DNA from: a virus
Reading direction: 5' to 3' (one strand)
Virus record (IMG/VR): IMGVR_UViG_3300025120_000223
Location: 1 to 35,195 of that record
Length of the DNA stretch: 35,195 nt
Shown: positions 1-35,195 of the stretch, one piece after another
Position numbering within the stretch: position 1 is the first letter of the stretch
How the letters are laid out: each line of letters begins with the position of its first letter
The notes under the pieces: model-generated
What the model saw: only the letters and a program-made list of their open reading frames with translations
Told to the model about the DNA's origin: nothing
Databases searched by the model: none
Translations under genes and position numbers: made by a program

Positions 1-2009
1 CCAACGATAAGTGCGTTAGCAGAACCAGAAGCTATCTGGTCTGGATTAACTTTATAAACTGTGTTGTTAGTTACATCTTCTAAGATTAAGAAATCATTAG
101 CTGTATCTACTGTAATACCTGTACCATCAGTTAAGTTAGATGGGTCAACAGTTAATGATACTGCACCAGATACTGCACCTCCATCTAAACCAGAGTTAGA
201 TGCTGTGTTTACTGCTGTTATATCACCTGTTGTTGCATCTACCCATTCTGGAGCAGTTGCACCAGCATTGACAGCTAATACTTGATTTGCTGTACCTATG
301 TTTAATTTAGCTACAGTTGTTGTAGCAGAAGCGTAAGCTAAGTCACCTACTGTGAAAGAAGTTAATCCTGTACCACCACTACCTACTGCTAATGTGGAAG
401 ATAATCCTCCAGCAGTTCCAGATGTATTTTGATTACCTACTGCATTAACACCAGGTAAGTTTATATTTCCTGTTCCATCAAATGATACTCCACCAATAGT
501 TCTTGCTGTAGCTAAAGCTGTTGCAGTTGCTGCATTACCTGTTGTTGAACCAGAAGTTCCAGATACATTACCTGTTACATTGGCTGTAATTGTTGAAGGT
601 AAACCTATAGTAACTGTGTCTGTTGCACTTACTGCTACTTCTACTTCGTTAGAAGTACCACTAAATGTAATTGTGTTTGCATCACTTATTGTTTGTGATG
701 TAGAACCATCTGATATTGTAAAGCTATTCATATTACCAACACCAGTACCAGTCAAGAAAGCACTTCTTGTTTGTTTCTTTAATCCACTAGCAGAGTCATC
801 ATAAATAAGAATGACATCATCATTACTAGCAGTACCTTCGTTAGCTTGTCCTGTAATAACTGTTGCATCTACAGCAAATGTATTGGCAGATAAACTAAGT
901 CCAGAACCTGCAGTATTACCACTTGTGTTTATAGAAATTACAGAATCTCCACCCATTCCAGAGTGTGATGAACAGTAGTAATAAAGATTGTCTGCAGTTG
1001 CAGCATCAACAACTATCTGTGTATAAGAACCTGCACTACCTGGTGTACCTGGAGTTGTAACTCCTGTGGTATAAGCAGAACCAGAGTTGTGTGTTCCATC
1101 TTTTGTAATAGATAATCTAAGTGGATGACCAGAGTTAGAGTTATTTGATTGGTCTAATCTATATGTTACTCCTGGTATAAGCTGTACATTAGCTGCAAGT
1201 TCACCATCTAAATAGTATCTGTTACCAGAACCTGGGTTAGCAACTGTTACTGCAAACTGTACTATCGCTGTATTATTTTCTAAATTTATAGTTTTGTTTG
1301 TAAGCGTATCTGTAGAACTTTCAGTTACAACTGTGCTATCTACTGCAACAGTAAGTGTTGTACCTGTAGCAGATGTATCAATACCTGCGCCACCTGTCAC
1401 TGTTAATGAATCAGAATCTAAATCAATATCTATTGTTCCAGAATCAGATATTAAATCTAAATCTTGTGCAGTAACTTGTGTATCAACATAAGCTTTGACA
1501 GCTTTTGCAGAAGGAAGTGTTGTATCTGTACCTGCAGTAGATGATAAGTCTGTATCTAATACACCAGACTTTAAGTTATCTACTTCTAAGTTAGATATTG
1601 TATTGTTATCTGCATCTATAGTTTTATTTGTAAAAGTTGTTGTAGAACTGTCTGTAGGTAAAGCATCTATTCTGTCGTTTAAATCTTCTATGTGTTGTTG
1701 AAGTGGAGACATACGTACAACAGAACCAGAAGCATGTGATAATCCAGATGATGCAGCAGAACCTGTTAAAAATCTTTTGTTTATGTTATCTAGTGTCAGT
1801 GTTTTTGTACCAACGTTAATGCTAGTTACAAGAATTACTTCTCTATTGGTTGCACTATCTGGGTTTAAAACTAAATAACAAGGCGCTGTTAATACATTAG
1901 AAGCTGAATCTATTACAGAGTTTACTGTAAGAGTTAAGTCAGATGCACCGATAGTACCTGTTAAGGTTGTCTCATAAGCGTTTAATAAGTTAGTTTCTTG
2001 TGCTGTCAT
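1..2009 (-). CDS. Large tail fibre protein, N-terminal 669 residues (runs off left edge)
   Basis: The reading frame starts at the ATG at 2009-2007, one base after the stop of the upstream tail gene, and stays open to position 1, so only the N-terminal part is seen. It has a leading domain (about residues 1-110), then low-complexity Thr/Ser/Gly/Asn-rich fibre sequence with two LTNKTI-type repeats (FTNKTIDADNNT and LTNKTINLENNT), a pattern common in phage fibres. Around residues 245-360 sits a compact domain carrying GHPL (His295) and YYYCSSHSGMGG (Cys346, His349, Met352), a cupredoxin-like ligand set. Downstream come GNVSGTSG and LAVGSGGTG fibre motifs. Role: virion surface fibre for host attachment (inference from composition and position after the tail genes). 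Fibre identity is fairly sure; the receptor is unknown. Confidence 0.85.
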   Translation of the reverse strand, partial: MTAQETNLLNAYETTLTGTIGASDLTLTVNSVIDSASNVLTAPCYLVLNPDSATNREVILVTSINVGTKTLTLDNINKRFLTGSAASSGLSHASGSVVRMSPLQQHIEDLNDRIDALPTDSSTTTFTNKTIDADNNTISNLEVDNLKSGVLDTDLSSTAGTDTTLPSAKAVKAYVDTQVTAQDLDLISDSGTIDIDLDSDSLTVTGGAGIDTSATGTTLTVAVDSTVVTESSTDTLTNKTINLENNTAIVQFAVTVANPGSGNRYYLDGELAANVQLIPGVTYRLDQSNNSNSGHPLRLSITKDGTHNSGSAYTTGVTTPGTPGSAGSYTQIVVDAATADNLYYYCSSHSGMGGDSVISINTSGNTAGSGLSLSANTFAVDATVITGQANEGTASNDDVILIYDDSASGLKKQTRSAFLTGTGVGNMNSFTISDGSTSQTISDANTITFSGTSNEVEVAVSATDTVTIGLPSTITANVTGNVSGTSGSTTGNAATATALATARTIGGVSFDGTGNINLPGVNAVGNQNTSGTAGGLSSTLAVGSGGTGLTSFTVGDLAYASATTTVAKLNIGTANQVLAVNAGATAPEWVDATTGDITAVNTASNSGLDGGAVSGAVSLTVDPSNLTDGTGITVDTANDFLILEDVTNNTVYKVNPDQIASGSANALIV

Positions 2010-2010
2010 T

Positions 2011-3921
2011 CTATCCTAGTTTTCCTACTCCTAATAGTTCTATTCCTAATCCTACTCCAGATGTTGAAGTTTGTATTACTTTACTACCTCTAAATCTAAC
2101 TAAGCAATAGCTTGTAACAGAACCTCTAGGACTTATCTCCTCAATAGGACTGCTAACATTTTCTATTATACCTCTTAATAAAGTATCTGGTCTGAATATC
2201 TCTAATTGAACATTCTTACCTTCTCTGTTTCTTAATGCCTGGTAAACCAAATCACCTTGACCATTGACTCTTAGTGCTTTCCTAAATGGTCTTTCTACTT
2301 GGTCAGATATATTAATAGGCATATCTACAACTAAGTCATTAACTAACTGGAAACCTCTAATAGCAAAAGCTAACATCTCTGGTGTCTGGGTGACATCATC
2401 TGTATTAAGTTCTATTCTACCTGCTATCCATCTACCATCTACCAAAGTCATAACCTCTTCATCCCCACCAGTACCAGAAAATATAGATACTTGTTCGGAC
2501 CATGTAGTAGCAGTTGGATTGTTTATGTCAGAAGCAATAGTAGAACTAAACAACTTTACTGAACCAGAATTTACTACATTGGTATTTAGTTTTGCACCTA
2601 CCCACTGTTTCTTTTCTGATGTAAAGAAATCAGCAAGTGGTGTAATGATATATCCTGTAGCAACATAGTTTGTACTCTCTCTGTATGAACCTCCAGCAGA
2701 TACAGTTGCAAACAATCTGTCAGAATAAACAGCTATACCTTTTACTATTCCGCTTTCAGCAAACTCTAAGTCTCTAGCTATACCACCTGTTGGTAAGTAG
2801 TATCGCCACAAATTAGTTTTACTAGCGCTATCAATAATACCTGTGTAGATACTATCTCTTGTTGATATGATTCTGTAAGGTGCCTGGTCTAGTGTAGAAG
2901 AACCATCACCCCATTGTTTTATAAGCTGCGCATTAATTAAGACATATAGATTATTAGCATTAGTTATCTCTGCTCTATACAATCTACCTATCTTTCCACT
3001 AGCTGTGTTTTGATAAGTACCATAAAATATAAATCCTTGTGCTGCATCTATTGCATTAGGTACTTCACCTTCTACAAAAGTCTGACCTTTCACTGTTAAG
3101 GTAGAAGATTCATCAGCTAAAGAATATATATATCCATCATCTGCACATGCTAAGACTACCGCACCACCATCTGTAACATCTTTCCAAGAACTACCTGTTG
3201 GTAATGCTTTGATTGTTGCTGGATTAGAAGTACCTGTTACTTCATAAAGTTCTCCATTGGTGCCACTTGCTACTAATCGACCTTTCATACTCCATATATT
3301 TTCAAAAGTTTTGTGGTTATTATGTACTACATAACTACCAGCACTGTTCCTTATATAAATATCTCCATTAGCTACTAGGTATAATTTAGTTCCTAAGATA
3401 GCTATTCCAGTAATGTTGTTACCACCACTAGGAGTACCATCATCTGTAGCATTACCTGTTAGCGGAGTTGCTATTTTTTTTAAAATTGGACCAGAAGAAT
3501 AAAATATTTCTCCACCTAACTCTTGCATATAAAGATTTGTTTGAGTAGATGTTTGTACTTCATCAGTATCATGTAGTAAAGATACTTTGTATTCTTCACC
3601 AGCTTCTTTGCCACTAAAGACATCGATACCTTTGCTATCCCAAAACCTTGAGAAATCTGTATCAGCTGCGTTTCTCCTATGTGCTTTATCTAAACCACTA
3701 CCTCCAGCAAAATCTGTCCTAGAGAATATCTGACCAAACTCTTGTTGGAAATCTTCTGGTGTTTCTGATGTTTGTATAGCTTGTGCCTGGAGAGGAGCAG
3801 TGTTTATATTCATCTGCCTTCCTGGTCCAGCAGCAAAGCGTAAGAATAAATCATCTAGGTTTGCTTCGAATCCTTGTGCTTTAGGTTCAGATGTATTAGA
3901 AGGTGATGGAAGTACAGACAT
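2011..3921 (-). CDS. Tail protein, beta-propeller-like (636 aa)
   Basis: 636-residue protein between the connector-like gene and the fibre. The N-terminal 100 residues are polar and look helical. From about residue 110 to 440 it has repeated short beta-strand blocks with GxxLYLV, GRLVASG, GYIYSLAD and IFYGTY motifs, typical of a beta-propeller. The C-terminal 200 residues are again beta-rich. Its ATG overlaps the stop of the preceding gene (TAATG), so translation is probably coupled. By position (capsid, connector, this gene, fibre) it may be the tail nozzle or tube protein of a short tail, in the place of T7 gp12, but I see no sequence motif proving that. Confidence 0.6.
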   Translation of the reverse strand: MSVLPSPSNTSEPKAQGFEANLDDLFLRFAAGPGRQMNINTAPLQAQAIQTSETPEDFQQEFGQIFSRTDFAGGSGLDKAHRRNAADTDFSRFWDSKGIDVFSGKEAGEEYKVSLLHDTDEVQTSTQTNLYMQELGGEIFYSSGPILKKIATPLTGNATDDGTPSGGNNITGIAILGTKLYLVANGDIYIRNSAGSYVVHNNHKTFENIWSMKGRLVASGTNGELYEVTGTSNPATIKALPTGSSWKDVTDGGAVVLACADDGYIYSLADESSTLTVKGQTFVEGEVPNAIDAAQGFIFYGTYQNTASGKIGRLYRAEITNANNLYVLINAQLIKQWGDGSSTLDQAPYRIISTRDSIYTGIIDSASKTNLWRYYLPTGGIARDLEFAESGIVKGIAVYSDRLFATVSAGGSYRESTNYVATGYIITPLADFFTSEKKQWVGAKLNTNVVNSGSVKLFSSTIASDINNPTATTWSEQVSIFSGTGGDEEVMTLVDGRWIAGRIELNTDDVTQTPEMLAFAIRGFQLVNDLVVDMPINISDQVERPFRKALRVNGQGDLVYQALRNREGKNVQLEIFRPDTLLRGIIENVSSPIEEISPRGSVTSYCLVRFRGSKVIQTSTSGVGLGIELLGVGKLG

Positions 3922-4823
3922 TACGCACTATAGTTGACATTACTTATTGCTACTGCTTGTGGGTATAAGCTTCTTAAATCTCCTCTAGCTTCATCTATTA
4001 ATAATGACCTTAATCTAAGTAGTGCATTTCTTAGTCTTTCACCAGAACCTACTGGGTAACTTTCACTAGCAAGTTTCTCTGTAATAAATTCTTGCGTTGA
4101 AGCATCTATATCTGTTGCTCCCATAATATCTGCAACTGCACCAACCATAACTATTTGTTGGTAAGAATCTTCTAACAAACAAACTGTAACTAAGTCATCT
4201 GTTTCAGAAGATGGTCTAGCAAATTTTCTTTTAACAACTAAATATACTTCTTTACCATTAGTTGTATTACTAAACTGTACAGCTGCTCCAGTACTAGATG
4301 GAGGAAAATTAGTAAGTAACTCTATACCAGCTGAAGTGTATTGGGACCCAGCTGAATTTTGTACATAAGAGTTTATTACTGATACTGTTGTCGCTGGTAC
4401 TTCTGCATGAGTAGAAATAGAAGTTACTGTTACGTTAGCGACATTATATAAAGTTGGATACAATCTATCAATGTTATCTGCTACTGCATCGAATACAGAT
4501 TTTCTAGGAAACGTAGGATTTACATATAAGTTTGCTTCATCTGCATGAGAAGCTGCTGATGTACCTGCATATCCTCTTGATACAGTAAGAGTTCTAGTAG
4601 AAGTATTAGATGCAGTAACTAGCATTAACTCCTGGTCAATTTCTATTAAGGCACCATTGCCTAAAAGATTTTCTTCTTCAGAACTAAACAAGTTATTTTC
4701 ATAAGTTAAAGAAGTAACTGAATTGTTTATAGCTCCTTCTAATCGTGAGAACGCAGATAAGTCATCTGGTTTATTTAAAAAATCTCTATATATTCTGTCC
4801 ACTAATGTGCTTACTGCTGCCAT
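3921..4823 (-). CDS. Putative head-tail connector or tail adaptor protein (300 aa)
   Basis: Lies directly after the capsid gene and is coupled to the next tail gene by TAATG. It starts at an ATG with GGAGATAT upstream. Residues about 50-95 hold IEIDQELMLVTAS followed by TLTVSRGYAGTSAASH, a pattern seen in phage structural proteins encoded beside SU10-type capsid genes. The C-terminal 70 residues look helical and rich in Leu/Arg. No enzyme motif. In T7-like phages the gene between capsid and nozzle encodes the tail adaptor (gp11), so adaptor/connector is the best guess, from order rather than homology. Confidence 0.5.
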   Translation of the reverse strand: MAAVSTLVDRIYRDFLNKPDDLSAFSRLEGAINNSVTSLTYENNLFSSEEENLLGNGALIEIDQELMLVTASNTSTRTLTVSRGYAGTSAASHADEANLYVNPTFPRKSVFDAVADNIDRLYPTLYNVANVTVTSISTHAEVPATTVSVINSYVQNSAGSQYTSAGIELLTNFPPSSTGAAVQFSNTTNGKEVYLVVKRKFARPSSETDDLVTVCLLEDSYQQIVMVGAVADIMGATDIDASTQEFITEKLASESYPVGSGERLRNALLRLRSLLIDEARGDLRSLYPQAVAISNVNYSA

Positions 4824-4838
4824 ATATCTCCATATTAC

Positions 4839-4866
4839 TAGAGGGAGAAGTATTTATCTCCCTCTA
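4839..4866 (-). other. Perfect 10-bp hairpin between capsid and connector genes
   Basis: TAGAGGGAGA and TCTCCCTCTA pair perfectly around an 8-base loop. It sits in the 67-base gap after the capsid stop and just before the ribosome binding site of the next gene. No U-tract follows on the minus strand, so it looks more like a partial terminator or mRNA processing/stability element, which could help capsid exceed the downstream tail genes in expression. Confidence 0.55.
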
Positions 4867-4890
4867 ATAAATATACTATCTATCTTCTAA

Positions 4891-5829
4891 TTAGGAGACT
4901 GATAGGTTTGTTATTTTTGAATGGAACTGTTCTGGACCATATTCTAATCCAACTTCTCCATACACTTGGTACTTATAAGCAGCACCTGTTTGAGCCAATG
5001 GCTCTACAAAGAAGTGTCCTTTTCCTGGAATGTCCAAGAACACTGGCTTCATAAACGCAAGGTCAGCAATAAGAACATCATCAGCTGGTATGTGTCGTTC
5101 GAAAACGATACCTACTTGACCGAAGTCTGTTTCTATTGTTGTGATATTTACGCCACCGACTGTTCTATCTCTTGGTGCTAAAGCTAAAGCACTTGAATAG
5201 ATAGATGATAATTTTTGCTTTTGGAAAGCATTAGCGAATATAACTGGCATCTCGAATGGAGCGCCAGAGTCAGCCATTTTCTTTAAAGCTGATTCTACTT
5301 TTGCTTGTGTCAAAGCAGCTGCACCACCAGCAACTTCGTTAGTTGTTACTGCTGCTAACATACCCCTAGTTTTTCTAGGTGTAGTTATGTTTGCTCCAGC
5401 GTTATAAGCTCCTTGAATAAAGGAATGCTCGATATCTCTAGCAGCTGTTTTTACAGCCATATCTAATTGAAAAGCCAATTCATCTTGAACTGGTTGATTA
5501 CCAATGATAGATTCACCAGCAATGTTTCCAACTGCTGCTTGCTTACTATACGATACTTCAACGCCATACTGCATTATTTGAGTTACGTTACTTACTTCGC
5601 TTCTTGTTCTACCCTTCATAACTGGGTCAGCACCCTCAACAACTGCTGTTTGAGCAGCTCCTGCGAGGTCTGTTGTTTGCCAAGTAAATTGTTTTGATGC
5701 GACTGATATACCACCAGTCATACCACCAATTGCACTTAATAATGGAGTATCTGTAGGGGAAACATTGAATAGTTCTCCTACAAAGTTAGGGAGGTTAAAG
5801 GATTGTCCTTGACCTGTTATTGCACCCAT
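4891..5829 (-). CDS. Major capsid protein, SU10/DUF5309-like
   Basis: 312 residues, preceded by a strong ribosome binding site (AAGGAG, about 9 bases before ATG) and by the scaffold gene. The N-terminus FNLPNFVGELFNVSPTDTPL followed by LSAIGG and KQFTWQTTDL matches what I know of the SU10-type major capsid family (DUF5309, HK97 fold). The rest (VSNVTQIMQYGVEVSYSKQA, PRKTRGMLAAV, PVIFANAFQKQKLS, the C-terminal EVGLEYGPEQFH) also fits. Function: hundreds of copies build the icosahedral head. This is one of the safer calls in the window. Confidence 0.88.
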   Translation of the reverse strand: MGAITGQGQSFNLPNFVGELFNVSPTDTPLLSAIGGMTGGISVASKQFTWQTTDLAGAAQTAVVEGADPVMKGRTRSEVSNVTQIMQYGVEVSYSKQAAVGNIAGESIIGNQPVQDELAFQLDMAVKTAARDIEHSFIQGAYNAGANITTPRKTRGMLAAVTTNEVAGGAAALTQAKVESALKKMADSGAPFEMPVIFANAFQKQKLSSIYSSALALAPRDRTVGGVNITTIETDFGQVGIVFERHIPADDVLIADLAFMKPVFLDIPGKGHFFVEPLAQTGAAYKYQVYGEVGLEYGPEQFHSKITNLSVS

Positions 5830-5870
5830 ATTTTTTTTCTCCTTTTAATTTGATTAATAGAGAGTAACTT

Positions 5871-6332
5871 TTATAGTTTTCTCTCCATTAAAGTTTTTAA
5901 TTTTTCTGTTTTGAGAGCTGAACTAGTTTGCCAATCACCATCTTGCTGCGCTTGTGCAATCTGGTCATCTATGCCAACTGGGTCAACTGGAACAGATGCT
6001 TCTATAACAGTATCTAAATTTTGTTGGCTTGTTACAACTTGTGCTTTTTGTGCATCTTGTTCTTGTACTGCTTCAGAGGATTGACCCCATCCATAGTTTT
6101 CAGAAGCAAATTGCTTTATAGCATCTGCTTTTAACTCGCCATCATATAAACTCTTAAGGGCTTTACCTTCACCAGCGGAAGTGTCAAATCCTGCTTCTTT
6201 AAAAACAGAGTCTGACATAACCGACTTAAGCTCTTTGTTTTCTGCTTCAGTCTTTTTAAGCTGTTCCCTCAACTGTTTCAAAGGATTACTTTCCTCTTGA
6301 GTTTCATCTACTGTATTTTCTACATTTTCCAT
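5871..6332 (-). CDS. Putative scaffolding protein (153 aa)
   Basis: Acidic, Gln/Glu/Lys-rich, probably coiled coil: residues about 20-45 read LKQLREQLKKTEAENKELK, and the C-terminus is LKTEKLKTLMERKL. Located 41 bases upstream of the capsid gene, the usual place for a scaffold that shapes the procapsid and leaves before packaging. I choose the ATG at 6332 because GGGAGAGGAG lies 5-6 bases before it. A longer frame starting at 6416 would add 28 residues with no ribosome binding site and unscaffold-like composition. Function is inferred from position and composition only. Confidence 0.7.
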   Translation of the reverse strand: MENVENTVDETQEESNPLKQLREQLKKTEAENKELKSVMSDSVFKEAGFDTSAGEGKALKSLYDGELKADAIKQFASENYGWGQSSEAVQEQDAQKAQVVTSQQNLDTVIEASVPVDPVGIDDQIAQAQQDGDWQTSSALKTEKLKTLMERKL

Positions 6333-6561
6333 TTTTTCTCCTCTCCCAGATTTTCTACTAACTACATTATCCTGGGGTAAACAATGCGATAGGCGACTAG
6401 TTATATATAAGTACAATGAGAATAGTCAGCCACTTCTAGCTGTACTGAACGAAGCGATTTAAATACGCAGCTTACACGCTTGCAATAAGCTGGAGGTGCA
6501 GCATCAATTTATATTCGGAGAAAGCCGCAATCCGATACTTTAATTATATACTATAAAACTA

Positions 6562-6589
6562 AAATAGTGGGGTTTTATCCCCACTATTT
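6562..6589 (-). terminator. 11-bp perfect hairpin with U-rich tail on the minus strand
   Basis: AAATAGTGGGG pairs with CCCCACTATTT around a 6-base loop. Read on the minus strand it is followed by TTAGTTTTATAG, so it resembles an intrinsic terminator in that direction. On the plus strand the flank is not U-rich. It lies about 60 bases past the minus-strand TATAAT at 6652-6647 and 230 bases before the scaffold start, so it would end a short leader RNA or attenuate the capsid message. Confidence 0.6.
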
Positions 6590-6646
6590 ATACGTTCACG
6601 AAAGGAAGGTTATCTAATCGATTGCTCGAAGAGAGTCCTTAATATT

Positions 6647-6655
6647 ATTATACAC
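6647..6655 (-). promoter_or_regulatory. Candidate minus-strand -10 region, GTGTATAAT
   Basis: Reads GTGTATAAT on the minus strand, including a consensus TATAAT. The same GTGTATAAT string occurs before the genes at 28198 (+) and 31956 (-). It faces the scaffold-capsid genes and is back to back with the plus-strand motif at 6669-6698. I see no good TTGACA box 16-18 bases upstream. Confidence 0.45.
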
Positions 6656-6668
6656 GAAAAAAAACTAT

Positions 6669-6698
6669 GTAACCTTTTTTAAAGTAGAAGAGTCTAAG
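6669..6698 (+). promoter_or_regulatory. Early-type motif GTAACC-N17-GTCTAAG before the moron
   Basis: GTAACC at 6669-6674 and GTCTAAG at 6692-6698 with 17 bases between, the same arrangement found before early gene groups at 24.4-30 kb. This copy lies inside the late region and drives only the plus-strand gene at 6723. Confidence 0.7.
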
Positions 6699-6722
6699 TA
6701 GTGTAAACAACAAAAGGAGATT

Positions 6723-6932
6723 ATGTACATAGTAAAAAAATACACACTGAGAGAAAAGAAAAAGAGAGGTGGTAAATACAAAGTAAAGGAAGTTTATTAC
6801 ATAAAGTTTTTGACTGTAGATTTAGCGAAAGAGTACATTAAAGAAGAAGAAAAAAGTTATCCGAGAGAAAATTACCATGGAAACAAATCTTATTTAGTGG
6901 ACACAGAAATTTATAAAAAGATAAATAAATAA
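6723..6932 (+). CDS. Moron: small basic protein of unknown function (69 aa)
   Basis: Lone plus-strand gene inside the minus-strand virion operon. AAAGGAG lies 5 bases before the ATG. The 69-residue product is strongly Lys/Tyr-rich (MYIVKKYTLREKKKRGGKYK at the start) with alternating hydrophobic residues (VKEVYYIKFLTVDLAKEYIK), so it is probably a small folded beta/alpha protein. It has no Cys, signal peptide or membrane segment. It carries its own early-type promoter motif and its own terminator, which is the definition of a moron: a gene expressed separately from its surroundings, often one that changes the host or excludes other phages. The actual function is unknown. Confidence 0.75.
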   Translation: MYIVKKYTLREKKKRGGKYKVKEVYYIKFLTVDLAKEYIKEEEKSYPRENYHGNKSYLVDTEIYKKINK

Positions 6933-6937
6933 TTTAA

Positions 6938-6982
6938 AGCAAAGCCCTAACTGTTTGTTTGTTTCTAGTTGGGGTTTTTGCT
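6938..6982. terminator. Bidirectional intrinsic terminator
   Basis: AGCAAAGCCCTAACT pairs with AGTTGGGGTTTTTGCT (about 15 pairs, two G-T wobbles, one bulge) around a 14-base loop. It begins 6 bases after the moron stop and its left arm reaches the stop of the convergent minus-strand gene at 6981, so it can end both transcripts. It separates the virion block to its right from the scaffold-capsid unit to its left. Confidence 0.75.
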
Positions 6983-7808
6983 ATTCCTGGGTTAATCCAG
7001 TTACCCTTGAACCTCTACGTGCATATCCAGTACTAGCAGAAAACATTGATGTCTCTTCAGCTTCTAATCTTCTTATGTTCTCCAACTGGTCTGGGTCCTG
7101 GAACACAACAGCTTGAGTAAACTCTTCTAATGTTAAAGCATCATCACTTGGTTCTTGTCTTTGCTGCAGCTCCTGGAGTCTTGGTAAATCTTTTTGTGCA
7201 GCTGTGTATAGTTGTCTAGCTTGTGCTTGATTCAATCCAGCTTTTCTTAAGTTCTCTGCTTCTGTTCTTGTAATAGTAAAGCCAGCTCTTGATGCTTCTC
7301 CACCAATCTGAGCAGCTGTTATCCTGCCAGAGATTATCTCTTCTCCTATTGATGGGTCCAATGCTCCCATGAAGATTGCTTCTGGAGTTAAGTCCACATT
7401 GTAATTAGATGAGAAAAAGTTTTGTACTCCTTGTATGTTATCTACGATACCTTCGTATGCAGCACCAACTCTTTGTTGGAACTCACGTGCAGAGACTTCG
7501 CCTTCTAATAGAGATACAAACTGCGGTGCTAGTAATACTTTAGATGTTTGTTCTGGAATACCATACTCTACTAAAGTACCAATGTAAGATTGCTCTAATG
7601 CTTTGTACGTAGTTTCATTGTATCTAACTTGTCCAGTATCTGGATTGTAGTTACCAGGAAACTCTGTTTTATAAACATCCGATTGTCTTACTTCTTGTAT
7701 TGCTGATACTGGATTACCAGATTGTGACCAAGTGTTTGCAAACAATTGCAACAATGTATCAGACATATTTGGATAAAGTAACTTTGCTTCTTCTAAGAAT
7801 GTAGCCAT
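6981..7808 (-). CDS. Virion protein, helical, unknown (275 aa)
   Basis: Last gene of the right-hand virion block. Its ATG overlaps the stop of the previous gene (TAATG). Predicted mostly helical, Gln/Glu/Ala-rich, with GLNQAQARQLYTAAQKDLP and LEEFTQAVVFQDPDQLENIR segments; the tail end is Gly/Arg-rich. No catalytic motif seen. Sitting after two 648-residue proteins and the transglycosylase-like gene, it is probably a minor internal or ejection protein. This is inference from neighbours only. Confidence 0.55.
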   Translation of the reverse strand: MATFLEEAKLLYPNMSDTLLQLFANTWSQSGNPVSAIQEVRQSDVYKTEFPGNYNPDTGQVRYNETTYKALEQSYIGTLVEYGIPEQTSKVLLAPQFVSLLEGEVSAREFQQRVGAAYEGIVDNIQGVQNFFSSNYNVDLTPEAIFMGALDPSIGEEIISGRITAAQIGGEASRAGFTITRTEAENLRKAGLNQAQARQLYTAAQKDLPRLQELQQRQEPSDDALTLEEFTQAVVFQDPDQLENIRRLEAEETSMFSASTGYARRGSRVTGLTQE

Positions 7809-9754
7809 TATTGGTTAACTCCTAAGTTAGTTTCTACCGAACCAGCAGCTCCACCTAATGCTTCTTGTAATGCTCTAGTTGCTTCAACTGTAACTTGTCC
7901 TACGTTTTGTTCTAAACCTTTTTCTCTAAGTAATGTTTGTGATGATTCATAGTCATTAGTAGCTACCATATCTTGCCACCATCCTTGTGTCTCATCTGCT
8001 TCTTGTCCCCATATCTGTCTAGTGATTCCTCTATAAGGACTGACTATATCATCGTATGTTAATTGAGTATTAGTATGTTTAGGAAACAAAGCTAATCTAC
8101 TTGTCTTTAAACTTTCAACTAATGCTGCTTCATAGTCTGGATTGTTTCTAATCCTTCCAGCTTTCTCTGCAACTTCTGCATCAGTTAAGCTGCCAAACAC
8201 TGGACCAAGCCATTGTGTATATAAACCTCTTACTCTATCTTCTTGTTCAGCAGTTCTGTTTAATCCACCAACACCACCGCTATCTATGTATTCTGAAAAT
8301 TTAATATCTCTTACACCACTTCTAAATGGGTCTGCAAATAAAGCTAACTGTTCTGTTGTATAACCTTCTGACCATTCACCAGTTACCCACTTGTTTGCTA
8401 TCCATCCAGACAAAGCATCTGGTGCAGCTAACTCTTGATTAGTATCTGTATCATAACCACCAGATACTCCTGCAGCTTTAAGTGCTGAAGCAACTTGTAG
8501 TTTGTAATCATTAGCTTTTTGTGTAGCTGTTAATGGGTCAGCTGTGTACTCTTCTAACCAAGAACGTTCAGCTTCATTGTGTGTCTTATACCAGTTAGTA
8601 GAAAACCATTCTGCTCTTGTTACTTCTCTACCTTCTAGTGCAGCTTCAGCTATTAAGGCAACTGAATCTGGGTCTAGTATCCAAGGTTGTATCGTAGCTT
8701 CTTTAGCTAGGTTCTCTGCAAAAGATGTAAATGGATGTGGTGCTTTATCTGTTACTGGGTCATTACCTGGAAGGTCTGCACTGTTACCAGCTATAACTCC
8801 CATTAAGTCTAAGTCATCATAAGAGAACTTAGCATTAACAAAGTAGTTTTCTCCTGGAGTAACAAAGCCAGCTTCTATTGGGTCATTGTCCTTTACCTCA
8901 TAAAACATAAAGATTGTGCTGCCCTGGTATAAAGAACCTGCACCTGGTACAGCATATCGTAAGAAGAGTTGTCCTTCTACATCTACTAAGTCTGCACCTT
9001 CTGGTATATTGTTAAACTGATTTTTTTCATTACTTAAGACTTGTTCTTGTGACTGTCCACTTGGAGGTAGTACATCACCTGGAGGTGGGTCACCTGGAAG
9101 TGGGTCACCTGTAGGTGGTAAAATTATTGGTGCATCTTCTGGTTTAAATATAGGTTGACTTGCTGCACCTTCACTTGATAAAGGAAATGTTGGAGTAGAT
9201 ATATTATAGTTTGCTGATAATTGTGCTTCAGCTATAACTTGAGCAGGGTCTATGTTTGGAGCAAAATCAAAAGTAACTCCTGTATAGACTGGGTCCTTAG
9301 CTCCCTTAGAATCTTTAATAACAACTTCAACTGGTTTGTTAGGAGCAAAATCAAAAGTAACTTCGTTAGGACTAACAGCTTGTGTTATTTTTTGTTCTAC
9401 CTTTTTAACTTCTGCAGTGTTTCTTTCCATCTCAAGAAACTTAGAAACTGAATCTGTGTAATTTAATTTGTCTGGTAAACCTAGCAAATTGTCTGCCATA
9501 TTCATAGCAGCACTTATTTCATCTTGGTTAAACTGTGTAGCTTTAGCATTTGCATTAGGTCCTAAGATTGGATATAGCTTTACATTACCTATTTCAGCAA
9601 AAGGTTGTCTATCACTTTCACCTTTAAGTTGTTTTTCAATTTCATTAGAATCAACAGCATCTTTTACAGAACCACTTTTTATTCCAGATTCTAGTTTTTT
9701 TGCAATGTAATAAAGAGCTAAATCTCCTACGTATTTGTCACCTTGGTATGCCAT
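7808..9754 (-). CDS. Large virion protein with Pro-rich linker (648 aa)
   Basis: Coupled by TAATG to both neighbours. About the first 130 residues are helical and polar. The motif EVTFDFAPNKP/GVTFDFAPNID occurs twice around residues 130-170, a short internal repeat. Residues about 215-245 are a Pro/Gly linker (PPTGDPLPGDPPPGD). The C-terminal 350 residues are rich in Trp and helical (STNWYKTHNEAERSWLEEY, YTQWLGPVFGSLTDAE, LFPKHTNTQLTYDDI). I do not recognise a named family. Position suggests an internal virion protein ejected with the DNA or part of the tail. Confidence 0.6.
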   Translation of the reverse strand: MAYQGDKYVGDLALYYIAKKLESGIKSGSVKDAVDSNEIEKQLKGESDRQPFAEIGNVKLYPILGPNANAKATQFNQDEISAAMNMADNLLGLPDKLNYTDSVSKFLEMERNTAEVKKVEQKITQAVSPNEVTFDFAPNKPVEVVIKDSKGAKDPVYTGVTFDFAPNIDPAQVIAEAQLSANYNISTPTFPLSSEGAASQPIFKPEDAPIILPPTGDPLPGDPPPGDVLPPSGQSQEQVLSNEKNQFNNIPEGADLVDVEGQLFLRYAVPGAGSLYQGSTIFMFYEVKDNDPIEAGFVTPGENYFVNAKFSYDDLDLMGVIAGNSADLPGNDPVTDKAPHPFTSFAENLAKEATIQPWILDPDSVALIAEAALEGREVTRAEWFSTNWYKTHNEAERSWLEEYTADPLTATQKANDYKLQVASALKAAGVSGGYDTDTNQELAAPDALSGWIANKWVTGEWSEGYTTEQLALFADPFRSGVRDIKFSEYIDSGGVGGLNRTAEQEDRVRGLYTQWLGPVFGSLTDAEVAEKAGRIRNNPDYEAALVESLKTSRLALFPKHTNTQLTYDDIVSPYRGITRQIWGQEADETQGWWQDMVATNDYESSQTLLREKGLEQNVGQVTVEATRALQEALGGAAGSVETNLGVNQ

Positions 9755-11700
9755 TACTTAGTACTTTCCATACTATATTGTACTTCATTATCTTGGTTAT
9801 CGTTGGAGGTTACACTATTGATTCCTTTAAATAAAGTTTCATAAAAGGGTTTTGTAAGTTTGTATGTTATAGAATACTTATCATCTATCTGACCGAAGTT
9901 GTCAAAGAAATCTACATCTTTGTCTCTAGCTTTATTTGCAGCATTAGCTACATCTGCGGCAAGAATTAATGTTTCATATAACGCAAGGATACCTGCAGCT
10001 GGTCCAGTAAAAGCTGCTGCTCCATACTTAGTTCCTAACTTTGATAAACCTTTCTCTATTACTTCTTGTCCCACATCTAATTTACTTAATCCTTTAAGAA
10101 CCTTGCCAGCAAACTTTGGTTTTGTTTTAACCATATCTTCTGCTGTCTTTAGTGCAGCTTCACTATGCTCATCTACGAATGCTTTTCGTACATTATCTAT
10201 CACTTCACGCTTAGATTTAGGAGCAGTATCTCTTGTTAAGCTAGTACCTTGTCTATCTAAAGGTTTATCTAGTATGGTGTCTATTGCTGCTTCTGCTTCT
10301 TTAAGGTCTTGATTAGGTGCTAACCATAAGTTTAAAGTGTCATCTATACCAGCTGTCTGCATTGAAACTGGAGATATCGGAGTAAGCTTACCTGTCCTGG
10401 AGTTCTGTACCAACAAACTTACACCAGCTTTCTGTATTTTTTCTATAAAGTTTACAGCTGGTGTCATGTGCATAGTACCTCTTACTTTAAGACTGATATC
10501 TGGTTTAAGTATGGTTACTGCTTCATCTGCAAATTTAGCTGTCGTTGGCTGTGATGGTCCACCTTGTGATGGTTTTACAAAAAATTCTATGGGTATAGGT
10601 AGTTTCTTTTTAACAATACCTTCTATTGTTGATTGAGATGGTTTAAAATCTGTTACAAATTCCCCGCCAGTGTCAGTAGCTTTTCCTCTATAGGTTATAA
10701 GCTTTCCATTAGGTAAAGTATTTCTAAGTTTACCTTCTATGTTCTCTACCATGTCAGCAAAAAAAACTTGGTCTTTTATTACAGCACCTGGTTGAGTTAA
10801 CCTCCAATAAAAATTGTCTGTTCTGTTTAAATAGTCTTTACTTCTATCAACAAGAAACGTTTTATAAGCATTGAGACTTTCCTGCACGTTACTAGCTACT
10901 AACTTTTTATTTTTACCTACATCAAATTCTATATTCTTTACAAAACCTTCAGCATTGTCAGCAGCTTTAATATCTTCTGGGTCAATGTTTAATAGTCCAG
11001 ACATTAATCCTCCTGTATGTACGCTTTCTGGAACTACTGACCTTGTTAACATTATTTTTGCATTAGCAACATACTCTGACATTGAAACAGCTATATCCAT
11101 AATATCATTGCCTGCTCCAGTAATAACTGCAAACTTACCTTGCTTCATCAGTGTTGCTATTTCTAAAGGAGTAGAGTTTAAATTACCAGACAATCTTTTT
11201 AAGTTATCCATACTCTGGTCTATAACGTGTGCTATTGTTTCATTGTAATCATCAAATAAACTAATATCATTTGCATCTAAACCAGAACCAGCTAGCTTGT
11301 TCATTGTTTTAATTGTTATATCTTCTTCTAGATTTATTAAATCAACTAATATTTTTCCTATTTGTTTTTCTGTTTTTACAACACCTATGTCATTTATTTT
11401 TGGTAAAAAGTCATCACCTATTACATCAGATAAAGCGAAGTGTGTCATGTCTCCTGGTGCTGTTAACAATTCACTTAGTAATGTCATGTCAAAGTCTTTG
11501 GGTTTATACCCTACAAACTTAATAAAATCATCCATTGACTTCATTAATTTTTTTAAATCTATCTGGGTATATTCTGACCGATTACTTAAATCTGGTACGT
11601 AATTGCTTATGTAATTTACACTTCTTCTTGAAGCTTCAAAAGGTATTATTGGTGCAGTTGTTGCTGCAGCTATGTTGGCTAACTCTTCTTCAGTAGCCAT
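9754..11700 (-). CDS. Large virion protein, unknown (648 aa)
   Basis: Starts two bases after the 35-aa micro-gene and ends in a TAATG overlap. Mostly helical, with many Asp/Lys pairs. Near the C-terminus (about residues 565-600) an apolar stretch, GAAAFTGPAAGILALYETLI, followed by LAADVANAANKARD, could be a membrane-interacting amphipathic helix, as found in ejection proteins that cross the cell envelope. No catalytic motif seen. It shares exactly the same length as its neighbour (648 aa) but no visible sequence similarity, so I regard that as coincidence. Confidence 0.6.
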   Translation of the reverse strand: MATEEELANIAAATTAPIIPFEASRRSVNYISNYVPDLSNRSEYTQIDLKKLMKSMDDFIKFVGYKPKDFDMTLLSELLTAPGDMTHFALSDVIGDDFLPKINDIGVVKTEKQIGKILVDLINLEEDITIKTMNKLAGSGLDANDISLFDDYNETIAHVIDQSMDNLKRLSGNLNSTPLEIATLMKQGKFAVITGAGNDIMDIAVSMSEYVANAKIMLTRSVVPESVHTGGLMSGLLNIDPEDIKAADNAEGFVKNIEFDVGKNKKLVASNVQESLNAYKTFLVDRSKDYLNRTDNFYWRLTQPGAVIKDQVFFADMVENIEGKLRNTLPNGKLITYRGKATDTGGEFVTDFKPSQSTIEGIVKKKLPIPIEFFVKPSQGGPSQPTTAKFADEAVTILKPDISLKVRGTMHMTPAVNFIEKIQKAGVSLLVQNSRTGKLTPISPVSMQTAGIDDTLNLWLAPNQDLKEAEAAIDTILDKPLDRQGTSLTRDTAPKSKREVIDNVRKAFVDEHSEAALKTAEDMVKTKPKFAGKVLKGLSKLDVGQEVIEKGLSKLGTKYGAAAFTGPAAGILALYETLILAADVANAANKARDKDVDFFDNFGQIDDKYSITYKLTKPFYETLFKGINSVTSNDNQDNEVQYSMESTK

Positions 11701-11702
11701 AA

Positions 11703-11810
11703 CTATCTTTTAATTTTGTTTTCTTTAAAAAACTTTTGTTTTTTTAGCTGCATATTCTGTCTAGCTAATTTCATTTGTTCTTCAAAAGACATCTCTTGTA
11801 TAGGTTTCAT
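11703..11810 (-). CDS. Micro-protein, charged helix (35 aa)
   Basis: Short frame filling the gap between the transglycosylase-like gene and the next virion gene. Its ATG overlaps the upstream stop (ATGA) and its TAG is two bases before the next ATG. The product, beginning MKPIQEMSFEEQMKLARQ, is one amphipathic Lys/Gln-rich helix. Exact tiling between genes supports translation. Role unknown; perhaps a minor structural peptide, or only a coupling device that carries ribosomes to the next gene. Confidence 0.6.
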   Translation of the reverse strand: MKPIQEMSFEEQMKLARQNMQLKKQKFFKENKIKR

Positions 11811-12619
11811 TCTGGGTCCATTGTGGACAAGATGTCATCTATTGTAAATTTATCCTCATTATCTCTAACTATCTCTGTTTTAATTTGCGCACCTTCAAAA
11901 CTTTCAGCTTGTTGTGGTACTTGTGATTCAATCTGTACATCACTTACTGGTTGTGTTCTATTAGGAACTAATGCTGATAACATATTAGCTGCATACTTTT
12001 GCATTGGGTCTATGCCTGGAACCATGCCATCATCTTGTGTATTTAATTTAGGTGTGGATTGTATCTCTTGTTTGTTCTGTTGTATATAACTTTCAACATC
12101 TGCATTAACTGGTTGCTTCTCTAAGTATCCAGAATACTTATCCATAACGCTGTTTACATACTCTTGTATGTTAGGTCCAAAACCTTCTATGTTCCCTATG
12201 CTACCTACTGCATCAATACCTGCGTTCATAGCGGTGTTAGCTTTACCTGGACCACCATACCAAGCAACTGCTACTAAATCCCAAGAACCATACTTGTTGT
12301 AGTATTCAGAAAATTTATAAGCTGCAACGATATCTTGCATCTCTGGTGTTCGCCAATCTGCACCTTCATATCCTGCTTGTTTAGACCATTTGTCCCAGTT
12401 AACATCTAAGATACCATAAGCACCTAATGCCTGGACATCAATAAGTTGTCCATCAAAACCCACCATCTTTGTTGGTTTATGTTTGAGCAAGTAATTGCCG
12501 CCAGCATTCTCTTGCTCTTTAGTGGCTTCCATAAATGAAACTAGTTCTTGTTGATTCATAATACTAATTGGGTCTGTTAGCGATACTATTAAGAATAGTA
12601 GCCCGAGTATTCCTTGCAC
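11807..12619 (-). CDS. Virion-associated lytic transglycosylase-like protein (270 aa)
   Basis: Residues about 25-130 look like a lysozyme-fold/SLT domain: KEQENAGGNYLLKH contains a candidate catalytic Glu (Glu37 or Glu35), followed by ALGAYGILDVNW and later YNKYGSWDLVAVAWYGGPGKA, matching the conserved pattern of SLT proteins (E..GG.Y, GAYGI, AWYGG). Such virion enzymes open peptidoglycan locally during DNA entry. The C-terminal half is Gln/Pro-rich and probably disordered. Start: GTG at 12619 has AGGAGA 8 bases upstream and gives a hydrophobic N-terminus (ILGLLFLIVSL); the alternative ATG at 12559 (MNQQEL) lacks a ribosome binding site. The GTG frame overlaps the previous gene by 56 bases. 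Confidence 0.72.
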   Translation of the reverse strand: MQGILGLLFLIVSLTDPISIMNQQELVSFMEATKEQENAGGNYLLKHKPTKMVGFDGQLIDVQALGAYGILDVNWDKWSKQAGYEGADWRTPEMQDIVAAYKFSEYYNKYGSWDLVAVAWYGGPGKANTAMNAGIDAVGSIGNIEGFGPNIQEYVNSVMDKYSGYLEKQPVNADVESYIQQNKQEIQSTPKLNTQDDGMVPGIDPMQKYAANMLSALVPNRTQPVSDVQIESQVPQQAESFEGAQIKTEIVRDNEDKFTIDDILSTMDPE

Positions 12620-13586
12620 TATAATTCTCTCCTAATCTGCTTTTTTCTTTGTCGGTTATCATATCAAACTTCTCTCTCATTCTACTTTCAGAATCTATCT
12701 GTGTAAGACCTTGTTCTTCAATAGTACTCTGTACATTGTCAGCTGCATAGTTTCCATAATCACCAGCAAGTATTTCCTCACCAGTCATCTCTGGTTGTTG
12801 TTGTGCTGTAGCAGCTAAAGATTGATTCTGTTGATAAGAAGCTTCTGCTTCTTTGTACATTGTGTTAGATAACAGTTTAAGTTCAGAGGGATTAGGGTCT
12901 CTGTTTAAATCTGCAGCATAAAGTCTTTTTACTTTCTGTGCAATAGTTGCTGGGTCAGCTGGTAAATAAGTCTCTGATTGTGGTATCTCTGGTACTGGAT
13001 TAGCAACATATTCACCTAATGTTGTTTTCCATGCAGCACCATTAAGTTTTTCTATATCAGTAACACCACCTCTATTTGCTCTGCTTAACACTGGAGTAAA
13101 AGCTCTTTGAGTTGCTAGGTCCCATTCTCCTGGCATAAATCCATCACCCACACTAAGTAGGTTGGAGTTAATTAAATCTGCTTGTATGCCAGCAATCTCT
13201 TCTTCTGATTTACCACCGAATAGATTAACTAAATCTTCTTCAGTATAGAAATCTGTAGCTCCAGAACGTGGAGGAACATAGTTAGCTGGTACACCTAAAA
13301 CTGCATCTTGATTACCAAACTGTCCATATTGTTCATTAGCTGCTGCTAATGCAACATTATCCCCTGTAACACCTGTTATGTCTTGTCCAGATGTAGCGTA
13401 GTCTATTACATATTGTGGAATGTTTGCAGACAATAGATATAAAGAAGCATCTTGTACTGTAGATGCTGATGCTATATCTACTCTTTGTTCTGTTGTTATA
13501 CCTATCTGATTGGTACCCAATGAATCATCTTCATTAATCTGAAGTATTATACTTTCTATTCTTTGTAAAAATTCATCAACTGTCAT
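12564..13586 (-). CDS. Virion protein, unknown (340 aa)
   Basis: Starts 11 bases inside the end of the 1580-aa gene and overlaps the transglycosylase-like gene at its own end. Residues about 1-60 form an acidic helical region; the middle holds YTEEDLVNLFGGKSEEEIAG and FTPVLSRANRGG; the last third is Gln-rich helix (EAEASYQQNQSLAATAQQQP). No recognisable enzymatic motif. Packed among ejection-protein candidates, so probably part of the internal or tail complex; function not known. Confidence 0.55.
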   Translation of the reverse strand: MTVDEFLQRIESIILQINEDDSLGTNQIGITTEQRVDIASASTVQDASLYLLSANIPQYVIDYATSGQDITGVTGDNVALAAANEQYGQFGNQDAVLGVPANYVPPRSGATDFYTEEDLVNLFGGKSEEEIAGIQADLINSNLLSVGDGFMPGEWDLATQRAFTPVLSRANRGGVTDIEKLNGAAWKTTLGEYVANPVPEIPQSETYLPADPATIAQKVKRLYAADLNRDPNPSELKLLSNTMYKEAEASYQQNQSLAATAQQQPEMTGEEILAGDYGNYAADNVQSTIEEQGLTQIDSESRMREKFDMITDKEKSRLGENYSARNTRATILNSIANRPN

Positions 13587-16500
13587 TTAATCCTCTTATT
13601 AATTCTATATCTTCATCTGCTTCTCGTAGTTCTCTTTGAAAGATTTCTTTTGCTAAAGGTCCAAACTCTGGGTACTTAACCAATATACCTTGCATCTTGT
13701 TTCTTAACAAGCTTCTAAATGGTACTAATTTGTTTGAACTTCTAAAGGAAGTATCAGTATAGGTAGAATTTAATTCTTTTGTTTGTGCGATTACTGCATC
13801 TCTAGTCTTTACATACTCGACTAAACCTAATGCTGCTGGGTTAGTTGTTAATGTACTATCTAGTTGATAGGTAAGTGGGTCGAACCATGTGTACAATTCA
13901 TCAATCAAATCATCCATCTCTGGTTTTGTTTGTGAATAGTCTATGCTTCTTCCATAACCTGGGTACTTACTAGCTATTTCTGCTTTCTTATTTCTTTTAG
14001 CTTGTACAGAAACCTTATCGTTTCTTACTAACAATCCATTCTCTTTAACAAAGTTTTCATACTCAACGCTACCTAATAGAATATTCTTAGCTTGTTGCCA
14101 TTGTTCTATAGTTCTGGGAACTCTATCTCCACCAATAATCTGATTCCAATATTGTTCATACATAAACTCTGAATTAGTTTCATCTATTAAGAATGCGTAA
14201 GTTAAATCAAATTTCTCTACAAGTTCTGGGTTATTTCTTTCCCATGTAGCACCATCAGCTGTGACTGGTCTTTTCTTTATAGTCTCTGTTCTACTGGTAG
14301 CTAATGTAATTGGGTTAAATCCAAATCTCTCTACGAATGTTTTAACTGCTGTAGAACTATCTGGTGAAGCATTGGATATATTTCTATACTCTTCTGCTAA
14401 TGTTTCAAATAAAAATAGTTGTCCTGTCTTATCAGATATCTCATACTTAGGACTTACAGAACCAGATGGTCCAATAGCTTGGGAGATACCTCTAATAATA
14501 AATATATCTCTAGCATAATCTCCTGCTAACTCCATGCCTTCATTAGCTCCTTCTGGAGAACTATCATCAATTTTTCCAGCATACACTAAAGCTTTATACA
14601 CATCTATGGTTGTATTAGAAAACATACGTTTAGATTCTGCTCCACCTATACCATAAGCAGTAAGTATTTTTTTTAACCAAGATGGTGCTGGTACTAATGA
14701 AGTAATTATTTCAGTAGCAGTTTCTGTACGAGGTGGTGCAAAGTCTCCAAACAATATTTTCTCTTCTATTTTACCTGGTCTTAGTACATTAAATTTACGA
14801 TTAATAAATGCAGCTGGCACTGTAATAGTTGGACCAAAACCTGGTATTAAGTTACCTGCTATGTTTAAAGAACCAGCAAAGACTGGTAGGTTAACTTGTA
14901 CACCATTCTCTGTTAAGTCTTTAAACATCCACTTTTGTAATAATCCTTCTCCTGGATAACCAAACAACTCTTCATTAGTGTTTGGGTCTTTATAAAAGAA
15001 TCCTTTTTGTCCAGAATCATCAAACACTGGGTTAGGTTTTTGTGCTGACTGTACAAACTGCTGCGCTCTACGTATAGGTCTGCCTTGGTTTTCTACAAGT
15101 AATCTGCTCCAAGTACTAAAAATTTCTACGTATGCTTCACCGAATGGAAATATTCCTCTAGTTGCATTACCTAATCTAGTTCTAGTAGAGACATCATAAA
15201 GAAGTTTTTTAGTTTCACTAAGCGCATGTGATGCACCTATTTTATCTATAATCTCTACTTTGTTTATGCCACCTTTAACTCCTTGGTAACTTTCTAATTT
15301 TTTAAGTACAGCTTTTTCATTCTTACTTCCTGTAGCTAGTCCAGCTTCTTTAGCTTGTTGTACTAACTTCTTAAGTGTTGCTCCATTAGCATGTTGTGCA
15401 AAGTCTCCTACTTTGTCCCAGTAATGAAACTTAAAGGTTGGCGCTCTTGACATTGTCTTAGTAGGAATAGTCATAAAGAAATTAAAAGATTCATCTACAA
15501 AGTCATCTAACCTTCTAGTTTGTGATGTCATTGCATTCTTTAACTCTCCACGTGCTTGTTCTGGTAATACTTTTTCAAACTTCTTAACGAAATCTTTCTT
15601 CATCTTCTCTTGGTTTTTTCTTAACTGTGTAGTTATAGAGGTGTATTCAACATCACTAAGTTGACCAGCCCAGTATTTACCCATGTCTATATTTTCTAAC
15701 CCTACTAACTCTGCAGCATCCATTGCTTCATCTGACAAAGCTTTAAGTAAATCTTCTTTACCATTCTCATCTATCCAGTTTCTAGCAAGTCTTGCTGTAC
15801 TACCTTTAGTGCTTGTCTCTACAATTCCACCAGTAACTTGTGCTACTGAAGCATTAGCATAGTGAATGAACTCTTCAGCTTTAGCTTTACCTGGCGCACC
15901 ATTAAAGCCAGCTCCTCTAAAAGCATGTCCTTCTGCACCTGTAACTTTTCTAATATGTTTATTTAATGGGTTACCTTGTGTTTGTGTTTCTTTAATTAAT
16001 TTATTTAGCTGAGCTTTTCTAGCAGCAGTATTTGGTTCTAATTGTATTGCAGCAAGTCTCCTAGACAATGGGTCAAATTTATGTTGCATAAAGTTTCTAA
16101 ATGATGCTTCTCCCCAAGCTCTTCTATTCTCTTGTCTTGATACTGTAGTAAATCTACCTGTTCCACCTGTTCTCCTAGAAGCAGAAGTTATACCTGCACC
16201 ATTTAAAGTTACATCAATAAATTGTGCGTTATCTTCAAAAGAACCTAATAACATCTTGCTCGATTCTTTTTCTTTACCAAAAGGTCTAGCAATCATTTGT
16301 GCTGGATGTGTAATAACATTCGTAACACCAGAAGATAACATTCTTAATTGTTCTTCTGCTATAACTCTTATTGTCCATGCTGGTCGTAATAGAACTAATG
16401 GTTTGAATAAGGCACCATAATACCAATCCATAAACCTTCTTGTTGATTCTACATTCCCAGAAGCTAGTAATTTAGTTCCTACTTTTCCTAGTGTCTCATC

Positions 16501-18318
16501 TAATGCTTTAGCAGAACGTATTAAAGCTTTGGGGTCTGGTAAAAATATTTCATCTGCTAACTGTGATGCAACTACTGGGTCTAGTAACTCTTTAACACCA
16601 TCTAATTTACCACCTTGTAATTGTCTTAATACATTAGTTATTGGTAAATCTCCACCAGATGAATCTATTGTGTAACTTTTTACTGTATCTTTGTTTTTCT
16701 TAGCAGTTCCAATAAACCTTGCCTGGACACTTAATCCTTCATCAACTAATGTCTTTTGCCAATCAGTTAACTTTGCTGTAGCTGCTTTAACAGTAGTATC
16801 TTTATCTACTCCTGCTAGTCCACGTATAACAGCTGGTTTAAAATTTCTCTCTATAAAGTTAGTAACAACTATTGCTGTTTGTGAAGGTGCATCTGCAGCA
16901 CTAAGTGCTTTCATAGAATCTTTCATAAATTTATTTGTAGTTGTAGCAGCTTTATCTTTATCCATACTTGATGTAGCTAAACGTATAAATCTATTTAGTG
17001 AAACTAAACTATCATTTTTATTTTCTGTAACAAGTCTTGTTCCATAAGTTCTTTCCATTCTTTTTGTTAAAAAATTACCTTTTCTTTTAACTGTAGGAAC
17101 GTTGTTTAATGTTGCCTTTACTAATAATTTCTCATTAACTAATTCAGTAGTAAGCGCATCATCTATCTCATCAAATGATTTACCTTTATTTTTTGCTTTA
17201 AATTTATCTAAAGCTACATAGAACTCATAGTCATCAATATTATTTTTAGATGCTGCAATAATATCTGATGTATTATTTTCCCATAAAAACTGTTTAAATC
17301 TTACACCACTTTTACCAGCAAGAAATTCTTGGGATGTTGGTCCAAAAATAGTTTTACGTGTTCCTTGGAGTAATCCTGTGTTTTCAAATAACTTACCCGC
17401 ATTACTTAAGTTTTCTAATGTTTGTTCACCTGTCTTAAGATTATAACTAGCAGCTTGAAATGTTTTTGCACCAGCTCTTGCTTTACCTATTCCCATTGTT
17501 GCAAGACCTACTGGGTCTAAAAAGATTTGTGCAAGTATGTCTAAAGCACCAGTTATGTTGTTGTATGCAGCTGTTCCTGGTTCTATAATTTCATCTATTG
17601 GTTTAAATAAATAACGACCAATAGTTACTGTAGGGTCAAGTCCAGCTTCTTCAAATCTTTCTGCTCTCTCTCCAGTAAACTGTATTGCTTCTTCCGCTTT
17701 TTTCTTTTGTTGTTCATAAATCTGTACACCTAAAACATTGTCTAGTACAAACTCTCTAGCTACTAATGGGTCAACACCAGATGCTAACATATTTTTGTAT
17801 TCATCTGTTTGTGTTGGGTCAGTACTACCTAGAAACCACCCTGTACCTAAGTCAACTTCTTTACCTGCTGCTTCAGCTTGTGCTTTCATATCTAGTAACG
17901 AAGATTTAGATTTACCTTTAGCTTCATCGTGAGTCATACCTTGTTGTCTGCCTTCTAAATACCTAACTCCTCTAGCAGCTCCAGCTTCCCATAAGTTTTG
18001 AAATCCTAAGAATAAACCACGACTTCCAGATTTTGCTTTAACACCAATAGCTTTTTTTAATTTAGCGTAACCATTTTCTTCTTTGTTTAAAGCTTCTTTT
18101 AAAACTATTTGTCCCAATCTAGGGTCATTATCACTAATACCTAACTTGACTGCACCTACTAAAGAACCTTTACTTATTGTTGGGAATCTTTTAATAATAG
18201 CTGAAGCTTGGTTAGCCATAGCTTGTGTAGCTTGTGTTGGTGCAACAGATTTTTGTATCGCTCTTTCTGTAGCAGAATCATCTGCAAAAGAAGCTGCATC
18301 AAAGGTACTGTATGCCAT
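13576..18318 (-). CDS. Giant virion protein, probable internal/ejection protein (1580 aa)
   Basis: The longest gene in the window. AAAGGG lies just before its ATG. The N-terminal 250 residues are Ala/Lys-rich and helical. Around residue 255-280 a moderately apolar stretch (ALDILAQIFLDPVGLATMGI) occurs, and another around residues 625-665 (LFKPLVLLRPAWTIRVIAEE). It is basic overall, with many Lys/Arg helices. I see no protease, kinase or transglycosylase motif. T7 internal core proteins gp15 and gp16 (about 750 and 1300 aa) are similarly large helical proteins ejected into the cell; size and neighbours suggest an analogous job. Homology is not shown. Confidence 0.6.
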   Translation of the reverse strand: MAYSTFDAASFADDSATERAIQKSVAPTQATQAMANQASAIIKRFPTISKGSLVGAVKLGISDNDPRLGQIVLKEALNKEENGYAKLKKAIGVKAKSGSRGLFLGFQNLWEAGAARGVRYLEGRQQGMTHDEAKGKSKSSLLDMKAQAEAAGKEVDLGTGWFLGSTDPTQTDEYKNMLASGVDPLVAREFVLDNVLGVQIYEQQKKKAEEAIQFTGERAERFEEAGLDPTVTIGRYLFKPIDEIIEPGTAAYNNITGALDILAQIFLDPVGLATMGIGKARAGAKTFQAASYNLKTGEQTLENLSNAGKLFENTGLLQGTRKTIFGPTSQEFLAGKSGVRFKQFLWENNTSDIIAASKNNIDDYEFYVALDKFKAKNKGKSFDEIDDALTTELVNEKLLVKATLNNVPTVKRKGNFLTKRMERTYGTRLVTENKNDSLVSLNRFIRLATSSMDKDKAATTTNKFMKDSMKALSAADAPSQTAIVVTNFIERNFKPAVIRGLAGVDKDTTVKAATAKLTDWQKTLVDEGLSVQARFIGTAKKNKDTVKSYTIDSSGGDLPITNVLRQLQGGKLDGVKELLDPVVASQLADEIFLPDPKALIRSAKALDETLGKVGTKLLASGNVESTRRFMDWYYGALFKPLVLLRPAWTIRVIAEEQLRMLSSGVTNVITHPAQMIARPFGKEKESSKMLLGSFEDNAQFIDVTLNGAGITSASRRTGGTGRFTTVSRQENRRAWGEASFRNFMQHKFDPLSRRLAAIQLEPNTAARKAQLNKLIKETQTQGNPLNKHIRKVTGAEGHAFRGAGFNGAPGKAKAEEFIHYANASVAQVTGGIVETSTKGSTARLARNWIDENGKEDLLKALSDEAMDAAELVGLENIDMGKYWAGQLSDVEYTSITTQLRKNQEKMKKDFVKKFEKVLPEQARGELKNAMTSQTRRLDDFVDESFNFFMTIPTKTMSRAPTFKFHYWDKVGDFAQHANGATLKKLVQQAKEAGLATGSKNEKAVLKKLESYQGVKGGINKVEIIDKIGASHALSETKKLLYDVSTRTRLGNATRGIFPFGEAYVEIFSTWSRLLVENQGRPIRRAQQFVQSAQKPNPVFDDSGQKGFFYKDPNTNEELFGYPGEGLLQKWMFKDLTENGVQVNLPVFAGSLNIAGNLIPGFGPTITVPAAFINRKFNVLRPGKIEEKILFGDFAPPRTETATEIITSLVPAPSWLKKILTAYGIGGAESKRMFSNTTIDVYKALVYAGKIDDSSPEGANEGMELAGDYARDIFIIRGISQAIGPSGSVSPKYEISDKTGQLFLFETLAEEYRNISNASPDSSTAVKTFVERFGFNPITLATSRTETIKKRPVTADGATWERNNPELVEKFDLTYAFLIDETNSEFMYEQYWNQIIGGDRVPRTIEQWQQAKNILLGSVEYENFVKENGLLVRNDKVSVQAKRNKKAEIASKYPGYGRSIDYSQTKPEMDDLIDELYTWFDPLTYQLDSTLTTNPAALGLVEYVKTRDAVIAQTKELNSTYTDTSFRSSNKLVPFRSLLRNKMQGILVKYPEFGPLAKEIFQRELREADEDIELIRGLNDS

Positions 18319-18319
18319 G

Positions 18320-18682
18320 TTACCCTTTTAATAGATTAGCTAATAAAGGGTCACCTGTTAAGTCAAAAAATTTCTGTATTAATTCTTCTGTAGATTCTGT
18401 TGGTCCTTGTGAACCTACTCCTGGACCAAAGTCCAGTCCATCTTCTACTGGTCGTAAAGGTTGGTCAGTTGGAGAAAACACGCTACTTTGTAATGCTCCG
18501 CTTAAGTTTTGTCCTGGAGTTGGCGCAGCTGTAGGTGTCTCTTGACCTAAGTTTAAATTCTTTACTTCATTGTTTAATTCTTTTAATGGACCTTTTTCTC
18601 CATAAGTCATTCGAGATTGGTCAATTACATTTTGAGATGCAGGAGGTATTGCTGCGTTTCTTTTAGTAATCCTGGTTGCCAT
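18320..18682 (-). CDS. Small Pro/Gly-rich virion-operon protein (120 aa)
   Basis: I choose the ATG at 18682 because AGGAGG ends 6 bases before it; the frame could extend to 18697, but that ATG sits on the ribosome binding site itself. N-terminus basic (MATRITKRNAAIPPAS), centre Pro/Thr/Gly-rich and probably disordered (ETPTAAPTPGQNLSG), C-terminus a short helix (STEELIQKFFDLTGDPL). Ends one base before the next gene's ATG. Unknown function; could be a small portal-associated or chaperone protein. Confidence 0.6.
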   Translation of the reverse strand: MATRITKRNAAIPPASQNVIDQSRMTYGEKGPLKELNNEVKNLNLGQETPTAAPTPGQNLSGALQSSVFSPTDQPLRPVEDGLDFGPGVGSQGPTESTEELIQKFFDLTGDPLLANLLKG

Positions 18683-18872
18683 CTTCATCCTCCTCATACT
18701 CTTCTAAAAATATTGGTTCTGTTAATACAATAAATTGTGTTGGCATATATCGTTGTGCAATATTGCGCATGATATGTTGTCTTTTAATGTAATCTTCTAA
18801 AATTATATCATCACACTCTTCATCAACTTCTGCTAAATGTGTACAAACAATCTCTTCAAATAACTCAAGCAT
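18663..18872 (-). CDS. Small acidic protein after portal (69 aa)
   Basis: Starts 8 bases inside the end of the portal gene and overlaps the next gene by 20 bases. Highly acidic (AEVDEECDDIILEDYIK at the front, EEYEEDEDGNQDY at the end) with a helical core. The acidic tail's codons double as the ribosome binding site of the next gene. No family recognised. Confidence 0.6.
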   Translation of the reverse strand: MLELFEEIVCTHLAEVDEECDDIILEDYIKRQHIMRNIAQRYMPTQFIVLTEPIFLEEYEEDEDGNQDY

Positions 18873-20604
18873 TACCCATCATCCCTAAAGCTTGTTGTAT
18901 AGAAGGTGCGGGACCAGTGGTGGCTGGACCCATACCCTCAATCATTGCTGTCTCTTCTTGCGGAATTTCTGGTTCTTGAGCTGTAAAAAATTTATCTAAT
19001 ATGTTTTGCATATCTTCTGGTTTTTTTCTTATTTGTACTACAGCCATCAAAGCTTTTTCGCTTCCTTGGTTAGCTTGTGTCATTAGAGTCTCAAACAATA
19101 CTTTGTCTGCTTTTTCTTTAGCTATTCGTTCATTAACTCTTACAAGGTTATCTAAACCATCTAGGTTCTCTTGTAAAGTTTGTGTATCAATAACTCCAGA
19201 ACTAAGTAGTTGCAGCCCTGTAACTATCTTCTGTGGTTCATCATAACCAGCCATAGCTCCATACACTCTTCTTGTTTTATAAGATTTTTGTATGTCTCTT
19301 GTTGGTTCATACGTTTCTGAAAAGAATTTATTATCTTTATAGCCAGAAAGTTCTTTAGTCATACCACCATACATAACTTCATCCCATTCAAGTCTTTTGG
19401 CATCAGTCTGTTCTATAGCATCAGCCATAATGGTGTGATACTCTCTAATCATTAAAGACATTGATGCACCTAACTCTTCAAGTCCTCTACCAGTAGCAAA
19501 GCTAACTGGAGATTGTGAATCATCGGTAGCAGGATAAGAAGCACCAACACGAAGTTGTCGTTCTATTCTATCTACTTGTTGAAATAATTGATAAGGCATA
19601 TTAGATGCTGGTTTAGAAATTTGACTTCCTGGAGAGAAGTAGTTGACTGCGAATCTACCTTTTTTGTATTGTCCAGATTCTAATTCTCCAGTTATGTTTG
19701 TTTCTGTAAATACTGCATCTTCCATAGCGATAATGCTCATAACATTAATCTTTGCCATAGATGCCATTAAACCTATAATTTGGTCGTACTGTCCTTGCAG
19801 CTGGTCGAAAGAAAATTTCTTTGCTACAACGAAAGCAGGACCACTTGATAGTGGATTAGGAATAAAGTCTAAGATTGTTCCAGAAGATAAATGATACACA
19901 TAGGTACCTTCTTCATTATAATATTCAGCAACTAAGTCTCCACTTCCATTAGAGTTTGCCCAAGAACCACCATAAGCATCTGATAATGGTGAACCATAAC
20001 CTGCTCCAACATTTGCTGCTCTTGGTTTGTCATCCATAATTGCATTTTTGTATTCTGGATAAACATTAGCTAAAGATGATTTAGGTACTCTTCTAACAAT
20101 AGACATATCTTTTGGTTGTTGGTCTGCACCAAAATAACCAGGGAAACAGTTGTATGGGTCTCTTAATTCAGCTACTGGATAAGGGGTACCATTAGCATCC
20201 TTTTTTTCTTTGATGACCCATACAGCAAATCCATAACCAGGTAGCCATCTACCTACTTGTGGCATTTGTAAATCTAATCTCTGTACATCATCGTAAGCTG
20301 TTAAGATTCTACTTATTTTTTCAGCTTTGTTTCTTGCACGTTCTGAATCTTTGTTATTAGGAATATCTACTTTTAAGTTAGGGATTCTACCTATTTTCTG
20401 TGCAAGGTGTTCTAAACCAGATGACATTAAGTTAGGCATTGGTACTTGCCAATCTTCAAAACCTTTTAGTTGGTCACCTAATAATGCAAGTATTCCATTA
20501 GGTCCGCCATTCATGATTGAACGAATACGACCACGCATTGCATAACCTTCTTGGTTATTAAAGTGCAGCTGCGTTATTTTGTCATTTAATGTTTGTTCGT
20601 TCAT
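18865..20604 (-). CDS. Portal protein (579 aa)
   Basis: Follows the terminase by 5 bases, the usual portal position. Size (579 aa) and composition fit a podovirus-type portal: helical start, a beta-rich clip/stem region in the middle (WLPGYGFAVWVIKEKK, ELRDPYNCFPGYFG, DLVAEYYNEEGTYVYHLSSG) and a long helical crown with Gln/Asp-rich C-terminus (QEPEIPQEETAMIEG). The motif PATDDSQSPVSFATGRGLEE then LGASMSLMIREYH resembles the region of portal proteins that contacts DNA. It forms a ring at one capsid vertex through which TerL packs DNA. Identification rests on order plus general features. Confidence 0.8.
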   Translation of the reverse strand: MNEQTLNDKITQLHFNNQEGYAMRGRIRSIMNGGPNGILALLGDQLKGFEDWQVPMPNLMSSGLEHLAQKIGRIPNLKVDIPNNKDSERARNKAEKISRILTAYDDVQRLDLQMPQVGRWLPGYGFAVWVIKEKKDANGTPYPVAELRDPYNCFPGYFGADQQPKDMSIVRRVPKSSLANVYPEYKNAIMDDKPRAANVGAGYGSPLSDAYGGSWANSNGSGDLVAEYYNEEGTYVYHLSSGTILDFIPNPLSSGPAFVVAKKFSFDQLQGQYDQIIGLMASMAKINVMSIIAMEDAVFTETNITGELESGQYKKGRFAVNYFSPGSQISKPASNMPYQLFQQVDRIERQLRVGASYPATDDSQSPVSFATGRGLEELGASMSLMIREYHTIMADAIEQTDAKRLEWDEVMYGGMTKELSGYKDNKFFSETYEPTRDIQKSYKTRRVYGAMAGYDEPQKIVTGLQLLSSGVIDTQTLQENLDGLDNLVRVNERIAKEKADKVLFETLMTQANQGSEKALMAVVQIRKKPEDMQNILDKFFTAQEPEIPQEETAMIEGMGPATTGPAPSIQQALGMMGNA

Positions 20605-20608
20605 TTTT

Positions 20609-22504
20609 TTACCATGGTGCTGTGTTCATATTACTAATATCAACATTGCCATAACTCGGCGTATATTCATGAGCCATGTCAGCAACAAATTCTTTTTGTA
20701 ATCTTCTTACAATTTTAATTGGGAACCAACTTGCCATAACTATATCCGATTTATATCCTCTACTACTTGCCTTGCTAGCAGCATTTGAAAAATACAAAAG
20801 CTGCCTACGATATATATTACTCTTATTTTGCGAATCTGCACTACCATAAGGTAAATTTACTTTACCCTTATCAAAAAGTTCACTCATAGAACCAACACCA
20901 AAGTAAGGGTCAAATTTATTTTTCTGTGTCTGATGTCCTTCTAGGTGTATTCCTTTAGATGAAGTCCATTCTTTTAATTCTCTATCTTGTCGTATGGCAC
21001 GTTGAAAACCATTTTCTTCAATAATCCAATGTGAGCAATGATATTTTTTGTACCATTCTTTAATTGTTTTAAATGCTTGGGGTATGCCGCCACCTTTAGT
21101 ATTTTCTATATCTACCATGTACAGTTTGCCTTCTTCTACATTAAATGCCCATAAGAATGCTGCCTGGTATCCAGTTGCTGCTGGGTCAAGTCCTGCTATC
21201 AATCTACATCCAGCGGGTACATGCCCAATACTTCTTGTATCATCACGTGAATTATCAAGTGATTCTACTTTAAACATTTGCAGCCCTTCAGAGAATGGTC
21301 GGTTAAGATATACCATTTCAAATATAGCTAACCCACCAGTCGTTTGTGCATTCCTTCTTTGTGACATAAGCCATTTGTAACTTCTTTTGCTAGCCCAAAG
21401 CATGTGTTTCTTGTGGTCTTTATCTGGTCCAGAATCTATAGGGATATCTAAACTGTGTGCGGATTCAATTATCTTTTGCCATTCATCATTATCAATTAAT
21501 GAATTGTATAAATCATCTGGGTGCTGCCTGGAGCCAATAACAACAATAGCTGTATGTTCCTCTTTACGTGATGATAGTGTTGTAGTCCACCATCGTTTAG
21601 TCTGTTCTCTTGAACTAGGTTGTATTGTTGTGGAGTGGTCCTCAATGTCATCAGCAATAATTAAGTCACAGTCACGTGATAGAATCTTTCCACCTTTACC
21701 TACAGCCACCATTGTCGGTGATTTAATACCAGTTACTGACCTAGTCTTGACTGTAAATTGTCCAGTACTCCAAGTCTTACCAGTTCTACTCTTAGGTTTA
21801 AAGGTTTCTCCTGGTCCACAAAAATCTTGTATCAGCTGCTCGTTATTTTCTAGATGGTCCAATACAGAACCTACAGCATTTTTAGATATATCTTCGTTAC
21901 CACCTACCCACATAATTCTAATGTTAGGTGCTTTACATATCTGCCATACAGCAAAGTGTGTAAGTAAATCAGTTTTGCCATGTCGAGGAGGTGAGAGAAT
22001 CATAAGTTGTTCACCTTTATCAATAGCTTTTAAAATATTTTTAATCCAGTTTTTATGGAACTTAGCGGTTTCGTAAGGTTGTCCAGTCTCTGTTAAGAAG
22101 TATCTGTTTCTAAACTCTTCAAAAGATTGTAAAGATTTTTTAGCTTCTTCTGGTACATCCCAATCTTCTCTAGCTTCATGTACTGCTTTATCTTCTCTGT
22201 ATGCAAGCAGCATCCTGGCAACAACACTCTGGTCAATACCCATATCTTCTGCTACAAACTTCTGTGAAATAATGCCTTCGAGTACTTCTCCTGCATAATT
22301 TTCTACAAAAGACATGTAGTGTTCTCCACGACTAGCTCTACTGTTTGGGTTTGTTGTTAGCTTCGTAGTTTCTTTTTTCTTTTTATTTCTTTCCCTGGCG
22401 TTAGCAGCTTTAGTACATTGCAACTTACAATACTTTTGTCTGCCATGTTGTTGTTTAAATTTGTCTCCACAGTGCGGACATGCAACTGTTTTTAAATTTG
22501 CCAT
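20609..22504 (-). CDS. terL: Terminase large subunit with N-terminal zinc ribbon and HTH
   Basis: ATPase: Walker A SPPRHGKT (residues 171-178), Walker B DLIIADDIED (280-289). Nuclease: GLDPAATG (Asp440) and IIEENGFQR (Glu496/497), the usual RNase H-like metal ligands. It cuts concatemeric DNA and drives it through the portal. Unusual N-terminus: CPHC (Cys9, Cys12) and CKLQC (Cys26, Cys30) form a zinc ribbon, followed by basic residues to about 45 and a helix-turn-helix (about 79-105, ISQKFVAEDMGIDQSVVARM). This looks like small-terminase DNA recognition fused to the motor; I find no separate terS. Its ATG overlaps the stop of the 46-aa gene upstream. Confidence 0.93.
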   Translation of the reverse strand: MANLKTVACPHCGDKFKQQHGRQKYCKLQCTKAANARERNKKKKETTKLTTNPNSRASRGEHYMSFVENYAGEVLEGIISQKFVAEDMGIDQSVVARMLLAYREDKAVHEAREDWDVPEEAKKSLQSFEEFRNRYFLTETGQPYETAKFHKNWIKNILKAIDKGEQLMILSPPRHGKTDLLTHFAVWQICKAPNIRIMWVGGNEDISKNAVGSVLDHLENNEQLIQDFCGPGETFKPKSRTGKTWSTGQFTVKTRSVTGIKSPTMVAVGKGGKILSRDCDLIIADDIEDHSTTIQPSSREQTKRWWTTTLSSRKEEHTAIVVIGSRQHPDDLYNSLIDNDEWQKIIESAHSLDIPIDSGPDKDHKKHMLWASKRSYKWLMSQRRNAQTTGGLAIFEMVYLNRPFSEGLQMFKVESLDNSRDDTRSIGHVPAGCRLIAGLDPAATGYQAAFLWAFNVEEGKLYMVDIENTKGGGIPQAFKTIKEWYKKYHCSHWIIEENGFQRAIRQDRELKEWTSSKGIHLEGHQTQKNKFDPYFGVGSMSELFDKGKVNLPYGSADSQNKSNIYRRQLLYFSNAASKASSRGYKSDIVMASWFPIKIVRRLQKEFVADMAHEYTPSYGNVDISNMNTAPW

Positions 22505-22644
22505 TACTTCTTTTTCTTTTTAGGAAATCCAGCTTTCATATTTGCGTAAGCTTTAGGACTGATAGTAGATTTCTTTTTAGACCTACTAGTTCCAGCTTTT
22601 TTTCTTTTATTTATATTATGATATAAACCTTTTTTAGCTGCCAT
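22504..22644 (-). CDS. Basic micro-protein before terL (46 aa)
   Basis: GGAG lies 5 bases before the ATG and the stop overlaps the terL start (TAATG), so the gene fits exactly. The product is Lys-rich (begins MAAKKGLYHNINKRKKAGTS) and ends SPKAYANMKAGFPKKKKK, a sequence type I associate with small proteins near terminase in marine phages. Strong charge suggests DNA or RNA binding. No function known. Confidence 0.75.
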   Translation of the reverse strand: MAAKKGLYHNINKRKKAGTSRSKKKSTISPKAYANMKAGFPKKKKK

Positions 22645-22653
22645 TGTTTCTCC

Positions 22654-22911
22654 TTACCACGCTTTGCAAGACCAATATCTTGCAGTTGTTTTATCCTTAG
22701 CTGTGCTGCATTTGTGTCTCGCACGAAACGAAGCTTTAGCTTTAGGGTTATTTTTTCTTATAGCCATGTTAGGGTCACCAAACATAACTTTCTTTACTTT
22801 GCCATTAGACATTACAAAGACTTTAGATTTCTTACGACCATAGCCAGGTTCGCCTTTACGAATAGCGCTAGGTGAATTTAACTTCACTGTCATTCCTTGA
22901 AACTTAGCCAT
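22654..22911 (-). CDS. Conserved small basic phage protein (85 aa)
   Basis: 85 residues, 17 of them Lys and 7 Arg. It has GEPGYGRKKSKVFVMSNGKV, FGDPNMAIRKNNPKAKASF, then RARHKCSTAKDKTTARYWSC near the end. This KCSTAKDKT-RYWSCK signature is familiar to me from marine phage genomes, but I know no function for it. Two Cys (about 11 residues apart) near the end might be structural. Start overlaps the upstream stop (TAATG). Nine bases separate it from the next gene, which has its own ribosome binding site. Confidence 0.78.
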   Translation of the reverse strand: MAKFQGMTVKLNSPSAIRKGEPGYGRKKSKVFVMSNGKVKKVMFGDPNMAIRKNNPKAKASFRARHKCSTAKDKTTARYWSCKAW

Positions 22912-23039
22912 TATCTTTTTGCAGTTTTATACAAACGCTTACTATTTTTAGTATGTTTTTTACCTGTATGAACTTGTCCATTAGGCATTTTATGGTGTGA
23001 ACCTTTATACTCCTTACCTGCTTTTGTATATACTTTCAT
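22911..23039 (-). CDS. Basic His/Lys-rich micro-protein (42 aa)
   Basis: Overlaps both neighbours by one base (TAATG at both ends). It begins MKVYTKAGKEYKGSHHKMPN and continues with GQVHTGKKHTKNSKRLYKTA. Five His and twelve Lys residues; likely nucleic-acid binding. Similar short proteins occur near structural genes of other phages, but I cannot name a function. Confidence 0.72.
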   Translation of the reverse strand: MKVYTKAGKEYKGSHHKMPNGQVHTGKKHTKNSKRLYKTAKR

Positions 23040-23107
23040 TAATATTTAGTTTTTCTCTTCTTATTTTTTTTCATACCCTTCTTAGGGCTATAACCTTTTT
23101 TTGGCAT
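23039..23107 (-). CDS. 22-residue Lys-rich micro-protein, first gene of the late operon
   Basis: GGAG with a good spacer precedes the ATG at 23107, and the stop overlaps the next ATG (TAATG). It begins MPKKGYSPKKGMKKNKK; about half of the residues are Lys or Arg. A ribosome binding site plus exact coupling supports it as a real gene despite its size. Confidence 0.62.
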   Translation of the reverse strand: MPKKGYSPKKGMKKNKKRKTKY

Positions 23108-23130
23108 TGTATCTCCTCTATACTTGAATT

Positions 23131-23337
23131 ATGGCAGACTTTATACATGGTAACAAGTACCCTAATTCAAAAAAGAATAAACAGTTTCAAAAACATAGAA
23201 GCTGTGTAGAGTCTGCTTGTAATACCATACTATCTCAATACAATAAATATAAATACTGTCATAAACATAAACCTACAACCTACCCCAGAATCAAAGGTAG
23301 AAACCCAGACACTACTAAGCAAGAACCCCTGGAGTAA
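23131..23337 (+). CDS. Small zinc-binding protein, C-x4-C-x12-C-x2-H (68 aa)
   Basis: Divergent from the late operon by 23 bases. The core RSCVESACNTILSQYNKYKY followed by CHKH has Cys25, Cys30, Cys43 and His46, a zinc-binding pattern (C....C..L..YN....C..H) that I have seen in small phage and bacterial proteins. The C-terminus is polar and disordered. No ribosome binding site is visible and an in-frame stop lies 6 bases before the ATG. A TATACT box at 23119-23124 would place the transcript start at or next to the ATG, so the message may be leaderless. Function unknown. Confidence 0.6.
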   Translation: MADFIHGNKYPNSKKNKQFQKHRSCVESACNTILSQYNKYKYCHKHKPTTYPRIKGRNPDTTKQEPLE

Positions 23338-23346
23338 AACTTTTTT

Positions 23347-23499
23347 TTATTCGCTGTTATAAATGCCATCATGAAGAATATCCCATACCTCATCTAGTAA
23401 GGTATAGAGTTTTGTGTACATTTGTTCGTTAGTAACGTTTTTGTCAATAGCGAACTGCACCTCCTCCACTTGTTTTAATATTGTTTTTATTTTGTCCAT
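23347..23499 (-). CDS. Small helical protein (50 aa)
   Basis: Convergent with the zinc-binding gene at 23131. From ATG at 23499 it reads MDKIKTILKQVEEVQFAIDK and ends LLDEVWDILHDGIYNSE: an acidic, all-helical peptide. A longer GTG start at 23559 would add 20 residues but would overlap the zinc-ribbon gene at 23525 in another frame. Neither start has a clear ribosome binding site. Confidence 0.45.
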   Translation of the reverse strand: MDKIKTILKQVEEVQFAIDKNVTNEQMYTKLYTLLDEVWDILHDGIYNSE

Positions 23500-23524
23500 A
23501 CTGTATCTATAGAACAAGAGTTTT

Positions 23525-23629
23525 TTATTTAAGGTATCTATCTTTAAACTTGTTTGCACAATCTAAACAAACAGCTTTAAAATGATTAGTTATTACTTGC
23601 TCACAAATAACACATTGTTTTTCTTTCAT
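23525..23629 (-). CDS. Zinc-ribbon micro-protein (34 aa)
   Basis: Begins MKEKQCVICEQVITNHFKAV and continues CLDCANKF. Cys6/Cys9 and Cys21/Cys24 make a complete CxxC-x11-CxxC ribbon in 34 residues. Upstream sequence is AT-rich with only a weak ribosome binding site. One of at least six such tiny zinc ribbons in the window. Confidence 0.5.
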   Translation of the reverse strand: MKEKQCVICEQVITNHFKAVCLDCANKFKDRYLK

Positions 23630-23908
23630 ACTGTTACTAATAGGGGAAAAGTTTTTTATATTATCAAGAAGTTGTAATTAAGGTTCCTCTATGATAAAGT
23701 TATCACACACAAACAGCAAGGACTAAGTAATTAGATACAGGTAAAGTGGACATCGGGAGTACGAAAGTCTCACCTTACAGCCAGTAAGACCAACTAGAAA
23801 GACAAGTGAGATACCCAAGGTCTAAGGAAACATCCTAGCTTATAAAAAATTATATAAAAACAATAGCCCGCTACATCCTAAAGACCCCCCAGTAGAATAA
23901 ATAACATA
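23630..23908. ncRNA. Noncoding stretch with competing stem-loops, possible structured RNA
   Basis: No credible gene. On the plus strand, GTAAAGTG (23742-23749) can pair with CACCTTAC (23771-23778) with one mismatch, continuing inward as GAC/GTC. CTTAC (23774-23778) could instead pair with GTAAG (23784-23788), and TCTCAC (23769-23774) with GTGAGA (23806-23811). These alternatives exclude each other, as in attenuators or riboswitch-like leaders. It lacks tRNA features (no GTTCGA T-loop). Candidate only. Confidence 0.3.
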
Positions 23909-24028
23909 ATGAAATGCAAAGAGTGTAAGCGTACATTAAAGAGTATTAACGATAACTTTGTTTATTGTGATAACTCACCTAATGTGTGTACCTTATCTAC
24001 AAAAGCAATAGACACACACAACATATAG
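23909..24028 (+). CDS. Zinc-ribbon micro-protein (39 aa)
   Basis: MKCKECKRTLKSINDNF start with Cys3 and Cys6, then VYCDNSPNVCT with Cys20 and Cys27. Compact zinc-ribbon-like peptide on the plus strand. No strong ribosome binding site. It lies between the structured stretch and the tandem repeats. Function unknown. Confidence 0.45.
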   Translation: MKCKECKRTLKSINDNFVYCDNSPNVCTLSTKAIDTHNI

Positions 24029-24405
24029 TACCACCATATCTAGTAGCACTATATATAGTAACTAATTGGCATTAAATAAATGTAGTGTTACGAATACGAA
24101 TACCACCCCCTCAAATTGGCATTCCCATTGCTTGTCCTATAACGTCTATTATGTTGCGTTAGTGACCCTATGTTTCCTAGGGTTTAGACTTAAAAGCCTT
24201 GTTTCACTGGTTATTAGATAGTATGTCCAAAAGTACCCTGTTAGTGACCCTATGTTTCCTAGGGTTTACAGATAAAACCCTTGTTTCACTGGTTATTATA
24301 TAGTATGTCCAAAAGTACCCTAGATATTTTTCTAAATGAGTATGGCATGGGTCTGAGTGCTAAGGATTGTTAGCTAACACTGGATAAAAAATATTTAAAA
24401 TACTT
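24029..24405. other. Noncoding control region: repeats, stem-loops, palindrome
   Basis: About 375 bases without a gene. AATTGGCATT occurs at 24064-24073 and 24114-24123. Then comes an 82-bp tandem repeat (24159-24322), a perfect palindrome GTTAGCTAAC (24369-24378) and AT-rich sequence leading to the first early promoter motif. This concentration of repeats is what a replication origin or a master control region looks like, but neither is proven. Confidence 0.55.
24159..24322. repeat. Two tandem copies of an 82-bp repeat, each with a stem-loop
   Basis: Copy 1 is 24159-24240, copy 2 is 24241-24322. They share TTAGTGACCCTATGTTTCCT at the start, CTTGTTTCACTGGTTATTA in the middle and ATAGTATGTCCAAAAGTACC at the end, and differ mainly in the 12 bases after AGGGTTTA. 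Each holds ACCCTA-7-base loop-TAGGGT, a perfect 6-bp stem. Copies abut without a spacer. Confidence 0.9.
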
Positions 24406-24435
24406 GTAACCTTTTGTAACTGCATAGAGTCAAAG
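24406..24435 (+). promoter_or_regulatory. Early motif GTAACC-N17-GTCAAAG
   Basis: GTAACC 24406-24411, GTCAAAG 24429-24435 (one change from GTCTAAG), spacer 17. The kinase ATG is only 4 bases further on; if the right box is a -10 element the kinase message would be nearly leaderless. Confidence 0.65.
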
Positions 24436-24439
24436 CAGT

Positions 24440-25024
24440 ATGAAGCAAACAAACAATATAACCTTTATGATAGGTGCAAGCGGAAGCGGTAAGTCTGCCC
24501 ATGTTGCTAAGGAAGCAGCAAGGACTAACGCCTTCGTGATTGACCCCGATGAAATAAAGGCGAAACTAAACAAGGACCAACCACTATCAAAAGATGTCAA
24601 CGCGGAGCTGCACCCAGCAGCCAGCGAGATTGCTGCAAAGATGCTTGAGTCTTATTTTAATAATACTGAAGCATTCAAAGATACTTACAATTGTGATAAT
24701 GTCATCTTTGATAATAGGGGTAAGTCACCAAAAAAATTACAAAAGAGGATAGAAAAAGCAACAGAAGCTGGATTATCTATAAAGGTTATCTATGTAGAAG
24801 TAGAGCTTTTAAACTGCTTGCTGAATGTATTCATTAGGAATATTAAAAGCAACAGGGCGATGTATCTTCAAGAAGTAGTTAACGCTTATGAATCCATGCA
24901 GATATCAGTAAAAATGTGCAAGATGCTGCACGTTACCAAAATGATTGAAATGCAAACAGTCGAAGGATTCAGAAGAATAAAATCCAAAAGAATATGTAAC
25001 CTTCTCAAAGTCGGGAAGGTCTAA
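24440..25024 (+). CDS. P-loop kinase, polynucleotide kinase / zeta-like (194 aa)
   Basis: Walker A GASGSGKS at residues 12-19 after a hydrophobic strand (NITFMI). FVIDPDEIKAKLN (about 32-44) and VIFDNRGKSPKKLQKRIEKA (about 88-107) fit the second and third parts of small AAA-type kinases, in which an Asp near the nucleotide acts as base. KVIYVEVELLNCLLNVFIRN with KSNRAMYLQEVVN carries the Arg-rich lid. Families with this layout include phage polynucleotide kinases and zeta toxins; substrate not determinable. The ATG at 24440 keeps the first strand; the next Met would lose it. First gene of the early run. Confidence 0.75.
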   Translation: MKQTNNITFMIGASGSGKSAHVAKEAARTNAFVIDPDEIKAKLNKDQPLSKDVNAELHPAASEIAAKMLESYFNNTEAFKDTYNCDNVIFDNRGKSPKKLQKRIEKATEAGLSIKVIYVEVELLNCLLNVFIRNIKSNRAMYLQEVVNAYESMQISVKMCKMLHVTKMIEMQTVEGFRRIKSKRICNLLKVGKV

Positions 25025-25025
25025 A
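24996..25025 (+). promoter_or_regulatory. Early motif GTAACC-N17-GTCTAAA
   Basis: GTAACC 24996-25001 and GTCTAAA 25019-25025, spacer 17. It overlaps the last codons and stop of the kinase gene. Confidence 0.75.
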
Positions 25026-25044
25026 CAATATGAAGGGACAAAAT

Positions 25045-25278
25045 ATGAAAACGATTCAAGAAATACAGAAGGACTGGGAAGGTCGATTCGATACAGTCAG
25101 ACTGTCAAGCGGGGAGATTGTAGAGGGCAAAGCAGCATTCGAGATTTTCCTAGAGGAAGGGCAAACAGTTTACCAAGCGTTACACACAACAGTTAAAGAT
25201 TATATAAGCGGTGGTCAGATATATGAATACTGTTTTGAGAATTTCATTCCAACAAATCCACTTAAGGGGGTAGTTTAA
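25045..25278 (+). CDS. Small early protein, unknown (77 aa)
   Basis: MKTIQEIQKDWEGRFDTVRL... a mixed alpha/beta acidic protein. I choose ATG 25045, 7 bases after GAAGGGA. The in-frame ATG at 25030 sits in the conserved CAATATGAAGG stretch that follows this promoter motif elsewhere (for example at 27167), where it is clearly not the main start. No family recognised. Two bases separate its stop from the next ATG. Confidence 0.6.
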   Translation: MKTIQEIQKDWEGRFDTVRLSSGEIVEGKAAFEIFLEEGQTVYQALHTTVKDYISGGQIYEYCFENFIPTNPLKGVV

Positions 25279-25280
25279 TA

Positions 25281-25391
25281 ATGGGTAACAATTTTACTTG
25301 TGTTAATTGCGATACACTGTTCCAATTTACTAACGACATACACAAAGAATTGTGTATGGATTGTTGTAATAAAATATTCGAGGTTAAGTAA
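25281..25391 (+). CDS. Zinc-ribbon micro-protein (36 aa)
   Basis: Cys7-x2-Cys10 (FTCVNCDTLF) and Cys25-x2-Cys28-Cys29 (ELCMDCCNKIF) give a complete zinc ribbon in 36 residues. AAGGGGG lies upstream and its stop overlaps the next ATG (TAATG). Likely nucleic-acid or protein binding; probably co-translated with the peptidase-like protein. Confidence 0.68.
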   Translation: MGNNFTCVNCDTLFQFTNDIHKELCMDCCNKIFEVK

Positions 25392-25903
25392 TGGGTGCAG
25401 GTAACTGTTATCCAGCAGCATGGAATGCAATCAACACAAAAAAGAATGATGACTATATCGTGGTCCATGCACTGCGAGATATATTCAAGGGTGCTAATCA
25501 CTTTGGAGGACATGCCTTCTTATTAAACAAGAAAACAAATACTGTTTATGATGACTGCATCAGCGCTAAATATATCGATGGTTCTGTTGATGGTGTTGTT
25601 GATGGGATGCCATTCGATGAGTATGTAGAGAAAACATTCGTAGTAACAGAGGGTGATTATGTTTACAAAGAATACACAAGAAAAGAATTAAACATAGAGA
25701 CCATGAAAGAAATGGTTCACATGCCTTTTGATTTAGCCAAAGAACAATGGAGCATGAAGCCAAAAGAATTTGCTAAGAGATTCCCAGGGTATGAGAGCTA
25801 TGTAGATTACATGAAGAATTATTTTCAACCAACATTCGAGCCGCACTGGATAAAATTAATGGAGATGCACAAAGCAGATGAAGCTAAGAAAAAAAAGGTG
25901 TAA
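25391..25903 (+). CDS. Cysteine-peptidase / transglutaminase-like protein (170 aa)
   Basis: GAGNCYPAAWNA at the start (Cys6), VVHALRDIF (His26), GGHAFLLNKKTNTVYDD (His41, Asp54/Asp55). The order Cys, then His in a strand (GHAFL), then Asp in the next strand (VYDD) matches papain/transglutaminase-type catalytic triads. Small phage and bacterial proteins with a 'C..A ... VHG ... GHAW' layout exist, but I cannot name this one. If active, it could cleave or modify a host protein early in infection. The C-terminal 80 residues are helical and Lys/Phe-rich. No signal peptide, so cytoplasmic. Catalytic role is inference. Confidence 0.55.
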   Translation: MGAGNCYPAAWNAINTKKNDDYIVVHALRDIFKGANHFGGHAFLLNKKTNTVYDDCISAKYIDGSVDGVVDGMPFDEYVEKTFVVTEGDYVYKEYTRKELNIETMKEMVHMPFDLAKEQWSMKPKEFAKRFPGYESYVDYMKNYFQPTFEPHWIKLMEMHKADEAKKKKV

Positions 25904-25929
25904 CCTATTTCAAATTTAAATAGTCTAAG
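25900..25929 (+). promoter_or_regulatory. Early motif GTAACC-N17-GTCTAAG
   Basis: GTAACC 25900-25905 overlaps the stop codon of the preceding gene; GTCTAAG 25923-25929; spacer 17. A GAAGGAAGG ribosome binding site follows before 25952. Confidence 0.75.
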
Positions 25930-25951
25930 TTACGTGAAGGAAGGAAAACAA

Positions 25952-26074
25952 ATGGAAGAAAAAGAAAAAGAAATTGTTTGGGTAGATATATTCGGCAATG
26001 AAGTTAAGAGAGATGTGTATCAGATAACAGGTGCAGATGCAGATACTATGAAATACAGAGTGGAGTTTGAGTAA
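25952..26074 (+). CDS. Micro-protein, unknown (40 aa)
   Basis: GGAAGG precedes ATG by 8 bases. It starts MEEKEKEIVWVDIFGNEVKR; probably a short beta hairpin after a charged N-terminus. Stop overlaps the next ATG (TAATG). No family recognised. Confidence 0.62.
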   Translation: MEEKEKEIVWVDIFGNEVKRDVYQITGADADTMKYRVEFE

Positions 26075-26259
26075 TGATTCAAATTACAATTGATACAAAC
26101 AACGCAGCGTTCGAGGATGCCTTCCACTATGAAGTAGGAACCATCCTAGATAAAGCTGCGAAACTTATTTACAAAGTTGAAGAAGGAGGATTTGAAGTTC
26201 TCAAACTAAAAGATACTAATGGAAACACTGTTGCAACAGTAGAACTGGATGGTAAATAA
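26074..26259 (+). CDS. Small early protein, unknown (61 aa)
   Basis: Starts in a TAATG overlap with the 40-aa gene. Alternating beta pattern (MIQITIDTNNAAF, KLIYKVEEGGFEVLKLKD, NTVATVELDGK) around one helix. Likely a folded alpha/beta mini-protein. Function unknown. Confidence 0.65.
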   Translation: MIQITIDTNNAAFEDAFHYEVGTILDKAAKLIYKVEEGGFEVLKLKDTNGNTVATVELDGK

Positions 26260-26401
26260 AATTAAAAAAGAAATAATAACATTCGAAAAACTAGAAATAT
26301 TAATTGATAATGATATTTCAAATTACAGTAATTTCAATATAGATTACGATTATCAAACAATATTAAAAGACTACTTAAAACATTACGAAATTAGGGGATA
26401 A
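26249..26401 (+). CDS. Small Asn/Lys/Ile-rich protein (50 aa)
   Basis: Starts 11 bases inside the previous gene. MVNKIKKEIITFEKLEILID then ILKDYLKHYEIRG; two helices around a Tyr/Asp/Asn-rich linker. More AT-rich than neighbours and without a good ribosome binding site, so less certain. Confidence 0.42.
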   Translation: MVNKIKKEIITFEKLEILIDNDISNYSNFNIDYDYQTILKDYLKHYEIRG

Positions 26402-26417
26402 TAAAATTAAAAAAGAT

Positions 26418-26447
26418 GTAACCAATAATGAGTTGGTCGAGTCTAAG
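26418..26447 (+). promoter_or_regulatory. Early motif GTAACC-N17-GTCTAAG
   Basis: GTAACC 26418-26423, GTCTAAG 26441-26447, spacer 17, followed by AAAGGAAGG and the start at 26476. Confidence 0.78.
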
Positions 26448-26475
26448 TAGTGATGATAAAAAAGGAAGGTAAACA

Positions 26476-26757
26476 ATGAGTGCGCAAGGGATATTCATCA
26501 TTGATGATGAAGTAGGTTTTGAAGATAGACCTAAGAGTAAGAAGCAATTAAAAGATTTAATTGCAACTGGTAAGTTAGATACTATTTATGTTGAAGCAGT
26601 TAATCTGATTGGACCCGAACAGTATGAAGGACCAGTTACTAAAGAGATACTAGAAGAACAAGGGGAGATAACTTTTGTTGGACCAAGTCCATACACCGCA
26701 AGAAATTTCTTTGGTAAGTTCTTCATTAACAAGAAGGGTGAAGTAAGTGTCAGTTAA
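26476..26757 (+). CDS. Conserved phage early protein (93 aa)
   Basis: GGAAGG lies 6-7 bases before ATG. Contains GFEDRPKSKKQLKDLIATGK, YVEAVNLIGPEQYEGPV and FVGPSPYTARNFFGKFFIN. The pattern 'GF.DRP.SKK.l...ia.G....yvEAt' with a later 'FVGP.PYT.R.FfG' looks like a family I have seen in actinobacterial and marine phages, without a known function. No catalytic residues evident. Confidence 0.68.
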   Translation: MSAQGIFIIDDEVGFEDRPKSKKQLKDLIATGKLDTIYVEAVNLIGPEQYEGPVTKEILEEQGEITFVGPSPYTARNFFGKFFINKKGEVSVS

Positions 26758-26998
26758 AGTAACGATGCCAATAGGGAGCCAACCAAAACTCCCTATTGTA
26801 AGAGACCGAGAAGTTTGGACAAGGTTAACTTATGAAGTGTTAAAGACATACGAAGTTAAGATACTTGCAGATGATGAGACCATGCAAGAAATTGCAGAGG
26901 AAATTGTAGCTGGTATCACCAAGGATAGATTAAAAAACTGGGACCTTGCATGGCTAAAGGTTCAAGCAAGAGCAGCTGCAAAACAAGAGGAGGAATAA
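26747..26998 (+). CDS. Small early protein, GTG start (83 aa)
   Basis: GTG at 26747, with GAAGGG about 8 bases upstream, overlapping the previous gene by 11 bases. An ATG at 26765 is the alternative. The first 35 residues hold PIGSQPKLPIVRDREVW; the rest is helical and acidic (DDETMQEIAEEIVAGI), ending in Ala/Gln/Glu helix. Stop overlaps the next ATG. Function unknown. Confidence 0.58.
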   Translation: MSVKVTMPIGSQPKLPIVRDREVWTRLTYEVLKTYEVKILADDETMQEIAEEIVAGITKDRLKNWDLAWLKVQARAAAKQEEE

Positions 26999-27150
26999 TG
27001 ACCGAAGAAGAAATCATACAACAATTATGGATGTGCCTGCAGGGAGGTTACACCTACGATGAAGCACAAATACACATGAAAGCATACAGTGCTGGCATGA
27101 GAACAGAACGTAAGGTAGTAGTTGTTAAAAAAACAAGTAACCATAATTAA
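26998..27150 (+). CDS. Small early protein (50 aa)
   Basis: AGAGGAGGA ends just before the TAATG overlap, so ATG 26998 is chosen over an upstream start at 26950 that would run inside the previous gene. MTEEEIIQQLWMCLQGGYTY then EAQIHMKAYSAGMRTERKV: short helical protein with a basic tail. Function unknown. Confidence 0.65.
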   Translation: MTEEEIIQQLWMCLQGGYTYDEAQIHMKAYSAGMRTERKVVVVKKTSNHN

Positions 27151-27166
27151 TATTATTAAGTCTAAA
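27137..27166 (+). promoter_or_regulatory. Early motif GTAACC-N17-GTCTAAA
   Basis: GTAACC 27137-27142, GTCTAAA 27160-27166, spacer 17. Followed by CAATATGAAGGAAGG, as at 25026, then the start at 27189. Confidence 0.78.
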
Positions 27167-27188
27167 CAATATGAAGGAAGGAAATTAA

Positions 27189-27785
27189 ATGGATAACTTA
27201 ATCGGACAAAGTTACAAAGAGTTCTTGTCAACTCATAAAGATTATGAGAAAGCAGAGCAACACTATACAAACTTAACTGATGAAGAAGCAATCGTGTTTG
27301 TTCACAAAGAGAAGATGATTGCAACTGCGTTCAGTGGTAAGAAAGCAACACAAGACTGGAGTTACAGATTCAGAGATGAGAAAGAGCGCAAAAAATATGT
27401 CCAAGATTATTTTGTTAAGTGCAAGCAAGCACAAGAACTAAAGATAGAGAGAGCAGCTGCAAGAATCAACAAGAAGAGAGAGTTCTTTGCATCAGTCAAA
27501 GAGGGTGACATCTTTGTTGATAGCTGGGGTTACGACCAGACCAACGTTGATTATTATGTAGTAACTAAAAAACTAAAAGCATCTATCAAGATAAAACAGA
27601 TAGGAAAAAATGTAGAGTATGGAGAGTTTAGTACAAATAAGGTAAGACCTAATCCATTAAAAGAATATGGAGAAGAGATGACCAAGATTCCACAAGATGG
27701 ACACATAAAAATAAATGGATATAGATACGCTGTGTTATGGGATGGAGTTGCAGACAATGAGACCGCAGCAGGATGGGGACATTAA
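27189..27785 (+). CDS. Early protein with C-terminal beta domain (198 aa)
   Basis: GAAGGAAGG lies 8 bases before ATG. Residues 1-95 are helical and Lys/Glu-rich. From about 98 comes a beta domain with GDIFVDSWGYDQTNVDYYVV, a motif (GDIF..SWGYDQTN...Y.V) I recognise from many phage and plasmid proteins of unknown function. It ends HIKINGYRYAVLWDGVAD and NETAAGWGH. May bind nucleic acid or a host protein; not determinable. Immediately followed by the next ATG. Confidence 0.65.
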   Translation: MDNLIGQSYKEFLSTHKDYEKAEQHYTNLTDEEAIVFVHKEKMIATAFSGKKATQDWSYRFRDEKERKKYVQDYFVKCKQAQELKIERAAARINKKREFFASVKEGDIFVDSWGYDQTNVDYYVVTKKLKASIKIKQIGKNVEYGEFSTNKVRPNPLKEYGEEMTKIPQDGHIKINGYRYAVLWDGVADNETAAGWGH

Positions 27786-28001
27786 ATGATACTAAAAGAT
27801 GTTAAAGAACATTTCTATAATGGCAGTGATAGGATTATCAGTGCAAGATATGAAGGTGAAGAAGAAAGATATCTCTTCATTAATGGAATGCAATTCACCG
27901 AAGAAGATGAAGCATTCTACAGAAAAGTTAACGAACCTTTACCAGTTATAGATACATACGAAATAAGAATGAACAGCAGGCGAAATAGATGTCGTTGTTG
28001 A
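27786..28001 (+). CDS. Small early protein (71 aa)
   Basis: ATG directly after the preceding TAA. MILKDVKEHFYNGSDRIISA then EEERYLFINGMQFTEEDEAF, ending in a basic Arg/Cys tail (NSRRNRCRC). Mixed alpha/beta; unknown. Ribosome re-initiation from the previous gene is likely since no separate ribosome binding site is visible. Confidence 0.58.
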   Translation: MILKDVKEHFYNGSDRIISARYEGEEERYLFINGMQFTEEDEAFYRKVNEPLPVIDTYEIRMNSRRNRCRC

Positions 28002-28017
28002 TAGAAAGGATATTGTT

Positions 28018-28155
28018 TTGAAAAGTGTAGAAGGATTTATAATACTCACCATGTTCACTGCGTACATTACCTATTTGTTTGTAGGATTGTACACAATCTA
28101 TGGAAACTGGAGAGAGTTAAGACATGCTAGAAAACAACAAGACTTATTAAATTAA
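28018..28155 (+). CDS. Single-span membrane micro-protein, TTG start (45 aa)
   Basis: AGAAAGGA lies 7-8 bases before TTG 28018. The peptide has one membrane segment (FIILTMFTAYITYLFVGLY) and a basic C-terminus (RELRHARKQQDLLN), so probably N-out/C-in. An internal ATG at 28051 would cut the segment. A small inner-membrane protein encoded among early genes could act in superinfection exclusion, but this is only a possibility. Confidence 0.52.
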   Translation: MKSVEGFIILTMFTAYITYLFVGLYTIYGNWRELRHARKQQDLLN

Positions 28156-28156
28156 G

Positions 28157-28173
28157 TTGTGTATAATATACAC
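28157..28173 (+). promoter_or_regulatory. Palindromic TATAAT promoter/operator
   Basis: GTGTATA-A-TATACAC (28159-28173) is a perfect 15-bp palindrome and contains TATAAT (28162-28167). The 17-mer TTGTGTATAATAWACAC is repeated on the minus strand at 31942-31958. A repressor dimer bound here would cover the -10 box. Confidence 0.55.
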
Positions 28174-28197
28174 TAAGGAATGTATAAGGAGGTTACG

Positions 28198-28320
28198 TTG
28201 TCAAGTATATGTTACAGCTGCGGCAGACATACACAGATAATAAATGCCAGGCATGTTTGTTTAAATACTTTGTGCAATATGTATCTAAAAGCACAAGTAA
28301 AACAGCCAGTTAATGTGTAA
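28198..28320 (+). CDS. Zinc-ribbon micro-protein with TTG start, possibly frame-split
   Basis: AAGGAGG lies 5 bases before TTG 28198. The frame begins with SSICYSCGRHTQ (one CxxC) and runs to 28320 without a second CxxC. The -1 frame across 28242-28313 reads NKCQACLFKYF and ends TASstop, supplying the expected second CxxC. So either a 40-aa protein with half a ribbon or a full ribbon made by a -1 frameshift (or a sequencing/indel change). Confidence 0.45.
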   Translation: MSSICYSCGRHTQIINARHVCLNTLCNMYLKAQVKQPVNV

Positions 28321-28345
28321 CTAAATAAAATTAAAAGAGTCTAAA
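28317..28345 (+). promoter_or_regulatory. Early motif, GTAACT-N16-GTCTAAA
   Basis: GTAACT 28317-28322, GTCTAAA 28339-28345, spacer 16 and one change in the left box. AAAGGAAGG follows before 28365. Confidence 0.62.
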
Positions 28346-28364
28346 TATTAAAGGAAGGAAAACT

Positions 28365-28595
28365 ATGAGTGACCCTATATGGGATGATGACAGTCTAAAC
28401 AAATTGATTGCTGACATGGGTAGTGGAGATATCTCTATCGATAATTCAGTCAAAGAGTTTATCAAAGACCAAATCAAACAAGGCAAGATGGGTAAGAAGA
28501 ACCGAAGTATTTGTAGTGAATGCGGTGTCAAGGTACCTAGAGTAGCCAAGACTAAACTATGCACTAAATGTTTCATAGATGTGTTTGAACTATGA
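28365..28595 (+). CDS. Zinc-ribbon protein (76 aa)
   Basis: GGAAGG lies 7 bases before ATG. Acidic helical first half (DPIWDDDSLNKLIADMG, VKEFIKDQIKQG), then a basic linker and a zinc ribbon with Cys50, Cys53, Cys66, Cys69 (ICSECG, LCTKCF). Ends in an ATGA overlap with an HTH gene, so the two may work together, for example as transcription regulators. Function inferred only. Confidence 0.68.
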   Translation: MSDPIWDDDSLNKLIADMGSGDISIDNSVKEFIKDQIKQGKMGKKNRSICSECGVKVPRVAKTKLCTKCFIDVFEL

Positions 28596-28819
28596 GTCAA
28601 CCAAGTTATGAAGAGCTAATGTTAAAAGAACTTATGGAACTATCTACCAAGATGAAGGAAGATACAGGCATAAGAAATACAATGATAACTTATCTCTTTA
28701 ATAAAAGAAATGAAACCAAGATGACAGCTTCAGTGATTGCCAGTAGCGCTGGTATATCCAGGAAGCATGTCTATACAATAGCGAAAGAGAAAGGTATAAA
28801 CAATGGCTTACAATCTTAA
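28592..28819 (+). CDS. Helix-turn-helix protein (75 aa)
   Basis: ATGA overlap with the zinc-ribbon gene. The C-terminal half (about 44-68) reads MTASVIASSAGISRKHVYTI followed by AKEKG, a good helix-turn-helix with the AGIS turn. The N-terminal half is a charged helix that may mediate dimerisation. Likely DNA binding. It precedes, and overlaps by 17 bases, the annealing-protein candidate. Confidence 0.62.
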   Translation: MSQPSYEELMLKELMELSTKMKEDTGIRNTMITYLFNKRNETKMTASVIASSAGISRKHVYTIAKEKGINNGLQS

Positions 28820-29723
28820 CGACTACTTAGAAGTAGAAGATAGACTGGATGCTTTTTATAAAGCACACCCCGAAGGTAGAGTCTGGACCGAACCAGTTAA
28901 AATATCTGATGATGGGACCATGATAATAGTTCATGCGTATGTGTATGAACATAAAGAGGACATCAATCCAGTAAGCACTGGACTAGCCCAGGAGTACAAG
29001 GGACAGAATGGTGCTAATAAAAACAGTTGGGTAGAGAACTGCGAGACATCAGCAATAGGTAGAGCATTAGCTAACTGGAAGTTCCAGGGTTCAGCTAAGA
29101 GACCAAGCAGACAAGAGATGGAGAAGGCAACAGGAGATGATTCAGTTGTACCTAAGCCAGCAGCTGCACCTAAAAAAAAAGATACAACACAACAGACAAT
29201 GACATCCCCTTCTAAAGATGATATGGGTGACATCATCCTAGATATGTGTGGTAAAGACAAGAACTTTGCAACAAGAACATGGGACTTTACTGTTGCAAGA
29301 ATGAACCTTAAGACTGGTACACCAGAGAAGGTGACTGACTACACAGAAGAGGACCAAAAAGAATTTATAACAGTTGCTTCTGATTATATAAAGAAGTATA
29401 AAGATGAGTTCGCTACAAGAGAAGGCAACTCAGATGTTGTAAACCGCATCATTGAAAATCTTGATGATGTACAAGAGATAGAAAAATCTAACACAGATGA
29501 TGTGGTAGTAGTAGGAGAAGAGACTATGGCTGAGATACCAGAAGGACCATGGATGCAGAATCCAATTAGTGCTGGGCAAGTAAACTTCATTGAGACACTA
29601 ATCAATCAAGCGATTGATAAAGGTAAAGATGATGTAGCTGCAGAAGCAAAGCAGTTCCTTAGTAGCGGGACAGGCACACAAGGAGACGCTTCAACCTGGA
29701 TAGACAAACTAAAGAATGTCTAG
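28803..29723 (+). CDS. Probable single-strand DNA annealing protein, tentative (306 aa)
   Basis: Residues about 78-94 read VENCETSAIGRALANWKF. The ENxETSAIGRALA signature occurs in phage recombination proteins of the ERF/Rad52-like kind. The preceding VHAYVYEHKEDINPVSTGLA fits a beta segment. After a Lys/Pro linker (KPAAAPKKKD) and an acidic middle, the last 55 residues (ISAGQVNFIETLINQAIDK ... STWIDKLKNV) form a small C-terminal domain seen in phage recombination and helicase-associated proteins. Role: annealing or recombination of phage DNA. Largest early gene and the only visible DNA-metabolism candidate. Family assignment is uncertain. Confidence 0.6.
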   Translation: MAYNLNDYLEVEDRLDAFYKAHPEGRVWTEPVKISDDGTMIIVHAYVYEHKEDINPVSTGLAQEYKGQNGANKNSWVENCETSAIGRALANWKFQGSAKRPSRQEMEKATGDDSVVPKPAAAPKKKDTTQQTMTSPSKDDMGDIILDMCGKDKNFATRTWDFTVARMNLKTGTPEKVTDYTEEDQKEFITVASDYIKKYKDEFATREGNSDVVNRIIENLDDVQEIEKSNTDDVVVVGEETMAEIPEGPWMQNPISAGQVNFIETLINQAIDKGKDDVAAEAKQFLSSGTGTQGDASTWIDKLKNV

Positions 29724-30027
29724 TCCAACACTGTTAGGGCAGCAGCGAGTCAAGGAACCTTCCAAAGACTCGCAAGCTGGCAGAATATTAGAAGAGCTTA
29801 AAGCAATACATAGAGTAGGCGGCGATTGGTTATGCGCTATTACATTTCAGAAGATGTTTATACCTACGTACTCACAAAGAGTAAGAGACTTAAGAAGGAT
29901 GGGACACACAATACATAGTCGCCCATGTAATGACCATGAATGGTGGGACCATCAACACAATGGACAAGTAGCTATGTATATGTATGAACAACCAAGTAAC
30001 CTTTTTACGTACACAGAGTCCAAGTAA
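29716..30027 (+). CDS. Winged-helix-like DNA-binding protein (103 aa)
   Basis: Starts 8 bases inside the end of the annealing-protein gene. Contains QAGRILEELKAIHRVGGDWL, then MFIPTYSQRVRDLRRMGHTI and, near the end, HNGQVAMYMYEQ. This is the layout of phage HTH proteins in which a turn (IPTYSQRVRDLRR) gives the recognition helix and the last strands form a wing. Such proteins often sit beside replication or recombination genes. Target unknown; the repeats at 24.2 kb are one candidate. Confidence 0.66.
   Translation: MSSPTLLGQQRVKEPSKDSQAGRILEELKAIHRVGGDWLCAITFQKMFIPTYSQRVRDLRRMGHTIHSRPCNDHEWWDHQHNGQVAMYMYEQPSNLFTYTESK
29996..30024 (+). promoter_or_regulatory. Early motif GTAACC-N16-GTCCAAG
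   Basis: GTAACC 29996-30001, GTCCAAG 30018-30024, spacer 16. It overlaps the end of the winged-helix gene, followed by GGAAAGGAAG before the start at 30040. Confidence 0.66.
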
Positions 30028-30039
30028 GGAAAGGAAGAT

Positions 30040-30231
30040 ATGCCACAATTAAAAGATGCGACTGATTTAGAATTGTTGCAAGAGATACTAACAAGGAAAA
30101 CTGAAGAAGGTTCTCTAGTATTTAAAGAGCATTCAATAATTCAGAAGGACCAATCAATACAGCTGTTAGGTATTATGGCTGCTGTTGAGATTACATTAAA
30201 TAAAATTAAACCAGCACAAGAGGAGGAGTAG
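30040..30231 (+). CDS. Small helical early protein (63 aa)
   Basis: AAGGAAG precedes ATG by 5 bases. MPQLKDATDLELLQEILTRK, then EEGSLVFKEHSIIQKDQSIQ; helical and acidic, ending PAQEEE whose codons carry the GAGGAGG used by the next gene. Function unknown. Confidence 0.6.
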   Translation: MPQLKDATDLELLQEILTRKTEEGSLVFKEHSIIQKDQSIQLLGIMAAVEITLNKIKPAQEEE

Positions 30232-30233
30232 TC

Positions 30234-30467
30234 ATGGTATTGGACATGTTGATAGAAGATGCTATAAAAGAATCTTCTATGTGGGAGGTTAACAATCCCA
30301 GGTTCCATGCTATTGCTAGAAATCTTATGCTGATGGTTACTAATTCAGATACTATTGAGCAAGAGGTAGCCCATGAAGTATGCGGATACTTAATAGGTTT
30401 AATCAATGCGTATGGTGACCCTAAGTTTCAAGAACCTATTGGTAATTACGAGGAGGAAAATGCCTAA
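30234..30467 (+). CDS. Small helical early protein (77 aa)
   Basis: GAGGAG lies 7 bases before ATG; 2 bases after the previous stop. MVLDMLIEDAIKESSMWEVN, then HAIARNLMLMVTNSDTIEQE and VCGYLIGLINAYGDP: helical, moderately hydrophobic, without a clear membrane span. Unknown function. Confidence 0.6.
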   Translation: MVLDMLIEDAIKESSMWEVNNPRFHAIARNLMLMVTNSDTIEQEVAHEVCGYLIGLINAYGDPKFQEPIGNYEEENA

Positions 30468-30600
30468 AGAAAATACAGACAATCCATTTGATGGACCAGC
30501 CATTGATATAAACTCATCAGAGTTTTTTGATATGGTATCTAAAGTTATGATTAATAAACATAACGACCCCGAAGAGGACTTTAATTTGTCCGATGGGTAA
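30460..30600 (+). CDS. Small acidic protein (46 aa)
   Basis: AGGAGG ends 4 bases before ATG 30460, which I prefer over an upstream start at 30406 inside the previous gene. It begins MPKENTDNPFDGPAIDINSS; acidic, largely disordered. The last 8 bases overlap the next gene. Unknown. Confidence 0.6.
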   Translation: MPKENTDNPFDGPAIDINSSEFFDMVSKVMINKHNDPEEDFNLSDG

Positions 30601-30694
30601 CATTGCTGAACTCTATTGCAAACTATGTAAAGATATAAAACCTATAGATGGTGACACAGAGACATGTTATGACTGCAACAGAGGAGACATTTAA
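30593..30694 (+). CDS. Zinc-ribbon micro-protein (33 aa), last early gene
   Basis: MGNIAELYCKLCKDIKPIDG then ETCYDCNRGDI: Cys9, Cys12, Cys25, Cys28. Starts 8 bases inside the previous gene and ends at the terminator region. A full zinc ribbon in 33 residues supports a real gene. Confidence 0.6.
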   Translation: MGNIAELYCKLCKDIKPIDGDTETCYDCNRGDI

Positions 30695-30718
30695 CTTAGC
30701 TTACCTTCGTAGCTAAGT
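30694..30718. other. 8-bp hairpin at the end of the early operon
   Basis: ACTTAGCT pairs perfectly with AGCTAAGT around a 9-base loop. It starts on the last base of the final early stop codon and lies just before the stronger terminator at 30722. Confidence 0.55.
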
Positions 30719-30721
30719 AAG

Positions 30722-30757
30722 AAGAGACCTACACTATTGCCCTGGTGTGGGTTTCTT
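30722..30757. terminator. Bidirectional terminator between convergent operons
   Basis: AAGAGACCTACAC pairs with GTGTGGGTTTCTT (13 pairs with G-T wobbles) around TATTGCCCTG. On the plus strand it ends in TTTCTTTA; on the minus strand it is followed by TCTCTTCTTACTT. It separates the early operon from the metallophosphoesterase gene, whose stop touches it. Confidence 0.78.
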
Positions 30758-31956
30758 TATACAATCTTTAAATTATCCCAACCCTTTTTATTTATGGTGA
30801 ATGTTAGTACACCTGGATGAGACCAAAGACCGCTGCGTGCTGTAAAGTCTAAGCTTTTATCTAAGCTAGGTGCCTGGAACCAAGTCCTATCACCCTGCTG
30901 CTTTGCTCTGAAGTGATGGTAGTGTGCAGTAATAAGTATCTGTGCATCCTTAGCTGGTAAGAATCCGTACATCTGACCTTTCCACCAGTTCTCTATCTTA
31001 GCTTCTGCGTTCCCGCCGCCACCTGTCATGTGTCCATGAGTCCAAGCACAGGGTATATTTTTTATGCTCATAACCTGGTGAAATCCTTTAGGTATTATTA
31101 CTTCTACCTTGTTATATCTATCTGGATTAGCTGCCATTATCTCACGACAAATCTCAAGGTGCATAGTGTCAGTGTTATCTAATCTACTGGTAGCAACTTG
31201 ACCTTTACTTGTACGCGAAGCTTCTCCATGATTTCCTGGAGCGCCTGCCAAAATTAATTTATCAGCATGCGGCAAGAATGTCTCAACAGTTTTCATCATC
31301 ATGCTTCTTGCTAATGCGTACTGCTCAATAAGATTCAACTCTACATTGTGTGGTTGTGATTCATAGAAGTAAGGTGTACAATTTTCTGTAAGGTCACCTA
31401 ATCCTATCATGTAAATCTCATCTATCTTTACACCAGACTTACGCAGCTCTTTAATTCTATTCACTGCATCTTGCAGTGCTATGTCATATCTTTTGATTGT
31501 GTTCTCAACTCCATAGTCCTTCTTGCCCAGCTGCCAGTCACTCATAAAGAAACAGAATGCTGTATCACCTCCGAATGTTTTAGGTTTAAGTGGTGGTCTT
31601 TTCTTTGCTTGTTTAAATAATGCCTGGAAGTATTTATCTTGACCTGGATTTTTCTTTTTAACTACACCTTTAAATGCAAAGAAGGTCTCAACTGTACCTC
31701 CTTTTAACTGTGTGTTCCAAGATGATGCACGAACTGAACCATCTATCTCATATTTTTCTGGGTCGAATCCCCAATCACGTAGTATCTCATCAAACTTTTC
31801 TCTAAAGTTTGGGTCAGTACCTACATGAGTAAGTTCACCATGTCCTGTTGCTTCACTGATATCATAACCTGGTTTCCAGCCAGACTTATAAAAGTTATTA
31901 CCCCATTCTTCTGGAATATTTACTATATTAACCTCCCTGTTGTGTTTATTATACAC
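30757..31956 (-). CDS. Calcineurin-like metallophosphoesterase (399 aa)
   Basis: Metal-binding motifs in order: SDWQLGKK (Asp140, Gln142 where DxH is usual), GLGDLTEN (Asp188), GAPGNHGE (Asn242, His243), THGHMTG (His307/His309), TAHYHH (His345/His347). These are the five blocks of metallophosphoesterases; the DWQLGK variant is familiar from phage members. The N-terminal 110 residues (FDEILRDWGFDPEKYEIDG, SVRASSW) form a separate domain found in actinophage homologues. May act as nuclease or phosphodiesterase on DNA or RNA. The start is odd: GTG at 31956 overlaps a TATAAT box, and AGGGAGG (31938-31932) is followed by no ATG/GTG/TTG at normal spacing, only ATA (31926) or GTA (31923). Confidence 0.82.
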   Translation of the reverse strand: MYNKHNREVNIVNIPEEWGNNFYKSGWKPGYDISEATGHGELTHVGTDPNFREKFDEILRDWGFDPEKYEIDGSVRASSWNTQLKGGTVETFFAFKGVVKKKNPGQDKYFQALFKQAKKRPPLKPKTFGGDTAFCFFMSDWQLGKKDYGVENTIKRYDIALQDAVNRIKELRKSGVKIDEIYMIGLGDLTENCTPYFYESQPHNVELNLIEQYALARSMMMKTVETFLPHADKLILAGAPGNHGEASRTSKGQVATSRLDNTDTMHLEICREIMAANPDRYNKVEVIIPKGFHQVMSIKNIPCAWTHGHMTGGGGNAEAKIENWWKGQMYGFLPAKDAQILITAHYHHFRAKQQGDRTWFQAPSLDKSLDFTARSGLWSHPGVLTFTINKKGWDNLKIV

Positions 31957-31958
31957 AA
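31940..31958 (-). promoter_or_regulatory. TATAAT promoter with inverted repeat TTGTGT-N7-ACACAA
   Basis: On the minus strand TTGTGT and ACACAA flank ATAATAA; TATAAT is at 31953-31948. It is nearly identical to the palindromic site at 28157 (+). Likely the promoter of the metallophosphoesterase gene with an overlapping operator. Confidence 0.5.
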
Positions 31959-31974
31959 ATAAATGGAGAGATTC

Positions 31975-32253
31975 TTAGCTTATTTTTTTCTTTGCGTATG
32001 TCTTGATTACTGCAAGTGCAGCTCCACCACCAGCTAATGCAGCTAACTCTAATGTATTTGCATCAACAGATATCAAGGGCGCAACAACTAAAGCTCCAAG
32101 GAATGCTTCAACGAAAGTCCATATAGTTCTTTCAAGCATATCTTTTAAGTCTTTACTCATCTTATACTCCCACGAATCGGACCAAGGTGTCCACCATACA
32201 TCCTTCTTGAATGTACCATCTTGATTTCTTTTTCTTTTAAATCTTTCAAACAT
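31975..32253 (-). CDS. Holin, r1t-like (92 aa)
   Basis: Charged N-terminus (FERFKRKRNQ), KDLKDMLERTIWTF, first membrane segment about residues 44-62 (IWTFVEAFLGALVVAPLIS), second about 66-84 (LELAALAGGGAALAVIKTY), basic C-terminus. The pattern 'D..ERT.wTF.EAFl...' followed by a Gly/Ala-rich second segment matches r1t-type phage holins. It makes membrane holes at the time of lysis. The ATG overlaps the stop of the DUF5675 gene (TAATG), so the two are translated together, as in a lysis cassette. Confidence 0.75.
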   Translation of the reverse strand: MFERFKRKRNQDGTFKKDVWWTPWSDSWEYKMSKDLKDMLERTIWTFVEAFLGALVVAPLISVDANTLELAALAGGGAALAVIKTYAKKKIS

Positions 32254-32849
32254 TATGTAATTATTCTACCCTTCAGCATTGCATTTGTTTTAATTACATT
32301 TCCATTTATCTCTTGAAGTTTTTCATATACGCTATCAGCTAGTATCATGTGGTCTTTAGCTTTGTTATCTTCACCATTAAGGTTTATCTTTGTATATTCT
32401 ATGGTGACATCATCACCTTTAAGTATTGCACCAGACACTTTAGGATATAGTTTCTTGTACGCATCTGCACTTGAGCCGACCATACCATTAAAGTTTACAT
32501 CTAAGTCCTGTTGAGAATTTCCTGTGATGAGACACCCACTGGTATGCTCATCGTTGTTCCCTTGGTGGATTAATATAAATTGGAACCCTGGTACATCTTG
32601 TAGCCACAACATCCCACGATGCCAGGTAGGATATTTCTTGGTATAACGTGTATTAAATGACCCAACTGTCCTAAGTTTAAGTTTGTATGTGCCTTCTGGT
32701 ATGCAGGTTTCGTGCATTACTTTGACTGCTTGGTACTGGTCCTCTAAAGTATAACACTCAAACTTACCATCAATAAACAGCATCCCATTAGTTGCATCCT
32801 TACCAAATTGTGTCCTAACTACTTGCAGTTTCACAGTGTTCACTCCCAT
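32253..32849 (-). CDS. DUF5675-like protein, candidate lysis enzyme (198 aa)
   Basis: Contains CIPEGTYKLKL (about 49-59), RGMLWLQDVPGFQFILIHQG (78-97) and TSGCLITG (103-110), matching the DUF5675 family (a small beta protein with conserved IH.GN and GC motifs). His95 and Cys106 are arranged like the His/Cys of L,D-transpeptidase-type enzymes (HG...GC), suggesting peptidoglycan work, but activity of the family is not established to my knowledge. Directly coupled to the holin. Start: ATG 32849 has a weak ribosome binding site; GTG at 32834 has GGGAG before it and is an alternative. Confidence 0.72.
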   Translation of the reverse strand: MGVNTVKLQVVRTQFGKDATNGMLFIDGKFECYTLEDQYQAVKVMHETCIPEGTYKLKLRTVGSFNTRYTKKYPTWHRGMLWLQDVPGFQFILIHQGNNDEHTSGCLITGNSQQDLDVNFNGMVGSSADAYKKLYPKVSGAILKGDDVTIEYTKINLNGEDNKAKDHMILADSVYEKLQEINGNVIKTNAMLKGRIIT

Positions 32850-32908
32850 ACTTACAGTTACATATAGTTATATTAGTATAGTCATTGTCAGCTAGATATG
32901 TACTGCAT

Positions 32909-33391
32909 TTAATGTCCATGACCAGCTGCTTCTAAATAAGCTAGTCGAGATTTCAAATCGTTGAGTTCCCACATATTATTGTTAACACTTTGTATTTGTG
33001 TTTCTACTCTAGTCAAAGAATCATTAAGGTCTTGATACTCCCACTTTTCTAGTAAATAATATCTATCTAAATCAAACCCACCATCTCTAACTGTTTGCTC
33101 TAAGTTATATAAGTTAGCTTGTAAGGTAGCCATCTCTTCAGTGAACCTACCTACATTCTGTGCAGCCATCTCTAATGATTGTATCTTCTCATACAGTACA
33201 GCTATATCATTCTGTACATAAGTTGATTCTTTAAGGGTCAAAAATTCATACTCAATGTTATTCATCCTGTCATCAATTCCTGTAAGAGTTTCAATCATAG
33301 CATTAAGAGATTGAATACCTGCACCAACAGAGGACATAAGAGCTATACCAGTTACTATTAAACCTAAGTTATTTTTTAATTTTGATAACAT
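32909..33391 (-). CDS. Membrane-anchored coiled-coil protein (160 aa)
   Basis: One N-terminal membrane segment (LGLIVTGIALMSSVGAGI, about residues 9-26), then heptad-rich coiled coil to the C-terminus (IDDRMNNIEYEFLTLKES, MATLQANLYNLEQTV, LKSRLAYLEAAG). It ends GHGH. Anchor plus long periplasmic coiled coil is the shape of i-spanins, and the location among lysis genes fits. No lipoprotein o-spanin is seen. Could alternatively be a structural or fibre-linked protein. Confidence 0.6.
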   Translation of the reverse strand: MLSKLKNNLGLIVTGIALMSSVGAGIQSLNAMIETLTGIDDRMNNIEYEFLTLKESTYVQNDIAVLYEKIQSLEMAAQNVGRFTEEMATLQANLYNLEQTVRDGGFDLDRYYLLEKWEYQDLNDSLTRVETQIQSVNNNMWELNDLKSRLAYLEAAGHGH

Positions 33392-33444
33392 TACTTACCT
33401 ATTGGACAAGTGTTACACATACCAGTACATAGACCACAAATCAT
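33391..33444 (-). CDS. 17-residue tetracysteine micro-protein
   Basis: Complete frame MICGLCTGMCNTCPIGK with Cys3, Cys6, Cys10, Cys13 (CxxC-x3-CxxC). Its ATG overlaps the upstream stop and its TAA overlaps the downstream ATG, both as TAATG. AGGTGG lies 3 bases upstream. Exact fit between two genes makes translation likely. Four Cys in eleven residues could bind a zinc ion or iron-sulphur cluster. Confidence 0.6.
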   Translation of the reverse strand: MICGLCTGMCNTCPIGK

Positions 33445-33656
33445 TAGCCACCTATCTTCCAGATTATCTCTGTAATCTCTGAGTCAATACCTTGTATGAT
33501 GTTCAATACATCATTGAGTTTGCTGTTTGAATTTATAACCTCTACTTGTAAGGCAGTAACTTCTTGTTGTAAATCATTAACTGTTTTAAACAACCAACCA
33601 ACAAGAGCAGCTAAACCACCTTGTAATACTTGACTTAAATTTACTTGTGCTTTCAT
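33444..33656 (-). CDS. Small protein with membrane segment and coiled coil (70 aa)
   Basis: AGGGAT lies before ATG. A short hydrophobic stretch (VLQGGLAALVGWLF, about 10-24) is followed by heptads (TVNDLQQEVTALQVEV, LNDVLNIIQGIDSEI). Same design as the 160-aa neighbour but shorter; both could be parts of one membrane complex, for instance holin/antiholin or spanin partners. Confidence 0.6.
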   Translation of the reverse strand: MKAQVNLSQVLQGGLAALVGWLFKTVNDLQQEVTALQVEVINSNSKLNDVLNIIQGIDSEITEIIWKIGG

Positions 33657-33662
33657 ATATCC

Positions 33663-33830
33663 CTACATATTTAGACTACCAACAATTAATATAACTGTGG
33701 CAACCAATCCCAATACTTTATAAAATTCTGATTTATCTAACTTCTCATCTAGCTTCTTATCTATGTCATCTAACTTATCAAATATCATTTGATTCAATTC
33801 TTTCTGTGTAAAGCCATTGGAAGCTGTCAT
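33663..33830 (-). CDS. Tail-anchored micro-protein (55 aa)
   Basis: ATG overlaps the upstream stop (TAATG). Begins MTASNGFTQKELNQMIFDKL, continues with a charged heptad segment (DDIDKKLDEKLDKSE), then a C-terminal membrane segment (FYKVLGLVATVILIVGSL). Small C-terminally anchored coiled-coil protein. Could be a holin or antiholin component. Confidence 0.6.
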   Translation of the reverse strand: MTASNGFTQKELNQMIFDKLDDIDKKLDEKLDKSEFYKVLGLVATVILIVGSLNM

Positions 33831-33976
33831 TATGGAAGGTCATCTTGTGTTAAGAAATCCCAGTCCTCATCAAAGTCGTGGGCAAGGATTAAAGTTTCAG
33901 CTGTTGCAAGATACTTAATTAACTTGTACATTTCTTTGCAACAATAGCCAACAATAAATCCTATTAAATAATCCAT
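33830..33976 (-). CDS. Micro-protein with hydrophobic N-terminus (48 aa)
   Basis: MDYLIGFIVGYCCKEMYKLI then KYLATAETLILAHDFDEDWD, acidic end. Stop overlaps the next ATG (TAATG). A short hydrophobic N-terminus with two Cys suggests membrane association. No clear ribosome binding site. Unknown function. Confidence 0.52.
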   Translation of the reverse strand: MDYLIGFIVGYCCKEMYKLIKYLATAETLILAHDFDEDWDFLTQDDLP

Positions 33977-34004
33977 ACTATGAATTTTATCATAGGTTTA
34001 TTTA

Positions 34005-34304
34005 TTAAGCAGGTTTAGGATTATCTGATTTAACTTGTGTTCTTAATGCTTGTAAATCTGTAAGCGTATCGCCACCATCTAGTAATGCGTGTATGCAATC
34101 TTGTAATGATGGATATTCTGCTTGTCTATTTCTTTCCCAATCTTTAGCATCATACTCTGTTTGTAACCTAGCTTGTTCAGCAGCAATAGCTTCATCAGTA
34201 GGTTGTGTTATATCTTTACTATGCCATTCTGTTATTTTTTCATTAATAACAACAAACTTTGCAGTAGGATGTAAAGATTTTATTGCATCTTCTATTGTTA
34301 TCAT
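34005..34304 (-). CDS. Fibre-associated chaperone-like protein, copy 2 (99 aa)
   Basis: ATGA overlap with the adhesin gene. Helical with conserved end: NRQAEYPSLQDCIHALLDGG ... VKSDNPKPA. The YPS...(D/Q)...GG/DG...K..PKP signature matches small proteins encoded beside phage fibre genes, thought to assist fibre assembly. A paralogue lies at 34853. In fibre systems each fibre is often followed by its own chaperone. Confidence 0.58.
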   Translation of the reverse strand: MITIEDAIKSLHPTAKFVVINEKITEWHSKDITQPTDEAIAAEQARLQTEYDAKDWERNRQAEYPSLQDCIHALLDGGDTLTDLQALRTQVKSDNPKPA

Positions 34305-34831
34305 CCTGCTATCTCCATTAAAATCATTGTATCAACTCCTCCATAAGTAAAATAAAGTGTTCCAGCAGAAGTTTTAAATTGTGTTTTGTAAGTAATTGAA
34401 GATGTACTAGATGGTGAATCTCTAAATGTTATATTATGTGAACCACCTAAAGTAGCTCCACCACCATTAGCTCTTAAAAATATTTGATTAGCACTGTTGT
34501 TATCGTGACCCCAAACATCTGTAGAATCTCTTACGAGTTTTACGCTACCAGCACCAGAAGTTGCACCTGTGCTTAAATGATAATTATTTTGTACTAATAC
34601 TACGATATGATTTGAAGAAGATGCTGGAGTAATACTTGCTGATAAACCAGTATCAGCGTAAGTTCCAGAAGTTGTTGAGCTACCACTTGTTGTAGCTGCA
34701 TAGACAACTTGTAATACTTTACCACCTGCAATAGAAGGAATAGCTCCATCTTTAATTAAAAGACCATCAATGGTTACACCAGCAGCAGAAGTCTTTTCTG
34801 ATATTGTATCTACCTTAATTTCGCTAGCCAT
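34301..34831 (-). CDS. Virion fibre-tip / adhesin protein (176 aa)
   Basis: Starts MASEIKVDTISEKTSAAGVT, a beginning I know from marine phage structural proteins, followed by IDGLLIKDGAIPSIAGGKV. The rest is Ser/Thr/Gly-rich beta sequence with aromatic strands (IVVLVQNNYHLSTG, NQIFLRANGGGATLGG, KTQFKTSAGTLYFTYGG). AGGA lies before ATG. Likely a surface-exposed fibre, tip or decoration protein. It is flanked on both sides by chaperone-like genes. Confidence 0.66.
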   Translation of the reverse strand: MASEIKVDTISEKTSAAGVTIDGLLIKDGAIPSIAGGKVLQVVYAATTSGSSTTSGTYADTGLSASITPASSSNHIVVLVQNNYHLSTGATSGAGSVKLVRDSTDVWGHDNNSANQIFLRANGGGATLGGSHNITFRDSPSSTSSITYKTQFKTSAGTLYFTYGGVDTMILMEIAG

Positions 34832-34852
34832 AATTATATCCTATCATATCTC

Positions 34853-35140
34853 CTAAGGTTTAGGGTACTTATCCTTTGTTGTTTGTATTGTAGCTTTCCA
34901 AGCATCAAGTCCATTATGAAAAATATCATCAAGCTGGTCTGCTATTGATGGATAATCATACTTTCTATTTTCTTGTATTTCTAACTCTGCAATCTTTGCA
35001 TTGACTTCTTCTTCACTAGGCATAATAGCTGTATCATCATTGAGTTTTAGATTAGAATAGACTTCTCCATTTTTTGTGTCAATCCATCCATACCATTGAT
35101 GTTTGCCTATATTAAAATATGCCAATGCTTCTTGTAACAT
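34853..35140 (-). CDS. Fibre-associated chaperone-like protein, copy 1 (95 aa)
   Basis: AGGAGAT lies before the ATG, which overlaps the upstream stop (TAATG). The first half is a beta segment (MLQEALAYFNIGKHQWYGWI); the second half is helical with RKYDYPSIADQLDDIFHNGL and ends KDKYPKP. The 'YPS..dQLd.i...G..aW...I...K.kYPKP' pattern is common beside phage fibre genes. Paralogue of the 34005 gene. Confidence 0.6.
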   Translation of the reverse strand: MLQEALAYFNIGKHQWYGWIDTKNGEVYSNLKLNDDTAIMPSEEEVNAKIAELEIQENRKYDYPSIADQLDDIFHNGLDAWKATIQTTKDKYPKP

Positions 35141-35195
35141 TATGTATCTCCTAATTTTAGAAATGTAAATGCTGATATTGATGCAGTTGTGCTTC
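35140..35195 (-). CDS. C-terminal end of an upstream gene, probably a fibre (partial)
   Basis: The frame entering from the right edge ends STTASISAFTFLKLGDT and then TAA overlapping the next ATG (TAATG). Only 17 codons are visible. Position before a chaperone-like gene and the Ser/Thr-rich sequence suggest a fibre C-terminus, but this is a guess. Confidence 0.45.
   Translation of the reverse strand, partial: STTASISAFTFLKLGDT

Follow-up and report, generated by a model that had tools for sequence, protein, structure and literature searches.

The minus strand of a virus record carries a frame of only 17 codons between two genes, and this locus raises the question of whether so short a frame encodes a protein and what such a protein would do. 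The window, that is, the whole stretch of DNA analyzed, comprises 35,195 bases with 36% G+C. On the minus strand, positions 33444-33391 read as an ATG-to-TAA frame encoding MICGLCTGMCNTCPIGK, in the context ...AAGATAGGTGGC TAATG ATTTGTGGTCTATGTACTGGTATGTGTAACACTTGTCCAATAGGTAAG TAATG TTATC.... One base is common to the upstream stop and the ATG of this frame, and one base is common to its TAA and the downstream ATG. As given in the preliminary description, the frame is a tetracysteine frame with the layout CxxC-x3-CxxC (CX2CX3CX2CP) that shares one base at each end, exactly as the sequence reads, and both of its immediate neighbours, described there as membrane proteins, are indeed predicted to be such. 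The features of this region are as follows.

31975..32253, minus strand: holin-like protein (phrog_443, lysis/holin, E=3.5e-7)
32253..32849, minus strand: DUF5675 protein, peptidoglycan-enzyme-like (Pfam PF18925, E=6.9e-30)
32815..32919, minus strand: small Cys gene of class E, MDIKCSTYLADNDYTNITICNCKYGSEHCETASS (34 aa); overlaps both neighbours; cluster of 73 members across loci
32909..33391, minus strand: TMcc160, downstream gene, 160 aa; N-terminal hydrophobic helix and long coiled-coil-like region
33391..33444, minus strand: tiny gene of class A, MICGLCTGMCNTCPIGK (17 aa; coordinates include the stop); four Cys in 17/17 distinct relatives
33448..33452, minus strand: GGTGG, Shine-Dalgarno-like site 3 bases 5' of the ATG, within the codons for the terminal Gly-Gly of the upstream gene
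33444..33656, minus strand: TM70cc, upstream gene, 70 aa; N-terminal hydrophobic helix and coiled-coil-like tail; no named family
33663..33830, minus strand: TM57-cluster protein, 55 aa, C-terminal hydrophobic helix
33830..33976, minus strand: TM47-cluster protein, 48 aa, same module, with a CC pair

The two TAATG junctions had been taken by themselves to make chance unlikely. In a first-order Markov simulation, 6.55 stop/ATG-locked frames of 8–40 aa are expected per window and 3 are observed; because locked frames are this common by chance, the locking is no evidence for a gene. Adding the requirement of four or more Cys lowers the expectation to 0.055 locked frames per window, against 2 observed. 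Nor is the locking a fixed property of the gene, as class A in other relatives stops short of its downstream neighbour or extends 20 nt into it. A second locked Cys ORF of the window, MGNNFTCVNCDTLFQFTNDIHKELCMDCCNKIFEVK (25281-25391, plus strand; 36 aa, five Cys, zinc-ribbon-like), ends where the ORF at 25391 starts.

Relatives were retrieved via the neighbour proteins rather than via the peptide, with 80 loci each obtained by the 160-aa protein, the 70-aa protein and TM62, a further small membrane protein that such modules encode. A class A match in these viral loci was allowed up to 15 mismatches in 45 bases, and Cys were not required. The four Cys and the open frame are kept in all 17 distinct DNA versions, which show as many as 12 differences in 45 bases. 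Under random substitution with 9–12 mismatches, the four Cys and the open frame survive in 1.5–4% per sequence, a figure to be read with the relatives being non-independent. The minimum changes at codon positions 1, 2 and 3 number 7, 5 and 16, respectively. The Cys codons alternate between TGT and TGC; the Cys positions are invariant and loop residues vary, and non-Cys Ile, Leu, Gly and Pro are conserved as well (MICGLC-G-C--CP). The Shine-Dalgarno-like site is GGTGG or GGAGG in relatives. Furthermore, a pattern scan of 2.9 million viral contigs located class A (CGLCxGxCxxCP, 17–26 aa) as a stand-alone frame on 63 contigs in several gene neighbourhoods; with the first pattern used, about 19 of 53 matches were unrelated frames. 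The variants extend to MICGLCSGSCATCPLGGGLINETHSS, which has 26 aa and lies in another neighbourhood, 5' of a DUF5675 gene. Based on conservation among relatives, and not on the TAATG junctions, the MICGLCTGMCNTCPIGK frame is almost certainly a genuine protein-coding gene. This agrees with the preliminary description, which had proposed a real gene with four conserved Cys; the loss of the Cys pattern or the stop codons that it named as evidence to the contrary occur in none of the 17 distinct versions.

The preliminary description missed that the MICGLCTGMCNTCPIGK gene is one among several interchangeable tiny Cys-rich genes. An unlabelled set of such genes, of 12 to 26 residues, is common to more than 200 uncultured virus contigs; MDCCGSGCCGGK is a peptide of this set named beside MICGLCTGMCNTCPIGK. 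Class B (MDCCGxGCCGG[K/R/N/S/E], including MDCCGxGCCGGK, 12 aa) lies on at least 120 contigs. All 119 of the matches read are stand-alone ORFs, 115 of them exactly 12 aa long and most with a Shine-Dalgarno-like site, and neighbour-based retrieval added the forms MSECCGNGCCGN, MDGCCGNGCCGGK and MNMCCGQGCCSGG. Class D (CxCxx[LI]CC[GA]CxLHC, 18–26 aa, six Cys and one His) was found on 113 contigs in the viral contig scan and frequently sits immediately 3' of class B. Class F is MDGCCKNCNCGG or MDCCGSCNCDGK, and class C, MIEFLIVMWLSVKKSKR, is hydrophobic, has no Cys and occurs alone or after A or B. Class E, with its window copy at 32919-32815, comprises peptides of 26–35 aa with ICNCKYG. In close relatives, the slot of class A is filled by class B, D, F or the hydrophobic class C, or it is empty. 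In about 40 of 50 distinct slots, the 70-aa gene is followed by a tiny gene from one of the classes A, B, C, D and F, and the content of the slot changes at least 16 times on the TMcc160 tree, on which many branches are weak, where 5 changes would suffice. In one locus (L141 3149-3259) and its relatives (cluster 27), the same slot holds a further small gene, also conserved, for MAKNDFILPDDMFTDNPKFVDTSQEFTDDCGDACKI, an acidic 36-aa protein with a C-terminal CGDAC.

The neighbours of the tiny genes include the holin-like protein (phrog_443), a DUF5675 or amidase-like protein and small membrane proteins. In uncultured tailed phages, the usual home of the tiny Cys genes is probably the lysis module, and the DUF5675 protein at 32253..32849 is a probable lysis enzyme, its lysis role being a prediction. 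Other placements were also observed: an amidase gene can follow class A, and class B is also found with head-tail genes on one side and a tail-tube gene on the other. The gene 3' of the tiny ORF varies between loci, with a gap of up to 357 nt. Across 44 viral records, a single class A gene is present in 5, class B in 31 and both in none; these records were picked mostly for carrying A or B, and the absence of co-occurrence is only indicative. Class B is single-copy in 30 of the 31 records; the remaining one has two lysis modules on one contig and a class B gene in each. Second class B copies in two further records (G018 and G036) were rejected, because each is an antisense match to a long open frame and lacks its own start. 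All contigs compared are metagenomic and mutually related.

Database searches placed none of these peptides in a family of known function. Neither Pfam nor NCBIfam, metallothionein families included, matched the class A or class D peptides of at least 20 aa, and PHROGs gave no match for the tiny classes long enough to scan apart from a weak class E match, in which the related form MCMVKTKEDGSFVQICNCKYGNCKEI matches phrog_26807, of unknown function (E=1.6e-4). The PDB search gave no credible relative (cytochrome c6, E=0.68). Among the cultured phage records searched, there was no carrier of a tiny class and no credible match to the peptides, and the portions examined of HTVC010P and HTVC026P contain none of the classes. 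Cultured relatives sought via TMcc160 and TM62 gave no match, and those sought via the terminase and DUF5675 proteins gave distant matches only. Literature searches by the letters of the peptide and on phage metallothioneins yielded no relevant paper. The set resembles the genes in a catalogue of small phage genes drawn from phage genomes worldwide (Fremin et al. 2022, as cited in PMC11323111), which, as far as that citation describes them, are small and mostly unannotated. Conserved genes down to 12 codons are thus abundant in environmental viruses and elude standard annotation and profile libraries, and the family sizes (at least 120 contigs for B, 113 for D and 63 for A) allow the minimal sequence of a functional gene to be tested.

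What these peptides might do is suggested by their Cys. The class A peptide has no signal sequence. Because of this and the reducing cytoplasm, metal binding appears likelier than disulphides for MICGLCTGMCNTCPIGK; a soluble metal-thiolate peptide is further suggested by the four to six close thiols and the free choice of Cys layouts. The layouts that share one slot differ, and thiols are the common feature of most; in class D, the motifs CxC, CCxC and HC are typical of metal-thiolate peptides. We infer metal binding, a cytoplasmic location, late expression and any lysis link for the tiny Cys peptides. The peptide would be translated from a polycistronic mRNA via Shine-Dalgarno-like sites and start-stop coupling and would act in trans, within the cytoplasm of infected cells. 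There, its four closely spaced thiolates might bind a soft metal, that is, Zn2+, Fe2+ or an Fe-S cluster, and as a miniature metallothionein it would hold or deliver metal late in infection, possibly buffering or supplying it while the host collapses. We give about an even chance to the proposal that the tiny Cys peptides are ultra-short, micro-metallothionein-like metal ligands acting in trans in late infection. A broader proposal, that the slot is a cassette for genes that would rank among the smallest conserved ones known, in which unrelated Cys layouts of 12–26 residues perform one job, that of a late soluble metal or Fe-S ligand, as a kind of product not described before, is held more tentatively and is rather doubtful. 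The occurrence of the Cys-free class C or an empty slot indicates that the slot is open to more than metal ligands and that the peptide is dispensable. The tiny Cys families point to metal and thiol handling as an unexplored side of late phage infection.

Similar to metallothioneins, the peptides are rich in Cys, which make up about one quarter or more of the residues (4/17 in A, 4/12 in B, and 6 in 18–26 in D), and they contain CC, CxC and CxxC motifs. Additionally, the commonest A and B forms lack aromatic residues, as do metallothioneins and small Cys-rich metal binders. In contrast, the tiny peptides are much shorter than metallothioneins, virus-borne and without a family match. Size is no obstacle to cluster binding, since a synthetic 16-mer with four Cys, the maquette Ac-KLCEGGCIACGACGGW-NH2, holds a [4Fe-4S] cluster (PMC10946529). 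This maquette is of similar length and likewise has four Cys and Gly-rich loops; however, it is synthetic and has CX2CX2C with a distant fourth Cys, a ferredoxin spacing called immutable for this maquette in that work, whereas class A has CX2CX3CX2C. Likewise, the bacterial-type ferredoxin [4Fe-4S] motif (CX2CX2C and a distal CP) does not describe the CX2CX3CX2CP of class A.

Among the alternatives, host takeover or anti-defence fares best, and we consider it unlikely. As a tiny ligand mimic, the Cys peptide would bind and inhibit a metalloprotein or thiol enzyme of the host, with the classes fitting different targets or hosts. In keeping with this, the classes are often swapped among close relatives and are nearly restricted to viral contigs; for class B, a scan of bacterial and archaeal contigs totalling 257 Gb gave one match, on a phage-like contig. 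The conserved non-Cys residues also exceed the needs of plain metal storage, and since Gly, Ile, Leu and Pro are conserved, a specific protein target for class A is possible. However, the genes are placed in lysis and head-tail modules and not in an early region.

Less probable still is a role as a redox or disulphide partner, in which the thiols would pair with the DUF5675 protein or with lysis proteins of the membrane and act as a lysis timer. Most copies do lie amid predicted membrane and lysis genes, and the DUF5675 protein of the window carries three Cys. Against such pairing, the adjacent TM70cc and TMcc160 contain no Cys at all, the peptide lacks a signal sequence, and class A is also found before an amidase gene and class B before a tail-tube gene.

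A cis-acting leader is very unlikely. Here, translation of the Cys codons would sense charged tRNA-Cys, followed by TAATG re-initiation on the next gene. Start-stop coupling is found at many junctions, and SAR11-type hosts require reduced sulphur, both of which count for such a leader; short nucleotide matches of the neighbouring genes to Pelagibacter phages give a hint of SAR11 hosts and the sea. Polycysteine leader ORFs in mycobacteria are reported to act so (Canestrari et al. 2020, cited in PMC13236596), and, within what is cited of that report, they are similarly very short Cys-rich ORFs 5' of a gene. The phage ORFs differ from these leaders, as described there, in their conserved loop residues, their varied downstream gene, their usual occurrence once in a genome and their several Cys layouts. 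A Cys-sensing leader would have one regulated gene immediately downstream, whereas the gene here differs widely and may begin up to 357 nt away; it would also constrain the sensor codons alone, whereas Ile, Leu, Gly and Pro are conserved besides Cys. Moreover, the tiny gene is normally present once per genome wherever it is placed, which speaks for a diffusible peptide rather than a leader acting in cis, and the site has no RNA structure (z = -0.08). A functionless chance frame, for which the commonness of locked tiny frames in simulation would speak, has a negligible probability and is in effect refuted by the 17/17 retention of the four Cys, set against the low survival under random substitution, and by the stand-alone class A ORFs across contigs.

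Several further arrangements were observed. A phage-like contig with class B (L254) is binned in an Actinomycetota genome (isolate RS345), which might reflect misbinning or hint at a host. On one contig of 44,106 bases (L544 and L545), the lysis module is present twice, complete both times; the two versions have diverged, and genes for holin, DUF5675, class B and class E occur in both, which would reflect duplication or a chimera. On a short contig (L186, minus strand 3755-4560), class B occurs with the class F-like MSKEKCCESCSCGAGEE and a diverged, GTG-started class A gene, VICGFCSGVCESCPISGKN. Arg-rich tiny proteins (MPKGSYGSGSGGRRRRGRRRRRRGMR and similar) lie immediately 5' of class B and the tail-tube gene (L546 2023-2103, minus strand; L215 ~6515-6619). 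Finally, the window itself contains two paralogous small genes on the minus strand (34005-34304 and 34853-35140), both matching phrog_9114 and flanking a 176-aa gene.
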